This document shows positions 1-64,000 of a stretch of 64,000 bases of DNA, one piece after another; position 1 is the first letter of the stretch, and each line of letters starts with the position of its first letter. This DNA is from Kribbella kalugense. Lineage in GTDB: Bacteria > Actinomycetota > Actinomycetes > Propionibacteriales > Kribbellaceae. Location: contig NZ_SODF01000002.1 of assembly GCF_004365875.1 (NCBI RefSeq), positions 248,001-312,000 of the forward strand, given 5' to 3'. The translations under genes were made by a program, and so were the position numbers. The notes under the pieces are model-generated. The model saw only the letters and a list, made by a program, of their open reading frames with translations, had not been told where the DNA came from and did no database searches.

Positions 1-988
1 GTACGACGAAGGCCGCGCTACCGACCTGGTGCAGGAGGACACCGGCGCAGAGGAAGAGCAGACCCTTGAATGCCGCGTGGGTCATCAGGTGGAAGAGCGC
101 CGCATGACGACCGTCATGCGTCCCCAGCGAGAGCCCGGCGAACATGATCGCCAACTGGCTCACGGTCGACCAGGCGAGCACGCGCTTCACTTCCACCGCC
201 GCCATCGCGCAGGACGCCGCGAACAGCATCGTCACGCAGGCGACCACGGCCAGCACGGTGAGAGTGGTGTGCGCCTCGACGAACAGGTCGTACAGCCGGG
301 CGATCAGGAAGACGCCGGCGGCAACCATCGTGGCCGCGTGGATCAGCGCACTGACCGGGCTCGGGCCAGGCATGGCGTCCGGGAGCCAGGTCTGCAGCGG
401 CACCTGCGCGGACTTGCCGACCACGCCGACCAGCAGCAGGAGCGTGCCCGCGGTCAGGGTGTGCGGCTCCATCGGGCCGCTGCCGAGGTCAGAGATCCGG
501 AAGGTGTGGTACCCGACGCCGAGCACGAAGATCCCGAACAGGAAGGGGATATCGGCGAGCCTGGTCATCAGGAACGCCTTCATCGCGCCGGCCCGGGCAT
601 CCCGGCGCTCCCAGTAATGACCGATCAGCAGGTACGAGCAGGCGCCCATCACCTCCCAGCCGATCAGCAGCAGGAACAGGTTGTCCGAGATGACCACGGT
701 CACCATCGCCGCGGTGAACAGCGTCACGATCGCCGTGTACGACGCGATGCGCTCCCGGACGTACCCGATCGAGTAGACCTGGACGCACGTCGAGACGACA
801 CCGACGACGGCGAGCATCAGCACGGTCAGACCGTCGGTGCGGAACTCGTAGGCGAACCAGAAGTCCTCGCCGATCATCGCCCCGGCGGACGAGGTCTGCT
901 GCGGATCCACACCGTACAAGAGCGCGGCGGCGAGGACGACGAGCAGGGAGAAGCCGACGCCGACCACGCGCCAGGCGGTGGCGATCAT
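1..988 (-). CDS. nuoL: NADH-quinone oxidoreductase subunit L, second copy (3' part beyond window)
   Basis: Proton-pumping membrane subunit of complex I, antiporter-like family. The frame is open from ATG at 988 to the window edge, so about the first 329 residues are visible. The translation is strongly hydrophobic and carries NuoL hallmarks: a YSIGY segment followed by the [21 protein letters not shown] region, and further on [15 protein letters not shown], where main NuoL has a matching [12 protein letters not shown]. The start codon overlaps the nuoK stop (ATGA), so translation is probably coupled. It belongs to the incomplete second nuo set and is clearly diverged from the full-length NuoL at 54408-56276. 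It is cut by the window, not by mutation. Confidence 0.9.
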
Positions 989-1293
989 GATTCCACCAGG
1001 TCGCGGGCGGCGTCGGCGTCGACGTGGCCGTGACCGCGGAAGAGCAGCAGGACGATCGCCAGCCCGAGGCCGATCTCGGCCGCGGCCAGGGTGATCACGA
1101 AGACCGCCAGCGTCTGACCGGTGGCGAGGCCGTCGGCATGCCAGGCGTCGAACGCGACGAGGTTGAGGTTCACCGCGTTCAGCATCAGCTCGAAGGACAT
1201 CAGCAGGGTGATCAGGTTGCGACGGGCAAGGACGCCGTACACACCGATGCAGAACAGCACGACCGCGAGTAGCAGCGGCAGGATCAACGGCAT
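985..1293 (-). CDS. nuoK: NADH-quinone oxidoreductase subunit K, second copy
   Basis: Small three-helix membrane subunit of complex I that takes part in proton translocation. The 102 residues match the usual length (the main copy here has 99). It shows the family pattern: the GVLARRN turn, the [16 protein letters not shown] helix with the conserved buried glutamate, and a third helix with [11 protein letters not shown], which carries the second conserved glutamate. Both key acidic residues are therefore present. It lies one base after nuoJ and overlaps nuoL by four bases, so nuoI-J-K-L of the second set behave as one operon. Identification is secure; whether the complex is used is not known. 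Confidence 0.93.
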
Positions 1294-1294
1294 C

Positions 1295-1849
1295 TCAGTC
1301 CTCCTTCCCCGAGGAGGACACCGTGTCAGACCCTTCCGACAGTTTCTGCGAAGGCAGTGTCTGCGAAGGCCTTTGGGACAAGGCGATCGCGCCGATCAGC
1401 GCGGCCAGCAGCAACACCGAGAGCACCTCGAAGGGAAGCACCCAGGTCTTGAAGACTTGGGTGCCCACAGCCTGCGCGGATCCGGCGGTCACGGGTCTGA
1501 TCTTCTCGTTGCCAAAGGCAAGCACAACGCCGGCACCGAGGATCAGCGCGAGCACCGCCGCGACGACGGCCGCGAACGGACTACGGCCGGTGGTCACGTT
1601 AGGCAGCGGGTTGGTCGGCGCCTTGGTGAGCATGAGCGCGAACAGCACGAGTACGACGATCGCGCCGACGTACACCAGGATCTGCACCAGCGCGACGAAC
1701 TCGGCGTGCAGCGCGCCGAAGCAGCCCGCGACCCCGCCGAGCGCGACGACCAGCCACAGGGCGGCATGCACGATCCGACGCGACGTCACGACAAAAACGG
1801 CGGCTACGACCGCGACAGCTCCTGCGATCGAGAACAGCGCAGTGGTCAC
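1295..1849 (-). CDS. nuoJ: NADH-quinone oxidoreductase subunit J, second copy
   Basis: Membrane subunit of complex I. The start chosen is GTG at 1849, which overlaps the nuoI stop (GTGA) and gives 184 residues; a longer frame to 1906 would add an unrelated arginine-rich stretch. Five hydrophobic segments are visible, with the NuoJ signature around [20 protein letters not shown], where the conserved glycine sits in the pi-bulge helix. The protein is much shorter than the main NuoJ (269 residues), because it lacks the long hydrophilic C-terminal tail seen there. It is translated together with nuoI and nuoK. Function is inferred from family membership. Confidence 0.92.
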
Positions 1850-2328
1850 GCCTCGTCCCCCGACGCCGGACCTGGGTCGATGGGCTGGGGTGCCGGAACG
1901 GTCCACATCCAGTCGCGGAGGCGGTCCTTCTCGTGGGTCAGGTTGCGGATGTCGGTCTCGGCGTACTCGAACTCCGGCGACCAGAACAGCGCGTCGAACG
2001 GGCAGGCCTCGATGCAGATCCCGCAGTACATGCAGAGGCTGAAGTCGATCGCGAACCGGTCCAGCACGTTCCGGCTGCGCTCACGGGCCTGCTCACCGAC
2101 CGACGGCGCGGTCTCGGTGTGCGAGTCGATGTAGATGCACCAGCTCGGGCACTCGCGGGCGCACAGCATGCAGGAGGTGCAGTTCTCCTCCATCAGCGCG
2201 ATCACGCCGCGACTGCGCGGCGGCAACTCGGGCTGGACATCCGGATACTGCTCGGTGACGGACCGACGGGCCAGCGTCTTCGCCGTGACCTTCAGCCCCT
2301 CGATCAACCCCTTGCCAGGTACCCCCAC
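1846..2328 (-). CDS. nuoI: NADH-quinone oxidoreductase subunit I, second copy
   Basis: Peripheral-arm subunit that carries two [4Fe-4S] clusters and passes electrons to NuoB. Both ferredoxin motifs are intact: [12 protein letters not shown] and [12 protein letters not shown]. The GTG at 2328 is preferred because GGAGGT lies just upstream at a good distance; an ATG five codons earlier (2343) would bury this ribosome binding site inside the gene. It opens the nuoI-J-K-L block and overlaps nuoJ by four bases. The intact cluster ligands argue against a dead gene. Upstream, at 77 bases, lies a MetF-like gene on the same strand, so read-through from there is possible. Confidence 0.92.
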
Positions 2329-2405
2329 GCTCCCACCTCCCATCAGTAGAACCCTGCTTGCAGGAGACTAGTCGTTCCCGGCCCGATCCGGTGCGACCCG
2401 GCTGG

Positions 2406-3164
2406 TCAGAGTTCGCGCTCCAGGCGGGCCGCGACCTGCCGGTAACGGCTGACCGGTATCAGGTGAACGCCGTCGAAGGCGCCGGAGTCACGGATCTTCA
2501 GAATCTGCTCGCAGGCATGGTCGACACCGGCGTCGCGATCCCGCTCGACCGCGTCGATCAGGGCGTCCGGGATGGAGAGCTGAGGCAGGGCGGCCAGGTT
2601 GTGGGCCATCTTCGCGGAGGCGAGCACCATCACCCCGGCGTACACCGGGATGTCGAGATCCACCGACTCGCGCCAGCGGAGCAGCTCGTCGAGGTCGTAG
2701 CTGACCTGGACATAGAGGAAGTCCGCCTCGGCCTTCCAGCGCGGGACCGTGCGGAGACGGGTGGCCGCGCCGACCTGGAAGGGATTACAGCCCGGGTACG
2801 ACGTCTCGCGCGCCTGCTCGATCATCGTGCGGACCGTGAGCTGACTCGTCCGCGCCCCCTCGGCGGGGTCGTCTCCGTGGACGAAGAGGAACTGCTCGAC
2901 GCCGTACGCCGCTGCCGTCAGGAGATCCCGCCGGAAGCCGAGCAGGTTGCGGTCCCGCGAATTCAGGCAGGCGATCCCGCGGGAACCCATCGCCTGGACC
3001 TCGTTCGCCACCGCGACGCTCGACACCGTTGCCCGGCCGATGTGGTTGTCCGGAATCAGGAAGGCGTCCGCGATCGGGCTCATCACGCCGATCTGGTGCC
3101 GGACCTTCTTCAGATCGGGCCGCGTCGGCGGCTCCACCTCACACACCAGCTCGAATCCCCGCAT
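2406..3164 (-). CDS. Methylenetetrahydrofolate reductase-like protein (MetF family)
   Basis: The 252-residue protein has a MetF-type TIM-barrel pattern: an early CEVEPP strand, an AFLIPDNHIG segment, FLFVHGDDP, the PGCNPFQVGAAT stretch and a QVSYDLDELLRW segment. Such enzymes reduce 5,10-methylene- to 5-methyl-tetrahydrofolate or act on related C1 carriers. It is shorter than typical MetF (about 290 residues), like the short actinobacterial forms, so the exact substrate and cofactor are not certain. It lies 19 bases after the ECF sigma gene on the same strand and ahead of nuoI, with which it might share a transcript. No metE or metH gene is close by. Confidence 0.7.
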   Translation of the reverse strand: MRGFELVCEVEPPTRPDLKKVRHQIGVMSPIADAFLIPDNHIGRATVSSVAVANEVQAMGSRGIACLNSRDRNLLGFRRDLLTAAAYGVEQFLFVHGDDPAEGARTSQLTVRTMIEQARETSYPGCNPFQVGAATRLRTVPRWKAEADFLYVQVSYDLDELLRWRESVDLDIPVYAGVMVLASAKMAHNLAALPQLSIPDALIDAVERDRDAGVDHACEQILKIRDSGAFDGVHLIPVSRYRQVAARLEREL

Positions 3165-3183
3165 GCCTGGACCCTACAGATGA

Positions 3184-4377
3184 TCAGAGGCGGGACTGGA
3201 GGAAATCTTGTTCGGCCCGATTGGTGGTCAGGTCCAGGGCTGCCTGGTACGCGGCACGGGCCTCGGGGCGACGGTCGAGCTGGGTCAGGAGGTCGGCGCG
3301 GATGGCGTGGAAGAGGTAGTAAGAGCCCAGGTCCAGCTCGTCGATCAACGTCAGGGCCTCGGCGGGTCCGTGGACCTCGGCCACGGCGACGGCTCGGTTG
3401 AGGGCTACGACCGGAGTGGGCTCGAGGGTCAGGAGGTGGTCGTAGAGCTGGAGGATCTGGCGCCAGTCGGTGTCCGCGGCGGTGGCGGCGTCGGAGTGGA
3501 CGGCGTTGATGGCGGCCTGAAGTTGGTACGGACCAGGCTGGTTGCGGCGGAGGCAACGGCGTACCAGGTCTTGGCTCTCATCGATCAGCGTGCGGTCCCA
3601 CAGGCCGCGGTCCTGGTCGGGGAGGCGGATCAGCGAGCCGTCGGGAGTGAGTCGGGCGGGACGGCGGGAGCTCTGGAGGAGCATCAGGGCGAGCAGACCG
3701 ACTGCCTCGGGCTCGTCCGGCATCAACTCGACAAGGAGACGACCTAGACGCAGGGCCTCGGCGCTCAGTTCGTCGCGGACGAGGCTCTCGCCCGACGACG
3801 CGGCGTACCCCTCGTTGAAGATGAGGTAGACGACGGCGAGTACGCCGCGGACGCGCTCGGGGAGATCGGCTTCGTACGGGACGCGGTACGGGATGTGAGC
3901 GTTGCGGATCTTGGACTTGGCGCGGACCAGTCGCTGCGCCATCGTCGGCTCGGGGACGAGGAACGCGTGGGCGATCTCCGCCGTGGTCAGGCCGCCGAGC
4001 ATGCGGAGGGTGAGCGCGACCCGGACGTTCAGCGCGAGAGCCGGGTGGCAGCAGGTGAAGATCAGCCGGAGTCGGTCGTCGTCCACGGCGCCCACCTCCT
4101 CCGGCTCGTCCTCGGCATGCAGCAGCGCCGCCTCGGCCTGCTTGTCGGCCCGAGCCGACTCGCGCCGCAGGCGATCGATCGCACGGTTGCGAGCGGTGGT
4201 GATGATCCAGCCGGCCGGACTCGGCGGTACGCCGCTCTCCGGCCACTTCTCGACCGCCGTGGCGAACGCGTCCTGGACCGCGTCCTCGGCGATCTCGAGG
4301 TCCCCGAACACCCGGGTGAGCACAGCGACCGCGCGCCCGTGCTCGGCCCGGAAGACCCCGGCGATATCCGGACTCAC
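3184..4377 (-). CDS. ECF sigma factor of the ECF42 type (with C-terminal extension)
   Basis: Alternative RNA polymerase sigma factor. Region 2 is seen in the first 90 residues ([18 protein letters not shown], then [17 protein letters not shown]), and region 4 around residues 130-180 ([30 protein letters not shown]). About 200 further residues form the helical, TPR-like extension typical of ECF42, including the FNEGYAAS motif. The 397-residue length fits that group. ECF42 sigmas lack an ordinary anti-sigma factor and occur next to DGPF/YCII proteins, as here: the upstream DGPF gene overlaps it by four bases. The start is GTG at 4377. Target promoters cannot be told from the window. Confidence 0.9.
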
Positions 4378-4718
4378 GACTGAAACGGCCTGACCTCAAC
4401 CGACAGCGGACTCAACACCTTCGCCAACCGCCTCGCCCATCCGAGCGCAGCGTCCAGGTCGTCCACCTGAATGACCGTGAACCCGCCGAGGTGTTCCTTG
4501 CCCTCAGTAAATGGCCCGTCCGTGACCAGCACGTCGTCCCCGCTGGCCTTCAGCACGGTCGCAGTCTCCGGCGGATGCAGTCCGGCGGCGAACACCCATA
4601 CCCCGGCGGCCTGCATTTCCTCGTTGAGAGCCTGCAGTCCGCGGATGATCGGGTCGAGGATCTCCGGTCCCGGCGGCGGTCCGTCCGGCTGATAGATGCT
4701 GAGCAGATACTGATTCAT
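4374..4718 (-). CDS. YCII-related (DGPF domain) protein
   Basis: A 114-residue protein with the family sequence [20 protein letters not shown], which contains the DGPF signature, followed by a [13 protein letters not shown] helix. DGPF/YCII proteins are small ferredoxin-like folds that are genetically linked to ECF42 sigma factors; their biochemical role is not settled. The gene precedes the sigma gene and overlaps it by four bases (GTGA), so the two are co-translated. A ribosome binding site (GAAGGAGG) lies just before the ATG at 4718. The pair is divergent from the oxidoreductase gene at 4805. Confidence 0.9.
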
Positions 4719-4804
4719 CCCAACCTCCTTCTCGCCCCTATACGAACGCCGTAGCCCGAAATCGACCGACCTGCCAGGCAGACTGTCACAGACGACAGGA
4801 GCGA

Positions 4805-5725
4805 ATGATGAAGGCAGTCCGTTTCAGCCGGTTCGGCGGGCCGGAGGTCCTCGAGCTCGTGGATCTCCCCGATCCGCATCCGGGTCCGGGCGAGGTACGG
4901 ATCGCGGTGCGCGCGGCCGGCATCAACCCGAGCGACTGGAAGAAGCGCCAGGGCCTGATGGACGAGGAGCTCCCGCAGACGCTCGGCCACGAGGCGGCGG
5001 GCGTGGTCGACGAGCTCGGCGACGGTGTTACGGACGTGGCCGTCGGAGATCGCGTGTTCGGCTTCACCGCCGAGGAGGGCGCCCAGGCCGAGCTGGCTGT
5101 GCTGGCCTACTACGCCCCGATCCCGCCGTCGCTCGACTTCCCCGAAGCGGCCGCGCTGCCGGCGGCCATCGAGACGGCGACTCGCGCGCTCGACCAGCTC
5201 GGGGTTAAGGGCGGCACCACGGTGCTCATCAATGGCGCCTCCGGAAGCGTCGGCGCTGCCGCGGTCCAGCTCGCCGTGGTGCGCGGTGCACGCGTGATCG
5301 GCACCGCCAGCCCGGCGAACCACGACTACCTCCGCTCGCTGGGCGCCGAGCCCGTTGCGTACGGCGAAGGTCTCGTCGACCGGGTCCGCGCACTCGCGCC
5401 CGAGGGCGTCGACGCCGCACTCGACGTCGCTGGGAGCGGAGTCCTGCCCGAGCTCATCGAACTCGCGGGCTTAGCGGAGCACGTCATCACAATCGCCGAC
5501 TTCGTTGGTGCGCGGGAGCACGGGGTGAGGTTCAGCCGCGGCGACGCCGGCCGGGCTCTCCACGCACTCGCTGACATCGGCGAGCTGACCGAGTCCGGCC
5601 GCTTCTCCCTCCCGGTCGCCCAGACCTTCCCCCTCGCCGACGTCGCCGAGGCGCACCGAGTCAGCGAGACCAGCCACGCCCGCGGCAAGCTCGTCCTGGT
5701 CAGCCCGGATCAAGCGGAAGCGTGA
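4805..5725 (+). CDS. NADP-dependent oxidoreductase (quinone oxidoreductase/MDR family)
   Basis: Zinc-independent medium-chain dehydrogenase/reductase of 306 residues. The N-terminal GroES-like fold shows GGPEVLELVDLPDPHPGPGE and AAGINPSDWKKRQG; the Rossmann part shows NGASGSVGAAAVQLA around residue 140, the dinucleotide-binding loop. The zinc-binding cysteines of alcohol dehydrogenases are absent, which places it with quinone or enone reductases. The substrate is unknown. Two ATG codons stand in tandem at 4805 and 4808, and GACAGGAG lies just before. It is divergent from the sigma/DGPF pair, and its 3' end overlaps the histidine kinase gene by 26 bases on the opposite strand. Confidence 0.88.
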   Translation: MMKAVRFSRFGGPEVLELVDLPDPHPGPGEVRIAVRAAGINPSDWKKRQGLMDEELPQTLGHEAAGVVDELGDGVTDVAVGDRVFGFTAEEGAQAELAVLAYYAPIPPSLDFPEAAALPAAIETATRALDQLGVKGGTTVLINGASGSVGAAAVQLAVVRGARVIGTASPANHDYLRSLGAEPVAYGEGLVDRVRALAPEGVDAALDVAGSGVLPELIELAGLAEHVITIADFVGAREHGVRFSRGDAGRALHALADIGELTESGRFSLPVAQTFPLADVAEAHRVSETSHARGKLVLVSPDQAEA

Positions 5726-7010
5726 CGGTGATCTCCAGCCCACCGCCCGGCCGCGGGACCGCCGTCACGGTCCCGCCGTGCGCCGTCGCGACCGATCGCA
5801 CGATGGAAAGCCCAAGACCAGCGCCCTTTCCACCGACCAACCGCTCGGCTCCCAGTCGATAGAACGGTTTGAACAACGAGTCCACCTCGTACGGCGGGAT
5901 CTCCGGGCCGGTGTTGGTCACGACCACCTCGACGTGGTCGTCGAGCGTCCGGCTGATCACGCGAACCCAGGTCGCGGACTCCAGGCCCATCACAATCGCC
6001 GGATCCGGCGCCGGCCCCGCGGGGCTGTCCTTGCGCGACTCAGTTGTGATGGCCTGGCGGTCCGCCACGTTGTGCCGAATCCCGTTCTCGACCAGGTTGT
6101 GGACGAGGCGTTCGAGCAGTAGCGCGTCGCCGCGGACGTGGGCGTCGCCGGGACCGCGGATCAGCTCGACGCCGGCCGTCGACGCTTCGGGGGTCAGCTG
6201 GGCGGCGACGTGGTTGACGATGTCGGCGAGGTTGACCGGGTAGACCGCTGTCAGGACCTTCTCCGAGTCGGCGAGGATCAGGAGGCCGTCGATCAGTTGT
6301 TCGTGGCGGGCGTTGATCGTGAGCAGGCTCTCGCCGAGGTCCTTCAGGTCGGCGGACGCCGTACGACGATGCATCGCCACCTCGACCAGGGCGCGGCCGA
6401 GGGTGAGCGGCGTACGGAGCTCGTGGGAGGCGTTGGCGACGAAGCGGCGCTGGCCGTCGAAGGAGTGCTCCAGGCGCTCGACCATCGTGTCGAAGGCGTT
6501 GGCCAGGTTCTTCACCTCGTCATCCGGACCGCTGAGCGCGATCCGCTCGTGCAGCCCGTGGCCGGCAGCAGGTGCCACCGCGATCCGCCGTGCTGTGTCC
6601 GTGACTCGGTGGAGTGGTGCCAGGACCCGTCCGGCGACCAGCCACCCGAAGCCGGCCGCCAACCCGCCGACGACGAGCAGGGCGATGCTGCCCTGGGTCA
6701 GTAGGGACTTGATCGCGGCCTGCCGTACCTGCTCGCGCTGCTCCGACATGACCCGCTCCGCGTCCGAGCCGGTGAGTACGTCGCCGTCCTTGTTGATCAC
6801 GTACGCCTGATTCGGCAACCGCGGCGGTGGCTGGGCGGACGGCGTACCGGTCGGTGGGCTGGTGTACGTGCCCTGGATGATCACGCGGTACTGCTGGCTC
6901 AGGTTGTTGGTGAACAGCACATAGGTCAGGCCGAGCAGCAGTACGCCGGCCACCATGAACAGACCGCCATAGATCAGGGTCAGGCGTCCCCGCAGCGTCA
7001 GTCGCCTCAC
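5700..7010 (-). CDS. Two-component sensor histidine kinase
   Basis: Membrane sensor kinase of 436 residues. One membrane segment lies near residues 12-33 and a second near 107-127; they enclose a short extracellular part with a proline-rich stretch. A HAMP-like linker follows, then the H-box ASHELRTPLT with the phospho-accepting His at about 196, and a HATPase domain with N (NLVENGIRHN) and G boxes (GKGAGLGLSIV). The start is GTG at 7010, overlapping the response-regulator stop (GTGA); a longer frame to 7130 only reads through that gene. The pair is divergent from the lipoprotein/ABC operon at 7775, its likely target (inference). Confidence 0.92.
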   Translation of the reverse strand: MRRLTLRGRLTLIYGGLFMVAGVLLLGLTYVLFTNNLSQQYRVIIQGTYTSPPTGTPSAQPPPRLPNQAYVINKDGDVLTGSDAERVMSEQREQVRQAAIKSLLTQGSIALLVVGGLAAGFGWLVAGRVLAPLHRVTDTARRIAVAPAAGHGLHERIALSGPDDEVKNLANAFDTMVERLEHSFDGQRRFVANASHELRTPLTLGRALVEVAMHRRTASADLKDLGESLLTINARHEQLIDGLLILADSEKVLTAVYPVNLADIVNHVAAQLTPEASTAGVELIRGPGDAHVRGDALLLERLVHNLVENGIRHNVADRQAITTESRKDSPAGPAPDPAIVMGLESATWVRVISRTLDDHVEVVVTNTGPEIPPYEVDSLFKPFYRLGAERLVGGKGAGLGLSIVRSVATAHGGTVTAVPRPGGGLEITVTLPLDPG

Positions 7011-7663
7011 GGGATGCGGTACCCGACGCCGGTGACGGTCTCCACCAGTCCGGGCTCCCCCAGCTTCCGGCGCAGCTTGAGGATGGTCAGCCGGACCGCT
7101 CCGGTGAACGGATCCACGTGCTCGTCCCATGCCTTCTCCAGCAGTTGTTCGGCCGACACCGTGGCGCCGTCGGCTCGCAGTAGCTCCGCGAGTACGGCGA
7201 ACTCCTTCTTCGACAGCGGGACATATCGACCGTCCCGGAACACCTCGTGCCGCGCGGGATCCAGAGCCACTCCGGCACGCCGCAGTACCGGCGGATCAGC
7301 CGGACGACTCCGCCGCCCCAGCGCGAGCACGCGGGCAGCCAGCTCAGCAAACGCGAACGGCTTGGTCAGGTAGTCGTCCGCGCCCAGTCCGAGCCCTTCG
7401 ACCCGGTCGGTGACCGCGGCGGCTGCCGTCAGCATCAGCACCCGAGTGGTCGACCCTGACTCCACCAGCTGCCGGCACACCTCGTCCCCGTGTACGACGG
7501 GGATGTCGCGGTCCAGCACCACTACGTCGTACGAATTCACGGACAGCCGCTCGAGCGCCGTACCGCCGTCGCCTGTCACGTCGACGGCATGCGAGTCGTC
7601 GCGCAACCACTCCGCGATCGCTGCCGCCAGCAACGGTTCGTCCTCGACCACCAGTACACGCAC
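7007..7663 (-). CDS. Two-component response regulator, OmpR family
   Basis: DNA-binding response regulator of 218 residues. The receiver domain has the acidic pair EDE near residue 7, the phospho-acceptor Asp 51 (VVVLDRDIP), and the conserved lysine in YLTKPFAF near residue 106. The C-terminal winged helix (about residues 125-218) ends with TVTGVGYRIP, the typical OmpR-family close. It is upstream of, and coupled to, the histidine kinase. A start at ATG 7663 gives the usual length. The 111-base gap to the divergent lipoprotein gene is where it might act, but no clear direct-repeat operator was recognised there. Confidence 0.94.
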   Translation of the reverse strand: MRVLVVEDEPLLAAAIAEWLRDDSHAVDVTGDGGTALERLSVNSYDVVVLDRDIPVVHGDEVCRQLVESGSTTRVLMLTAAAAVTDRVEGLGLGADDYLTKPFAFAELAARVLALGRRSRPADPPVLRRAGVALDPARHEVFRDGRYVPLSKKEFAVLAELLRADGATVSAEQLLEKAWDEHVDPFTGAVRLTILKLRRKLGEPGLVETVTGVGYRIP

Positions 7664-7774
7664 GCACCCATGATCGCCGACGCCGGTGTTTCCCCCGCGT
7701 TATCAGCCCTGGAAACGGCACCGAAACGCCCCACGGCCAAAGCTGACAGGCCTAATCCGATCCAAGGAGACCTG

Positions 7775-8281
7775 ATGCGTAAGACCACTTTGGCCGTCGT
7801 ACTCGCGGCATTCCTGCTGACCGGCTGTGGCTCGAACGAGCCCGACACCCAGGTCGCCTCCGGCAGTGGCACCCAGTCGGAGTCGACCGCCCCGACCAGT
7901 GCGCCGGCCAGCCTGAGCCGGGACGAGATGGCGGTCAAGTTCACCCAGTGCCTGCGGGAGAACGGGCTGAACGTGCCGGACCCCGAGCCTGGCAAGGGAC
8001 CGATGCTCAAGTTCGACAAGAACTCCGGTGTGACCCAGGAGCAGGTCCAGAAGGCGATGGAGGCCTGCCAGCAGTACAACCCGCAGGGTCAGGGCCAGGC
8101 GAACCCGCAGCAGGAGGAGAACGGCCGCAAGTTCGCCGAGTGCATGCGGAAGAACGGCGTGGAGAAGTTCCCGGACCCCAAGCCCGGCCAGCAGGGCATC
8201 ATGATCGGTCCGGGCGTCGGTGACGACCCCGACTTCCAGAAGGCGCAGGACGCCTGTCAGCCAATCCTGGCAGGTAAGTGA
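7775..8281 (+). CDS. Secreted lipoprotein with two Cys-containing repeats
   Basis: Lipoprotein of 168 residues. The signal peptide MRKTTLAVVLAAFLLTGC ends in a lipobox (LTGC) at residue 18, and a good ribosome binding site (AAGGAG) precedes the ATG. After a Ser/Thr/Gln linker the mature part holds two similar units of about 55 residues. Each begins FTQCLRENG or FAECMRKNG, continues with a PDP motif, and ends in a second cysteine (MEACQQY, QDACQPI). Two disulfide-bonded units are plausible. It is the first gene of an operon with an efflux-type adaptor and ABC transporter, so it may bind the exported compound or sense envelope stress (inference). No firm family name is assigned. Confidence 0.85.
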   Translation: MRKTTLAVVLAAFLLTGCGSNEPDTQVASGSGTQSESTAPTSAPASLSRDEMAVKFTQCLRENGLNVPDPEPGKGPMLKFDKNSGVTQEQVQKAMEACQQYNPQGQGQANPQQEENGRKFAECMRKNGVEKFPDPKPGQQGIMIGPGVGDDPDFQKAQDACQPILAGK

Positions 8282-9333
8282 TGCGCAAAGCACTGACCGC
8301 TGTGGTCGTTCTGGCCGCCGGAGGTGCCGCTAGCGCCTTTCTGGTCAACCGGGGCGACACCAGCCAGGCAACGAACCAGACTGCGCAACCACTACCGGTC
8401 AACACCGCCAAAGTCACGCAACAGACCCTCAAGGACACCGAGACCCAGGACGGCGAGCTTGGCTTCGGTACGACGTCCACGGCGGTCAACCGGGTAGCCG
8501 GGACGATCACCAGCCTCCCCGACAGCGGACAGGAGCTCCAGCGCGGCAGCACCGTCTACAGCGTCGACAACAAGCCGACCACGTTGCTGTACGGCGCACT
8601 CCCGGCGTACCGGCGGCTGGTGAACGGGAGTGAAGGGCCGGACGTCCTCCAGCTCGAGCAGAACCTCAGAGCGATGGGCTACACCGGCTTCACCGTCGAT
8701 GACGAGTACACCGCCGCCACAGCGACCGCAGTCTCGGAGTGGCAGGACGACTTGGGTCTGGACGAGACGGGGGTGGTGGAACTGGGCAGCGTCCTGTTCG
8801 CACCCGGTCACATCCGGGTGGACAGCCTCCAGGCGCAGGAGGGCGCACCGCTCGGCCCGAACCAGAACGTGCTCACCTACACCGGCACCAAGAAGGCGGT
8901 CACTGTCCAGCTTGACGCCGCCGATCAACGGCTCGCCAAGCCCAACGCGAAGATCGACATCACGCTCCCGGACGGCAAGAGCGTGCCCGGGCGGATCGAG
9001 AAGGTGTCGACGGTGATCATCCCGGCCGAGAGCCCGGACAAGGACCCGGAGACCAAGGTCGAGGTGATCGTTGCCATCGACAACCAGAAGGCGGTGGACG
9101 CCTGGGCGCTCGCGTCGGTCGACGCCACCTTCACCGACTCCGAACGGAAGAACGTGCTGACCGTCCCGGTGGCCGCGCTGGTCGCCCTGCGCGAGGGCGG
9201 CTTCGGCGTCGAGGTCACGGACGGTACGTCGTCGCACTACCTGCCGGTGAAGACCGGCCTGTTCGCGAGCGGTCAGGTCGAGGTCAGCGGCGCCGGGATC
9301 AAGGCCGGCACCGCGGTGGGGATCCCGAAGTGA
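8281..9333 (+). CDS. Membrane-fusion adaptor with peptidoglycan-binding domain
   Basis: Extracytoplasmic adaptor of 350 residues with an uncleaved or secretory N-terminal hydrophobic segment (residues 3-20). A peptidoglycan-binding domain lies at about residues 115-165 ([19 protein letters not shown] then [15 protein letters not shown]). A beta-barrel and C-terminal region of HlyD/MacA type follow ([18 protein letters not shown]). Such proteins pair with MacB-like ABC transporters. The ATG at 8281 shares one base with the lipoprotein stop (TGATG), so coupling is likely; a GTG one codon earlier is an alternative. The following ATPase gene overlaps by four bases, giving a tight four-gene operon. 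Confidence 0.88.
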
Positions 9334-9995
9334 TCGAGCTGACCGAGGTGACCAAGGTGTACCCGGGCGGCGTCACGGCCCTCGGCGGGGTCAACCTGCG
9401 GATCGAGCGCGGCGAGCTGATCGCGATCGTCGGGCCGTCCGGCTCCGGCAAGTCGACGATGCTGAACGTCCTCGGCACCCTCGACCGTCCGACCTCGGGC
9501 ACGGTCCACATCGACCGGTACGACGTGGCGCGGCTGTCGGACTCGGGGTTGTCGGCGTTGCGGGCGACCCGGATCGGGTTCGTGTTCCAGCAGTTCCACC
9601 TGGCATCCGGCGTACGGGCGTTGGACAACGTGGCGGACGGGCTCCTGTACTCGGGGCAGCGGCTGGCGGTACGACGGAAGCGGGCGGCGACCGCGTTGGA
9701 ACGGGTCGGGCTCGGGCACCGGATGGATCACGAGCCCCATGAACTGTCCGGGGGTGAACGTCAACGAGTCGCGGTGGCGCGGGCGGTCGCGGGCGAACCC
9801 GCCGTACTGCTAGCCGATGAGCCGACTGGGGCGTTGGACTCCGCGTCGGGTGCTGGGGTGATGGAGCTGCTGCGGGATCTACACGCGGCCGGTACGACGG
9901 TTGTTGTGATCACGCACGACCGGGATATCGCGGCGTCGCTGCCGCGCCAGGTCCGGATGCGCGACGGCCGCATCCTCGAGGAGGTCCGCACATGA
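9330..9995 (+). CDS. ABC transporter ATP-binding protein, MacB/LolD type
   Basis: Cytoplasmic ATPase of 221 residues. It has Walker A GPSGSGKS (about residues 35-42), a Q-loop (FVFQQFHL), the ABC signature [10 protein letters not shown], Walker B (VLLADEPTG) and a switch histidine (VVITHDRD). Length and sequence fit the lipoprotein-release/MacB class that works with FtsX-type permeases. It starts at GTG 9330, overlapping the adaptor gene, and ends overlapping the permease ATG. With the adaptor and permease it probably forms an efflux or envelope-maintenance machine that moves a substrate from the outer membrane face; the substrate is unknown. Confidence 0.95.
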
Positions 9996-11215
9996 GCAGA
10001 GAGACGAAACGGCGGAACGGCGAGCTGAGGCCAGCCAGCCTCGGTGTGCGGGATGTCCTTCGCGTCGGCGCCGTCGGGTTGCGGACGCGGCCGGCCAGGG
10101 CGTTCCTTTCCGCGCTGGGGATCGCGATCGGGATCGCCGCCATGGTCGCGGTCGTCGGCATCTCGTCGTCCTCGCGGGCCGAGCTCGACGGCCAACTCGA
10201 TGCCCTAGGCACCAATCTGCTGACGGTCGCCCCGGGCGTCCGCCTGACCGGTGAACAAGCCCAACTCCCACTCGCCGCCGAAGCCATGGTCGGCCGGATC
10301 GGCCCGGTCCGCGCCGAGTCAGCGGTCGGCAAGGTCGACGACGCCGCGGTCTACCGCAGCAACAAGATCCCCGACGTCGAGACCAACGGCATCATCGCCT
10401 ACGCCGCTCGCACCAACCTGCTCGACACCATCGGAGCCACCGTCCGCAGCGGCAAATGGCTCGACGCCGCGACCGGCCGCTATCCGGCGACCGTGCTCGG
10501 CTCCAGCGCCGCCGATCGACTCGGGATCACGAAGGCGGGTCCGGATACGCAGGTGCTGATCGGCAACACCTGGTTCACCGTGCTCGGCATCCTCGAACCG
10601 GCCGCCCTGGCCCCCGAACTGGACAGCTCCGCACTGATGGGCTGGCCGGCAGCCGACACCACGCTGTCCTTCGACGGGCACCCGACCACGATCTACACCC
10701 GGTCGGACGACGCCCAGGTAGAGGCGGTCCGATCGGTGCTCGGGGCAACGGCCAACCCGGAGGCGCCGAACGAGGTCGACGTGTCCAGGCCGTCCGACGC
10801 GCTGGCCGCGAAGCAGGCCGCGGGCCAGGCGTTCACCGGACTGCTCCTCGGGCTCGGCGCGGTCGCGCTGCTGGTCGGCGGCGTCGGGGTCGCCAACATC
10901 ATGGTGATCTCGGTGCTGGAACGACGATCCGAGATCGGGCTCCGCCGCTCGCTCGGGGCGACCCGCGGGCAGATCCGGACCCAGTTCCTGACTGAGTCCC
11001 TCTTGCTGTCCGCACTCGGCGGGGCCGGTGGGGCGTTACTCGGATCCGCAGTCACTGCGGCCTATGCGTCGTACCAGAGCTGGCTGACAGTGATCCCGAT
11101 CTGGTCCCTCGTTGGCGGGATCGCGGCCACGCTCGCGATCGGTGGACTGGCCGGGCTCTACCCCGCGATCCGGGCTGCTCGCCTCTCCCCCACCGAGGCT
11201 CTCAGAACAGGATGA
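9992..11215 (+). CDS. ABC transporter permease, MacB/FtsX type
   Basis: Membrane permease of 407 residues with four expected helices: one at about residues 35-58 ([22 protein letters not shown]) and three near the C-terminus (around 283, 340 and 372). Between them is a large periplasmic-type domain of about 220 residues. The coupling region [26 protein letters not shown] after the second helix is diagnostic of MacB/FtsX permeases. It is the last gene of the lipoprotein-adaptor-ATPase-permease operon. Its 3' end overlaps the nuoH gene on the opposite strand by 14 bases. Confidence 0.94.
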
Positions 11216-12149
11216 CGCCGATGCCGGTGAGCGCGAGTTGGACCAGCGCCACCGGCACCAGGCCTTGCCAGGCGAGCTTCTGCAACTGGTCGGCACGCAT
11301 CCGCGGGAACGACACCCGCACCCAGATCACCACGACCGACACCAGGGCGACCTTCACCAGAGTCCAGATCCAGCCGATCGACTCCGGCCCCGGTCCACTC
11401 CAGCCGCCGAGGAACAGCACCGTGGTGAGACCCGCGAGTACGACGATGCCGGCGTACTCGGCGAGCAGGAACATCGCGAACCTGAGCCCGGTGTACTCCG
11501 TGTACGGCCCGAAGATCACCTCGGAGTCCGCGACCGGCATGTCGAACGGCGGCCGCTGCAACTCGGCCAGGCCGGCGATGAAGAACACGATCATGCCGGG
11601 CAGCTGCCAGAGCAACCACCACGGATTCCAGGCGTGGGCGATGCTCGTCAGGCTGAGCGAACCGGCCGCGACCGCGACACTCGCCGCGGAGAGTACGAAC
11701 GGCAGCTCGTAGCTCATCAACTGCGCCGCGACCCGGAGACCACCGAGCAGGCTGTACTTGTTGCCGCTGCCCCAGCCCGCCATCAGCGAACCGAGTACGC
11801 CGATGCTCATCACCGCGAGTACGAAGAACAGGCCGGAGTCGAGATCCGCGCCGACGATGCCGGGGGCCAGCGGGATGGCGGCGAGCGCGGCCAGGTACGG
11901 CAGGAGCGCGACGATCGGCGCCCATTCGAAGACGCGCTTGTCGGCGGCGGCCGGGACCACGCTCTCCTTCTGGATGAACTTCACGCCGTCCGCGACCAAC
12001 TGCGCCCAGCCATGGAACCCACCGGCGTACATCGGGCCGAGCCGTGACTGCATGTGCGCCATCACCTTGTGCTCGGCCTGACCGACCAGCAACGGCGCCA
12101 CCAGGAAGGCGACCAGTACGCCGACCACCCGCACCACGAACTCCAGCAT
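11202..12149 (-). CDS. nuoH: NADH-quinone oxidoreductase subunit H, second copy
   Basis: Membrane subunit that forms much of the quinone-binding chamber of complex I. The 315 residues contain conserved NuoH blocks: the quinone-loop region RLGPMYAGGFHGWAQLVADG and the AELQRPPFDMPVADSEVIFGP stretch with its acidic residues, then an EYTGLRFAMFLLAEYAG helix. It is shorter than the main NuoH (437 residues), which has a long charged tail. It stands alone: the gene before it (12211) is divergent, and the ABC permease converges on it. It is thus one of four separated blocks of the second nuo set. Confidence 0.93.
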   Translation of the reverse strand: MLEFVVRVVGVLVAFLVAPLLVGQAEHKVMAHMQSRLGPMYAGGFHGWAQLVADGVKFIQKESVVPAAADKRVFEWAPIVALLPYLAALAAIPLAPGIVGADLDSGLFFVLAVMSIGVLGSLMAGWGSGNKYSLLGGLRVAAQLMSYELPFVLSAASVAVAAGSLSLTSIAHAWNPWWLLWQLPGMIVFFIAGLAELQRPPFDMPVADSEVIFGPYTEYTGLRFAMFLLAEYAGIVVLAGLTTVLFLGGWSGPGPESIGWIWTLVKVALVSVVVIWVRVSFPRMRADQLQKLAWQGLVPVALVQLALTGIGVILF

Positions 12150-12210
12150 GACGGTCAGCCTAGTGGTTCCGACTTGACCTCAACCAACGTTCAGGCCAGA
12201 GGGTGGCGTC

Positions 12211-13392
12211 ATGACTACCGTTCTTGTCACAGGTGCAACCGGCCGGGTCGGCCGGCACGTCGTCGCGGGACTGCGCGCGGCGGGGGTGACCGTCCGCGCT
12301 CTCGTCCGTACGCCGGAACTCGCCGGCTTCCCGCCCGACGTCGAGCTGATCCAGGGCGATATTCGGGAGGCTGACGCCGTACGACGGGCCGCGGACGGCG
12401 TGGATGCGGCGTTCCTGCTGTGGCCGTCGTTCAGCGCTTCCGGCGCCGAGAAGATCGTGCCGGAGCTGCCTTCGCGGGTCGTGTATCTGTCTTCGCTCAA
12501 TGCGTCCGAGGGCGGGGTCTGGGGTGAGGTCGAGCAGTTGCTGCGGGACGCGGACAAGTCGTGGACCTTCCTTCGTCCGAGCGGCTTCGCGGTCAACGCC
12601 CAGACCTGGGCCGACGACTTCCGGTCCGGCGACACGCTGCGCATCCCGTACCCGGAGGCCGCCCGCTCGATGATCCACGAACGCGACATCGCGGCCGTCG
12701 CCGTACTCACGCTCGTCAACCCCGCCCACGCCGGCCAGACCTACGACCTCACCGGCCCCGAGGCCCTGACCCAGGCCGAACAGGTCGCCACCATCGTCCG
12801 CGCGGTCGGCAAGCACATGCACGTCGAAGCCCTCAGCGACGACGCCGCCCGCCAGGCCATGCTCGCCCAAGGCGCCGACCCAGCCCTAGCCGCCAGCGCC
12901 GTCACCTACTGGGCCTCACTAGTCGACAACCCCGAACCCGTCACCACCACAGTCACCCAACTAACCGGCCGCCCCGCCCTGACCTTCGCCGCCTGGGCCA
13001 CCGAACACGCCGACGAATTCCGCATCCTCTCCACAGCAGAGGTAGCCCAGGGGTACGTCGACGCCTTGTCCACCGGCCGCCTGGACCAAGCCGTCTCCTT
13101 CTTGGCCCCGGACGTAGTCCGCGCCGCCCCACTCGAATCCCCCACCGAACTCAAAGGCGCCCCCTCCATCCTCGACAACGCCCGCCGCCTGAACGCCGAC
13201 GTCGAACACCTCGCCGTCGAAACCCTCGGCCCCCTCCTGAGCGACAACCACTTCGCCATCCGCTTCACCTTCGACCAACGCAACACCCAAACCGGCGCCC
13301 GCACCCAAACAACCAAACTCTCCCTCTGCACAGTCGAGTCCGGCCAAATCACCCGCGAAGACGTCTTCTACTACACCCCGCCGCGCTCCTGA
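12211..13392 (+). CDS. NmrA-like NAD(P)-binding protein with C-terminal SnoaL-like domain
   Basis: A 393-residue two-domain protein. Residues 1 to about 270 form an NmrA/atypical short-chain dehydrogenase fold: the dinucleotide loop VTGATGRVGRHVVAGL sits at the extreme N-terminus, followed by VYLSSLNAS and LRPSGFAVNAQTWADDF. The last 115 residues or so (from about STAEVAQGYVDALSTGRLD) resemble a SnoaL/NTF2-like polyketide-cyclase or ester-binding fold. The fusion suggests a redox sensor or reductase with its own ligand pocket, but no substrate can be named. It is divergent from nuoH and converges with the GNAT gene; a palindromic element lies between them. Confidence 0.82.
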   Translation: MTTVLVTGATGRVGRHVVAGLRAAGVTVRALVRTPELAGFPPDVELIQGDIREADAVRRAADGVDAAFLLWPSFSASGAEKIVPELPSRVVYLSSLNASEGGVWGEVEQLLRDADKSWTFLRPSGFAVNAQTWADDFRSGDTLRIPYPEAARSMIHERDIAAVAVLTLVNPAHAGQTYDLTGPEALTQAEQVATIVRAVGKHMHVEALSDDAARQAMLAQGADPALAASAVTYWASLVDNPEPVTTTVTQLTGRPALTFAAWATEHADEFRILSTAEVAQGYVDALSTGRLDQAVSFLAPDVVRAAPLESPTELKGAPSILDNARRLNADVEHLAVETLGPLLSDNHFAIRFTFDQRNTQTGARTQTTKLSLCTVESGQITREDVFYYTPPRS

Positions 13393-13496
13393 CGGACCCG
13401 GCCGCTTTGCGGAACATTCCTGCCAGCATCTGCAAATTAGTCACCGCAAAGAACGTGGCCATCACTCCGGAACAGCCCGCATGCCTGAACGGATTT

Positions 13497-13509
13497 GGGG
13501 TTGACCCCT
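13497..13509. repeat. Upstream copy of 13-base repeat (inverted pair with 13559-13571)
   Basis: GGGGTTGACCCCT here is repeated in inverted orientation at 13559-13571. Each copy is also nearly self-complementary (GGGGT-TG-ACCCC). The pair sits in the 226-base gap between two convergent genes. Confidence 0.7.
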
Positions 13510-13548
13510 CAGCTGGTCGGTTCGCAGCACTGCATTCCAGCGGGCAAC

Positions 13549-13582
13549 CGTCCGTCTCAGGGGTCAACCCCTGAGATGGACG
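13549..13582. terminator. Bidirectional terminator-like palindrome between convergent genes
   Basis: Perfect 10-base arms at 13555-13564 (TCTCAGGGGT) and 13567-13576 (ACCCCTGAGA) are separated by only two bases. Counting one G-T pair, the complementarity extends to 16 pairs (13549-13582). It lies between the convergent genes ending at 13392 and 13619, where a shared terminator is expected. There is no T-run, which is common in high-GC actinobacteria. A protein-binding palindrome is the alternative reading. Confidence 0.55.
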
Positions 13583-13618
13583 TTCCAGCCAGGCCGCCGC
13601 GACTTGCTCAGGGCTGAG

Positions 13619-14542
13619 TTAGAGGGGGAGTTGGCGCCAGCCGCCTATGTCTTGGCGGCCGGCTTTTAGGGCTGCGGTTCGGGCGCTGTGGTTGAGGGTG
13701 TGGATGGTGCCGATGAGGATGCGGGTGGGGTCTGGGAGGGCCTGGGCGAGGAGCGTGCTGAGGTGGGGGCCGTAGCCGTGGCCTCGGTGGGGTTCGGCGA
13801 GGATGAGTTCGAGTACGACGTACGCGGGGAGGCCGAGGGCGTCGTCGGGCTTGATCACGGCGGCGGCGTACCCGGCCCACTCGCCGTTCGCGGTGATGTC
13901 GAACAGCAGGCCCTCGGCCGCGGCCTCCTCGAGGTCGTCGCGGTCCTGGAGTGACGCCTCGTCGGCGTGATGCGGGTGCTCCGCGTCCACAGCGTCGTAC
14001 GCGCGTCTTGCCTCGTCGTAGTGCTCGACGCTCTTTGCCGGCACGAGTTCGAGCCCGGGTGGTACGCCGTATGGCTGCAGCTGACTGATCGGGGCCGCGA
14101 GGAAGCGGCGGTCGGGTTGGGTGCCGGGGATTTCGGGCTCGGCGCTCCAGACGCGGACGTACTGCGGGTTGTGGATGCCGTAGTACTCACGGGCGACCGC
14201 GGCGAGGGCGGGTAGGTCGGTCGGCAGGGGTGAGCGGGTCATTGGTGTCGCGTCGACGAACGGTTTGGTGACGTCCATGCCTTCGAAGCGCATGCTCAGC
14301 ATCGCGTGGAGATCGTTGCCTACGGCAACCCAACGGTTGAGCATCGATTCGGCTGGTTTGCCGGGGGTCAGGCGGTCGGCTCGCTGGGCGGCGATGTCGA
14401 GGTCCTCGGCCAGCAGGATGTCGAGGGCGGCGTGCTCCTCGGCCAGGGTCGCCAGGCGGGTCGCGTCATCGGCCCAGGCGCGGGTGATCGGATGCTGACG
14501 TTCGAGGGTGTACCGGGCCAGCTCCTCCGCCGACGGGATCAC
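13619..14542 (-). CDS. GNAT-family acetyltransferase-like protein
   Basis: A 307-residue protein whose second half resembles a GNAT fold: a GEWAGYAAAVIKPDDA strand pair, then YVVLELILAEPHRGHGYGPHLSTLLAQAL, the acetyl-CoA-binding motif A (hRGhGhG), and TLNHSARTAALKAGR near the end. The N-terminal 150 residues may be a second, degenerate GNAT-like domain. The substrate is unknown. The start is GTG at 14542, overlapping the stop of nuoC by four bases (GTGA), so it is translated with the second-copy nuoB-nuoC. That coupling to a respiratory gene is unusual and has no obvious explanation. Confidence 0.8.
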   Translation of the reverse strand: MIPSAEELARYTLERQHPITRAWADDATRLATLAEEHAALDILLAEDLDIAAQRADRLTPGKPAESMLNRWVAVGNDLHAMLSMRFEGMDVTKPFVDATPMTRSPLPTDLPALAAVAREYYGIHNPQYVRVWSAEPEIPGTQPDRRFLAAPISQLQPYGVPPGLELVPAKSVEHYDEARRAYDAVDAEHPHHADEASLQDRDDLEEAAAEGLLFDITANGEWAGYAAAVIKPDDALGLPAYVVLELILAEPHRGHGYGPHLSTLLAQALPDPTRILIGTIHTLNHSARTAALKAGRQDIGGWRQLPL

Positions 14543-15357
14543 GACGACTCAACCGGCGGCTCGCCGCCCTCAACCGGCGGCTCAACAGCAGGCGGCTCAA
14601 CAGCAGGCGGAGCCGCCTGATCAGCCGGCGGCACGTCGCCTTCCGCTGGTGAGGCCGGGGACTCGGCTGCACCGGCGGGTGGTTGGCGGCGGGTTCGGCG
14701 TTCGCCGGCTGCACCGGCGCGGCGCGGGCGGGCCGGTGTGGCGGCGGCCTGGGCCGGGGCCAACGGGTCGGGGTCGGGTGAGCCAGGCGGGCGCGGGCCC
14801 CAGGTCTCGGGATCCGGCACCCCGGGCGGCAACGTACGTCGGCGACTCGGCGCACCCGCCGGAGCATGATCGGATTCGCCCGGTTCCTTCGCGCCCGGCC
14901 ACGGCTTGGCGACCCGGGACGCGAGCACGAACTCCTTCCGCAGCGGATGCCCCTCGAACTCGTCCGGCAGCAGCAGCGGGATCAGGTTCGGATGCCCGTC
15001 GAACGAGATGCCGAACATCTCGAAGGTCTCACGCTCATGCCAGTTCGCCCCGGCGTACAACTCCGACAACGTAGGCAGTACGGCGTTGTCGCGCGGAACC
15101 AGCGTCCGCACCAGCACATGCTCGACATGCGCCCCACCCCAGAAGTCCGCGAGATGCGACACCACCCGGAACCCGTCCGTCAGCTCGTCCGACGCGCTCA
15201 GGAAATCGAAGAACGTGAAGCCCACCGCATCCCGAAGTACCTCATGCGCCGCGACCCACGACTCGAGCGGTACGTCGAGAGCCGTCGGGCCGAAGCTGTC
15301 CGACGAGGTCGCGGCGATCCCGACGCTCGTCAGCGCCTCGAGTGCGTCGGCGCTCAA
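14539..15357 (-). CDS. nuoC: NADH-quinone oxidoreductase subunit C, second copy, with Pro/Ala-rich tail
   Basis: Peripheral-arm subunit of complex I (30-kDa family). The conserved core is in the first 160 residues: [36 protein letters not shown] and [10 protein letters not shown]. About the last 100 residues form a low-complexity tail rich in Pro, Ala, Glu and Arg, with near-perfect repeats of PPAVE near the end, encoded by tandem repeats at about 14550-14620. Such a tail is not part of ordinary NuoC and is probably disordered. The start is TTG at 15357, overlapping the nuoB stop (TTGA). No NuoD domain is fused to it. Confidence 0.9.
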
Positions 15358-15905
15358 GGCTGCACCAGGCCGCGGGTCAGCGCCGCCGCGGACGGCTCCT
15401 CGTACCGATCGGCGAGCGCCTCGCCCGCGATCTTCTCCTGCAGCTTGAGGATCCCCTGCAGCAACGCCTCCGGCCGCGGCGGACAGCCCGGCACGTACAC
15501 GTCGACCGGGATGATCTGGTCGACGCCCTTGGTCACGCAGTACGAATCCCAGTACGGACCGCCCGAGTTCGAGCAGGAGCCGAACGAGATCACGTACTTC
15601 GGCTCCGGCATCTGGTCGTAGAGCCGCTTGATCGCGGGCGCCATCTTGTCGGTCACGGTGCCCGACACGACCATCAGGTCGGCCTGCCGCGGTCCGGGCG
15701 CGAACGGGATCACCCCGAGCCGGATGAAGTCGTGCCGGCCCATCGACGCCGCGATGAACTCGATCGCGCAGCAGGCCAGTCCGAAGTTGAACACCCAGAG
15801 CGAGTACTTCCGGCCCCAGTTCAGCAGGTACCGAACCGGCTCCGGCGCAAGCTTCGCCAGCGCACCAACTGCCGGTCGCACCGTCGGCATCCCCAGCTCG
15901 GTCAT
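15354..15905 (-). CDS. nuoB: NADH-quinone oxidoreductase subunit B, second copy
   Basis: Peripheral-arm subunit that carries cluster N2, the last iron-sulfur centre before quinone. The 183 residues contain all four expected cysteines: the tandem pair in [10 protein letters not shown], the one in [10 protein letters not shown], and the one in [10 protein letters not shown]. The start is ATG at 15905; a longer open frame upstream only shadows the neighbouring hydrolase gene. The gene begins the block nuoB-nuoC-GNAT and lies five bases after the stop of an unrelated alpha/beta hydrolase on the same strand, so it may be read as part of a longer transcript. Confidence 0.95.
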
Positions 15906-15910
15906 GCTCG

Positions 15911-16765
15911 CTAGCCTAGTCCGACAATCTCCTCCGCGAGGATGTCCGGGTACTCGAGTGGCGCGTAGTGCCCGACACCGTCGACGAGCCGCAGCCGTAC
16001 GTCGCTGAAGAAGTCGTCCAACCGGTCCGACCAGGCCCGTGGGAACAGCGGGTCGAACTCGGGCCACAGCACCACGGTGGGTACGGCGATCCGGTCGTAC
16101 GACGGCGGCGCTGTCTCGGCTGCCGAGGTCGCGACCGAACCGGCGCCCGCCCGATACCACTGGATCGACGCCGTGAACGCACCCGGCGCCGAGTAGACCT
16201 CGACCAGGTGATCCAGCTCCGGCTCGAATCCCGGCCCGGACCAGTGCGTCCAGAAATGCCGCAGGTACGACCGAACCGCATCCGGCTTGCCGTCGATCAG
16301 CTCCTCGATCACGGGCAGCCGATGGAACGCTTGGTACCAGAACTCCGCCTGCGCCTGCTCGGAGTAGACCCGCTTGCCGATCCCCGGCAACGGCGGCGCG
16401 ATCACCAGGCCCTCGATCAGCTCGGGCCCCGAACGCGCGATCCCCTGCGCGATACGGCTCCCGACGTCGTACCCGGCGAGCACGGGACGCTCCAGCCCGA
16501 GCTCCTCCACCAGACCGACCACGCTCCGACCCTGCGCGGCAACGCCGTACTGCGCTGGATCCATGGACTGACTGTCCGACTCGCCGAATCCGCGCAGATC
16601 CGGGACCACCACCTCGAACCCGCGCTCGGCCAGCATCGGCGCGAGCAACCGGTAGTCGGTGCGATCGCCGGGCCAGCCGTGCAGCAACACCACCGCCGGT
16701 CCCTCGCCGATCCGGTCGTACGCCAGTCGGAATCCGTCCACCGCGTCGCTCAGCATGACATTCAT
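15911..16765 (-). CDS. Alpha/beta hydrolase
   Basis: Hydrolase of 284 residues with the alpha/beta fold. The oxyanion segment [19 protein letters not shown] is followed by [11 protein letters not shown]. The nucleophile elbow appears as [12 protein letters not shown], so the nucleophile would be Asp, as in epoxide hydrolases and haloalkane dehalogenases. The catalytic His is likely the one in [12 protein letters not shown] near the C-terminus. This points to an epoxide-hydrolase-like enzyme, but the substrate is unknown. The start is ATG at 16765; an upstream TTG is possible. It is divergent from the NCS1 permease and lies five bases before nuoB. Confidence 0.85.
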
Positions 16766-16767
16766 TG

Positions 16768-16817
16768 TTGACCACAACCCGGGCTCGGCCTACCGTGATT
16801 GAACAGGACTGAACAGG
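16768..16817 (+). promoter_or_regulatory. Promoter with overlapping direct repeats upstream of the NCS1 permease
   Basis: A sigma-70-like promoter is visible: TTGACC at 16768-16773 and TACCGT at 16791-16796, 17 bases apart. Just downstream, the eight-base word TGAACAGG occurs twice, at 16800-16807 and 16810-16817, with a ten-base period (one helical turn). This places the repeats over the expected start of transcription, where a repressor could block it. The GntR-type regulator at the end of the operon is the obvious candidate (inference). Confidence 0.55.
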
Positions 16818-16839
16818 TCCATTCTGGTGGGGAGACACC

Positions 16840-18297
16840 ATGGCTGACCAGCTCGAGGTGCAGCAGACTCGCGCGCTCTCGGTGGAGAGCAACGGGCTGA
16901 ACGTGATCGCGGACGCGGACCGGAAGGGCCGGCCGAGTCAGCTGTTCTGGCCGTGGTTCGGGGCGAACGTATCCGTGCTCGGGCTGAGTTACGGCGCCTT
17001 CGCGCTCGGGTTCGGGATCTCGTTCTGGCAGGCGGTGATCGCCGGCGTGATCGGGGTGGTGTTCTCGTTCCTGCTCTGCGGGCTGATCGCGCTGGCCGGC
17101 AAGCGCGGTTCGGCACCGACGATGGTGCTGAGCCGGGCCGCGTTCGGTGTCCGGGGCAACAAACTGCCGTCGCTGGTCTCGTGGTTGCTGACGGTCGGCT
17201 GGGAGACCGTGCTGACGATCCTCGCGACCCTCGCCACCGCGACCGTCTTCGAGCGGCTCGGCTGGGGCGGCGGCAACCTGACCAAGGTGATCGCGCTGGT
17301 CGTGGTCGGTCTGCTGACGGTCGCCTGCGGCGTGCTCGGGTTCGACCTGATCATGCGGGCGCAGACAGTCATCACCATCGTGACCGCCGTACTCACGGTC
17401 GTCTACATCATCCTGGTCGCCGACCAGATCCACTGGTCCACGGTGTCCGCGCTGCCGAGCGGCTCCACGCAGGCGGTGATCGGCGCGCTCGTCTTCCTGA
17501 TGACCGGGTTCGGGCTCGGCTGGGTGAACGCGGCCGCGGACTACTCGCGGTACCTCCCGCGACGGGCGTCGAGTCGCGGCGTGGTCGGCTGGACGACGTT
17601 CGGTGGTTCGGTGGCTCCCGTCGTACTGCTGGTCTTCGGCCTGTTGCTGGCGGGATCCTCGCCGGACCTGAGCAAGGCGATCGGGGCGGACCCGATCGGT
17701 GCGCTGGCCGAGGCCTTGCCGACGTGGTTCCTGGTGCCGTTCGTGATCGTCGCGGTGCTCGGTCTGGTCGGTGGCGCCGTACTCGACATCTACTCGTCCG
17801 GCCTGGCGCTGCTGTCGCTCGGAGTGCCGGTGAAGCGGTACGTCGCCGCTTTCATCGACGGGGTGGTGATGATCGGCGGGACGATCTATGTGGTGTTCTA
17901 CGGCGGTGAGTTCCTCGGGCAGTTCCAGGGGTTCCTGATCACGCTGGGCGTCCCGATCGCGGCCTGGTGCGGGATCATGCTCGCCGACATCGCGGCCCGG
18001 CGACGGGACTACGCGGAGGGCGATCTCTACCGGACTTCGGGACGGTACGGCGACGTGCAATGGCTGCCCGTGATCACGATGGTCGTTGCTACCGGCATCG
18101 GTTGGGGACTGGTCACGAACACGCTCGCGTCGTGGCTGACCTGGCAGGGTTATCTGCTTGGGGCATTCGGTCTCGGTGGCAAGGAGGGCTCGTGGGCGTT
18201 CGCGAACCTCGGCGTGCTGGTGGCGCTGGTGATCGGGTTCGTGGTGCAGTGGTTCGGGCGCGCGGCCGGCGTACGTAAGCAGGAGGCGACTGCCTGA
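16840..18297 (+). CDS. NCS1-family purine/cytosine/hydantoin-type permease
   Basis: Integral membrane transporter of 485 residues with about 12 hydrophobic segments. It has NCS1 features: an early [19 protein letters not shown] segment and a [19 protein letters not shown] motif in the middle, the characteristic region of cytosine/purine permeases. Relatives import nucleobases, allantoin, hydantoins, thiamine precursors or related amides with sodium or protons. The next gene encodes an isochorismatase-like amidohydrolase and starts in the permease stop codon (TGATG), so import and hydrolysis of an amide or ring-opened nucleobase derivative is likely. A GGGGAG ribosome binding site lies upstream. 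Confidence 0.9.
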
Positions 18298-18812
18298 TGG
18301 TGCTGGCGCTCATCGATCTGCAGAAGATCTTCGCGGACCCGAAGTCGGGGTGGGCGACGCCTGACTTCCAGCGCGTGATCGAGCCGACTCGGGAGCTGAT
18401 CAGGCTCTTCGCTCCCGAGGTCGTCTTCACTCGTTTCATCGCGCCGGAACGGCCGTCGGGATCGTGGGTCGGCTACTACGAGCAGTTTCCGTTCGCGTTG
18501 CAGCCGGCCGATGCCGAGGACTATCAGCTGGTCGACGAGTTCAAGGGTGCTCCAACCTTGGACAAGTCGACGTTCGGGGCCTGGGGGCCGGAGCTGGCGG
18601 TGAGGGCCGGCGATCGGCTGGTACTCGCGGGAGTGGCGACGGACTGCTGCGTGATCAGTACGGCGCTGGCCGCGGTCGATGCCGGCGTACAGGTCCAGGT
18701 GGTCGAAGAGGCATGCGCTGGGTCGACGGACGAGAACCATCGCAAGGCGATCGACATCATGCGGTTGTATGCGCCGATGATCGAGGTCGTCAGCGTGGAA
18801 CAGGTTCGTTGA
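18297..18812 (+). CDS. Isochorismatase-family cysteine hydrolase
   Basis: Cysteine hydrolase of 171 residues, a typical length. The catalytic triad is visible: Asp 7 (LIDLQ), Lys 90 (PTLDKSTFG) and Cys 118 (GVATDCCV). Family members hydrolyse amides such as nicotinamide, N-carbamoylsarcosine or ureidoacrylate, or the vinyl ether of isochorismate. The cis-peptide GVATDCC segment is of the usual form. Its place between an NCS1 permease and a GntR regulator, with one-base overlaps on both sides, suggests it acts on the imported compound. The exact substrate cannot be read from the sequence. Confidence 0.9.
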   Translation: MVLALIDLQKIFADPKSGWATPDFQRVIEPTRELIRLFAPEVVFTRFIAPERPSGSWVGYYEQFPFALQPADAEDYQLVDEFKGAPTLDKSTFGAWGPELAVRAGDRLVLAGVATDCCVISTALAAVDAGVQVQVVEEACAGSTDENHRKAIDIMRLYAPMIEVVSVEQVR

Positions 18813-19519
18813 TGCGGCGGATCTACCTGAAGCACGAACGGGTCGCCCGGGTGCTCGCACGAGAGATCAAGTCCGGCGTCGTACGGCGTGGCGCTCAGCT
18901 GCCCGGCGAGGTCGAGCTGGCGAAGCGGTTCGCGGTCAGCCGGAACACGGTCCGCGCGGCACTCGCCGTACTGGCCGAAGAGAACTTGATCACCACGCAC
19001 ACCGGCAAAGGGTCGTTCGTGCTGTTCGACGGGCTGCCGCTGGACGGGCGGCTCGGGTGGACGCATGCCCTGTCCGAACAGGGCGTCGAGACCCGGATGC
19101 GGACGGTACGCATCGAACGGGAGGACGATCCCGAGCTGGCCGATCGGCTCGGTCTCGAATCCTCCGAACTGGTCGTGATCGAGCGCGTCCGGCAGCTCAC
19201 GGACGGTACGGCGATCTCACTCGAACGCAGCCGGGTCCCGGCGCTGGACTCACTCCGGGACCTGCCCGAACGGGGTCTCGACAACGGCTCGATCAGCGTC
19301 ACACTGAACCGCGCCGGCCTGTACCTAGACCACTGCGAGCAACGCCTCCGCGGCCGCCCACTCACCCCCGTCGAAGCCGGCCACCTGGAACGCCCCGACG
19401 ACACCTGGTTCCTCCACACCACCCGAACCAGCTGGACCGCCGACGACCGCTTCGCCGAACACGCCGACGAACTCCTAGACCCCACCCACTACGAACTAAG
19501 CCTGTCCTACCGCAGCTGA
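18812..19519 (+). CDS. GntR-family transcriptional regulator (HutC/UTRA type)
   Basis: Regulator of 235 residues. The N-terminal winged helix shows LPGEVELAKRFAVSRNTVRAALAVL and TTHTGKGSFVL, the GntR signature. The rest (about residues 85-235) is a UTRA-like ligand-binding domain with ELVVIERVRQLTDGTAISLERSRVP. UTRA regulators sense small metabolites linked to the genes they control. The ATG at 18812 overlaps the hydrolase stop by one base, so the regulator is made with the permease and hydrolase and probably controls that operon, perhaps through the direct repeats at 16800-16817 (inference). Confidence 0.92.
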   Translation: MRRIYLKHERVARVLAREIKSGVVRRGAQLPGEVELAKRFAVSRNTVRAALAVLAEENLITTHTGKGSFVLFDGLPLDGRLGWTHALSEQGVETRMRTVRIEREDDPELADRLGLESSELVVIERVRQLTDGTAISLERSRVPALDSLRDLPERGLDNGSISVTLNRAGLYLDHCEQRLRGRPLTPVEAGHLERPDDTWFLHTTRTSWTADDRFAEHADELLDPTHYELSLSYRS

Positions 19520-19598
19520 CGACACCCGCGCGTCCTCCGCACGCGCTCCCTTCGTCGCTCCGCTCCTCAACGCGCCCGCACCCCAGGCGGGGCGACCT

Positions 19599-19660
19599 AA
19601 GGGTTCGTTGCCTTTGGCATAGGGAGTTGTGCGGATGTGGGGGGACTCCTCAGGGGAGCA
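19599..19660 (+). promoter_or_regulatory. Leader element, copy 1, upstream of first tiny protein gene
   Basis: The stretch from 19616 to about 19660 resembles that at 20003-20050. Both run ATAGGGAG, then a TT, then GATGTG, GGGAC, CCTCAG and GAGCA in the same order. A GGGTTC word at 19601-19606 precedes ATAGGG by 12 bases and could be the upstream promoter box. The match continues outside coding sequence, so it is a duplicated promoter or 5' leader, not coding homology. Confidence 0.5.
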
Positions 19661-19694
19661 ATCTCTAGTCATCGACGAGCTCCCGGAGGAGACC

Positions 19695-19853
19695 ATGTTC
19701 ATGTACTCACCCGACTCGCTCCAGGCTGAGATCCGGTACCGGCAGGATCGGATCCGGCGCGACTTCCAGCGGCCGGCCTGGTTCCAGCGCAAGCCACGGC
19801 GGCAGGCTCCCCAGCCCTGTGCGCCCGAACTGCGTGCCCGTCCGGCGATGTGA
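19695..19853 (+). CDS. Tiny basic protein, member 1 of a tandem family
   Basis: A 52-residue open frame with a good ribosome binding site (GGAGGA, four bases before ATG). The central sequence SLQAEIRYRQDRIRRDF matches the two small genes downstream, sharing the pattern AE-x2-YR-x2-R-x2-RDF. The rest is basic and proline-rich. The shared motif, shared leader and proper ribosome binding sites make it a real gene. No known family is recognised; an amphipathic helix that binds a partner protein, RNA or DNA is plausible. It is followed by a strong hairpin at 19887-19922. Confidence 0.75.
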   Translation: MFMYSPDSLQAEIRYRQDRIRRDFQRPAWFQRKPRRQAPQPCAPELRARPAM

Positions 19854-19886
19854 CCGCTCGGGCACCACCGAGACCCCCTCCCCAAC

Positions 19887-19922
19887 CGGCGCGGCCGGCT
19901 CCCCTCCGAGCCGGTCGCGCCG
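19887..19922 (+). terminator. Terminator hairpin after the first tiny gene
   Basis: A 15-pair stem is formed by 19887-19901 and 19908-19922 with one G-U pair and a six-base loop (CCCTCC). It starts 33 bases after the stop of the first tiny protein gene and is followed by a weakly T-rich stretch. It separates that gene from the next leader copy. Confidence 0.75.
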
Positions 19923-19983
19923 CCTTCGTTTCCAGGGTCTTTTCAGACTCCTTAGAGGCGGAGTACGGCGTACCTGAGGCACC

Positions 19984-20050
19984 TAGGGACCGCTCGGGCC
20001 TGGGGATAGGGAGGAGTTCCGATGTGCGGGACCACCTCAGACGAGCAGAT
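19984..20050 (+). promoter_or_regulatory. Leader element, copy 2, upstream of second tiny protein gene
   Basis: Second copy of the element at 19599-19660. It has GGGACC (19986-19991), ATAGGGAG (20006-20013), CGATGTG, GGGAC, CCTCAG and GAGCAGAT in the same order, with small spacing changes. The spacing between the GGG word and ATAGGG is 14 bases here and 12 in copy 1. This suggests that the tiny genes duplicated together with their control region. Confidence 0.5.
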
Positions 20051-20097
20051 TGAGGGGTGTCGGCAGGAAGCCGGCCACCAACCAGGAGGAACACCAA

Positions 20098-20226
20098 ATG
20101 TTCACGAACGAAAGCGTCAAGGCAGAGGTCGACTACCGCAGGGAGCGCCTCAGCCGCGACTTCCGCCAGCACCGGAACACCCGGGGCCGCCGGACCATCA
20201 GCCACCTGTTCGGCCGGAAAGCCTGA
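20098..20226 (+). CDS. Tiny basic protein, member 2 of a tandem family
   Basis: A 42-residue open frame with a strong ribosome binding site (AGGAGGA, seven bases before ATG). It begins MFTNESVKAEVDYRRERL and continues SRDF, so it carries the family pattern AE-x2-YR-x2-R-x2-RDF near its start. The C-terminus is basic and ends HLFGRKA. It lies 13 bases before member 3, with which it is probably co-transcribed. It has no recognised family. The conserved MF start and spacing to the motif support the ATG chosen. Confidence 0.75.
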   Translation: MFTNESVKAEVDYRRERLSRDFRQHRNTRGRRTISHLFGRKA

Positions 20227-20239
20227 AGGGAGGGAAACC

Positions 20240-20410
20240 ATGTTCAACACTCCTCTGAGTCAAGACTTCATCAAGGCGGAGTCGGCCTACCGGCTGGAGC
20301 GGACCAAGCGTGACTTCCGGTCCGCGACCCGCCGGCAGCGCGCCGAGCGGGCCTCGCAGCCCGAGCCGCGGCACGCACGCCGCACGCTCCGACCCACCAC
20401 GGCCGCATGA
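20240..20410 (+). CDS. Tiny basic protein, member 3 of a tandem family
   Basis: A 56-residue open frame with a ribosome binding site (GGGAGGGA) before ATG 20240. It begins [20 protein letters not shown] and continues RTKRDF, matching its two neighbours in the pattern AE-x2-YR-x2-R-x2-RDF. The tail is very rich in arginine. It ends eleven bases before a strong terminator that separates it from the large LuxR-type regulator. As with members 1 and 2, no function is known; a small regulatory or nucleic-acid-binding peptide is a guess only. Confidence 0.75.
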
Positions 20411-20420
20411 CCGCGCCAAC

Positions 20421-20458
20421 CGCCGTCCCTGATCCGCTCCTCGGGATCAGGGACGGCG
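20421..20458 (+). terminator. Strong intrinsic terminator after tiny gene 3
   Basis: A perfect 15-pair stem (20421-20435 with 20444-20458, arms beginning CGCCGTCCC) encloses an eight-base loop and is followed at once by CTCTTTT. This is the clearest factor-independent terminator in the window. It closes the tiny-gene unit before the LuxR-type regulator. Confidence 0.9.
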
Positions 20459-20547
20459 CTCTTTTGGGCCGAACAACGAAGGCCGGGAGCAGAACTGACG
20501 CTCACCGGACGGGATGCCGTCGATTTGTGTCGGCGCCAGGGGCGAAG

Positions 20548-23454
20548 ATGGACGACGTGCCCTGGACTTCGACACCTCTCGTCGGCCGCTCGACCGAGAT
20601 GGCCGCCCTGCTGAGCGCCGTGGACGACGCGAAAACGCGCCGCGCCGGTGCTGTACTGCTGTCCGGTGACGCCGGCGTCGGCAAGACCCGGCTGCTGGAC
20701 GAGGTGGCCACCGGCGCGCACGAGCGCGGTTTCGGCGTGCTGGTCGGGCACTGCACCGACTTCGGCGACGCCGGCCTGCCGTACCAGCCGTTCTCCGAGA
20801 TCTTCGGCCGCCTGGCCGGCGACCGGCCGGATCTCGTCGACAGCGTGCTGACCAACTTCCCCGCGATCAGCCGGCTACTCCCCGCACACCGCCTGCTCAG
20901 CGCCCAGCCGGTGCCGCAGGAGGGCCAGCTCGACCGCGCTGCGCTGTTCGACGCCGTCCTCGGCGCGTTCACCGCGCTCTCCACCAGCGAGCCGCTCCTG
21001 GTGATCATTGAGGACGTCCACTGGGCCGACGACTCGACCCGGGACCTGATCGGCTTCCTGATCACCCGGCTGACCTCGCAGCGCCTGGCCCTCGTGGTCT
21101 CGTACCGCAGCGACGACCTGCACCGCCGGCATCCGCTCCGCCGCCCGATCGCCGAGTGGTCCCGCAACCCGCGCGTGCGTCGCGTCAACTTGCTCCCCCA
21201 CGACGCCGACGAGGCCCGCACCCTCCTGCACCTGCTGCTCACCGAGCCGCTGCCCGCAGTCGAGGAGCGCCGGATCCTGGAGCGTGCGGGCGGCAACGCG
21301 TTCTTCACCGAGGAGCTGGCCGCGGCGGCCTCGATGGGTGACGGCGACGTCGTGCCGCCCGATCTCGCCGACCTGCTCCTGGTCCGCCTCGACCCGCTGT
21401 CGGACGACGCGCGTCAGGTCGCCCGGGTGATCGCGGTCGCGGGTCGCCGGGTCCCGCACGACCTACTCACCGCCGTCGCCAACATGCCCGACCGCGAGCT
21501 CGACGACGCCCTGCGGGAGCTGATCGACGCCCACATCATCGACGTACCCACCAATGATCGGTACTACTTCCGCCACGCGCTGCTGGCCGAGGCCGTGTAC
21601 GACGACCTGCTGCCGGGTGAGCGGGTTCGGCAGCATGCGGCGTACGTGCAAGCGCTGGAGAACCAGACCGTCGCGGGCACCGCGGCCGAGCTGGCCGGGC
21701 ACGCCACCCGGTCGCATGACCTCGCTACCGCGTTCGAGGCCCGGGTCCGGGCCGGTCAGGAAGCGCTCTCGGTCGCGGCGCCGCAGGAGGCGCTGAAGCA
21801 CTACGAGATGGCGCTCGAGCTGTTCCCGAACGCGGCGCCGACGAGCACCGTCGACAAGACCTGGCTGATCGTCGACACAGCGATGGCGGCGACCCTGTCG
21901 TCACAGCATCTGCGCGCTCTCAAGCTGCTCCGGAAGGCGCTGGTCGATCTGCCGGCCGACGCACCGAAGCTGCAGCGGGCCGAGCTCCTGCTGCCGCTCG
22001 CGGACATCGCGCTGATCATCGACCAGGACAAGGAAGCCAGCGAGGCCATCTCGCAGGCGCTCAAACTGGTCAGCGACGAGCCCGCCAGTGTGTTCAAGGC
22101 GCAGGTCACCTCGTTGTACGCGCGGGTTTCCGACGCGCTCGGCCGGCCGATGGAGGCTGAGCGGTGGGCGCACCGAGCGCTCGAGATCGCCCGCGAGGCC
22201 GGTCAGGAGTCGGCCGCTAGCGACGCCGGGATCACGCTCGCCCAGCTCCGCCGCCGGGCCGGCGATCCGGAAACGGCCGCGAAGCAGCTCGAGGAAGCCG
22301 CCGTACGGGCGCAGCTCACCGGAGATGCCCCCGCCGAGGTGCGAAGCCGGTTCCTGCTCGGGTCCACGCACTACGAGCAGGGCGACCTGCTGAATGCGAA
22401 GGCCGCGTTGTCGTTCGCGGCGAAGCGGGCCGGTGAGCTCGGACGGCAGTGGGCTGTGTACGGGTTCGATGCGCGCCGGATGGTGGCGCTGACCCAGTTC
22501 ATGCTCGGCGAGTGGGACGAGGCGGCCGCGACGGCCGAGACCGACGCGATGACGCCCGCCGCTGCGGCCGCGGCGCTGCGTGCGGTGGAGTTCTCGGTGC
22601 GCGGCGGGCGGGGTGACACAGCGGTCGCGGAGGAGTTCGAGATGTCCCGGAAATGGTGGGACCTGGACATCATGCTGCCGCTCCTGGGATTGCAACCGGC
22701 CGTGGACGCGTACCGGCAGCTCGATCAGCCGGCCGAGGCGGAGAAGTTGATCACCGATGTGTCCGCGCTGTGTAGCAGTGTGTTCCAGACGGAGTGGTTC
22801 CTCGCGCAGATCCGGTTCGCCACGCTCGGCCTGCAGGTGCTGTGCCACCGGGCCGTCGGCGAGCCGTCAGCCGCCACGGAGCTGGTCTCGCGCGGCGCGG
22901 AGCTGGTCGCCCTCGGGCAGGCGACCGCGGAGAAGGGGATGCCGCCGGGACGGTTGATGGGCGTCGAAGGGCTCGCGTGGCTGGCCCGTCTGGAGGCGGA
23001 GTGGGAGCGGCTGCGGTGGCTGGCTGGGATCGACGCGCCGACGCCGGAGGAGCATGTCGCCGCCTGGGAGCGGGCGACGGACGCCTTCGGGTACGGGTAC
23101 GTCTTCGAGCAGGCCTGGTCACGGGTCCGGTTGTCGGCGGCGCTGCGTGCCGCCGGCCGGGTCGCCGAGGCGAACGAACAGACCGCGTTGGCCGCGGAGG
23201 TCGGTCGTGAGCTGCGGGCGAAGCCGCTGCTGGACGAGACCGGCGGCGTGGACACCGCGGCGAGTGCGCTGACGTCGCGGGAGACCGAAGTACTGCGGTT
23301 GCTCGCGGAGGGACGGACGAACCGGCAGCTGGCGCGCGAGCTGTACATCAGCGAGAAGACGGTCAGCGTGCACGTGTCGAACATCCTGGCGAAGCTCGGT
23401 GTCCGCTCCCGGACCGAGGCGGCCGCGGTCGCACGGCGTGACGGGCTGCTGTAG
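20548..23454 (+). CDS. Large ATPase LuxR-family (LAL/AAA) transcriptional regulator
   Basis: A 968-residue regulator. The N-terminal ATPase has Walker A GDAGVGKT (about residues 40-47) and a Walker B-like stretch ([13 protein letters not shown]) about 115 residues further on. A long helical, TPR-like middle follows. The C-terminus is a LuxR-type helix-turn-helix: [15 protein letters not shown], then [22 protein letters not shown]. This is the LAL/MalT-like architecture that switches on genes in response to a ligand. The ATG at 20548 is chosen because the sequence before it overlaps the terminator at 20421; GTG at 20527 is an alternative. Its position after the tiny-gene cluster makes that cluster a candidate target (inference). 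Confidence 0.92.
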
Positions 23455-23465
23455 CTGACGACGAG

Positions 23466-23684
23466 TTAACCGTGTCTGCGGTGCCGGTCCGGCTCCGGAT
23501 GGGCGTGGCGGGCGCGGACCCGAGCCAGGTCGTCAGCGGTGACTTTGGTGGGAATGTCGTGCAGCGGGCCGCCGATATCGGTGATGTCGTCGAACACCTT
23601 CCGGGCGTGCCGCATCCGTGCTGCGGCCAATAGCACGAGCCCGGCTGCAGCAAGTGCTATCAATACCCACAGTTGCCACGCCAT
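23466..23684 (-). CDS. Small single-pass membrane protein
   Basis: A 72-residue protein with one hydrophobic helix at about residues 3-22 (WQLWVLIALAAAGLVLLAAA), then a basic turn (RMRHARK) and a charged cytoplasmic tail rich in His and Arg. A ribosome binding site (GGTGAGG) precedes the ATG at 23684. No known domain is recognised. It is convergent with the LuxR-type regulator and divergent from the cyclodeaminase-like gene. Membrane insertion with a short N-terminus and a soluble tail is likely, but the role is unknown. Confidence 0.7.
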   Translation of the reverse strand: MAWQLWVLIALAAAGLVLLAAARMRHARKVFDDITDIGGPLHDIPTKVTADDLARVRARHAHPEPDRHRRHG

Positions 23685-23796
23685 AGCCTCACCGCCAGGT
23701 ATTCGCCCCGTATCCCCGAGTAATCACCATAGCCCCGAACCCACCACTTGGCGACCGGCTGTACGCATACCGTTAAGCAATACGCTTGAAACTCAC

Positions 23797-23824
23797 GTTT
23801 GTTGCCAAATGCAATCACAAACGG
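23797..23824. repeat. Imperfect inverted repeat in AT-richer intergenic region
   Basis: The 240-base gap between divergent genes (23685-23924) is clearly richer in A and T than its surroundings. Within it CGTTTGTTGC (23797-23806) can pair with GCAA and CAAACG (23812-23815 and 23819-23824), leaving a three-base bulge. This may be an operator or a leader hairpin of the gene at 23925. Nothing else is recognised in the gap. Confidence 0.4.
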
Positions 23825-23924
23825 TGACCAGGCAACGAGTCTGGACGCTTGGTCAGTTGTTACGCTCAGTCACCAATTGCCGGATGGTTGCGGCAGGCAA
23901 ATCCCGGCCGAATATGCTCGGGCG

Positions 23925-24821
23925 GTGAAGGTTCTTTCTGATCAGGATGTTCGGCGGCTGGTTCCGATGAGTACGGCGGTCGCGGCGGTACGGGACGCGT
24001 TCCGGGAGCTGGCGGCCGGGAACTTCGTGCTGCCGCCGCGGCAGATCTTCGGGGACGGGGCGGTGCTCGTCATGTCGGCGTACCACATCCCGAGCGGGAC
24101 CGCGGTGGTGAAGAAGATCGGGATCGCGCTCGACCAGCTGCCGGCCATCCGCGCGACAGTGATCTGGACCGGGGCCGGCGAGCAGTTGGTCGCCGAAGGC
24201 CACTCGTTCACCACCCTGCGGACCGGCGCGGTCGTCGGCGTCGCCACCGATCTGCTCGCACCCGCCGACGCCAACCGGCTCACCGTGATCGGGACGGGCG
24301 CTCAGGCTCCGGACCAGGTCCGCGCGGTCCTCGCCGTACGCCCGATCGCCGATGTCACCATCACCGGCCGCTCAGCCGATCGCGCCGCGGCCCTCGCCCA
24401 GCAGCTGGCAGCCGAGTTCCCCGAGGTGAAGTTCACGGCCGGCACGAACATCGACGAGTCCATCGCCGACCCGCACATCATCTGCTGCGCCACCTCGTCG
24501 ACCACTCCGCTCTTCACCGCCGACGCTCTCCCCGAGAACGTCCACGTCAACGCGATCGGCGCCTTCCGCCCCACCATGCGCGAACTCCCCCGCGACCTCC
24601 TGGCCACCGCCACCACAGTCCTGGTCGACCAACGCGAAGCAGCGCTCGAAGAATCCGGCGAGATCATCGACGCCGTCACGTCCGGCGCACTAGCGGAAGC
24701 AGACCTGATCGAGCTAGGCACCGCACTCGACAACCCACCAACGCCGCAAGGCCGAACAGTCTTCAAATCCGTAGGCATCGGCTGCCAAGACTGGGCCATC
24801 GCCGCGGCGCTGAGCGGTTAG
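23925..24821 (+). CDS. Ornithine cyclodeaminase/mu-crystallin family protein
   Basis: NAD(P)-binding protein of 298 residues. The N-terminal part has DVRRLVPMSTAVAAVRDAFRELAAG, typical of the family. A Rossmann loop appears as VIGTGAQAPDQVRAVLA near residue 128, and later come ICCATSSTTPLF and VNAIGAFRPTMRELP. Members include ornithine cyclodeaminase, alanine dehydrogenase (archaeal type) and ketimine reductases, so the substrate is open. The start is GTG at 23925; longer frames upstream run through the AT-rich gap. The 3' end overlaps nuoA on the opposite strand by four bases. Confidence 0.88.
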   Translation: MKVLSDQDVRRLVPMSTAVAAVRDAFRELAAGNFVLPPRQIFGDGAVLVMSAYHIPSGTAVVKKIGIALDQLPAIRATVIWTGAGEQLVAEGHSFTTLRTGAVVGVATDLLAPADANRLTVIGTGAQAPDQVRAVLAVRPIADVTITGRSADRAAALAQQLAAEFPEVKFTAGTNIDESIADPHIICCATSSTTPLFTADALPENVHVNAIGAFRPTMRELPRDLLATATTVLVDQREAALEESGEIIDAVTSGALAEADLIELGTALDNPPTPQGRTVFKSVGIGCQDWAIAAALSG

Positions 24822-25174
24822 GTCCAGCGCATTACGCCCTTGCGGTAGGCGTAGAGGAGGCCGACTGTGACGAAGGCCAGGAAGACGAACATCTCGATCA
24901 GGGTCGAGTAGCCGAGGGTGGCGAAGATGGTGGCCCAGGGGAACAAGTAGATCGCGTCTACGGCGAAGATCACGTAGAGGTACGCGAATAAGTAGTACCG
25001 GATGTGGACCTGGGCCCAGCCCTCGCCGACCGGGTCGACGCCGGACTCGTACGTCTTGAGCTTGCCCTCGGTCGGATAGGTGACCGTCAGCGCCTTGTTC
25101 AGCGCGAAGGCGCCGAGCAACCCGACCAGGCCGAGCCCCACCACCGCGGCGACGACGCCATAGCTGTCCGACAC
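24818..25174 (-). CDS. nuoA: NADH-quinone oxidoreductase subunit A, second copy
   Basis: Small membrane subunit of complex I near the quinone site. The 118 residues have three hydrophobic helices and the NuoA hallmark YESGVDPVGEGWAQVHIRYYLFAYLYVIFAVD, except that the usual ECG is ESG, so the loop cysteine is replaced by serine. In complex I this loop moves between active and deactive states. The gene lies ten bases after a lipoprotein gene on the same strand, far (9 kb) from nuoB. It is the most upstream member of the scattered second nuo set. Confidence 0.93.
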   Translation of the reverse strand: MSDSYGVVAAVVGLGLVGLLGAFALNKALTVTYPTEGKLKTYESGVDPVGEGWAQVHIRYYLFAYLYVIFAVDAIYLFPWATIFATLGYSTLIEMFVFLAFVTVGLLYAYRKGVMRWT

Positions 25175-25184
25175 AGGCAGCAGC

Positions 25185-25979
25185 TTAGTTCGTGCAGAGC
25201 AGGAGCGAGTCGATCGAAACGTACGGCCCGTACCCGGACCGGATGTCCGCGACCTGCAGCCGCAACCGAGTCACACCGGAGATGTCGTAGTTCAGCCAGG
25301 TCTCGGTCTCCTGCTGCATCCGGGTCGACGTGATCGCCGTCGTCCCGTTGTGCAGCGACACCCGCACCAGACCGTCGGTCAGGTTGCCGAGCCAGTTCCG
25401 CGAGTACCGGCAGCCGGTCGAGTCCACGTCGCCCCAGACATACCCACCCTGGTTGGCCAGCAGGTCGGCCTCGGCCCGCCGCGGTCCTTCGTTCGGCGGT
25501 ACGACGGTGAACTGCGGCTGCCCCTGTCCACCGGCCGCGAGCATCCCCTTCTTGAACATCCCGCGCCACACGTAGTGCTTGAAGCTGATCATCGGCGAGA
25601 TCGCCGCGGCGTACGGCGCTTGTGCACCGACCGCGATCCGATAGGTCCGGATCGACCCCGGCTGCACCGTGGTGATCGTCACGCTGCTGCCGGACGAGAA
25701 CCCGTGCGCGACCTCCTGCCACCGCTTCAGCGACGGGATCCACTGGTGCAACGGGATCCGGGTCCCGGCCGCGGGCGCGGGCGTCAACGTCCCGACGACG
25801 GTGATCACGCCCTTGGTCGCGTCGGTCGTACGGATGCTGGAGATCTTCGCGGACCGGACCGGAGTCGTCACGGCTGCGGACGCCGTACTGCCGAGACTGA
25901 GCGCACTGTCCGCCGGGGCGGCAGGTGCAGCGCACCCCACCAGCAGCGATGTCAGCAGTCCGACCAGCACACGACGCAT
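25185..25979 (-). CDS. Lipoprotein, possibly with a C-terminal carbohydrate-binding (NPCBM-like) domain
   Basis: A 264-residue secreted protein. The signal MRRVLVGLLTSLLVGC ends in a lipobox, and AAGGAG precedes the ATG at 25979; a start seven codons earlier is less likely. The last 130 residues have beta-sandwich-like segments: VVPPNEGPRRAEADLLANQGG, then a WGDVDSTGCRYSRNW stretch, and WLNYDISGVTRLRLQVAD. These are reminiscent of NPCBM/Sip-like domains, but the family call is tentative. Two cysteines near the end could pair. It precedes nuoA by ten bases on the same strand and is divergent from korA. Confidence 0.7.
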   Translation of the reverse strand: MRRVLVGLLTSLLVGCAAPAAPADSALSLGSTASAAVTTPVRSAKISSIRTTDATKGVITVVGTLTPAPAAGTRIPLHQWIPSLKRWQEVAHGFSSGSSVTITTVQPGSIRTYRIAVGAQAPYAAAISPMISFKHYVWRGMFKKGMLAAGGQGQPQFTVVPPNEGPRRAEADLLANQGGYVWGDVDSTGCRYSRNWLGNLTDGLVRVSLHNGTTAITSTRMQQETETWLNYDISGVTRLRLQVADIRSGYGPYVSIDSLLLCTN

Positions 25980-26135
25980 GAAACGGCTCCTTGAAGTCAC
26001 AGCTTGATGACGACACCCTGCCGGTTCCTACTTCGGATCGCAAGCGAGCGGCTGCGGAGTGTGACACTGATCGGTTCGTGTTAGCACCACGTCCCAGGCT
26101 GTGGACCACCGGGGCTTCCGCATGGTTCTGTTCTA

Positions 26136-26165
26136 AGGGCGAACTAATATTGGGGTTATCGCCCT
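26136..26165 (+). promoter_or_regulatory. Hairpin in the korA upstream region
   Basis: AGGGCGA (26136-26142) pairs with TCGCCCT (26159-26165), leaving a 16-base AT-rich loop. It lies about 60 bases upstream of the preferred korA start, inside the 246-base gap between divergent genes. It could be an operator or a 5' leader hairpin; no known riboswitch is recognised. Confidence 0.35.
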
Positions 26166-26225
26166 GACGGGGGGATCGGCCTGTTGCCCACAAGGCGGCC
26201 GGACGACCCAAGCTTCGACTTGGAG

Positions 26226-28202
26226 ATGAAAAGAACAGTGACCATCGAGGTCAAGCAGCTCGACCGCGTGGTGATCCGCTTCGCCGGCGACTCCGGTGAT
26301 GGGATGCAACTCACGGGGGACAGGTTCACAGCGGAAACCGCATCGTTCGGCAATGATCTGTCGACGTTGCCCAACTTCCCAGCCGAGATCCGGGCACCAG
26401 CCGGGACCCTGCCGGGAGTGTCGTCCTTCCAGCTCCACTTCGCCGATCACGACATCCTCACGCCGGGCGACGCGCCCGACGTGCTGATCGCGATGAACCC
26501 GGCGGCCCTGAAGGCGAATCTCAAGGACGTGCCGCGGGGCGCGACGGTGATCGTCGACACCGCGGACTTCACCGCCCGCAACCTGAAGCGGATCGGGTAC
26601 GACGAGAATCCGCTGGAGACCGGCGAGCTCGACGCGTACCACCTGATCCCGCTCAACCTGACCGGTATGACGGTCGAGTCGGTGAAGGAATTCGGGCTGA
26701 CCCGTAAGGACGCGTCCCGGGCGAAGAACATGTACGCGCTCGGCCTGGTGTCCTGGCTGTTCCAGCGGCCGGTCGAGTCGACGATCACGTTCCTGCAGAC
26801 CAAGTTCGCCTCGAAGCCGGACATCCGGGACGCGAACATCGCGGCCTTCCGGGCGGGCTACAACTTCGGTGAGACCGCCGAGGAGTTCTCGGTCCGGTAC
26901 GAGGTGAAGCCGGCCCACATGGCCACCGGCACCTACCGGAACATCTCCGGCAACCTCGCGCTGGCGTACGGCCTGGTGGCAGGCGCTCAACGAGCCGGCC
27001 TGCCGCTGGTCCTCGGTGCGTACCCGATCACCCCGGCATCCGACGTACTGCACGAGCTGTCCAAGCTCAAGCGGTTCAACGTCACCACGATCCAGGCCGA
27101 GGACGAGATCGCCGGTGTCGGCGCCGCCCTGGGCGCGTCGTTCGGTGGTGCGCTCGGCGTGACCACGTCGTCCGGTCCGGGCATCAGCCTGAAGTCCGAG
27201 ACGATCGGTCTCGGCGTGATGCTCGAGCTGCCGCTGGTCGTCTGCGACATCCAGCGCGCCGGTCCCTCGACCGGTATGCCGACCAAGACCGAGCAGGCCG
27301 ACCTGCTGCAGGTGATGTTCGGCCGCAACGGTGAGGCGCCGTTGCCCGTGCTCGCGGCCCAGTCCCCCGCGGACTGCTTCGCGATCGCGATCGAGGCGGC
27401 CCGGATCGCGGTCACCTACCGCACGCCGGTGATCGTGCTGTCCGACGGCTACCTGGCCAACGGTTCCGAGCCGTGGAAGGTCCCGGTGGTGGAGGACCTG
27501 CCGACGATCGAGCCGAACTTCACCCTCGAGCCGAACGCGACCGACGCCAAGGGCGCGCCGACCTACCTCCCGTACCTGCGGGATCCGGAGACCCTGGCCC
27601 GCGCCTGGGCGATCCCGGGCACGCCGAATCTCGATCACCGGATCGGTGGTCTGGAGAAGGAGGACAAGACCGGCAACATCTCCTACGACCCGGCCAACCA
27701 CGACCTGATGATCCGCACCCGGCAGGCGAAGGTGGACGGCATCGCGCGGTCCATCCCGCCGATCGAGGTGGACGACCCGGACGGTACGGCGAACGTGCTG
27801 GTGCTCGGGTGGGGTTCGACGTACGGCCCGATCGGCGCCGGCGTCCGCCGGGTCCGCCAGGTCGGCGGAAAGATCGCGCAGGCGCATCTGCGGCACCTGA
27901 ACCCGTTCCCGTCGAACCTCGGCGACGTGCTGAAGTCCTACGACAAGGTCCTGGTGCCAGAGATGAACCTGGGCCAGCTGGCGATGCTGCTGCGGGCGAA
28001 GTACCTGGTCGACGTCGTCTCCTACGCGCAGGTCCGCGGTATGCCGCTCGGCGCCGCGGAGCTGGCCGAGGTGATCGGCAACCTGGTCGAGGAGACCGCG
28101 GGGATCGACGACGACGCCCGTCATTTGGGCGCGGCGGCTGCCGCCGTCAAGCACGGCGAGGCCCTGAACCAAGAGTTGCACCAGTCGGAGGGAGCACGAT
28201 GA
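26226..28202 (+). CDS. korA: 2-oxoglutarate:ferredoxin oxidoreductase subunit alpha (KorA)
   Basis: Alpha subunit of the enzyme that converts 2-oxoglutarate and CoA to succinyl-CoA and CO2 while reducing ferredoxin. The 658-residue protein is a fusion of gamma and alpha domains, as in actinobacterial KorA. The gamma part starts with VVIRFAGDSGDGMQLTGDRF; the alpha part includes LGAYPITPASDVLHELSKLKRFNVTTIQAEDEIAGVGAALGASFGG. ATG 26226 (MKRTVTIEVKQ) is preferred; TTG at 26184 would add 14 residues. It overlaps korB by four bases (ATGA). The enzyme gives an oxygen-tolerant bypass of 2-oxoglutarate dehydrogenase in relatives. Confidence 0.95.
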   Translation: MKRTVTIEVKQLDRVVIRFAGDSGDGMQLTGDRFTAETASFGNDLSTLPNFPAEIRAPAGTLPGVSSFQLHFADHDILTPGDAPDVLIAMNPAALKANLKDVPRGATVIVDTADFTARNLKRIGYDENPLETGELDAYHLIPLNLTGMTVESVKEFGLTRKDASRAKNMYALGLVSWLFQRPVESTITFLQTKFASKPDIRDANIAAFRAGYNFGETAEEFSVRYEVKPAHMATGTYRNISGNLALAYGLVAGAQRAGLPLVLGAYPITPASDVLHELSKLKRFNVTTIQAEDEIAGVGAALGASFGGALGVTTSSGPGISLKSETIGLGVMLELPLVVCDIQRAGPSTGMPTKTEQADLLQVMFGRNGEAPLPVLAAQSPADCFAIAIEAARIAVTYRTPVIVLSDGYLANGSEPWKVPVVEDLPTIEPNFTLEPNATDAKGAPTYLPYLRDPETLARAWAIPGTPNLDHRIGGLEKEDKTGNISYDPANHDLMIRTRQAKVDGIARSIPPIEVDDPDGTANVLVLGWGSTYGPIGAGVRRVRQVGGKIAQAHLRHLNPFPSNLGDVLKSYDKVLVPEMNLGQLAMLLRAKYLVDVVSYAQVRGMPLGAAELAEVIGNLVEETAGIDDDARHLGAAAAAVKHGEALNQELHQSEGAR

Positions 28203-29278
28203 GCACGGTCGATCTCGGTCTGCCGAGTCTGCCCGGCGGTCTGAAGGGCGTCCCGGCCGCGACCGAGCCGCAGAACCGCAAGGAGTACGTGTCGGACCAG
28301 GAGGTCCGCTGGTGCCCGGGGTGCGGTGACTACGCCGTACTCGCGGCTTTCCAGGGGTTCCTGCCCGAGCTCGGGATCAAGCGCGAGAACGTCGCGATGG
28401 TGTCCGGTATCGGCTGCTCGTCGCGCTTCCCGTACTACCTGTCGACGTACGGCATGCACTCGATCCACGGCCGCGCGCCGGCGATCGCGACCGGTCTCGC
28501 GGTGTCGCGGCCGGACCTCTCGGTGTGGGTCGTGACCGGTGACGGCGACGCGCTGTCGATCGGCGGCAACCACCTGATCCACACGCTCCGCCGGAACGTG
28601 AACCTGAAGATCCTGCTGTTCAACAACCGGATCTACGGCCTCACCAAGGGTCAGTACTCGCCGACCTCGGAGACCGGCAAGGTCACCAAGTCGACGCCGA
28701 TGGGCTCGGTGGACAACCCGTTCAACCCGGTCTCGCTGGCGCTCGGCGCGGAGGCGACGTTCGTGGCCCGCACGGTCGACTCCGACCGCAAGCACCTCAC
28801 CTCGGTGCTGCGGGCCGCCGCCGAGCACCGCGGTACGTCGTTCGTGGAGATCTACCAGAACTGCCCGATCTTCAACGACAACGCGTTCGACGCGTTCAAG
28901 GACCCGGAGACCCGGGACGACGCGATCATCCCGCTCGTGCACGGCGAGCCGATCCGGTTCGGCACGGACGGACACCTCGGCGTAGTACGCGACGGCTTCG
29001 CGTCTCTCGCCGTACGAGAGGTTGCGGACCTGCCGGGTGGCGAGGCGGATCTCGTCATCCACGATGCGCACACCGAGGACCCGGCGTACGCCTTCGCCCT
29101 GTCCCGGCTGACCGACGCGGGCGTGCTGCACCAGGCTCCGATCGGCATCTTCCGCTCGGTCGAGCGCCCGGCGTACGACGACCTGGTCCGCCAGCAGATC
29201 ACCACCTCCCAGGAAGCCCAAGGCACCGGCGATCTCCAGGCCCTTGTCACCGGCGCCGACACCTGGACCGTCAACTAG
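28199..29278 (+). CDS. korB: 2-oxoglutarate:ferredoxin oxidoreductase subunit beta (KorB)
   Basis: Thiamine-diphosphate-binding subunit partnering KorA. The 359 residues contain the cysteine motif VRWCPGCGDYAVL and SGIGCSSRF, which bind a [4Fe-4S] cluster, and the TPP/Mg motif VTGDGDALSIGGNHLIH with the conserved NNRIYGLTKGQ segment. A further conserved cysteine lies in EIYQNCPIFND. It is co-translated with korA. Its last bases overlap the 3' end of the hydrolase gene on the other strand by eight bases. The reduced ferredoxin it makes could feed nitrogen or sulfur reactions, or the nearby NuoEFG-less complex I (inference). Confidence 0.96.
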   Translation: MSTVDLGLPSLPGGLKGVPAATEPQNRKEYVSDQEVRWCPGCGDYAVLAAFQGFLPELGIKRENVAMVSGIGCSSRFPYYLSTYGMHSIHGRAPAIATGLAVSRPDLSVWVVTGDGDALSIGGNHLIHTLRRNVNLKILLFNNRIYGLTKGQYSPTSETGKVTKSTPMGSVDNPFNPVSLALGAEATFVARTVDSDRKHLTSVLRAAAEHRGTSFVEIYQNCPIFNDNAFDAFKDPETRDDAIIPLVHGEPIRFGTDGHLGVVRDGFASLAVREVADLPGGEADLVIHDAHTEDPAYAFALSRLTDAGVLHQAPIGIFRSVERPAYDDLVRQQITTSQEAQGTGDLQALVTGADTWTVN

Positions 29279-30020
29279 CGAGGAACTCCCGGACGACTTT
29301 CTGGAAGCCGTCCGGGTCCTCCAACCACGGGTAGTGCCCGACACCGTCGAGCACTACCCGTTCTGCATTGGGCAACGCCGCCAGCAAGGTGTCGGTGACG
29401 TACGGCGGCCGCAGGTCCTCCGCGCCATGCACCAACAACGTCGGTACGACGACCCGCCCGCAGCGCCCCGCCCGGTCCGGCACTGCCTTCAACTCGGCGA
29501 GCAACGCGTCCGCACAAACCCGATTGGGCTCGAACCAGGGCGTGTTCAACCGCCGGGAGGAGTCCAACGCGGTGGCCCGGTCGGCGAGGTTCACGGAGAT
29601 CTGCGCGATCCACGGATCCTCCTCCGGAGTCTCGGCGAGGATCTCGGCGACCCGGGCGCGATAGTCGGCCGGCGGACCGTCGAGGCCGACCGATGACACC
29701 AGCACCAAGCGGGACACGGCCTCGGGGTGTGCTTGCGCATACTCCAGGGCCAGCGACGCTCCCCAGGAGTGTCCGATGACGATGCACGGCTCGGGGCCCG
29801 CGACTGTGGCCAGGTCGGCGACGAAGCGGGCGAGGGTGTACGGGCCGCGGCGGTCCGAGCGGCCGCAGCCTCGCTGGTCCCACCTGTGCAGCGTGAATCC
29901 GGGAAGCGACAGGTCGTGGAACACGTCCCACCACCCCGGACCGCCATGCACCAGAACGACGGATGGGCCGTCGCCGCTGACGTCGGTCCACAGGCGACAG
30001 CCATCGTCGGTGGTCAGCAT
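29271..30020 (-). CDS. Alpha/beta hydrolase (proline iminopeptidase-like)
   Basis: Hydrolase of 249 residues. It has the HGGPG oxyanion motif (VVLVHGGPGWWDVF), then LHRWDQRGCGRSDRRGPY, the serine nucleophile elbow VIGHSWGASLALEYAQAHP, and the catalytic His in GVGHYPWLEDP. HGGPG with DQRGCGRS is characteristic of the proline-iminopeptidase (S33) group, though many members act on other small esters or amides. The start is ATG at 30020, four bases after the stop of the serine hydrolase gene, so the two are in one operon. The substrate is unknown. Confidence 0.88.
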   Translation of the reverse strand: MLTTDDGCRLWTDVSGDGPSVVLVHGGPGWWDVFHDLSLPGFTLHRWDQRGCGRSDRRGPYTLARFVADLATVAGPEPCIVIGHSWGASLALEYAQAHPEAVSRLVLVSSVGLDGPPADYRARVAEILAETPEEDPWIAQISVNLADRATALDSSRRLNTPWFEPNRVCADALLAELKAVPDRAGRCGRVVVPTLLVHGAEDLRPPYVTDTLLAALPNAERVVLDGVGHYPWLEDPDGFQKVVREFLAS

Positions 30021-30024
30021 GACG

Positions 30025-31179
30025 TCAGTCGTCCAGTGACGCGTAGACGGCAGCTCGCAGTTCGCGGCGGATGGGGTAGCTGGCGGACGGTCGGAGTTGG
30101 GTGAGGAAGAGGACGGCGAGCTCGTCGGCCGGGGAGACGAAGAACGCGGTCGAGGCCATGCCGCCCCAGAAATACTCGCCGGGTGTACCGATGGTTTGCG
30201 CCACGGTCGGATCGAGCAGCACACCGAACCCGAGCCCGAAGCCCTGACCGGCTCGCTTCGTCTCACCGCCGAAGTCGGTGAATGCCGCGAGGTCCTGACC
30301 GCCGGGCAGGTGGTTCGCTGTCATGAACCGCAGCGTGCGCGACCCGATGATCCGGGTCCCGTCGAGCGAACCGCCACCGGCGAGCATCCGCGTGAACCGC
30401 AGGTAGTCCCCCGCCGTCGACACCAGCCCGGCCACCCCGGACAAGAAGGTCCGCGGCCGGCCGTACGCACTCGTCTCCGGATCATCGGTCAGCGTGAACC
30501 CACTGTCGTCGTACCCGTAGCAGGCCGCGAACCGGGAAATGCTTGCCTCTGGCACCGAAAAACCGGTGTCGGTCATGCCGAGCGGTTCGAAGATGCGGGT
30601 TCGCAAGTACTCGTCCAGCGGTTGCCCGCCGATCACTTCGCACAGCAGGCCGACGAGATCCGTGGAGATCCCATAGATCCAGCGGGTGCCGGGATCCGCC
30701 TGCAACGGCAGGCCGGCCAGGCGTCCCGGCAGCTCGGACAGCGGTGCGTCCGAATCCATCCCGGTCAGCCCGGCTTCCTGGTAGAGCAGATTGACCGGAT
30801 GCTTGCCCTTCGACGCCGCGAGGCCTGAGGTGTGCATCAGCAGATCTCGCACGGTCATCTCGCGACCGGAGTCCCGCAGGCCACCGTCGTCGTACACCTT
30901 CGGCCGCCCCAGCGCGGGCAGGTACTTCACCACCGGATCGTCGAGCTGGAAGCGTCCTTCCTCGTAGAGTTGCATCAGCCCGAGACTCACGATCGGCTTG
31001 GTCATCGAGTAGATCCGGAAGATCGTGTCCGCGGTCATCGGGCGATCGCGCTCGACGTCCGCACGCCCGTACACGTCGAAAAGCACGACCTCGTCCCGGT
31101 GCGCGACCACCGTGACGGTGCCCGGGAACCGACCGTCGTCGACGTACCGCCGGACCAGTGCCGCCACCTTCTGCACCAC
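30025..31179 (-). CDS. Serine hydrolase, class C beta-lactamase family
   Basis: Penicillin-binding-protein-like hydrolase of 384 residues. The nucleophile motif SxxK is at residues 58-61 (IYSMTKPIVSLGLMQ), and a tyrosine motif is likely in RWIYGISTDLVG. The C-terminal part contains GFGLGFGVLLDP and an FFVSPADELAVLFLTQ stretch typical of EstB/LACTB-like esterases. No signal peptide is seen, so it is probably a cytoplasmic esterase or peptidase and not a resistance lactamase. It precedes the proline-iminopeptidase-like gene by four bases. Confidence 0.88.
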   Translation of the reverse strand: MVQKVAALVRRYVDDGRFPGTVTVVAHRDEVVLFDVYGRADVERDRPMTADTIFRIYSMTKPIVSLGLMQLYEEGRFQLDDPVVKYLPALGRPKVYDDGGLRDSGREMTVRDLLMHTSGLAASKGKHPVNLLYQEAGLTGMDSDAPLSELPGRLAGLPLQADPGTRWIYGISTDLVGLLCEVIGGQPLDEYLRTRIFEPLGMTDTGFSVPEASISRFAACYGYDDSGFTLTDDPETSAYGRPRTFLSGVAGLVSTAGDYLRFTRMLAGGGSLDGTRIIGSRTLRFMTANHLPGGQDLAAFTDFGGETKRAGQGFGLGFGVLLDPTVAQTIGTPGEYFWGGMASTAFFVSPADELAVLFLTQLRPSASYPIRRELRAAVYASLDD

Positions 31180-31227
31180 GACCTCCTGTAGTGTCTACTT
31201 CAGAGGATCCGATCTCTGTCGCAAATA

Positions 31228-31872
31228 TTACACGAAGTTGAGCAGACTCTGTCCCACGGTGCGATTCAGGTGGCGCGCCGCTAACCCGGCACGCTGTGCC
31301 CCCAGCACATCCACCTCCAGGTTGTCCCCGATCATCAGCACGTCGGCGGGGTCGGCGCCCAGGGCTTCGCAGGTTCGCAGATAGGTCTCGGGGGCGGGTT
31401 TGCTGATGCCCAGGAACTCCGAGGTGCAGACGACGTCGACCAGGTCAGCGAGGCCGATCGCCGCCAGTTTCGCGTTCTGCTGCTTCGTGCTGCCGTTGGT
31501 GAGCACGCCGATTCGCAATCCGTTGCTGTGGGCAACTTCCAGCGCCGGGCGGGCATCCGGGAACGCGGTCCAGCTGCCCTGGTAGTGGCCGAGGTAACCG
31601 GTGAACAACTCGTCCAGCTCCGCGTCGGTCGGCGGGACCGGGTGATCGATCAGCGGCAGGAACTCGCGCAGCCGAGCGCGGCGCTGGCCTTGGTGGGTGA
31701 GCTCCCTGGCCAGATAAGCGTTGTAGACGCGCTCTTCGATCGCGAACCATTGCGCTACCAGCTCGTCGGACGCTATCCCGCCGAGCTCGGGAACCCACGT
31801 GCGGACTGCGTACGTCGCCGACGCGGTGTGGTCGAACAGGGTGTTGTCGAGGTCGAAGATGATCGCCTTCAT
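31228..31872 (-). CDS. HAD-superfamily hydrolase
   Basis: Phosphatase-like protein of 214 residues. The HAD motifs are in place: FDLDNTLFDH near the start (nucleophile Asp 7, acid Asp 9), LTNGSTKQQNAKL (Ser/Thr motif), the lysine in SEFLGISKPAPETYL, and GDNLEVDVLGAQRAG. The cap region lies between the first two motifs, as in the YjjG/pyrimidine 5'-nucleotidase and haloacid dehalogenase-like groups. The start at ATG 31872 overlaps the stop of the FMN oxidase gene (ATGA), so the two are coupled. The substrate is not clear. Confidence 0.9.
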   Translation of the reverse strand: MKAIIFDLDNTLFDHTASATYAVRTWVPELGGIASDELVAQWFAIEERVYNAYLARELTHQGQRRARLREFLPLIDHPVPPTDAELDELFTGYLGHYQGSWTAFPDARPALEVAHSNGLRIGVLTNGSTKQQNAKLAAIGLADLVDVVCTSEFLGISKPAPETYLRTCEALGADPADVLMIGDNLEVDVLGAQRAGLAARHLNRTVGQSLLNFV

Positions 31873-33020
31873 GCGCGGACCACCGAGTCGCGGTTCAGCT
31901 CGCGATGGTTCGCGTACCCGGACAGCGCCAGCGTCAGATCGAGTTCGGCCAGGAAGCAGCGAAGTACATGCTCGACGCCTGCCTGGCCTGCCAACGCCAG
32001 GCCGTAGAGCAGAGGGCGGCCGAGGAGAATCGCCTTCGCGCCAAGGGCCAGCGCCTTCGCTGCGTCCGCGCCGGTTCGTACGCCGGAGTCGAAGAGGACT
32101 GTGAGTTGCTCGCCGACCGCATCGGCGATCGCGGGCAGTGCATCCAGAGAGGCGACCGCGCCGTCGACCTGGCGACCGCCGTGGTTCGAGACCACGATCC
32201 CGTCGACCCCGTGCTCGGCCGCGACCTTTGCGTCCTCGACCGCGGTGATGCCCTTGAGCACGATCGGGCCGTCCCAGTTGTCGCGCAGGAACGAGAGGTC
32301 GTCCCAGGCCAACCCGACGTTCGGGAACATCTGTGCCCAGTGCATCACCGCCGCGCCGGGATCCTCGGCGATCGGCTTGGCCAGCTTCGCCTGGAAGGCC
32401 GGGTCGCTGAAGTAGTTCGCCAGCCCCTCCCCCTTCAGGAACGGGAGGAACCCGCGGTCCAGGTCGGCCGGCCGCCAGCCGATCGTCCCGGTGTCCAGGG
32501 TGACGACGAGTACGGCGTACCCCGCGGCCTTGGCGCGTTCCAGGAAGCTGAGGCAGACGTCGCGGTCGGTCGGGTAGTACAGCTGGAACCACTTGTTGCT
32601 CGCCTCGATCTGCTCGATCGCGTGGCTCGCCTGGGTCGAGTGCGTGTAGGTCAGGCCGAGGGTGTCGGCGGCCCGTGCCGTGGCCAGCTCGCCGTCCGGG
32701 TGCGCGAGGGTCTGCACACCGATCGGCGCGACCATGACCGGCGCGGGCATCGCCGTACCGAGGATCGTGCAGGACAGGTCACGTTCGGTGCTGCCCCGGA
32801 GCATCCGCGGTGCCAGGCGCCACCGGTCGAACGCCGCCTGGTTCGCCCGCGCCGTCGCCCCGCTACCGGCGCTCGGAACGATGTACCCCATCGCTTCCAC
32901 CGGGAGCTTCCCGGCCGCCTGCGACTCCAGCCGGGCCAGGTCGGTGGTGATCTCCGGCGTTATCCCCTGCAACATTCCCTGCAGGTAGATCTGCAACTGG
33001 TAGTCCCCGAAGTTGGCCAT
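31869..33020 (-). CDS. FMN-dependent alpha-hydroxy-acid oxidase (lactate 2-monooxygenase-like)
   Basis: FMN enzyme of 383 residues. It has the catalytic SNHGGRQVDGAVASLDALP segment with the active-site His and Arg, and the phosphate-binding FDSGVRTGADAAKALALGAKAILLGRPLL. Its long loop region (FLPFLKGEGLANYFSDPAFQAKL) resembles lactate 2-monooxygenase more than short glycolate oxidases. The likely reaction is oxidation of L-lactate or a related 2-hydroxy acid. ATG 33020 is chosen; a GTG at 33035 is possible. The first 158 bases overlap the end of the acyltransferase-like gene on the same strand in another frame. Confidence 0.88.
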   Translation of the reverse strand: MANFGDYQLQIYLQGMLQGITPEITTDLARLESQAAGKLPVEAMGYIVPSAGSGATARANQAAFDRWRLAPRMLRGSTERDLSCTILGTAMPAPVMVAPIGVQTLAHPDGELATARAADTLGLTYTHSTQASHAIEQIEASNKWFQLYYPTDRDVCLSFLERAKAAGYAVLVVTLDTGTIGWRPADLDRGFLPFLKGEGLANYFSDPAFQAKLAKPIAEDPGAAVMHWAQMFPNVGLAWDDLSFLRDNWDGPIVLKGITAVEDAKVAAEHGVDGIVVSNHGGRQVDGAVASLDALPAIADAVGEQLTVLFDSGVRTGADAAKALALGAKAILLGRPLLYGLALAGQAGVEHVLRCFLAELDLTLALSGYANHRELNRDSVVRA

Positions 33021-34398
33021 GCCGGATGCTTTCACGCCGACCGCGCGACCTCAACCGCACCAGCCCGGCCAGCGCCACCAGGCCGCACAGCCACGCGAAC
33101 CAGTCACCCCAGGCGGTGTAGAGAGTACGGTCGATGCCCGGCCGCAGCTCACCGACAAGGAGAGCAGGGCCCGTGGTTTCCTTGACAATCCGACCGTTGG
33201 CGTCGGTCAAGGTCAGGCGGCCCTGAGCGCCGGCCCGGGCGATCGGGATGCCGTTCTCGATCCCGCGAAGCAGGGCCATCCGACTGTGCAACCAGCCGTC
33301 GTTCTCGAAGTCGAGCGCCGGCACGAGCAACAGAGATGTGTCGAGCTGGCCGTACTGGCGGCCAAGCGCCGGAAAGTCCATGTCCTTGCAGATCATCAAG
33401 CCCCACGAGTGGTACGTCGCGAGCTGGTCACCCGGCGTGTAGGGCTCAATTCCAGGGATCAAGTGGTGTTTGTCGTACGCCGTTGGCGCGGCACCGTCCG
33501 GGTGGAAGATCAAGGCTCGGTTGTGATCACCGTCGCCGAGCACGGTGAGGCCGACCACGAGCTCGATCTTGTTGCTGGTGGCAAGTGTCTGGAACTGCTG
33601 GGAGAGTTGCGGCAGCGCGGTCGTCTTGACGTCGATGATCTTCTCCGGCAGCAGGACGATCTTCGCGCCGGCTCGAGCGGCGTCGGTAATCATCGGGCGA
33701 TAGCGGTCCAGGATCGCTGGTCCGGCCGCATTCGGCCAGCCTGCATCATCGGCCCCTTCGGCAGCCAGTACGGCGATCTTGACCGGCTGACTCTCCGGCG
33801 TTCCGTGCAGCCGGACCACGCCGTACAGGCAGGTGCCAGCGGCAACCAAGACCAGTACGCCGACGAGCATCACCTTGCGCGCGGCAAGTACCGCGGCCGG
33901 GAGGAGCAACAGGAAGCTCAGTCCCCACGGCCCGGTCAGCGACACGATCTGGTTGATCGGGGCAACTTCCGTCTGTGTGTACGCGAGGCTCGTGAAAGCA
34001 CCATGCGGCGAGACAGTCGCGATCAGATAGTCGAGCGCGGCCCACAAGGCCGGCGCCGCGAACGCCGCGATCACTGGATGCCCGCGCACAACCAGTCCTC
34101 TGAAGAGCAACACAGTGAGCGTAAACACGCCTGCCAGCAACAGCAGGAACGCCAGTGCGATCACCGGCAGTTCGAGATCATTGAGCAGATACCGCACGAG
34201 GTTGGAAAGCCCCAGAAGCCAACCGATAAAGGCGGTCAGCGCCGCCGCACCCGGCCGGAGCCGAGTCGCAACGAAGAAGACCGGGATGGGCGCGAGCCAG
34301 GTCAGCGCGGGTATCGCGTGCAGGCCGGAACCGAAGTACAACAAGACTCCGGTAGCGAGTGCCGCCGCAAGCGCCACCCACTTAGATACGTAGTTCAT
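32863..34398 (-). CDS. Apolipoprotein N-acyltransferase-like protein with aberrant C-terminus
   Basis: Membrane acyltransferase-like protein of 511 residues as read. Six or more N-terminal helices precede a nitrilase-type domain with the Glu-Lys-Cys triad (VLLPEKII, YDKHHLIPGIE, LMICKDMDFP), as in Lnt, which adds the third acyl chain to lipoproteins. A final helix (WFAWLCGLVALAGLVRL) should end the protein. Instead the frame runs 170 bases into the oxidase gene, adding about 55 residues of low-complexity sequence. In the neighbouring frame a TGA stands at 33032-33034, so a one-base loss is suspected. It overlaps the TetR gene by 17 bases. Confidence 0.75.
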   Translation of the reverse strand: MNYVSKWVALAAALATGVLLYFGSGLHAIPALTWLAPIPVFFVATRLRPGAAALTAFIGWLLGLSNLVRYLLNDLELPVIALAFLLLLAGVFTLTVLLFRGLVVRGHPVIAAFAAPALWAALDYLIATVSPHGAFTSLAYTQTEVAPINQIVSLTGPWGLSFLLLLPAAVLAARKVMLVGVLVLVAAGTCLYGVVRLHGTPESQPVKIAVLAAEGADDAGWPNAAGPAILDRYRPMITDAARAGAKIVLLPEKIIDVKTTALPQLSQQFQTLATSNKIELVVGLTVLGDGDHNRALIFHPDGAAPTAYDKHHLIPGIEPYTPGDQLATYHSWGLMICKDMDFPALGRQYGQLDTSLLLVPALDFENDGWLHSRMALLRGIENGIPIARAGAQGRLTLTDANGRIVKETTGPALLVGELRPGIDRTLYTAWGDWFAWLCGLVALAGLVRLRSRGRRESIRHGQLRGLPVADLPAGNVAGDNAGDHHRPGPAGVAGGREAPGGSDGVHRSERR

Positions 34399-34957
34399 TG
34401 ATCATCCTTTCGCCCAGCCGTAGGCACAGAGCGCGGAAGTCGGCCTCGGGCATGCCGATCCGGTCGCCGTGGTAGAGCTGGATCAGGCCGTGCAGGAGAG
34501 CGGCGAACAGCAGGCTGGTTTCCCAGACGTCGTCGTCGCCGCGGAAAAGGTGCTGCTCGACGCCGGCCGTGACCGCGTCGGCGACCAGGTTGAGCGTGGG
34601 CGACTTGCGGGCCCGGAAGTCCGCCGGGAACCTCCGCGCCTGGTCGCGCCGTTCGGTGAACATGTAGTCGTAGAGCCGGGGCTGCCCGAGCGCGAAGTCG
34701 ACGTGATCGACCAGCATCTCCCGCATTCGTGCATCCGCTGCGGCGGGTCGTTCCGCCGACTCCCAGCGCCGCACCAGCTCGACGAACGCGGCGTCGGCGA
34801 TCGCGTTCAGCAACGTCTCGCGGTCCGGGAAGTACTGGTAGATCGCCATCGGCGTGATGCCGACCGCGGCCGCCACCTTCCGCATCGAGACCCCACTCGC
34901 ACCGTGCTCGGTCAGCAGGTACGTCGCCGCGGCGGTAATCCGGTCCTTCGTCGTCAT
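34382..34957 (-). CDS. TetR-family transcriptional regulator
   Basis: Repressor-type regulator of 191 residues. The N-terminal helix-turn-helix is typical: RITAAATYLLTEHGASGVSMRKVAAAVGITPMAIYQYFPDRETLL. The rest is a helical ligand-binding part. The start is ATG at 34957; a longer frame to 35236 runs into the divergent promoter. A perfect palindrome at 34980-34996, 22 bases upstream, is the likely operator controlling this gene and the divergent membrane-protein/MFS genes. The Lnt-like gene follows with a 17-base overlap, so it is probably co-transcribed. Confidence 0.92.
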   Translation of the reverse strand: MTTKDRITAAATYLLTEHGASGVSMRKVAAAVGITPMAIYQYFPDRETLLNAIADAAFVELVRRWESAERPAAADARMREMLVDHVDFALGQPRLYDYMFTERRDQARRFPADFRARKSPTLNLVADAVTAGVEQHLFRGDDDVWETSLLFAALLHGLIQLYHGDRIGMPEADFRALCLRLGERMINELRI

Positions 34958-34979
34958 GACGACCATTAAAGACGCATTC

Positions 34980-34996
34980 CCTATACGCCGTATAGG
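34980..34996. promoter_or_regulatory. TetR operator palindrome
   Basis: CCTATACG-C-CGTATAGG is a perfect 17-base palindrome with eight-base arms. It stands between the divergent TetR gene (start 34957) and the membrane-protein gene (start 35121). Sequence, symmetry and position fit an operator for the adjacent TetR protein. Confidence 0.8.
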
Positions 34997-35120
34997 CAGA
35001 ATAACCCTGGTCGAACCCTGAGCTATGACATCCGTCAGGTCCGGGGCCGTACGTCCGTCAGCGCAGGATCCGGACGGATCGCATCCGTACGACCGCCCCG
35101 CGGCCAGGAGAGTTGTGGAC

Positions 35121-36119
35121 ATGACGAACACGACTGTGGTGACCGCGCCTCGACACAGCGGCCTGAAGCGGAGCCTGCCGGCCCTCGGGCTGTTCTTCCT
35201 GTCTCCGCTGGTGGCGGAGTTCCTGCTCGGAAACATCCCGATCAGCGCGCTGTTCGCCCTGCTCGGCCTGGCCCCGCTGTACGGCGGTGGCGCCGTACTG
35301 ATCCGGGAGGTCGTCCGGCGACGCGGCTGGGGCTACCCGAGCGTGGTGATCCTCGCGCTCGCGTACGGCGTACTCGAGGAGGGCATCACCACTCAGTCGC
35401 TGTTCAACCCGAACTACGCCGACCAGCGGCTCCTGGACCCCGGGCACATCGGCTTCCTGGGGATGGGCGCGCCGTGGACGGTGTTCGTGCTCGGACTGCA
35501 CACGATCTGGAGCATCACGGTGCCGATCGTGCTGGTCGAATCGATGTCCCGACGGCCACGCGAGCCCTGGCTCGGCAAGATCGGCCTGAGTGTGTACGTC
35601 GCCCTGTTCGTAGTCGGCATCGTCGCCACTACCGCCATCCAGCTCGGGATGGACTCGTTCGTCGCGTCCCCGGCCCAGTTCGCCGGCGTCGCGATCGCGA
35701 TCGTCGTCCTGATCGTCATCGCTGCCCGGGTCGGCCGGCGGACGCCGCGTCGTACGACCGGCACGGTGCCGTCGGCCTGGGTGTTCGCCGTGGCGGGCCT
35801 GGTGGTGAGCTCGGGATGGATGCTGACCAGCGACCTGGTGAAGAACGGCTGGCTGGGCGCGGCCGTGATGCTCGCGATCGACGTCGTGGCGGCGGTCCTC
35901 CTCGTGCGCTACTCGCGGCGTACCGGCTGGACGCAGAAGCACGCGATGGCGGTGGCGGGCGGCACCTTGCTGACCTACGCGTGGCACGCGTTCCCCGAGG
36001 AGCCGGTCTTCCCGGCCTCGCACACGGTCGACCTGGTCGGGAACGCGGTCTTCGCCCTGCTCGCGGTGGCCCTGCTGATCTCTGCGACAATCAGGCGTGA
36101 CAAGTTCGGTGACTCCTGA
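35121..36119 (+). CDS. Multi-pass membrane protein of unknown function
   Basis: A 332-residue integral membrane protein with about nine or ten hydrophobic segments. Segments such as APLYGGGAVLIREVVRRRGWG and ALAYGVLEEGITTQSLFNP contain charged residues next to helices and a double glutamate, which recalls CAAX-protease/bacteriocin-processing membrane proteins, but the full motif set is not clear. ATG at 35121 is preferred; GTG at 35115 is close by. It is the first gene after the TetR operator and overlaps the MFS gene by 23 bases, so it is likely TetR-controlled and may assist export. No function is asserted. Confidence 0.7.
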   Translation: MTNTTVVTAPRHSGLKRSLPALGLFFLSPLVAEFLLGNIPISALFALLGLAPLYGGGAVLIREVVRRRGWGYPSVVILALAYGVLEEGITTQSLFNPNYADQRLLDPGHIGFLGMGAPWTVFVLGLHTIWSITVPIVLVESMSRRPREPWLGKIGLSVYVALFVVGIVATTAIQLGMDSFVASPAQFAGVAIAIVVLIVIAARVGRRTPRRTTGTVPSAWVFAVAGLVVSSGWMLTSDLVKNGWLGAAVMLAIDVVAAVLLVRYSRRTGWTQKHAMAVAGGTLLTYAWHAFPEEPVFPASHTVDLVGNAVFALLAVALLISATIRRDKFGDS

Positions 36120-37305
36120 CACCCGCGGTACTGCGCGGCACGTGAACCTGGCGTTGTTCGCGCTGGCGACCGGTGGTTTCGCGATCGGGACCACCGAGTT
36201 CGTCACGATGGGGCTGCTGCCACAGATCGCGGACGGCGTGCACATCTCGATCCCGACGGCCGGCCATGTCATCTCGGCGTACGCGCTCGGTGTCGTGGTC
36301 GGCGCTCCGGTGATCGCGGCGCTGGGTGCGCGGACCGGGCGGAAACGCCTGCTGCTCGGGCTGATGGCGGTATTTGTCGTCGGCAACGTCCTGTCATCAG
36401 TTGCCTCGAGCTACCAATTCCTGCTGGCCGCACGGTTCCTGTCCGGGCTGCCGCACGGAGCGTTCTTCGGGATCGGCGCGGTGGTCGGAGCCTCGATGGT
36501 GCCGCCCGAGCGACGGGCCCGGGCGGTGTCGATGACGATGCTCGGCCTCCCGGTCGCGAACATCATCGGCGTACCGCTGACGACTCTGCTCGGACAGCGG
36601 CTCGGGTGGCAGGTGCCGTTCCTCGCGGTCGGAGTGCTGGGTTTGCTGACGCTGGTCGCGGTGTGGTTCTGGGTGCCGCCGCAGCCGGTCGGCAGTGATG
36701 TGAACGTCCGGAGCGAGCTGAGCGCGCTGGCCCGACCGCAGGTGTGGATGGCCCTGCTGGTCGGGATGGTGGGCTTCGGCGGGATGTTCGCGACGTACTC
36801 CTACATCGCGCCGACGATGACGGACCTCGCCGGTTTCTCCGAGTCCGCGGTGACGATCGTGCTCGCGGTGTACGGCGTGGGCATGACGGTCGGGACCGTG
36901 CTCGGCGGAAGACTCGCCGACCGGTCACTGATGGGCAGTGTGTACGGCGGACTGGTCGCGGTGGCCGTCGTACTCGGGACGTTCGGCTGGCTGGCGCAGA
37001 CGCGACCGGGAGCGCTGATCGCGGTCTTTGCGATGGGGTGCTCGGCGAGCATCCTCGTGCCGGCGCTGCAGACCCGCTTGATGGACGTCGCGCACGAGGG
37101 CCAGTCGTTGGCCGCGTCGCTGAACCACTCCACGTTGAACATCGCCAACGCACTCGGTGCCTGGCTCGGCGGCGTCGTACTGGCGGCCGGCTACGGCTAC
37201 GAATGGCCGAGCCGCCTCGGCGCCGGGCTCGCGATCGCCGGGCTGGTCCTGGCGCTGATTTCCGGTCTGATGGAACGTCGAGGGTCGACTCAGGTGCTTG
37301 CCTGA
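36097..37305 (+). CDS. MFS transporter (AraJ/chloramphenicol-efflux type)
   Basis: Major facilitator of 402 residues with 12 predicted helices. The first is GGFAIGTTEFVTMGLLPQIADG; the loop between helices 2 and 3 has GARTGRKRLLLG, the MFS signature, and FLSGLPHGAFFGIGAVVG marks the drug-efflux (DHA1) group. Export of small inhibitors or sugars by proton antiport is likely. The start is GTG at 36097, inside the end of the preceding membrane-protein gene. Together with the TetR operator this is a typical inducible efflux unit; the inducer is unknown. A weak hairpin (CTCAGG/CCTGAG) ends the gene near 37289-37306. Confidence 0.9.
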   Translation: MTSSVTPDTRGTARHVNLALFALATGGFAIGTTEFVTMGLLPQIADGVHISIPTAGHVISAYALGVVVGAPVIAALGARTGRKRLLLGLMAVFVVGNVLSSVASSYQFLLAARFLSGLPHGAFFGIGAVVGASMVPPERRARAVSMTMLGLPVANIIGVPLTTLLGQRLGWQVPFLAVGVLGLLTLVAVWFWVPPQPVGSDVNVRSELSALARPQVWMALLVGMVGFGGMFATYSYIAPTMTDLAGFSESAVTIVLAVYGVGMTVGTVLGGRLADRSLMGSVYGGLVAVAVVLGTFGWLAQTRPGALIAVFAMGCSASILVPALQTRLMDVAHEGQSLAASLNHSTLNIANALGAWLGGVVLAAGYGYEWPSRLGAGLAIAGLVLALISGLMERRGSTQVLA

Positions 37306-37352
37306 GAGGGCGTCTGAGGGTCTCTTCACCGGGGACTTGGTTAGATCGGGGT

Positions 37353-38600
37353 ATGGCGACCTTGACGTTGGGCGCCGCCGATCTGGTACGGCGGCGTGGA
37401 CTGCGGCGAATGCGGTCAGTGGCGTTGGCGCTGCTGGTGCTCGCCGCGGTGATCTACGTGGTGACGCTGCACCACGGCGGCGGGTGGGCGTACCTGAACG
37501 CGGCGGCCGAGGCGGCGATGGTGGGTGCGCTGGCGGACTGGTTCGCCGTGACCGCGCTGTTCCGGCGCCCGCTCGGGCTGCCGATCCCGCACACCGCGAT
37601 CGTGCCGACCCGGAAGGACAGCCTGGCCGAGAGCCTGGAGCAGTTCGTCACCGAGAACTTCCTGTCCGAGGAAGTCGTGGCGGAGAAGATGCGCACCGCC
37701 CAGGTGAGCCGTCGGGTCGGTGAGTGGCTTGCCGACGGCAACCACGCCGAGCGGATCGTGGCGGAAGGCGCCCGTACGATCGGGGCCGCGTTGCCGAAGC
37801 TCGGCGACGACGATGTGGCCGCGTTCGTGCGGGGGTCGCTGCTGCCGCGATTCGTGAAGGAGCCGTTGAGCCCGATCGCCGGGCATTTTGTCCAGTCGGT
37901 GGTGGAGGACGGGGCGCACCACGCGCTCTTCGACCTGCTGCTGGTCGAGGCATACGACTGGCTGGCGGACAACCGCGAACTGCTGGCCGACGTGGTCGGG
38001 CCGCGGGCGCCGCGATGGTCGCCGCAGTGGGTCGACCGGATGGTGATCGACCGGATCCACCGGGAGGCGCTGGCCTGGCTGGCCGACGTACGGGACAACC
38101 AGTCGCACCCCGCGCGCCGGGCGGTCGACCGGCTGCTCGCGCAACTCGCCGACGATCTGCAGCACGACCCGGAGACGATGGAACGCTTCGAGTCGTGGAA
38201 GGCGCGGATGCTGACCCATCCGGACATGGGTTCGAGCCTGACCGCGGTCTGGGACGCGATGCGAACGGCCCTGATCGGCGCCATCAACGACCCGGACAGC
38301 GCCCTGCGGATCCGCGCGATCAAGGCCCTGCAGGACCTGGGCCTGCGCTTCCAGGAGGACGAATCCCTCCGCGACCGCGTCGACACCCGCGCGTCAGAGG
38401 CCGTCGGCTACGTCGTCCGTACCTACGGCCGCGAGATCGTCTCGGTCATCTCCGACACCATCGAACGCTGGGACGGCCGCGAAGCCGCCGCCCGCATCGA
38501 ACTCCACGTAGGCCGAGACCTCCAATTCATCCGCATCAACGGCACCGTAGTAGGAGCCCTCGTAGGCCTCCTCATCCACACCCTCACCCAAGTCCTGTGA
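37353..38600 (+). CDS. DUF445 family membrane-anchored protein
   Basis: A 415-residue protein with the DUF445 pattern. An N-terminal helix (ALALLVLAAVIYVVTL) is followed by YLNAAAEAAMVGALADWFAVTALFRRPLGLPIPHTAIVP, then a long helical, charged middle, and a second hydrophobic helix at the extreme C-terminus (GTVVGALVGLLIHTL). The conserved ADWFAVTALFRRP motif is diagnostic. The biochemical role of the family is not established; a scaffold with both ends in the membrane is likely. It is a single gene, ending 40 bases before the toxin-antitoxin island. Confidence 0.9.
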   Translation: MATLTLGAADLVRRRGLRRMRSVALALLVLAAVIYVVTLHHGGGWAYLNAAAEAAMVGALADWFAVTALFRRPLGLPIPHTAIVPTRKDSLAESLEQFVTENFLSEEVVAEKMRTAQVSRRVGEWLADGNHAERIVAEGARTIGAALPKLGDDDVAAFVRGSLLPRFVKEPLSPIAGHFVQSVVEDGAHHALFDLLLVEAYDWLADNRELLADVVGPRAPRWSPQWVDRMVIDRIHREALAWLADVRDNQSHPARRAVDRLLAQLADDLQHDPETMERFESWKARMLTHPDMGSSLTAVWDAMRTALIGAINDPDSALRIRAIKALQDLGLRFQEDESLRDRVDTRASEAVGYVVRTYGREIVSVISDTIERWDGREAAARIELHVGRDLQFIRINGTVVGALVGLLIHTLTQVL

Positions 38601-38614
38601 ACAGATTCGTTCAT

Positions 38615-38630
38615 GTAGCACATGTGCTAC
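38615..38630. promoter_or_regulatory. Operator palindrome of the Phd/VapC-type module
   Basis: GTAGCACATGTGCTAC is a perfect 16-base palindrome ending ten bases before the antitoxin ATG. Antitoxins of the Phd type usually bind such a site and repress their own operon. Its position suggests that it covers the promoter -10 region or the transcription start. Confidence 0.85.
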
Positions 38631-38640
38631 CGTTGGGGGT

Positions 38641-38892
38641 ATGGACGCACTGGGACTGCGAGAACTGCGGCAGCACGCAAGTGATCTCGTCCGCCGCGCG
38701 GAAGCCGGCGAGCACCTGGTGATCACGGTCTCCGGCCGCCCTGCCGCCGTACTCGGGCCACCGGAGCGAGACCACTGGCGGCGGTACGACGAGATTGCCG
38801 ACGTACTGCGTCCGCGCACCGATGACGAGTGGGCGACCGATCGCGAGCTGCTCGATCAGAACCTCACCGATCCCTGGGAGCCGAGGGAATGA
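38641..38892 (+). CDS. Type II antitoxin, Phd/YefM-like
   Basis: An 83-residue antitoxin with the Phd/YefM N-terminal pattern: LGLRELRQHASDLVRRAEAGEHLVITVSGRPAAVLGP. This part dimerises and binds DNA. The acidic, Asp/Glu-rich C-terminal tail would wrap around and block the toxin. It overlaps the VapC-type toxin by four bases (ATGA), the standard coupled order antitoxin-toxin. A perfect palindrome ten bases upstream supports autoregulation. Confidence 0.93.
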   Translation: MDALGLRELRQHASDLVRRAEAGEHLVITVSGRPAAVLGPPERDHWRRYDEIADVLRPRTDDEWATDRELLDQNLTDPWEPRE

Positions 38893-39269
38893 GGGCGCTG
38901 CTCGACACCAGTGTCCTGATCGAAGGTTTGGGCGAACCGGTCGATGCGGAGTTCGCGATCAGCACCATCAGCCTCGCCGAGCTGCATTTCGGCGTACTCG
39001 TCGCGAAGTCCGCGGAGATCCGGGCCGGCCGCCTGCGCCGGCTGGCCGGGATCGAGCGTGCCTTCGACGCATTACCGGTGACCGATGCGGTCGCTCGGAT
39101 CTACGGCTCGTTCGCGGCGACGGTCGCGGCAGCGGGCGGGCAGCCACGAGCCCGCGCGTTCGACCTGGTCATCGCAGCCACGGCGGCGACCCACGAGGCC
39201 GCCCTCTACACCCGAAACCCGAAGGACTTCCGCGCCCTCCAAGACCTTGTCGAGATCATCGCAGTCTGA
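38889..39269 (+). CDS. vapC: VapC-type PIN-domain ribonuclease toxin
   Basis: PIN-domain toxin of 126 residues. The acidic active site is complete in pattern: Asp 6 (LLDTSVLIEG), Glu in ISLAELHFGVL, Asp in RARAFDLVIAATA and the final acidic/asparagine region YTRNPKDFRAL. VapC enzymes cleave tRNA or rRNA at specific sites and stop translation. ATG 38889 overlaps the antitoxin stop; the residue pattern MRALLDTSVLI supports this start. It is followed after 91 bases by a second toxin-antitoxin-like pair, so two modules lie in tandem. Confidence 0.94.
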   Translation: MRALLDTSVLIEGLGEPVDAEFAISTISLAELHFGVLVAKSAEIRAGRLRRLAGIERAFDALPVTDAVARIYGSFAATVAAAGGQPRARAFDLVIAATAATHEAALYTRNPKDFRALQDLVEIIAV

Positions 39270-39360
39270 ACCAGCCGGCCCGTCACCTGGTGTTCATCTG
39301 GGTGAACCGTGGGGCTTGGAGGATGGTTGGGGCGACGTCTATCGAGGCTGCGGGGTTGGT

Positions 39361-39999
39361 ATGAAGGGGTTTGCACGGTCGCGGATGTTGGATGGGTTCG
39401 CGCGGGTTTGTGCGCTGGCTGAGGGGCAGCACGGGCTGGCGGCGATCGCGCAGTTGCGCGGCGAGGTGACCGAGCAGGTGCTCGCGCAGTGGCAGGACGC
39501 CGAGATCGTCGAGCCTGTCATCGACGGTGTGATCCGGGTCCGGGCCGGGGCGAGTCACCCGCATCCGACGCTGTACGCGACCTGGCTGCTCGCCGACGCC
39601 ACCCCCGCGTGGGAACGGTCGCTGACCACGCTCGTCGTGTCGCACCAATCCGCGGCACTGCTGTACGGCGCTGGCACGGCCAACCCGACCGGGATCGAGT
39701 TCTCCGGCCGCGCCCGGCTCACACTCCCCGCCAAAGTCACCGTGTATCCACGCTCGGCGCGGGAAGACGAATGCGGCGTGGTCGAAGGCCTCCCGGTCAC
39801 CGGACCGGCCCGAACGCTGGCCGACCTCGCCGACGGCCAAGGGCTCGACCTCTCCGACCTCGGCCGGCTGGCCCGGTCCTTCATCAGCCAGGGCTGGACG
39901 ACGGCCGAGCAGCTCGGCGAAGAGCTGACCGAACAGTTCACTGACCAGGACGGGCCGGCCTGGCTCGAGTCCGCGCTCGACGCCGCCTCGAAGGGCTGA
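39361..39999 (+). CDS. AbiEi-like antitoxin (type IV toxin-antitoxin)
   Basis: A 212-residue protein with AbiEi-like organisation. The N-terminal part (to about 65) resembles a winged helix, followed by VIDGVIRVRAG. The body contains YATWLLADATPAWERSLTTLVVSHQSAALLYGAG and EGLPVTGPARTLADLADG, which match the AbiEi antitoxin/transcriptional-regulator family. AbiEi proteins repress the operon by binding DNA and counteract the AbiEii toxin without direct contact. It lies four bases before a nucleotidyltransferase-HAD fusion gene, the expected toxin position. No clear palindrome was found in the 91-base leader. Confidence 0.8.
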   Translation: MKGFARSRMLDGFARVCALAEGQHGLAAIAQLRGEVTEQVLAQWQDAEIVEPVIDGVIRVRAGASHPHPTLYATWLLADATPAWERSLTTLVVSHQSAALLYGAGTANPTGIEFSGRARLTLPAKVTVYPRSAREDECGVVEGLPVTGPARTLADLADGQGLDLSDLGRLARSFISQGWTTAEQLGEELTEQFTDQDGPAWLESALDAASKG

Positions 40000-40003
40000 T
40001 CGC

Positions 40004-41836
40004 GTGTACGACGGCCACCTCGACCTGAAGCAGTTCCGCGGCGCATTCCCCACCTGGGGCCGGCTCCTGGACCGTCTCGAGGAGGTCAGTACGCCGAGGT
40101 TCTCGGCCAACCGCGCGATGCGTCAGCTGGTCGTCGGCGACTTCCTCAGCCAGCTGAACCAGGGCGGCGACGACTGGGAGAACACCGGTTCCAACCCGCT
40201 CCCGGCGTACGCCGAAGCCTGGTCCGGCACCACGGACTCGGCGCACGAGATCGATCCCGTCTACGAGCTGGCGCGCACGGCCAACGACCTCGACATCTAC
40301 AACGGTGCGCTCGGCCATCTGCCGGACGACGAGTACGTGGCCAGAGTCCGCGCAGCCGTGCTCGCTGCCGCTCCGGCCAGGCGGAATGCACTCGACGGCG
40401 GCGTAGGCCTCGGTGGGCTGGTCCGCTACACGACCCGCGACATCAAGGTCGCGGGCAGCGGACATGCCGTCTTCACCATCGGCGTACAGCCGGTCGACGA
40501 CCGCCGGTCCCCGTTGGGCTTACGGCCCGACGGGGACGCCTTCACGATCGAGGTCGACGTGAAGATGCCGACCATGATCCAGCGGACGACCGAGTCGGAG
40601 CGGGCGCGGCGGTCGATCGTCGGCGTACAACTCGAAGGTCTGAAGCCGATCACGCCGCTGCTGCGGCCTGTGGTCGACCTAGCGGCCGACAAGATGGCGG
40701 CTCTCGCCTGCCAGCCCGGTGTCGGCGACGGCATCCTCGCGCCACGGTTCAAGGACATCGCGGACCTGTACTACATCGCGCGCACCTGCCCGATGGACGG
40801 CGACAAGCTCCGGAAGGCGCTCGCGGAGAACTGGCACTGGCGCGAGGCCGGCCGCAGCGGACCGCCGCAGCCGTACCGCTTCTACGGGCAGTCGCCGGCC
40901 CGCGACGACGAGACCGAAATTCTCTGGGACCAAGGATTCCGGCAGCTGCGGGGCCGCGTCGCCCAACTCCAGGACTACCCGGACTTCGAGTCCATGACCA
41001 CCACCATCGGCACCTTCCTGGACGGCGCCGCCGACCCTTCCAACGGCGTGTGGGACCCGACCCGCGGGCAGTGGGGGCCGTCGGTCCGCAGCGAGGTCGC
41101 GTCGACGATGAGTCTTGCCCTGACCGGTACGACGCCGAGCCAGCACGAGCCGATCGTTCCGATGCAGCGGCACCTGTTCGTCTTCGACGTCGACAAGACG
41201 CTGAGCAAGCACGACACCTTGGACACGTTGGCCGAGCTGGCGGGCAGGCTCCCCGAGGTCAACGCGGTGCACGCCGAGGACTACGAGACGTCGATCCGCG
41301 CCAAGATCGCCGTACTGCGTGGTGTCGACGCGTCTCTGGTCCGCCACGTCGCGGAGACCCTCGAGCTGAGCGAAGGTGCCGAGCAACTGATCCGCGATCT
41401 GAAGGCGGCGGGGCACGAGGTGGCGATTGCGAGCGGCGGGTTCGACGCCATCGTCGGGCCGCTGGCGGAGCGTCTCGGGGTCAAACGGTTCGCGGCGGGC
41501 AAGCTCGGGATCGAGGACGGAAAGCTGACGGGCGAGGTCAGCGGTCTGATCGACGGGCCTGGGAAGGCTACGGCGATCCGAGGGTGGAATGAGGAGCTCG
41601 GGATCCCGCGCGAGCGGACCGTCGCGATCGGGGACGGCAGCAACGATGTCGACATGTTCGAGGCGGTCGGCTTCGCGGCCGGTTACCAGCCCGGAGCGGC
41701 GGCCGCGGCGGCATCCCACACGATCCTGAGCGATATGGGCTACCTGAACCGGGCCGCCCATCTGCCCCTACCCGAGCGCCTCAACGCCGCCACCCCGACC
41801 AGCTCCCGGCGCAACGGCTCCGAACGCGCCAGCTGA
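40004..41836 (+). CDS. AbiEii-like nucleotidyltransferase fused to a HAD (SerB-like) phosphatase
   Basis: A 610-residue protein with two enzyme domains in one frame. Residues about 25-275 resemble the AbiEii/AbiGii toxin nucleotidyltransferase: TANDLDIYN with the metal-binding pair Asp 95 and Asp 97, a third acidic strand IEVDVK (183-187), and the AbiEii-type DLAADKMAALA (225-235) with RFKDIADLYYIAR (248-260). After a linker, residues 388-575 form a complete HAD phosphatase of the SerB type: DVDKT (395-399), SGGF (477-480), Lys 521 and DGSND (544-548). AbiEii toxins are usually about 300 residues with no phosphatase. The start is GTG at 40004. The natural reaction of the fused protein is unknown. 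Confidence 0.82.
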   Translation: MYDGHLDLKQFRGAFPTWGRLLDRLEEVSTPRFSANRAMRQLVVGDFLSQLNQGGDDWENTGSNPLPAYAEAWSGTTDSAHEIDPVYELARTANDLDIYNGALGHLPDDEYVARVRAAVLAAAPARRNALDGGVGLGGLVRYTTRDIKVAGSGHAVFTIGVQPVDDRRSPLGLRPDGDAFTIEVDVKMPTMIQRTTESERARRSIVGVQLEGLKPITPLLRPVVDLAADKMAALACQPGVGDGILAPRFKDIADLYYIARTCPMDGDKLRKALAENWHWREAGRSGPPQPYRFYGQSPARDDETEILWDQGFRQLRGRVAQLQDYPDFESMTTTIGTFLDGAADPSNGVWDPTRGQWGPSVRSEVASTMSLALTGTTPSQHEPIVPMQRHLFVFDVDKTLSKHDTLDTLAELAGRLPEVNAVHAEDYETSIRAKIAVLRGVDASLVRHVAETLELSEGAEQLIRDLKAAGHEVAIASGGFDAIVGPLAERLGVKRFAAGKLGIEDGKLTGEVSGLIDGPGKATAIRGWNEELGIPRERTVAIGDGSNDVDMFEAVGFAAGYQPGAAAAAASHTILSDMGYLNRAAHLPLPERLNAATPTSSRRNGSERAS

Positions 41837-41934
41837 CCGCCGCGCGGTTGGATCACGGCGGCGAGGCAACCATCCGGCCACGCCGGGTGGTCCGTCAGGA
41901 TGTGAGCATCGATGACGGCGTGGTGACGACGGGG

Positions 41935-42444
41935 GTGACGAAAGTGCAGCCCAGCGAGAGCGTAGAGAGCTTCGACGCGTTCGTCGCCGCCCGCTCGCAG
42001 ACCCTGCTGCGGACCGCCTACCTGTTGACCCGCGACCACGCGCTGGCCGAGGACCTGGTCCAGACCGCGCTGGCGAAGGCCTGGTTCCACTGGGCCAGGA
42101 TCGACAACCCGGAGCCGTACGTACGCCGGATCATGGTGACGACGTACTCCTCCTGGTGGCGCCGCCGCTGGAACGGCGAGATCCCGACCGAGGAACTGCC
42201 CGAGTCGCCCGCCCCGGACGGCGAGGACCAGCTCGACCTCTGGGACGCGATCGGCCGCCTCCCCCGCCGTCAACGCACGGTCGTCGTACTGCGCTTCTAC
42301 GAGGACCTCAGCGAAGCCGAGACCGCCCGTCTGATGGGCAGCACGGTCGGCACCGTCAAGAGCCAGACCGCCAAGGCGCTCGCGAAGCTCCGCGTCGACC
42401 CAGCCCTTTCGAGTACTCCGGCAGACCTGGAGCCCCCGCGATGA
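41935..42444 (+). CDS. SigE-family ECF RNA polymerase sigma factor
   Basis: Extracytoplasmic-function sigma factor. Region 2 is visible as ESFDAFVAARSQTLLRTAYLLTRDHALAEDLVQTALAKAW, and region 4 as LPRRQRTVVVLRFYEDLSEAETARLMGSTVGTVKSQTAKALAKL. This short form (about 170 residues) belongs to the actinobacterial SigE-like group (ECF of the SCO type), not the long kind at 3184. Several GTG codons could start it; GTG 41935 keeps region 2 and removes an arginine-rich leader, but GTG 41923 is also possible. It overlaps the next gene by four bases, whose product is a likely membrane partner. Confidence 0.88.
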   Translation: MTKVQPSESVESFDAFVAARSQTLLRTAYLLTRDHALAEDLVQTALAKAWFHWARIDNPEPYVRRIMVTTYSSWWRRRWNGEIPTEELPESPAPDGEDQLDLWDAIGRLPRRQRTVVVLRFYEDLSEAETARLMGSTVGTVKSQTAKALAKLRVDPALSSTPADLEPPR

Positions 42445-43856
42445 ACCTCCAAGACCTGCGCGACGAACTCGCCACCCACGCCACCTCCGTCGATCAGCAC
42501 GCCAACGACCTGCTGCCGGGCGTCAAGGACAAGATCCGTGGCACCCGTCGCCGTCGTACCTTCACCGCCCTCGGCGTCGTTGCGGTGCTCGCCGCGATCG
42601 CGGCCGGCCTGGTCCCGACGCTGCGCTCGACACCGCCGCCGCCCGCCGACCCGCCGCAGGACTTCACCCGGGACGGGCTGACGGTGCCCGGCATGGTCGG
42701 CAGCGACAGGTTGCTCAAGGCATGGATCGGTGACCGCAACCAGCGCAACCTGTCCTTCTCCTGGACCCCCGCCACGGACTCGATCACCATCCACGCCAAC
42801 TGCAGCGGCGACGACGGGATCCTCGGCGTCCGCTTCAAGATCAACGGCTGGTACGTCGGGGATGCCGGTTGCGGCGCCGAACCGGAGGCCTGGTCGATGG
42901 ACTTCGGCGTCCTGCTCCGGCCGGACTCCCCGTTCTGGCTGTCGTCCCCGGTCGGCAAACCGGCCAAGGTCACGGCCGAACTGATCGACCTGCGGACCCG
43001 CCGCCCGGCCGGGACGAACGCCCGGATCTGGTTCGGCATCTACTCCACCAACGCGAACCCGACGGCCAACGGCGTACCGACCCGAATGGTCCCGGCGGAC
43101 GCGGACGCCTACACCAAGGACGGCGTGGTCTACCGGTCGAAGATCGGCGGCGACATCCTGGCCGGCGCGAAGGTCGCCGACCCGGGCCGGACCGAGGTGC
43201 GGTTCAGCTTCACCGCGACCGGCAACCGCCTGATCCTGCGCGACTTCTGTACGGCGAACTCCGGCTCGGACACCACCTTGCCGTACTCGGTGTCGATGCG
43301 AGTCGGCCCGGGAGAGCCGTTCCTCTCGACCTGCGGCGCCTACTCGACCGACGCCGGGACCGGCAGCAGCATCACCATCAAGTCACCGGTTCCGGCCGGG
43401 CAGCGCGTCGACGTGGTCGCGCAGATCGTCCCGTCGCAGAAGAACGGCCCGGCCGTGCCGCCGGATGCCCGGTTGGGTATGGGCATCTACTTCGAGGGCG
43501 ATCAGCAGATGGTCGACGGGGTCTCGCTCCCGGAGCAGACCGAGGTGTCCGGGTACGTCTACAAGCTGGCCGACCTGAAGACCGCGCCCGGCCCGGCCGG
43601 ACACGTCTCGATCGACACCCCGGCAGACAAGCCGTACGTGATCGCGTACGGCGGCTCGACGATCGGCACCGGCCACTTCGAGGCCGGTCTGTCGGTCGGG
43701 AAGAGCGAGACCGGCCGCAACGTGGCGTCGGCTGACGGCCTCGGCGTCGGCTGGGACCCGCACGGCGCCGGTCCGGCGGACCGGGCCACGATGACGATCT
43801 CCGGCGACAAGCCCACCAAGGGGACGCTGATTCTGGCGATCTACGTGCCGGTTTAG
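42441..43856 (+). CDS. Membrane protein coupled to SigE-like sigma (putative anti-sigma)
   Basis: A 471-residue protein with a short cytoplasmic N-terminus, a basic GTRRRRTF flank and one membrane helix at about residues 41-58 (ALGVVAVLAAIAAGLVPTL). The large outside part is beta-rich and appears to hold two to three similar units. These have corresponding segments (LLKAWIGDRNQRNLSFSWTP; ILAGAKVADPGRTEVRFSFT) and end in GIYS, GIYF and AIYVPV. Each unit carries one or two cysteines. The coupled start (ATGA) and topology fit a sensor that controls the sigma factor, but no classical zinc-type anti-sigma motif is seen. Confidence 0.75.
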   Translation: MNLQDLRDELATHATSVDQHANDLLPGVKDKIRGTRRRRTFTALGVVAVLAAIAAGLVPTLRSTPPPPADPPQDFTRDGLTVPGMVGSDRLLKAWIGDRNQRNLSFSWTPATDSITIHANCSGDDGILGVRFKINGWYVGDAGCGAEPEAWSMDFGVLLRPDSPFWLSSPVGKPAKVTAELIDLRTRRPAGTNARIWFGIYSTNANPTANGVPTRMVPADADAYTKDGVVYRSKIGGDILAGAKVADPGRTEVRFSFTATGNRLILRDFCTANSGSDTTLPYSVSMRVGPGEPFLSTCGAYSTDAGTGSSITIKSPVPAGQRVDVVAQIVPSQKNGPAVPPDARLGMGIYFEGDQQMVDGVSLPEQTEVSGYVYKLADLKTAPGPAGHVSIDTPADKPYVIAYGGSTIGTGHFEAGLSVGKSETGRNVASADGLGVGWDPHGAGPADRATMTISGDKPTKGTLILAIYVPV

Positions 43857-44605
43857 ACCCAGCTGTGGAGGTCGGCGGCGTCCTTGGTGAACTGCTCCGG
43901 GGAGTCGTCGGCCACGAACTCCAGCAGGGCATTGATCTCGCGGGGCTCGGCGGCGAGGCGCTCGAGGACCGGGCGCCACAGCGACTCGCGGGCCGCCAGC
44001 GGCAGCCGGTTGTTCGACGGCCACCAGGAGAACACGTGGACCGTGCTCAGCCACGGCATCAGCGACTCGAGCTGCTGCAGGCACTGGGCGTCGTCGAGAT
44101 CGACCGGCGGCTGCCAGTACGTCTTCAGGTTCGGCGCGCCGATGTCGAGCAGCAGCGTGATCGTCGAGTCGACCTCGTCGGTCAGCGTGTTCCGGTGGAA
44201 CTCCATCGCGATCTCGATCCCCGCACCGGCGGCCATATCGGCCAGCTCACCCAGCCCACGGGTCACCGCCATCCGGTCTCCGACACCGGCTTCCGCCGTA
44301 CCGACGTTGCCGGCCCAGACCCGGATCCGGGGTGCGCCGAGCGCCGCGGCGGTGGCGACCGCGGAACGCATCTCCTCCCGGTCGACGTTGCCGGCCCGAA
44401 GGTATGAGCCGTACGCCGCGACTTGCAGGCCGTGCACCTCGGTCAGATTCCGCACGCGCTTGGCGGTGACCAGGTTGCCGAGCGGGACATGCACGTCCCC
44501 ACCCCACTCGATCGCCGCGAGCCCCGACTTCGCCGCCAACTCCACCACCTCGTCGACCGGCAACTGGCGGAACGTCACCGAGACCAGACCGGTCCTCACA
44601 CCCAC
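43853..44605 (-). CDS. Sugar phosphate isomerase/epimerase-like TIM barrel
   Basis: TIM-barrel protein of 250 residues of the xylose-isomerase-like type. Visible blocks are TGLVSVTFRQLPVDEVVELAAKSGLAAIEWGGDVHVP, IRVWAG, IEIAMEFHRNTLTD (a metal-ligand strand) and LKTYWQPPVDLD. Such enzymes isomerise or epimerise sugars or act on inositol-like compounds, with a divalent metal. The start is GTG 44605, preceded by GAGGAGG. Its 3' end overlaps the sigma-partner gene by four bases on the other strand. The substrate cannot be assigned from sequence alone. Confidence 0.85.
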   Translation of the reverse strand: MGVRTGLVSVTFRQLPVDEVVELAAKSGLAAIEWGGDVHVPLGNLVTAKRVRNLTEVHGLQVAAYGSYLRAGNVDREEMRSAVATAAALGAPRIRVWAGNVGTAEAGVGDRMAVTRGLGELADMAAGAGIEIAMEFHRNTLTDEVDSTITLLLDIGAPNLKTYWQPPVDLDDAQCLQQLESLMPWLSTVHVFSWWPSNNRLPLAARESLWRPVLERLAAEPREINALLEFVADDSPEQFTKDAADLHSWV

Positions 44606-44669
44606 GCGTGCCTCCTCGTGTCCACACCTCCATCCAACCGCATCACACCAACCCGTCCCCCGCCCTGGA

Positions 44670-45260
44670 TCACCCGATGGACGATCCCCCGTTGCGCTGT
44701 CCCCGTAGTTCGTTGGGTACCCTCGGCCCGGCCTTGACCGCGGCGACGGGCGGAGCGACGACCGCAGCAGCCGGCGGAACCGCCTGAGCAGCTCCCGGAC
44801 CAGCCGGACCAGCCGCCGCACCGAGGGCGGCAGCAGCAGGCGCCTGCGACGGCCCACCGGCCGTCTTCCGCGCCTCCGCCTCCGCGGCAAAAGTAATCGC
44901 GTGCGCGATGTAGTCCTCCGCGTGCGGGATCGTCTCCTTGGGAAGGCCGCTCGTCAGACTGTCGGCGGCAACCAGCTCCGCTGCCAGCTTTCGAGCCGGA
45001 GAGGCATCGGCCTCAGGCTCGCCCCGGTACTGCTGGAGCTGCCGGGCGCCGGTCAGGTAGGCGCTGAACTGACTGTCTTCGTCACCGCGAGCAGCCGCGA
45101 CCACATCTCTGTGCGCCCCCGTGGCCTCAGCCGCGATCGCGTCCCGAACGCGGTGCCTGGCAAGCACGCGATCCTCCGCCGAGAGATTGACCGATGCGAG
45201 CGCCGTACCGGTGATGTTGTCGGTCAGCTCGTCGATGAGTTTGCCGCGGGACTGCGCCAT
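44670..45260 (-). CDS. Hypothetical protein with helical core and Ala/Pro-rich tail
   Basis: A 196-residue protein with AGGAGG seven bases before ATG 45260. The first 130 residues are helical and charged, with no membrane segment. The last 60 or so are dominated by Ala, Pro, Gly and Val and are probably disordered. The family is not recognised. It precedes the isomerase-like gene by 64 bases on the same strand. The tail composition resembles that of the second-copy NuoC, but no clear common repeat is seen. Confidence 0.65.
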   Translation of the reverse strand: MAQSRGKLIDELTDNITGTALASVNLSAEDRVLARHRVRDAIAAEATGAHRDVVAAARGDEDSQFSAYLTGARQLQQYRGEPEADASPARKLAAELVAADSLTSGLPKETIPHAEDYIAHAITFAAEAEARKTAGGPSQAPAAAALGAAAGPAGPGAAQAVPPAAAVVAPPVAAVKAGPRVPNELRGQRNGGSSIG

Positions 45261-45377
45261 CCGAATCCTCCTGGGGTCGTGGTCAGGCTGCGGCACAGCG
45301 TATCCAGGCGGGAGGGCCGTCTCACGTCATGAGCAAAGGTGTTGGATGCGGCTGTCATGGGGGCTTACGCTGACGCC

Positions 45378-46295
45378 GTGCCGGAACAGCGAAGAGGGTT
45401 CATCTATGGGTTCAGTGCGTACCTGATCTGGGGTCTGTTCCCGCTGTACTGGAAGCTCCTGGACCAGTCCGGTGCGGTCGAGGTGCTCGCCCACCGGATC
45501 CTCTGGTCGCTGGTGACGATCGTGATCCTGGTCGTCGTACTGCGGAAGTTCGGCCAGGTGAAGGCGTTGTTGCGGGAGCCCCGCCGGCGCTGGCCGTTGG
45601 TCGCCGCCGCCTTCCTGATCTCGGCGAACTGGGGTACCTACATCTGGGCCGTGAACCACGGTCACGTCGTGGAGACCTCGCTGGGGTACTTCATCACTCC
45701 GCTGTTCACGGTGCTGCTCGGCGTCTTCGTGCTGAAGGAACAGCTGAGTACGGCGCAGTGGATCGCGCTGGCGATCGCGTTCGTGGCGGTGGTCGGGCTG
45801 GCGATCGAGAACGGGCGGCCGCCGTGGGTGGCGATCATCCTGACGTTCTCGTTCGGGCTCTACGGGCTGGCGAAGAAGCAGGCCGGCGCCGGGGCGATCG
45901 AGGGCATGGCGGTCGAGTCCGGCACCGTCGCCCCGCTCGCGCTCGCTGCAATCGTCGTACTCGGACTGCAGGGCAACTCGACCGTGACGCACCACGGCAC
46001 CCTTTACCTCGTGCTGGTGCTGCTGACCGGGCCGATCACCGCCGTACCGCTGCTGCTGTTCGGCGCCGCCGCGACCCGGGTCTCGATGACGACCCTGGGA
46101 CTGCTGAACTACATCGCCCCGATCATGCAGTTCATCGTCGGTGTCCTGGTGTTCCACGAGGCAATGTCGCCGATGCGCTGGGCCGGCTTCGGCCTGGTCT
46201 GGCTGGCCCTCGTGATCTTCACCTGGGACAGCATGAACCGCCGCCGCCAAAACATCGCCCTGGAACGCGCCGCAGTCACCGCCTCCGCCGTGTAA
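45378..46295 (+). CDS. rarD: EamA/RarD-family transporter
   Basis: Drug/metabolite transporter of 305 residues with ten hydrophobic helices. The RarD signature is GFIYGFSAYLIWGLFPLYWKLLDQSGAVEVLAHRILWSL, and a second EamA half has FSFGLYGLAKKQAGAGAIEGMAVES. RarD proteins are often annotated as chloramphenicol-sensitive proteins, but their physiological substrates are unclear. GTG 45378 (MPEQRRGF) is chosen by the usual N-terminus; ATG 45357 is an alternative. It is a single gene that ends just before the Rrf2 promoter. Confidence 0.9.
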   Translation: MPEQRRGFIYGFSAYLIWGLFPLYWKLLDQSGAVEVLAHRILWSLVTIVILVVVLRKFGQVKALLREPRRRWPLVAAAFLISANWGTYIWAVNHGHVVETSLGYFITPLFTVLLGVFVLKEQLSTAQWIALAIAFVAVVGLAIENGRPPWVAIILTFSFGLYGLAKKQAGAGAIEGMAVESGTVAPLALAAIVVLGLQGNSTVTHHGTLYLVLVLLTGPITAVPLLLFGAAATRVSMTTLGLLNYIAPIMQFIVGVLVFHEAMSPMRWAGFGLVWLALVIFTWDSMNRRRQNIALERAAVTASAV

Positions 46296-46300
46296 CCGCC

Positions 46301-46330
46301 TTGACCTGGGGTATTCAGGACATTTAGTAT
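46301..46330 (+). promoter_or_regulatory. Promoter and dyad operator of the Rrf2-like regulator
   Basis: TTGACC (46301-46306) and TAGTAT (46325-46330) are 18 bases apart and form a good sigma-70-like promoter. The distance to the ATG at 46338 implies an almost leaderless mRNA. An imperfect dyad TATTCA-N6-TTAGTA (46312-46329) overlaps the -10 box, where the encoded Rrf2-like protein could repress itself. Confidence 0.65.
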
Positions 46331-46337
46331 CCAGGTT

Positions 46338-46820
46338 ATGAAGATGAACGAGGGCGTCGAGTGGGCGATGCACAGCTGCGTGAATCTCAGCTGGGCACCC
46401 GGTGAGGCGGTCACCGCCAAACGACTCGCAGCCTTCTACGAACTGCCTACGGCGTACCTGAACAAGCAGCTTCAGGCACTCGCCCGGGCCGGCATTCTCA
46501 CCTCGGTCTCGGGACCCAAGGGCGGCTTCCAGTTGGCCCGCGACCCGCGCAACATCAGCTTGCTCGACATCGTCGTCGCGATCGACGGGCCGGACGAGGC
46601 CTTCCGGTGTACGGAGATCCTCAAGGCCGGACCGGGCGCCGACCAGAAGGCCGACTACACGAAGGCCTGTCTGATCTCGCACGCGATGCGAACCGCGGAG
46701 CTGGCCTACCGGCGCGAACTGGCCGGCCAGAGCATCGCGGACATCGCCGAGCGGGTCGTGAGCCAGTCGCCCGACGCACCCGAGAACACCCGCAACCACT
46801 TCGCCAACCTGAAGTCCTGA
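46338..46820 (+). CDS. Rrf2-family regulator, RsrR-like [2Fe-2S] redox sensor
   Basis: Regulator of 160 residues. The N-terminal helix-turn-helix and wing (TAYLNKQLQALARAGILTSVSGPKGGFQLARDP) are typical of Rrf2. Cluster ligands match the RsrR type, in which Glu 8 and His 12 of one chain and two cysteines of the other hold a [2Fe-2S] cluster: here Glu 8, His 12, Cys 91 and Cys 111 are all present. The closely spaced three-cysteine motif of IscR/NsrR is absent. A redox-sensing role is therefore likely. The promoter dyad at 46312-46329 suggests autorepression. The cupin gene follows 37 bases downstream. Confidence 0.85.
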   Translation: MKMNEGVEWAMHSCVNLSWAPGEAVTAKRLAAFYELPTAYLNKQLQALARAGILTSVSGPKGGFQLARDPRNISLLDIVVAIDGPDEAFRCTEILKAGPGADQKADYTKACLISHAMRTAELAYRRELAGQSIADIAERVVSQSPDAPENTRNHFANLKS

Positions 46821-46857
46821 CCCATCCAGACTTCATCAACCCAGGAGCTAATTCAAG

Positions 46858-47349
46858 ATGTCAAATGTCCAGAAAACCGTCCTCGTCCGCGCGACCGAGG
46901 CCGAGACCCTGTCCGCGAGCGGTGTGACCTTGCTGGCCGACGTACCCGACACCAACGGGCACCTGACCAGCCACCGCTCGATCTTCCAGCCAGGCAAGGA
47001 AGGCGCTCCCCCGCACCTGCACCGCGAGGCGGCCGAACTGTTCTTCGTCCTGAAGGGATCGCTCCGCGTCCTCACCGGTGAAGATCTCGTCACCCTCGAG
47101 CAGGGCGACTTCCTCCTGGTCCCGCCGAACACCCCGCACGCGTTCGAGGCCGCTGGGGACGAGCCGGCCGAGGTCCTCTTCGTCTTGACCCAGGCGAAGC
47201 CCCGATTCGGCTACTACCGCCTCCTCGAAGGCGCCTACCGCGGCGACACCGACTGGGCCGAGGTAGCCAAGACCAGCGACCTCTATGACAACCACTACAC
47301 CGAAAGCTCCGCTTGGCAGGGGCGCGATCAGGGCACCTGGAGTAGGTGA
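46858..47349 (+). CDS. Cupin-domain protein
   Basis: Single-cupin protein of 163 residues. The first motif is PPHLHREAAELFFVLKGSLRV (metal-binding His, His and Glu) and the second is PPNTPHAFEAAGDEPAEVLF with the third His. It would be a metal-dependent dioxygenase, isomerase or binding protein, comparable to quercetinase-like cupins. The substrate is unknown. It is transcribed from the Rrf2 promoter unit and overlaps the phospholipase D-like gene by four bases (GTGA). The start is ATG 46858 (MSNVQKTVL). Confidence 0.88.
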   Translation: MSNVQKTVLVRATEAETLSASGVTLLADVPDTNGHLTSHRSIFQPGKEGAPPHLHREAAELFFVLKGSLRVLTGEDLVTLEQGDFLLVPPNTPHAFEAAGDEPAEVLFVLTQAKPRFGYYRLLEGAYRGDTDWAEVAKTSDLYDNHYTESSAWQGRDQGTWSR

Positions 47350-48860
47350 CACACGAGTGGTTCCTGACGCCGGCCGAGCGGGGCAATCCGGCAACTGACA
47401 TCGACTCCGACGGCGCCTGGACCGAGGGGAACCTCGTCCGGCCGCTGGTGCACGGTGCGACGTACTTCAAGCGCTTGTACGACGAACTGTGCAAACTGCG
47501 GCCGGGCGATCGGGTCTGTTTCACCGACTGGTGCGGCGATCAGGACGAGGTGCTGTACGACGACGGCCCGACGATCGGTGAGGTGCTCTGCGATCTCGCC
47601 CGCTCCGGAGTGGAGGTCCGCGCGCTGCTGTGGCGCTCGCACTCCGACCACCTCAGCTTCAACGCCCAGGAGAACCAGCGCTTCGGCACCGAGCTGAACG
47701 AAGCCGGCGCCGAGGTCCTGCTGGACCAACGGGTACGCCGACTCGCCTCCCATCACCAGAAGCTCTTCGTGATCAGGCACCGCGACGATCCCGCAGCCGA
47801 CGTTGCCTTCGTCGGCGGCATTGACCTGTGCCACGGCCGGCGCGACGACGAACGCCACTTGGGCGATCCACAGGCCGCGCCGATGGATCCGCGGTACGGC
47901 TCCTCGGCACCGTGGCACGACCTGATGCTCGAGATCCACGGCCCCATGGTCGGGGATCTGCTCCGGACCTTCGTCGAGCGTTGGGACGATCCGCATCCGC
48001 TCGACCGGCGAACGCCGTACCGGATGCTGGTGCAGCGGCGGGCCCGGATGCCGCGGCACACGGGCGACCTGCCGGAGGCGTTCCCGGATCCACCGCCGGC
48101 CGGACCGCATGCCGTCCAGGTACTGCGGACTTACGCGCACAAGCACCCGGGATTCCCGTTTGCTCCGCGCGGTGAGCACAGCATCGCCCGGGGCTATCTG
48201 AAAGCTTTCGCGAAAGCGAAGTCGCTCATCTACGTGGAGGACCAGTACCTCTGGCTCGATCTGGTCGCCGACAAGCTGCAAGAGGCGCTGGACCGATCGC
48301 CGGACCTGAGGATCGTCGCCGTGGTACCGCGGTATCCGGACCACGACGGCCGGCTCAGCGGACCGCCGTCCCGGCACGCACAACTCGACGCGCTCCGGCG
48401 ACTGGACTCCGATCGGGTCGCGGTCTACGACCTGGAGAACGAGGACGGCGTACCCATCTACGTGCACGCAAAGGTGTGCATCGTCGACGACGCCTGGATG
48501 ACCTGCGGATCGGACAACTTCAACCGCAGGTCATGGACCAACGACAGCGAACTGACCTGCGCGATGGACTCACCCGAGCTCGCCGGCTCACTCCGGCGCC
48601 AACTCTGGTCCGAGCATCTCGGTACCGCGTCGCCCGACCTCGACCCACGCACCGGCTTCGACCAGTGGAAGACAAGGGCCGCGGTACTCGACGACTGGTA
48701 CGCCGATGGTTGCCAAGGGCCACGACCCGTCGGCCGGATCCGCGCGCACCGCCCCCAGCCCCTCAGCCGGTTCGAGTCCCTCTGGGCCGGCTGGCTCTCC
48801 CGCCACCTCTACGACCCCGACGGCCGCCCCCGCACCGCCCGCCGCCAGAACACGTTCTAG
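47346..48860 (+). CDS. Phospholipase D-like protein
   Basis: Phospholipase D/transphosphatidylase-superfamily protein of 504 residues. Two HKD-type motifs are seen: SHHQKLFVIRHRDDPAADVAFVGG and VHAKVCIVDDAWMTCGSDNFNRRSW, with the typical GSxNxN-like follow-up in the second. The two halves would form one active site through a phosphohistidine. There is no signal peptide, so it probably acts inside the cell on lipids or in transfer reactions. The start is GTG at 47346, coupled to the cupin gene. Its place after a redox sensor and cupin is unusual. Confidence 0.88.
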   Translation: MTHEWFLTPAERGNPATDIDSDGAWTEGNLVRPLVHGATYFKRLYDELCKLRPGDRVCFTDWCGDQDEVLYDDGPTIGEVLCDLARSGVEVRALLWRSHSDHLSFNAQENQRFGTELNEAGAEVLLDQRVRRLASHHQKLFVIRHRDDPAADVAFVGGIDLCHGRRDDERHLGDPQAAPMDPRYGSSAPWHDLMLEIHGPMVGDLLRTFVERWDDPHPLDRRTPYRMLVQRRARMPRHTGDLPEAFPDPPPAGPHAVQVLRTYAHKHPGFPFAPRGEHSIARGYLKAFAKAKSLIYVEDQYLWLDLVADKLQEALDRSPDLRIVAVVPRYPDHDGRLSGPPSRHAQLDALRRLDSDRVAVYDLENEDGVPIYVHAKVCIVDDAWMTCGSDNFNRRSWTNDSELTCAMDSPELAGSLRRQLWSEHLGTASPDLDPRTGFDQWKTRAAVLDDWYADGCQGPRPVGRIRAHRPQPLSRFESLWAGWLSRHLYDPDGRPRTARRQNTF

Positions 48861-48938
48861 CAGTGTGTGAGGTCTGACACGGCATGTCACAATCTCGGTC
48901 GCTGCGGGGTCGTATGGATGACCGAGGAGGGCCGAATC

Positions 48939-50288
48939 ATGCGGCGTCCATGGCGCAACCTGCGAGCAAGAGTATTCCCCGACCACTGGTCGCTGCTGTT
49001 CGGCCAGATCGCCTTCTACAGCTTCGTCGTGGTGGTCCTCAGCGGCGTGGTCCTGATGGTGTACTACGAGCCGTCGGTCGACCACGTGGTGTACGACGGA
49101 CCGTACGGACCGCTGCACGGCCTACCGATGTCGCGCGCACTGGCATCGACGCTCAGGATCACCTTCGAGATCCGCGGTGGCCTGCTGATGCGGCAGATCC
49201 ATCACTGGGCCACGCTGATCATGGTGGCGGCGATCTTGCTGCACCTGCTTCGGCTGTTCTTCACCGCCGGATTCCGTCGGCCACGGCGGCTGAGCTGGCT
49301 CGTCGTCTTCGGGCTGCTCGTCGCCACGCTGGGCGCGGCTCTGACCGGGACGTCCCTCCCGGACGACATGGCGTCCGGGACGAGCCTCGCAGTACTCGAC
49401 GGCGTCCTGCAGGCGACGCCGTTCGTCGGCTCCCGCCTGTCCGCACTGCTGTTCGGCGGAGAGTTCCCCGGTGACGTGATCTCACGCTTCTACCCGCTGC
49501 ACATCGTCGTACTGCCCGCCGCGCTCCTTCTGCTCTTCGTCCTCGGCGCGGTCCTCGCGCTCAGGAACAAACCCGCGCAGTTCGCCGGGCCTGGGCACAC
49601 AGAGCGCAACGTGGTCGGACGCCCGGCGGCCGTCGCTGCGGTGAAGAGCGCAGGCCTGTTCTGCTTCGTGGTCGGGGTCTCCGTCGTGATGGCCGCGACG
49701 GCGACCATCAACCCGGTCTGGCTGTACGGCCCGGCCGACCCGGCGGACACCTCGGCCGGTGTCGGCCCGGCCTGGTACCTCGCGTTCCTGGACGGCTCTC
49801 TCCGGCTGGCGCCGGGATGGGAGGTCGTCTGGTGGGGCAAGACCATCAGCCTGGCTGTCCTGCTACCGGTTGCGGTCTGCACGTTGTTCCTCGTGCTCGT
49901 CGCGGTCTACCCGTTCATCGAGGAGCGGCTGACCGGCGACCACAAGGATCACCATCTGCTCGAGAGGCCACGCAACAACCCGACCCGGACCGGCATCGGC
50001 GTCGCGGGCATCACCTTCTACGGCACCCTCTGGGCCGCCGCCGGCGCCGACACGATGGCCGTTCAGTTCCACCTGTCGATCAACGTGCTGCTGCGAATGT
50101 TCCAGCTACTACTGATCCTGGGCCCACCCGCAGCTTTGGTCATCACTCGCCGCATCTGCCTCGGCCTGCAGCAACGCGACCTCGAGATCGCCACGAACGG
50201 CATCGAGACCGGCCGCATCGTCCGCCGCCCCGACGGCGGCTACGTCGAGCAGCACCGCCCGAGCAAGCGCGAACTCACCTCACACTGA
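48939..50288 (+). CDS. Cytochrome b-like protein (QcrB paralogue, divergent)
   Basis: Membrane protein of 449 residues resembling the cytochrome b subunit of bc-type complexes. The second helix pair has the heme-ligand pattern: His at MRQIHHWATLIMVAAILLHL (14 apart). In the fourth helix the first His is present (RFYPLHIVVLPAALLLLFVLG), but the residue 14 on is leucine, so one heme ligand is missing. The PEWY-type quinone-site motif reads PAWY (GPAWYLAFLDGSLRL). No Rieske or cytochrome c gene is nearby. ATG 48939 is preferred because GAGGAGG lies eight bases upstream. A specialised or reduced relative is likely. Confidence 0.8.
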   Translation: MRRPWRNLRARVFPDHWSLLFGQIAFYSFVVVVLSGVVLMVYYEPSVDHVVYDGPYGPLHGLPMSRALASTLRITFEIRGGLLMRQIHHWATLIMVAAILLHLLRLFFTAGFRRPRRLSWLVVFGLLVATLGAALTGTSLPDDMASGTSLAVLDGVLQATPFVGSRLSALLFGGEFPGDVISRFYPLHIVVLPAALLLLFVLGAVLALRNKPAQFAGPGHTERNVVGRPAAVAAVKSAGLFCFVVGVSVVMAATATINPVWLYGPADPADTSAGVGPAWYLAFLDGSLRLAPGWEVVWWGKTISLAVLLPVAVCTLFLVLVAVYPFIEERLTGDHKDHHLLERPRNNPTRTGIGVAGITFYGTLWAAAGADTMAVQFHLSINVLLRMFQLLLILGPPAALVITRRICLGLQQRDLEIATNGIETGRIVRRPDGGYVEQHRPSKRELTSH

Positions 50289-51302
50289 GCGGGTGGCTAC
50301 CAGGTCGCAGAGGGATTCGAGGGCTTCTCGGCCGGGGCCTTCGGGGAGGGTGGTGAGGAGTTTGCGGGCGTCGGCCGCGCGGCGGCGTACGTCGTCCTCG
50401 GCCTGGCCGAAGGCCGGGTGGGACCGGAGCAGGTCCAGGGTCTCGGACAGGCGGGCGTCGTCGGAGAGGTCGGACTCGAGCAGGTCCAGGAGGCGGGCGT
50501 CGGTGGCGTCGTTCGGGTCTGCCTGGGCGCGGAAAATCAGCACCGGCAGGGTCGGGACGCCTTCGCGGAGGTCGGTGCCCGGGGTCTTGCCGGACTGGTC
50601 GGACTCGGACGCGATGTCGAGCAGGTCGTCGGCGAGCTGGAAGGCCACACCGATCTCCTCGGCGAACGCCCGCAGCGATTCCTGGATCTCCTCAGAAGCA
50701 CCGGCGTACCGGGCACCGAAGAGGGCGGACGTCGCGATCAGCGAGCCGGTCTTGTCGGCGACCACCGACAGGTAGTGCTTCAGCGGGTCCTGGCCCTCGC
50801 CGACGCCCATCGTCTCGCGGATCTGACCCTCGACCAGCCGGCCGAACGTACGGGCCTGGATCCGGACCGCTTCCGGCCCGAGGTCGGCGACCAGGTTCGA
50901 CGCGCGGGCGAACAGCCAGTCGCCGGACAGGATCGCGACCGAGTTGTCCCACCGGGCGTTCGCGGTGGACGAGCCTCGCCGCAGCGCGGCCTCGTCCATC
51001 ACGTCGTCGTGGTGCAGCGTGGCGACGTGGGTGAGCTCGACCACGACGGCCGCCTTCACCACGTCGTCAGCGAGTGCGTCCGGCCCGAACTCGGCTGCCA
51101 GCAGCACCAGCAGCGGCCGGAACCGCTTGCCGCCGGCAACCATGACGTGCTGCGCCGCCGCGGTGACGAACGGCGCCTCGGACTGGGTCGCGTCGAGCAG
51201 CGCCTGCTCGACCCGTTCCAGCCCGGCACGAACCCGGGACTGGAGCGCCTCGTCGGCGAACTCGAATCCCAGGCTCTCGGCCGGCAGCGGGGTCGGACTC
51301 AA
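50280..51302 (-). CDS. Polyprenyl (long-chain) diphosphate synthase
   Basis: Prenyltransferase of 340 residues. Both Asp-rich motifs are present: LHHDDVMDEAALRRG (first, DDxxD type) and QLADDLLDIASESDQSGKTPGTDLREG (second, DDxxD), and GGKRFRPLLVLLAAE lies upstream. Such enzymes make the C35-C45 side chain of menaquinone. It follows nuoN and starts at TTG 51302, overlapping the nuoN stop (TTGA), so quinone-tail synthesis is coupled to complex I production. Its end overlaps the cytochrome b-like gene by nine bases. The chain length cannot be read with certainty. Confidence 0.9.
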   Translation of the reverse strand: MSPTPLPAESLGFEFADEALQSRVRAGLERVEQALLDATQSEAPFVTAAAQHVMVAGGKRFRPLLVLLAAEFGPDALADDVVKAAVVVELTHVATLHHDDVMDEAALRRGSSTANARWDNSVAILSGDWLFARASNLVADLGPEAVRIQARTFGRLVEGQIRETMGVGEGQDPLKHYLSVVADKTGSLIATSALFGARYAGASEEIQESLRAFAEEIGVAFQLADDLLDIASESDQSGKTPGTDLREGVPTLPVLIFRAQADPNDATDARLLDLLESDLSDDARLSETLDLLRSHPAFGQAEDDVRRRAADARKLLTTLPEGPGREALESLCDLVATRSV

Positions 51303-52891
51303 CGGATGAACTCACCAGCTCGGGCCGCCAGGTCGAGCACCGGCCCGGGGACCAGTCCGAGAACCACCGTGGCGGCAAGACCCAGCGCCACCGCGCTCGT
51401 GGTCTGCCAGCCCGGCAGCGCCACGTCCGGCGAGTCGGCCGGCAGGTCGGAGAAGAACATCAGCACGATCACGCGGACGTAGAAGAACGCGGCGACCAGG
51501 CTGGACAGGACAGCGACCACGACCAGCGGCCACGCGCCACCGGTCCAGGCCGCGCTGAAGACCGCCCACTTGCCGGTGAAGCCCGCGGTCAGCGGGATGC
51601 CGGCGAAGGACAGCAGGAAGAACGCGAAGATGCCGGCCAGCAGCGGCGACTTCTTGCCCAGGCCCGCCCAGCGGGACAGGTGGGTCGCCTCGCCGCCCGC
51701 GTCGCGCACCAGCGTGACGACCGCGAACGCGCCGATGGTCGGGAAGCCGTACGAGACCAGGTAGAACAGCACCGCCTGGGTCGAGGTGATCCCGCCGTTG
51801 TGTACGCCGCTGCCGGCCTGCGCGAGCCCGACGAACGCGGTCAGCAGGAAGCCTGCGTGCGCGATCGACGAGTAGGCGAGCATCCGCTTCACGTCGGTCT
51901 GGGTGATCGCGACGATCGAGCCGACCACCATGGTCAGGATCGCGACGATCCACATCATCGGCGCCCAGTCCCAGCGGGACCCGCCGAGCGCGACGTAGAA
52001 GACCCGCATCAGCCCGACGAACGCGGCGATCTTCGTGCAGGCCGCCATGAAACCGGTGACCGGCGTCGGAGCGCCCTGGTACACGTCCGGCGTCCAGGAG
52101 TGGAACGGTACGCCGCCGACCTTGAACAGCAGGCCGACTCCCAGCAGACCGGTGCCGGCCAGCAGGATCGTGTCGTTGCCGGTGTCGGTGGACAGCGCGT
52201 CCGAGATCCCGCCCAGCGACATCGTCCCGGCGTACCCGTAGAGCAGCGCGATGCCGAAGAGCAGGAACGCCGACGAGAACGCACCGAGCAGGAAGTACTT
52301 CATCGCGGCTTCCTGCGAGATCAGCCGGCGACGACGCGCCAGGCCGCAGAGCAGGTACAGCGGCAGCGAGAAGACCTCGAGCGCGACGAACAGCACCAGC
52401 AGGTCGTTCGACGCGGCGAACAGCATCATCCCGCCGACCGCGAACAGCGTCAGCGGGAAGACCTCGGTGTGCTCGATCCTGGCCGCCGTACCCTCACGCT
52501 CGGCCTCAGACCCCGGTACGGCGGCTGCCTGGCCGGCGAACGCGGACAGGCCGCCGTCGACCGAGCGCTCGGCGAACAGCAGCACGCTGATCAGGGTCAG
52601 CGCCAGCAGGATCAGCCAGGTGAACAGCGCCGGGCCGTCGACCGAGATCGCGCCCTGGGCCGCGATGATTTCCTTCTTGCCGTTCATCAGCATGCCGGTC
52701 AGCACACCCGACACGACCACGGCGACCACCGTGATGGTCAGCTGCACCAGGTGCCGCAACTGCCGGGGCAGGAACGCCTCGGCCAGGACGCCGACACACG
52801 CCGCACCGAAGACCACGAGCAGCGGAGCCAGCTCGTTGTACTCGATCTTCGGCGCCGTGAAGTCTGCCAGCGGCAGCAACATCGCGCTCAC
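51299..52891 (-). CDS. nuoN: NADH-quinone oxidoreductase subunit N
   Basis: Antiporter-like membrane subunit of complex I, 530 residues with about 14 helices. Conserved segments include LFVALEVFSLPLYLLCG, GLLFKVGGVPFHSWTPDVYQGAPTPVTGFMA (the key lysine helix) and MLAYSSIAHAGFLLTAFVGL. A soluble insertion of about 40 residues between early helices (GSEAEREGTAARIEHTEVFP) is present. The start at ATG 52891 overlaps the nuoM stop by four bases. It is the last nuo gene of the main operon; the polyprenyl synthase gene follows at once. Confidence 0.96.
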   Translation of the reverse strand: MSAMLLPLADFTAPKIEYNELAPLLVVFGAACVGVLAEAFLPRQLRHLVQLTITVVAVVVSGVLTGMLMNGKKEIIAAQGAISVDGPALFTWLILLALTLISVLLFAERSVDGGLSAFAGQAAAVPGSEAEREGTAARIEHTEVFPLTLFAVGGMMLFAASNDLLVLFVALEVFSLPLYLLCGLARRRRLISQEAAMKYFLLGAFSSAFLLFGIALLYGYAGTMSLGGISDALSTDTGNDTILLAGTGLLGVGLLFKVGGVPFHSWTPDVYQGAPTPVTGFMAACTKIAAFVGLMRVFYVALGGSRWDWAPMMWIVAILTMVVGSIVAITQTDVKRMLAYSSIAHAGFLLTAFVGLAQAGSGVHNGGITSTQAVLFYLVSYGFPTIGAFAVVTLVRDAGGEATHLSRWAGLGKKSPLLAGIFAFFLLSFAGIPLTAGFTGKWAVFSAAWTGGAWPLVVVAVLSSLVAAFFYVRVIVLMFFSDLPADSPDVALPGWQTTSAVALGLAATVVLGLVPGPVLDLAARAGEFIR

Positions 52892-54411
52892 TTCTGTCCC
52901 TCCGTCACGGGGATCTGCGGTGCCTTGTCGGTCACGCCGACCCGCTGCATGGTCGAGTCGATCGCGGGCTTGATGATGTCGACGATCGGCTTCGGGAAGA
53001 TGCCCAGGCCGATGATCAGGATGATGAGCGGCGCGATCGCGAGAATCTCACGCGCGTTCAGGTCCTTGAGCTTCTCGATCCCGGCCCGGACCGGACCGGT
53101 CATCGTGCGTTGGTACATCAGCAGGATGTACAGCGCGGCCAGCACGATCCCGAGGACCGCGATCACCGCGATCACCTTGTGCCGGCTGAACGTCCCGGCC
53201 AGCACCATGAACTCGGAGATGAACGGCGACAGACCGGGCAGCGCGAGGCTGGACAGGCCGGCGAACAGGAAGGTGCCGGCCAGGACCGGAGCCACCTTTT
53301 CCACTCCGCCGTAGTCGGCGATCCGGGCGGACCCTCGTCTGGAGATCAGGTATCCGGCCACCAGGAACAGGGCCGCGGTGGAGAGACCGTGGTTGAACAT
53401 GTACAGCGTCGAGCCGGTCAGGCCCTGTGACGTCAGCGCGAAGATACCCATCACGATGAAGCCGAAGTGCGAGATCGAGGTGTACGCGATCAGCCGCTTG
53501 ATATCGGTCTGGCCGATCGCCAGCAGGGCGCCGTACAGGACCGAGATCAGGGCCAGCACCAGGACGACCGGGGTGGCCCACTGGGACGCGTTCGGGAACA
53601 GGCCCAGGCAGAACCGGATCATCCCGAAGGTGCCGATCTTGTCCAGGACGCCGACCAGCAGCACCGACGTACCCGGCGTCGCCTCACCGGCCGCGTCCGG
53701 CAGCCAGGTGTGGAACGGCACCATCGGCGCCTTCACCGCGAAGGCGAAGAAGAAGCCGAGGAACAGCCAGCGCTCGGTGTTCTGACTGATGTCCAGCTTC
53801 ATCATGTCGGTCAGCAGGTACGACGGTGCGCCGTGCTTGGCCGAGACGACGTAGAGGCCGACCACCGAGGCCAGCATCAGCAGACCGCCGAGCAGCGAGT
53901 ACAGCAGGAACTTCACCGCGGCGTACGAACGCTGCGGGCCGCCGAAGCCGCCGATCAGGAAGTACATCGGGATCAGCGTGGCCTCGAACAGCACGTAGAA
54001 GAGGAACACGTCGGTCGCGGAGAACACGCCGATCGACAGCGCCTCCAGGCCGAGGATCCAGGCGAAGAAGGACTTCTCCGACCAGCGCCCGGACTGGGCG
54101 TCGTTCCAGGACGCGATGATCACGATCGGCGACAGCAGCGCGGTCAGCACCACCAGGACGACGCCGACACCGTCGAGGCCGAGCGCGTAGTGCGCGCCGA
54201 AGGCCTTGATCCAGGTGTACGTCTCGGCGTAGTCGTCCGGGCCGTTGCGGTGGTAGCCGATCGCGACGATCACGGTCAGCACCAGCGTCACGAGCGAGAA
54301 CCCGAGCGCGACCTGCTTGGCCGTCAGCGCTTTCGCCTTCGGGATCAGCATCGTCACGATGGCCCCGACGAACGGCAGGAGCAGTAACAGGGTCAGCCAA
54401 CCGATGTTCAC
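52888..54411 (-). CDS. nuoM: NADH-quinone oxidoreductase subunit M
   Basis: Antiporter-like proton-pumping subunit of complex I with 507 residues and 14 predicted helices. Hallmarks are [60 protein letters not shown] with the conserved lysine and His, and [23 protein letters not shown]. It overlaps nuoL and nuoN by four bases on either side. No unusual insertions or gaps are seen. Confidence 0.97.
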
Positions 54412-56276
54412 GACAACCTCACCGCGAGGAGGGCGACGACCACGAATGCGGCGCCGAAGACCATGCTGAGTGCGTAGGAACGGACGAAGCCCGTCTGGAA
54501 CCGGCGGAGCCGGCCGGACAGTCCGCCGAACAGTGCGGCCAGCCCGTTGACCAGGCCGTCGATGCCCCGGTTGTCGAGCCAGACCAGCGTCCGGGTCAGG
54601 TACTGCCCCGGCCGCATGAAGAGGGCCTCGTTCAGTGCGTCGCCGTACAGGTCACGACGCGCGAACGTGGTGATCGGCGAGCCGGCCGGAGCCTCCCGCG
54701 GGATGTCCCGGCGGTACATCAGCACCGAGATCGCGATGCCGACGGCAACGACCGCGAGGGTGATGATCGTCATCACGGTGGCACTCAGCGGAGCGTGCTC
54801 CTCCTCGTGCCCGACGATCGGGGCCAGCCAGTCGACGATCCAGTGACCGGCGAAGTACAGCGCACCGCCACCCAGCGAGAGCGCGGCCAGGATGATCAGC
54901 GGCCACGTCATCACCTTCGGCGACTCGTGTGGATGCACGTCCTCGGCCCAGCGTTTCTTGCCGAAGAACGTCATGATCATCACCCGGGTCATGTAGAACG
55001 CGGTGATGCCGGCGCCGAGCAGCGCGCACAGACCGATCACGATGTTGTCCGCGAACGCGGCCTCGATGATCTTGTCCTTGCTGAAGAACCCGGCGAACGG
55101 CGGGATGCCGAGGATCGCCAGGTAGCCGAAGCCGAACGTCACGAAGGTGACCTTCATCGCCGACCGGAGTGCTCCGTAGTGGCGCATGTTCACGTCGTCG
55201 TTCATGCCGTGCATGACCGAGCCGGCGCCGAGGAACATGTTGGCCTTGAAGAAGCCGTGGGTGAGCAGGTGGAAGATCGCGAACACGTACCCCGCCGGGC
55301 CGAGGCCGGCCGCGAGCATCATGTAGCCGATCTGGCTCATCGTCGAACCGGCGAGTGCCTTCTTGATGTCGTCCTTGGCGCAACCGATGATCGCACCGGC
55401 CAGCGCGGTGACCGTACCGACGATCACCACCGCGGTCGAGGCCGCGTCCGTGACCGCGTAGATCGCGTGCGAGCGGACCACCAGGTAGACGCCCGCGGTG
55501 ACCATGGTCGCGGCGTGAATGAGGGCCGACACCGGAGTGGGGCCCTCCATCGCGTCCAGCAGCCAGGACTGCAGCGGCACCTGCGCGGACTTACCGCAGG
55601 CGGCCAGCAGCAGCATCAGGCCGAGCAGCGTGGCCCAGGTCTTCGACAGGTGCTCGGCGCCGGCGTTCACGGTGGAGAACGCGGACGAGCCGAACAGCGC
55701 CCACATGCTCATCACCGCGAGCGAGAGGCCGATGTCACCGACCCGGTTCACCACGAACGCCTTCTTCGCGGCGACCGCGGCCGAGTTCTTGATCTGCCAG
55801 AAACCGATCAGCAGGTACGACGCCAGACCGACGCCCTCCCAGCCGACGAAGACCAGCAGGTAGTCGGCCGCGAGGACCAGCAGCAGCATCGACGCGATGA
55901 ACAGGTTCAGGAAGCCGAAGAACCGGCGCCGCCGCTCGTCGTGCTCCATGTAGCCGATCGAGTAGATGTGGATCAGCGAACCCACACCGGTGATCAGCAG
56001 CACGAACAGGATCGACAGCGGGTCGATCAGCAGGGTGAAGTCGACCTTGATGTGGCCGACCGAGAACCACTCGAACAGCCGGACCGTCTCGGACCGCTCA
56101 CCGTCGGACTTGCCGCGCATCTGGAAGAACAGCACGACACCGAAGGCGAAGGAGATCACCGGCGCCAGGGTGCCCAGCAGGTGACCCCATGCGTTGGTGG
56201 CCTTGCCACCGAGCAACAGGATCGCCGCGGACACCGCCGGTACCGCGACCAGCAGCCACGTCAGCTCATGACTCAT
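54408..56276 (-). CDS. nuoL: NADH-quinone oxidoreductase subunit L
   Basis: Largest antiporter-like membrane subunit of complex I, 622 residues. It contains [81 protein letters not shown], and [29 protein letters not shown] with the conserved residues for proton transfer. A long C-terminal helix that spans the membrane arm is expected in the last 100 residues. It begins at ATG 56276, 11 bases after nuoK. Its sequence differs clearly from the partial copy at 1-988. Confidence 0.97.
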
Positions 56277-56287
56277 CGGTGCTTACC

Positions 56288-56587
56288 TCAGTACTTGAGC
56301 AGGTTGGCGTCGTCGACCGAGGCCGAACGACGGGTGCGGAAGATGGCCATGATGATCGCCAGCCCGATGACCACCTCGGCCGCGGCCACCACCATCACGA
56401 AGAAGGCGGCGATCTGACCGTCGAGGTTGCCGTGCTGGCGGGCGAAGCTGACGAACGCGAGGTTGGTCGCGTTCAGCATCAGCTCGACACACATGAAGAC
56501 GACGATGGCGTTACGGCGTACCAGCACGCCCAACGCTCCGATACTGAAAAGGATCGCCGCGAGCACGATGTACGGCTCGGTGGTCAT
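56288..56587 (-). CDS. nuoK: NADH-quinone oxidoreductase subunit K
   Basis: Three-helix proton-translocating subunit of complex I with 99 residues. The two buried glutamates are in [21 protein letters not shown] and [18 protein letters not shown]. The C-terminus ([16 protein letters not shown]) is the normal family end, with LLKY conserved. The start overlaps the nuoJ stop by four bases. Confidence 0.97.
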
Positions 56588-57393
56588 GCCTTCTCTCCTT
56601 CGTCAGCGGCGTCGAAGTCCTCGCCCGCGTCGAGTTTGCGGACCTCTTCGACGTCCGCGCGCTCCTCGGTTTCGGGGAACACGGTGCCACGTGCCTGCAG
56701 CACACGCGACACCGAGGTCGGTGCGATCGACCCGTCCGGCAGCAGCGCGGGCGTGTCGACGGCGTTGTGCCGGGCCAGTACGCCGGGAGTCGGCAGCGGA
56801 CCCGGGTGGATGCCCTGCTCGGCGTACTTGCGGATCCGCTCCTCGGCGTGGTCGCGCTGGGTCAGCTTCTTGGTCAGCCGCTCACGGTGGGCCAGCATCA
56901 TCGCGCCCATCGCGGCGGTGATCAGCAGCGCCGACGTGACCTCGAAGGCCCAGACGTACTTGCCGAACAGCAGCGCCGCGATCGCCTTCGGGTTCCCGTC
57001 CGGCTGCGCGTCGGCCAGGCCGGTCGGGTGCGCGAAGGTCGCGTTCCCGACGGCGGCGAGCAGCAGTACGCCGAAGGCGATGAAGGCGATCCCGGCGAGC
57101 AGCCGCTGACCGCGGATCGTTTCGACCAGCGAGTCGGACGCGTCCACGCCGACCAGCATCAGCACGAACAGGAACAGCATCAGGATCGCGCCGGTGTAGA
57201 CGATGATCTGTACGGCGAACAGGAACGGTGCGTCCTGAGCGGCGTACTGCACCGCGAGGCAGATCATCACGGTCGCCAGCAGCAGCGCCGAGTGCACCGC
57301 CTTACGAACCAGGATCATCCCGATGGCGGCCAGGATCATGACCGGAGCCAGCAGCCAGAACGCGACCTGCGGGCCGGTGACCATGGCGATCAT
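56584..57393 (-). CDS. nuoJ: NADH-quinone oxidoreductase subunit J
   Basis: Membrane subunit of complex I with 269 residues. The first 170 residues hold five helices, including [28 protein letters not shown]. The last 90 residues are hydrophilic and charged, an extension typical of actinobacterial NuoJ and absent from the second copy at 1295-1849. It overlaps nuoI and nuoK by four bases each. Confidence 0.96.
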
Positions 57394-57938
57394 TTGGCGT
57401 CACTCCCCTCGGCCGGTACGGCGGCACCGGTCAGACCGAGGTAGTAGTCCTTGTCGGTCGCACCGAGCTGCATGTCGTGCGGCGGCTCCTGCATGCCCGG
57501 GAGCATCGGCGCCAGCAGGTCCTTCTTCTCGTAGATGAGGGACTCGCGGGTGCTGTCGGCCAGCTCGTACTCGTTGGTCATCGTGAGCGCCCGGGTCGGG
57601 CAGGCCTCGATGCACAGACCGCAGAGGATGCAGCGCAGGTAGTTGATCTGGTAGACGCGCCCGTACCGCTCACCAGGAGAGAACCGGCCACCCTCGGTGT
57701 TGTCCGCGCCCTCGACGTAGATCGCGTCCGCGGGGCAGGCCCACGCGCACAGCTCGCAGCCGATGCACTTCTCCAGCCCGTCCGGCCAGCGGTTCAGCTG
57801 GTGCCGGCCGTGGAACCGGGGCGCGGTCGGCTTCTTCTCGAACGGGTACTGCTCGGTGAACGTCTTCCGGAACATCGTCCGGAAGGTGACCCCGAATCCG
57901 GCGACCGGATCCCAGAGGGACTCTTTGAGACTAGCCAC
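57390..57938 (-). CDS. nuoI: NADH-quinone oxidoreductase subunit I
   Basis: Peripheral-arm iron-sulfur subunit of 182 residues. Both [4Fe-4S] motifs are intact: [18 protein letters not shown] and [18 protein letters not shown]. It passes electrons from NuoG to NuoB. It overlaps nuoH by eight bases and nuoJ by four, in the usual operon order. The sequence differs strongly from the second NuoI at 1846-2328. Confidence 0.97.
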
Positions 57939-59244
57939 GGCTGCCTGCCTTCGATTTCGGCTCGGACTCTTGACTCGGGAGCGGTGGGGGCACCGGGAAC
58001 CCGCCGGCGAAGGCGTCGAACTCCTTGCCGTCGGCCACTTCGGCCTGGTCTTCTTCCTTGGGCTTCTGCGGGATCGCGCTCAGCGCCAGCGCGATCACCA
58101 GGACGACGACGGCCGCGATCGCCAGCGTGGTCCGGCTGAAGTTGGTCTCCCGGCCGACCGCGCGAACGGTGGCGACCAGCAGGATCCAGGCCAGCGAGAT
58201 CGGGATCAGGATCTTCCAGCCGAGCTTCATGAACTGGTCGTACCGCAGTCGCGGCAGCGTCCCGCGCAGCCAGATGTAGAAGAAGATGAAGCACATCAGC
58301 TTGCCCAGGAACCACAGCACCGGCCAGTAGCCCGAGTTCGCGCCGTCCCAGATCGAGATCGGCCACGGCGCCCGCCAGCCGCCGAGGAACAGCGTGGTGG
58401 CCAGCGCGGACACGGTCGCCATGTTGATGTACTCCGCCAGGAAGAACATCGCGTACTTGATCGAGGAGTACTCGGTCAGGAAGCCGGCCACCAGCTCGCC
58501 CTCGGCCTCGGGCAGGTCGAACGGCGCCCGGTTGGTCTCGCCGACCATCGAGATCACGTAGATCACGAACGACGGGAACAACAGGAACCCGTACCACCCG
58601 GGCAGCGAGATCGTCGCGCCGAACCAGTGCACGGTCTGGTGCGACTGCGCCGCCACGATCTCCGAGGTGGACAGCGAGCCGGCGAACAGGAACACCGTCA
58701 CCAGCGCCAGGCCCATCGCGACCTCGTAGGAGATCATCTGCGCGCTGGACCGCAGGCCACCGAGCAGCGAGTACGTCGAGTTGGACGACCAGCCGCCGAG
58801 CACGATGCCGTAGATGCCGATCGAGGCGATCGCCATCACGTACAGCACCGAGACCGGCAGGTCCGTCAGCTGCAGCCGGGTGTAGGTGTCGGTCCACGGG
58901 ATCTTCACCGTCGGCCCGAACGGGATCACCGCGAAGGTGAGGAAGGCCGGGATGGCGACGATGGCCGGCGCCAGGACGAAGACCAGCCGGTCGACGCCCT
59001 TCGGCATCAGGTCTTCCTTGAGCATCAGCTTCACGCCGTCGGCCAGCGACTGCAGCAGACCGAAGGGTCCGTGCACGTTCGGGCCGATCCGGTGCTGCAT
59101 CTTCGCGACGACCCGGCGTTCCCACCAGATGTTGAAGAGCGTCAGCACCACCAGGAAGACGAAGATGAAGAGGACCTTGATCAGGATCACCCACCAGGGG
59201 TCGTGACCGACCCCCGCATCCGGCACGGCGAGTGGGATGGTCAT
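57931..59244 (-). CDS. nuoH: NADH-quinone oxidoreductase subunit H
   Basis: Quinone-chamber membrane subunit of complex I, 437 residues. It contains [31 protein letters not shown] and [27 protein letters not shown], both diagnostic. The last 50 residues form a charged tail rich in Pro, Lys and Glu that is typical of actinobacterial NuoH. The start overlaps the nuoG stop by four bases (ATGA). Confidence 0.97.
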
Positions 59245-61679
59245 GCGTTCCCTCCGGCGATCGTCACGATCGAGCCATGGTCTGCGTGCAGTGACCGGCG
59301 GACGTGGGAGTCGGCCGAGTTGGTCGGCAGCCAGACCACGTTGTCGGTCATCGGGGTGATCAGCACCGGCAGCCGGATCGTCCCGGCGTCGGTACTCACC
59401 ACCAGCTCGTCCCCGTCGGCGACACCGATCCGGTGCGCGGTAGTGAGCGAGATCCGGGCGACCGGCGTCCGGGCGGTCGCGGTCAGGTGCGGCTCACCGT
59501 CGCAGGCCCGGCTGTCGTCGATCAGCATCCGCCAGGTCGCGAGCCGGGTCGAGTCGAACGCACCGAGAGCCGGACCGGCCTGGTACGTCGGCTCCTGGGC
59601 TCGGCCGCCGTCCCAGCGGCCGAGCTCGTCGAACTCCTGCTTCGCGCCGCCCGGCGTACTGAAGCCGAGCGAGTGGCCCATCTCCTGCGCCAGCGCGGCC
59701 AGCGCGCGGACGTCCGGCATCGCGGTCGGCACCTTGAGCACCACCGGGAACGGCCGCTCGCGACCCTCCCAGTTCACGAAGGTGCCGGACTTCTCCACCG
59801 GCGGAACGACCGGGAAGACGACGTCGGCGTACTCGGTCACCTGCGAGTTGCGAACCTCGAGGCTGACCACGAACGGCGCGGCCTCGAGCGCGGCCAGCGC
59901 CGCGGCCGGGTCGGGCAGGTCGTCGATCTCGACCCCTGCGACCACCAACGCCTCCAAGGCTCCGGCGCTCGCGAGGATCTCGGTCAGGTCCTTGCCGGTC
60001 TCGCCCGGCAGGTTCTCCACATCCCAGGCAGCCTGCAGGTCGACCCGCGCCTGCGGGTCGGTGACCAGCCGGCCACCGGGCAGCAGCCCCGGCAGGCATC
60101 CGGCCTCGAGCGCACTCCGGTCACCCGCACGCCGCGGGATCCAGGCCAGCTGCGCGCCGGTGTCGAGCGCCAGCCGCAGCGCGGCCGAGTACCCACCCGG
60201 GACGCTCGCCAGCCGCTCGCCGACGACGATGATCGAGTCGGCACCGAGCGCGGCCCGGGCAGCAGCCCCGGCCTCGCCGATGTTCCCGAGATCCCCGAGT
60301 ACGGCGGCTTCGGTGCCCGGCGACGCCTGGACGACGACCCCGTCCAGCTTCTCGATACCCCGCGACGGGTACGCCGCGATGGTGAACACCTTGGTCCCGT
60401 GGGACCTGACGCCCTTGCGGACCCGGAGGAAGACCGACGGCGCCTCTTCCTCGGGCTCGAACCCGGCGAACAGCACAGATCCGGCCTGCTCCAGGTCGGC
60501 GAACGTCGTACCCAGGCCGGTGCCGGCCACCGCGGCGGCGAGGAAGTCCGCCTCCTCCGCGGAGTGCGGCCGGGCCCGGAAGTCGATGTCGTTGCTGCCC
60601 AGGGCGACCCGGGCGAACTTCGAGTACGCGTAGGCGTCCTCGAGGGTCAGCCGGCCACCGGTCAGCACCGCCGCGTTGCCGCGGGCCGCGGCAAGCTTGT
60701 CGGCTGCGAAGGTCAGCGCCTCCGGCCAGGACGCCGGCCGCAGCTCGCCGTCCTCACGGATCATCGGGTGGGTCAGCCGGTCGCCGGTGTTCGCGTAGTT
60801 GAACGCGAACCGGTCCTTGTCGGAGATCCACTCCTCGTTGACCTGCGGGTCGTCGCCGGACAGCCGGCGCATCACCTTGCCGCGCCGGTAGTCGACCCGG
60901 ATCGCCGCACCGGACGAGTCGTGCTCGGCCACCGACGGCACCGACACCAGGTCGAACGGCCGCGAGCGGAACCGGTACGCCGCACTGGTGAGCGCGCCGA
61001 CCGGGCAGATCTGGATCGTGTTGCCGGAGAAGTAGCTCTCGAACGGCTCCTTCTCGTAGATGCCGACCTGCTGCAGCGCACCGCGCTCGACCAGCGCGAT
61101 GAAGGGGTCACCGGCGATCTGCTCGGAGAACCGGGTGCAGCGCGCGCAGAGGATGCAGCGCTCGCGGTCCAGCAGAACCTCGGCCGAGATGTTGATCGGC
61201 TTCGGGTAGGTGCGCTTGATCCCGTGGGTCTCGGCGAACCGGGACTCACCGGCACCGTTGCTCATCGCCTGGTTCTGCAGCGGGCACTCGCCGCCCTTGT
61301 CGCAGACCGGGCAGTCGAGCGGGTGGTTGATCAGCAGGAACTCCATGTTCCCGTGCTGGGCCTTGTCCGCGACCGGCGAGCTGACCTGGGTCCGGACCAC
61401 CATGCCGTCGGCGACGGTGATCGTGCAGGACGCCTGCGGCTTCGGCATCCCGCGGCCGTTCCCGGCGTCGGTGATCTCGACCAGGCACTGCCGGCAGGCG
61501 CCGACCGGGTCGAGCAGCGGGTGGTCGCAGAACCGCGGGATCTGGATCCCGATCTGCTCCGCCGCCCGGATCAGCAGGGTGTTCTTCGGAACCTTCACCT
61601 CGATGTCGTCGATGGTGAGGGTGACCAGATCGGTACGCTCCACCTCCGACCCAGCCGGCGGGTTCGCTTGGATCGTCAT
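59241..61679 (-). CDS. nuoG: NADH-quinone oxidoreductase subunit G
   Basis: Largest peripheral subunit of complex I (812 residues), carrying several iron-sulfur clusters. The N-terminus has the [2Fe-2S] ligands ([19 protein letters not shown]), then the His-Cys cluster ([19 protein letters not shown]), then the [4Fe-4S] ligands ([18 protein letters not shown] with the later ICPVGAL). The molybdopterin-like domain follows. The four cysteines of the optional cluster N7 (present in E. coli between residues about 220 and 270) are missing here; the region reads [10 protein letters not shown]. It overlaps nuoF and nuoH by four bases. Confidence 0.96.
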
Positions 61680-62986
61680 GCGCTAGCTCCAGCGGTCGCG
61701 AAGACAGTGCTTGCCATCGGGTCGAACGGGCAGCCGCCGTTCTCGAAGTGCGCCAGGTACTCGTCCTTGAAGTGCTGGATCGAGCTGGCGATCGGCGCGG
61801 TCGCACCGTCGGCCAGCGCGCAGAACGAGCGGCCGGTGATGTTCTCGCACAGGTCGAGCAGGGTGACCAGGTCTTCCTCGGTGCCGTTGCCGTGCTCCAG
61901 CCGCTCGAGGATCTGCACCAGCCACCAGGTGCCCTCGCGGCACGGGGTGCACTTGCCGCAGGACTCGTGCTTGTAGAACTCGGTCCAGCGCAGCACCGAC
62001 CGGACCACACAGACGGAGTCGTCGAAGATCTGCAGCGCCTTGGTGCCGAGCATCGACCCGACCGAGCCGACGCCCTCGTAGTCCAGCGGTACGTCGAGGT
62101 GCTCCGCCGTCAGCAGCGGCGTGGACGAACCACCCGGCGTCCAGAACTTCAGCGTGTGACCGGCCCGGACTCCGCCGGCGAGGTCGATCAGTTCGCGCAG
62201 CGTGATGCCCATCGGGGCCTCGTACTGCCCCGGGCGGGTGACGTGCCCGGACAGCGAGTACAGCGTCATGCCCTTGGACTTCTCGGTGCCCATCGAGCCG
62301 AACCAGTCCGCGCCGTTCTTGACGATGGCGGGAACCGACGCGATCGACTCGACGTTGTTGATAACAGTGGGGCAGCCGTACAAGCCCGCGACAGCAGGGA
62401 ACGGAGGACGCAGCCGGGGTTGACCGCGACGTCCTTCGAGCGAGTCCAGCAGCGCCGTCTCCTCGCCACAGATGTAGGCGCCGGCGCCGGCGTGCACGAC
62501 CACGTCGAGGTCGTAGCCGGTGCCGAGGATGTTCTGGCCGATGAAGCCCGCGTCCTTGGCCTCCTGGACCGCCTGCTGCAATCGGCGGACCACGTGCAGC
62601 ACTTCACCGCGGACGTAGATGAACGCGACCGACGCGCGGATCGCGTAGGACGCGATGACGACGCCCTCGACCAGCGTGTGCGGCGAGGCCATCATCAGCG
62701 GGATGTCCTTGCAGGTGCCCGGCTCGGACTCGTCCGCGTTCACCACCAGGTACTTCGGCTTCGGGTTGTCCTGCGGGATGAAGGACCACTTCATCCCGGT
62801 CGGGAAGCCCGCGCCGCCACGACCGCGCAGACCGGAGTCCTTGACGGTGGCAACGACATCGGCCGGCTGCATGGTGAACGCCGTACGCAATGCGTCGTAC
62901 CCACCGGAACGCTGGTACGACGCGAGCTGCCAGGACTTGATCTGGTCCCAGTTGTCGGACAGCACCGGGGTCAGCGTGTCAGCCAT
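61676..62986 (-). CDS. nuoF: NADH-quinone oxidoreductase subunit F
   Basis: NADH- and FMN-binding subunit of 436 residues. The nucleotide region shows [18 protein letters not shown] and [16 protein letters not shown]; the [4Fe-4S] ligands are [17 protein letters not shown] and a later cysteine (LLDLCENI). It accepts hydride from NADH and passes single electrons on. ATG 62986 is chosen because AAGGAGG lies nine bases upstream; a longer open frame (to 63406) only overlaps nuoE. It is separated from nuoE by two bases. Confidence 0.96.
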
Positions 62987-62988
62987 GG

Positions 62989-63717
62989 TCAGTCCTCCTT
63001 CTGGGCGTCGGCGTTGGAGGAGCCGCCGGGAGCGGTCCAGTTGCGTTCGCGGGCCAGCCGGAGGCCAGCCAGCGTCGCCTTGCCACCGGTCGGGCCTTCG
63101 TCGGCGCGGCCGTCCGTGAAACCGGCCAGCACCCGCTCGGCCTCGCGCCAGGTGCAGATCGTCGCACCGCGGGGCGACTTCACCTCGTTGCCCTCGCGCA
63201 GGTCGTCGACCAGCTTGGTGGCCGACTCCGGCGTCATGTCGTCGAAGAACTCCCAGTTCACCATCATCACCGGCGCGTAGTCGCAGGCGGCGTTGCACTC
63301 GAGGTGCTCGAGGGTGATCTTGCCGTCCTCGGTCGTCTCGTCGTTGCCGACGTCGAGGTGCTGCTTCAGCCGGTCGAAGATCAGGTCGCCGCCCATCACC
63401 GCGCACAGCGTGTTGGTGCAGACGCCGACGTGGTAGTCGCCGACCGGGCGGCGCTTGTACATCGTGTAGAAGGTGGCCACCGCGGACACCTCGGCACCGG
63501 TCAGCCCGAGCAGGTCGGCGCAGATCTCGATGCCCTCCGGGGTGACCCGGCCCTCCACCGACTGCACCAGGTGCAGCATCGGCAGCAGCGCCGACTGGGC
63601 TTGCGGGTACCGCGCCATCAGCTCGCGCATCTCCGCGATGGTGGCGTCGGTGATCTTCGAGTCGCCGGTGCTGTACGGCACCGGCTTGTCGGTTGCAGTC
63701 GCGTGGTTCTCGGCCAT
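62989..63717 (-). CDS. nuoE: NADH-quinone oxidoreductase subunit E
   Basis: Thioredoxin-like [2Fe-2S] subunit of 242 residues. The four ligands are in VCTNTLCAVMGGD and EHLECNAACDYAPVMM. The helical N-terminal part begins about residue 30 (MRELMARYPQAQSALLPMLHLVQ). The C-terminus has an extra 50-residue basic/low-complexity stretch (GKATLAGLRLARERNWTAP). The start ATG 63717 directly abuts the nuoD stop (TAAATG). Confidence 0.96.
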   Translation of the reverse strand: MAENHATATDKPVPYSTGDSKITDATIAEMRELMARYPQAQSALLPMLHLVQSVEGRVTPEGIEICADLLGLTGAEVSAVATFYTMYKRRPVGDYHVGVCTNTLCAVMGGDLIFDRLKQHLDVGNDETTEDGKITLEHLECNAACDYAPVMMVNWEFFDDMTPESATKLVDDLREGNEVKSPRGATICTWREAERVLAGFTDGRADEGPTGGKATLAGLRLARERNWTAPGGSSNADAQKED

Positions 63718-64000
63718 TTAGCGGTCCACTCCACCCATCACCGGGTCAAGGCTGGCGACAGCGACGATCACGTCGGCGACCTGGCCGCCCTCGCACATGA
63801 TCGGCATCGCCTGCAGGTTTGCGAAGGACGGGTCACGGAAGTGCACCCGGAACGGTTTGGTGCCGCCGTCGGAGACGACGTGCGCGCCGAGCTCGCCGCG
63901 CGGCGACTCGATCGCCACGTAGGCCTGGCCGGCCGGCACCCGGAAGCCCTCGGTGACCAGCTTGAAGTGATGGATCAGCGCCTCCATCGACTCGCCCATG
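63718..64000 (-). CDS. nuoD: NADH-quinone oxidoreductase subunit D (5' part beyond window)
   Basis: Only the last 94 or so residues are in the window. They show the conserved end of Nuo[88 protein letters not shown]. NuoD holds part of the quinone site with NuoB and NuoH. It is the only nuoD in the window, which matters because the second nuo set has none here. Confidence 0.96.

Follow-up and report, generated by a model that had tools for sequence, protein, structure and literature searches.

Tiny genes with a conserved promoter type beside a LuxR-type ATPase regulator in Kribbella and other actinobacteria

In Kribbella kalugense and in actinobacteria of several other families, tiny genes stand behind one conserved promoter type and beside a related gene for a large LuxR-type ATPase regulator (LAL). 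We consider it rather probable that the LAL drives this promoter and that the product, a helical, arginine-rich microprotein, is the effector of the circuit, both together forming a dedicated two-part module. Comparative sequence analysis shows the genes themselves, purifying selection acting on the cores of their coding sequences, the layout of the promoter and the conserved adjacency. From the adjacency and the promoter specificity we infer control by the LAL; the LAL would be an activator and the microprotein the output. The window, i.e. the whole stretch of DNA that was analysed, comprises 64,000 nucleotides of a genome of about 8.3 Mb, and its relevant features are compiled in Table 1.

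Table 1. Features of the small-gene locus, with positions counted from the first nucleotide of the window.
Feature	Position	Strand	Basis
Candidate regulator site upstream of promoter 1, CCTAAGG	19596..19602	+	site class enriched upstream of such promoters
Promoter 1 (putative): TAGGG 19620-19624, GATGTG 19634-19639, CCTCAG 19648-19653, -10 CAATCT 19659-19664; predicted start A19671	19620..19664	+	alignments of 31 and 60 copies; R1 match 19617-19676
P1 small protein, 52 aa, MFMYSPDSLQAEIRYRQDRIRRDF...	19695..19853	+	ORF, motif and pN/pS
Terminator-like hairpin 3' of P1	19887..19922	+	hairpin scan, 15 pairs
Candidate regulator sites upstream of promoter 2: CCTTAG 19950-19955, CCTGAGG 19973-19979, CCTAGG 19982-19987 (a variant of the counted site type)	19950..19987	+	conserved in Kribbella; site-class enrichment
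Promoter 2 (putative): TAGGG 20007-20011, GATGTG 20021-20026, CCTCAG 20035-20040, -10 CAGATT 20046-20051; predicted start about 20058-20059	20007..20051	+	same alignments; R1 match 20001-20063
P2 small protein, 42 aa, MFTNESVKAEVDYRRERLSRDF...	20098..20226	+	38/38 genus genomes; predicted single helix
P3 small protein, 56 aa (26 protein letters not shown)	20240..20410	+	ORF, motif and pN/pS
Terminator-like hairpin 3' of P3	20421..20458	+	hairpin scan, 15 pairs
LAL regulator, 968 aa: AAA_16 ATPase, TPR, C-terminal LuxR (GerE) HTH	20548..23454	+	Pfam matches

The first-pass annotation had proposed three tandem paralogous frames with strong ribosome binding sites, two terminators and a LuxR-type ATPase just downstream. 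This observation is confirmed, with the frames at the exact coordinates of Table 1, and the interpretation attached to it is partly supported. Each of P1, P2 and P3 carries AE-x2-YR-x2-R-x2-RDF, and they are preceded by the Shine-Dalgarno-like stretches GGAGGAG, AGGAGGA and GGGAGGG, respectively. P3 starts 13 nt past the stop of P2, and both are presumably carried by the same transcript. The two terminators were recovered as terminator-like hairpins; since the scan found three hairpins in 2 kb versus 1.0 +/- 0.9 in shuffles, their number alone is only mildly above chance. Upstream of the small genes lie an isochorismatase gene and a GntR regulator gene. Scanned without its first residue (967 of 968 aa), the downstream regulator matched PF13191 AAA_16 (5.7e-30, residues 9-182, above its cutoff), TPR_12 (5.5e-11) and PF00196 GerE (3e-21, residues 906-961 of 967), so that it combines the N-terminal AAA ATPase and the C-terminal LuxR/GerE helix-turn-helix that mark a LAL. 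Its longest ORF would begin at 20407 and overlaps the terminator-like hairpin, which makes 20407-20547 a trap for automatic annotation; the start given in Table 1 is the likely one. In Pfam and NCBIfam no fitting family was found for P1 to P3, the only match being a sub-cutoff one for P3 (E 0.21), in line with the earlier statement that no known family was recognised. The same holds at E<=0.1 for 21 diverse relatives of the small proteins, one of which was queried with an inexact sequence. The sole structural clue is the AlphaFold model of P2, which predicts with middling confidence (mean pLDDT 73) a single helix spanning residues 4-38.

Short as it is, P2 recurs throughout the genus, with matches in all 38 Kribbella genomes at E<=0.01, and extraction by the strict motif over 39 Kribbella loci retained P1 in 29, P2 in 38 and P3 in 35, these counts excluding loci without the strict motif, with some loci cut by contig ends or carrying variants. 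Around the motif, third codon positions are the most variable in all three genes, and pN/pS amounts to 0.48 for P1 (29 loci), 0.44 for P2 (38) and 0.47 for P3 (35); the LAL next door gives 0.22 over its first 290 codons. Over the whole genes the values are weaker (0.55, 0.90 and 0.65), and in whole P2 the third codon position is not the most variable one, because the arginine-rich tails change fast and align poorly; these tails thus appear to be under little constraint. On this codon-level evidence, the N-terminal coding cores of P1 to P3 are under purifying selection.

Homologues of the motif, whose presence in other actinobacteria had been named as a check on the initial observation, were found well beyond Kribbella. 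A 35-member small-protein profile matched 61 of 196 genomes of the order, i.e. 38/38 in the genus and 23/158 outside. Eighteen of these 23 extra-genus loci were retrieved for inspection, and 14 show one small ORF shortly before a LAL together with the same upstream element; 13 of them belong to genus g6 (taken as Nocardioides) and one to g17, and their LALs share 38-43% identity with that of the window. Starting from small-protein matches, a LAL was thus present in 39/39 Kribbella loci and in 14/18 loci outside the genus, and it was absent from the remaining four, all of family f4.

P3-like small ORFs without a LAL occur, around position 3000, in L088, L089, L090 and L092 (the f4 loci) and in L094, on a Kribbella contig (G035:C28). 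In L092 the P3-like ORF is followed by what we take, from their look, to be DGPF-like and ECF-sigma-like proteins. The LAL-less ORFs are preceded by recurring stretches like TGTCGAATC...CGTTCGTCG, and at the four f4 loci the usual ATG is ATT or ACT, which makes start or function uncertain. These loci recall pairs of ECF sigma factors and DGPF (YCII-like) proteins, whereas they differ from the locus of the window in the upstream sequence and in having no LAL. P3-like genes also stand beside other genes, so the association of the small protein with the LAL is not exclusive. The LAL could be a mere operon passenger.

The stretches upstream of P1 and P2 had been described as duplicated leader elements. 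They do align as claimed and are also conserved within Kribbella, sharing ATAGGG, GATGTG, CCTCAG and a GAGCA-like end; the duplication stands, whereas the idea of transcribed leaders is disfavoured, and judging from the aligned columns the elements are best read as two promoter copies. Counted from the predicted start, TAGGG lies at -51, GATGTG at -37 to -32 and CCTCAG at -23 to -18 within the spacer, followed by a -10 of the form [CG]ANNNT and a start CRTC. Positions -11A and -7T (columns 49 and 53) are invariant in 31/31 aligned copies while being absent from the search pattern described below, and they place the predicted start about 51 nt past TAGGG. Both recur in 60/60 copies of a second set (non-redundant at 80%), with a purine at +1 in 52/52 rows covering this position. 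Since R1, our sequence-only promoter model, had learned the two columns before this second set, the alignment of 31 copies is the cleaner evidence. By their sequence, -11A, -7T and +1R are the signature of a sigma-70-type promoter. Further support for the start assignment comes from seven loci (L122, L130, L135, L159, L174, L212, L220), whose small ORF opens right at the predicted start, as in a leaderless message: at +1 in one of them and at +2 in six. The scan for such positions flagged 11 of 79 stretches, some showing the same locus twice, and L212 and L220 came from a separately checked list. Outside the seven fall a GTG within promoter 2 of the window itself (L134, L148) and the starts in L155 and L172, all of them probably spurious. 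A first reading of TAGGG as the -10 was abandoned once columns -11A and -7T and the small ORFs opening at +1/+2 had come to light.

Conservation without gaps across about 55-60 nt would also be expected of a transcribed, riboswitch-like RNA leader, and GATGTG usually contains an ATG whose following codons are alike in many Kribbella rows, as in a uORF. We regard this explanation, disfavoured already, as highly improbable. The consensus fold of the 31 copies comprises 3 pairs (-2.1 kcal/mol), none changed on both sides, and an Rfam scan of the window returned no match at gathering scores, with only five sub-threshold ones (E 1.5 to 4.4) near the small genes. Structured RNA in the duplicated elements was rejected by this lack of a conserved covarying fold together with the Rfam result. 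An uORF or leader peptide in GATGTG was likewise rejected, as L078 has ACG in place of the ATG, which in L111 and L115 runs straight into a stop codon (TAG and TGA, respectively); besides, the -10/+1 signature sits downstream of this ATG. As a separate observation, a small hairpin occupies 20058-20075 of the window and the corresponding place in other Kribbella loci, just past the predicted start of the P2 message. Its variants (TGTCGGC-AGGGA-GCCGGCA, TGTCAGC-AAGGA-GCTGGCA) show seeming covariation (by eye) and an AAGGAG-like stretch at the loop, and in Nocardioides-type loci a hairpin lies immediately 5' of the Shine-Dalgarno stretch.

Searches with the promoter alone lead back to the same gene arrangement. 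Of 394 genomes in the class, 27 contain the pattern TAGGG-N9-GATG-N10-CCTCA, at 29 places altogether, compared with 1 place for the reversed pattern. A tiny ORF lies behind 22 of these places, two being the window's own, and 18 of the 20 foreign ones have a LAL downstream; the other seven places (L108, L113, L117, L118, L119, L132, L133) look like chance. In the own genome, allowing up to two mismatches gave 9 places versus 6 in the reversed control, with only the two known places convincing, and R1 at E<=0.01 gave two matches, both at the P1-P3 locus. Across the class, R1 matched 79/394 genomes and 45/138 genera at the same threshold, and its matches lean towards the search pattern because it was built partly from pattern-found copies. 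In 58 of the 70 R1 stretches inspected, covering matches down to 6.5e-4, a LAL follows downstream (44/50 and 14/20; among the 50 are the window itself and, in G203 and G062, two promoter pairs, each with one LAL in common). No LAL was found downstream in the other 12 (L145, L146, L164, L178, L182, L184, L264, L269, L275, L277, L278, L281), among which L182 and L264 run into the contig end, and L145 and L146 are the loci of L124 and L123, whose genomes hold a second copy with a LAL. In L123 and L124 (G095, G097), the promoter and a small ORF are located about 4 kb from the LAL-bearing copy, and the gene behind this extra promoter presumably encodes something resembling a LigD-type polymerase. 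A divergent Kribbella locus, L093 (G031), has three promoter copies and rearranged small genes, one of them unusually long.

The reverse approach, using the LAL protein alone, gathered 78 loci (502 kb searched): 22 Kribbella-type loci with LALs of 81-95% identity to that of the window, all but one titled Kribbella, and 56 others. At E<=0.05, R1 matched upstream of the LAL on the same strand in 22/22 Kribbella-type and 42/56 other loci and nowhere else in the 502 kb, neither on the other strand nor inside the LAL. In 14/56 other loci R1 gave no match at this threshold; in four of these (Kutzneria twice, Actinotalea and one Actinomycetales MAG) a related element is seen by eye together with a small AE-x2-YR ORF. 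Hand-written patterns of the promoter core recovered 21/22 and 17/56 loci (controls 0 and 0), or 20/22 and 17/56 in a stricter form and 21/22 and 33/56 in a wider one (controls 0 and 1/56), and missed many loci because their gap ranges were too narrow. In a tree of 54 LALs, promoter-bearing proteins come from Kribbellaceae, Jatrophihabitans, a Frankiaceae MAG, Kineococcus, Nocardioidaceae, Intrasporangiaceae and Streptosporangiaceae, and the promoter label changes 6 times, compared with 11.1 in shuffles. Two entries carry doubtful labels: L198, titled Streptomyces sp. SID13031, is a Kribbella-type locus (LAL identity 82%) and probably misnamed, and L235, from a MAG labelled Acidobacteria, has an actinobacterial-type LAL (46%) with two promoter copies, by contamination or transfer.

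In each of the 42 non-Kribbella R1-positive loci, a candidate small ORF fits between the promoter and the LAL gene. The mere presence of an ORF is weak evidence, since 40 of the 42 loci have an SD-led ORF of any kind, versus 24 for the opposite strand and 21.4 after shuffling. Far more specific is the motif, whose loose form is present in 27/42 candidates and absent in 15. Of these 27, two start without SD, and the 25 SD-led cases compare with 1 for the opposite strand and 1.2 after shuffling; the strict form gives 18 versus 0 and 0.1. The small proteins of Streptosporangiaceae have a different type of sequence (mostly M[GA]PE[LI]HYQ...), yet the promoter core is plainly visible there. Outside Kribbella, small ORF and LAL are close and on one strand, which, together with the variable tails, would also suit a leader peptide whose translation controls the LAL behind it while the peptide itself is functionless. 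This is quite improbable in view of the terminator-like hairpins that in Kribbella lie between P3 and the LAL and between P1 and P2, the extra copies without a LAL behind them, and the amino-acid selection on the N-terminal cores.

Upstream of these promoters, CCTNAG/CTNAGG sites are strongly enriched, with 120 in 93 stretches of 90 nt, among which Kribbella is well represented, versus 16 +/- 4 in shuffles. Relative to TAGGG they peak at -25/-24, -35/-34, -47 to -44 and -57, i.e. with a spacing of about one helical turn; at least one site occurs in 75/93 stretches and none in 18/93. Most Nocardioides-type loci have them paired as CTACCTCAG ... CTGAGGTAG. The combination CTGAGGTAG-N8-24-TAGGG occurs once each in 12/14 genomes, always at the small gene; this count alone proves nothing, since the reversed control gave 13 scattered matches. 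Repeated sites, a weak -10 and the lack of a good -35 suggest activation, and as the dedicated neighbour the LAL is the likely regulator. The nearly fixed spacing of the -51 to -18 block and the absence of a housekeeping-like -35 would also fit recognition of this block by another regulator or an alternative sigma factor. We hold this to be rather unlikely: GntR, the only other neighbour checked, has its gene in 23/39 Kribbella stretches (several of them short), as opposed to a LAL in 58/70 R1 stretches.

Under the preferred model, the LAL, a STAND-type ATPase with a LuxR DNA-binding domain, would respond to a signal by binding both the sites of the CCTNAGG type and the conserved block from -51 to -18. 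It would thereby switch on the tiny gene, whose promoter has a weak -10 and lacks a good -35. The product, acting as the effector of the circuit, would be a protein of about 36-80 aa in which a single N-terminal helix, in most cases containing E-x2-YR-x2-R, is followed by a tail that is rich in arginine and variable. Outside Kribbella the LAL usually lies shortly downstream on the same strand and is therefore probably part of the same transcript, so that it would feed back on itself. In Kribbella, duplication of the small gene has given two units, P1 and P2-P3. Each has a promoter and a terminator-like hairpin to itself, an arrangement that would uncouple the microprotein dose from LAL expression.

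Alternatively, the small protein may not be the output at all but a modulator of the LAL, namely a ligand or anti-activator encoded alongside this STAND regulator, to which it would bind and so provide feedback. STAND regulators such as MalT are kept in check by partner proteins; this precedent and the small gene usually adjoining one LAL speak for a modulator, which we consider a serious, though less probable, alternative. Three findings suit an independent product better: Kribbella has three copies of the small gene, served by two promoters of their own and by terminator-like hairpins; G095 and G097 each have a second copy, about 4 kb away from the one with the LAL; and P3-like genes exist without a LAL.

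Among known systems, AfsR-AfsS from Streptomyces comes nearest: there a regulator with STAND and TPR domains acts on the gene for the very small protein AfsS, which adjoins afsR. The present locus is comparable in pairing a large STAND ATPase/TPR regulator with a gene for a very small protein, where control by the regulator is our deduction, and, by sequence, in a neighbouring tiny gene under its own promoter. According to the accessible text of PMC10936776, the afsS promoter has a weak -10 CACTGT and a poor -35, with the AfsR box overlapping the -35/-10 spacer; CACTGT is also found in 14/29 Kribbella promoter-1 rows, while the spacer has here only the conserved CCTNAG. AfsR has an N-terminal SARP domain, whereas the regulator of the window has a C-terminal LuxR HTH, and no SARP or BTAD model was among the best 25 of 26 Pfam families for it; without this domain the protein is therefore not an AfsR, although it may work like one. 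In addition, the small gene precedes the regulator here. In its large size and its AAA ATPase and LuxR HTH the protein resembles the LAL regulators SCO0877 and SCO7173, as far as they are described in the accessible part of PMC3282765, which in contrast names no small-protein partner or promoter element. A literature search, covering few subscription papers, yielded no description of the module among the matches listed.

More tentatively, and in our estimate possible but short of probable, the locus may represent an undescribed actinobacteria-wide module of a STAND-LuxR regulator, one dedicated promoter type and a helical, arginine-rich microprotein as effector (e.g. binding RNA, the ribosome or RNA polymerase), whose promoter grammar is recognisable even where the microprotein has diverged past profile detection. 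Actinobacteria have many LAL regulators, and targets are known for few of them. In the present case a set of related LALs is accompanied by its probable target promoter together with a microprotein product, and sequence suffices to recognise the combination in several families. The promoter thereby provides a search handle for tiny genes of an unannotated class where protein similarity fails, and LAL function becomes testable in a single cloned locus.
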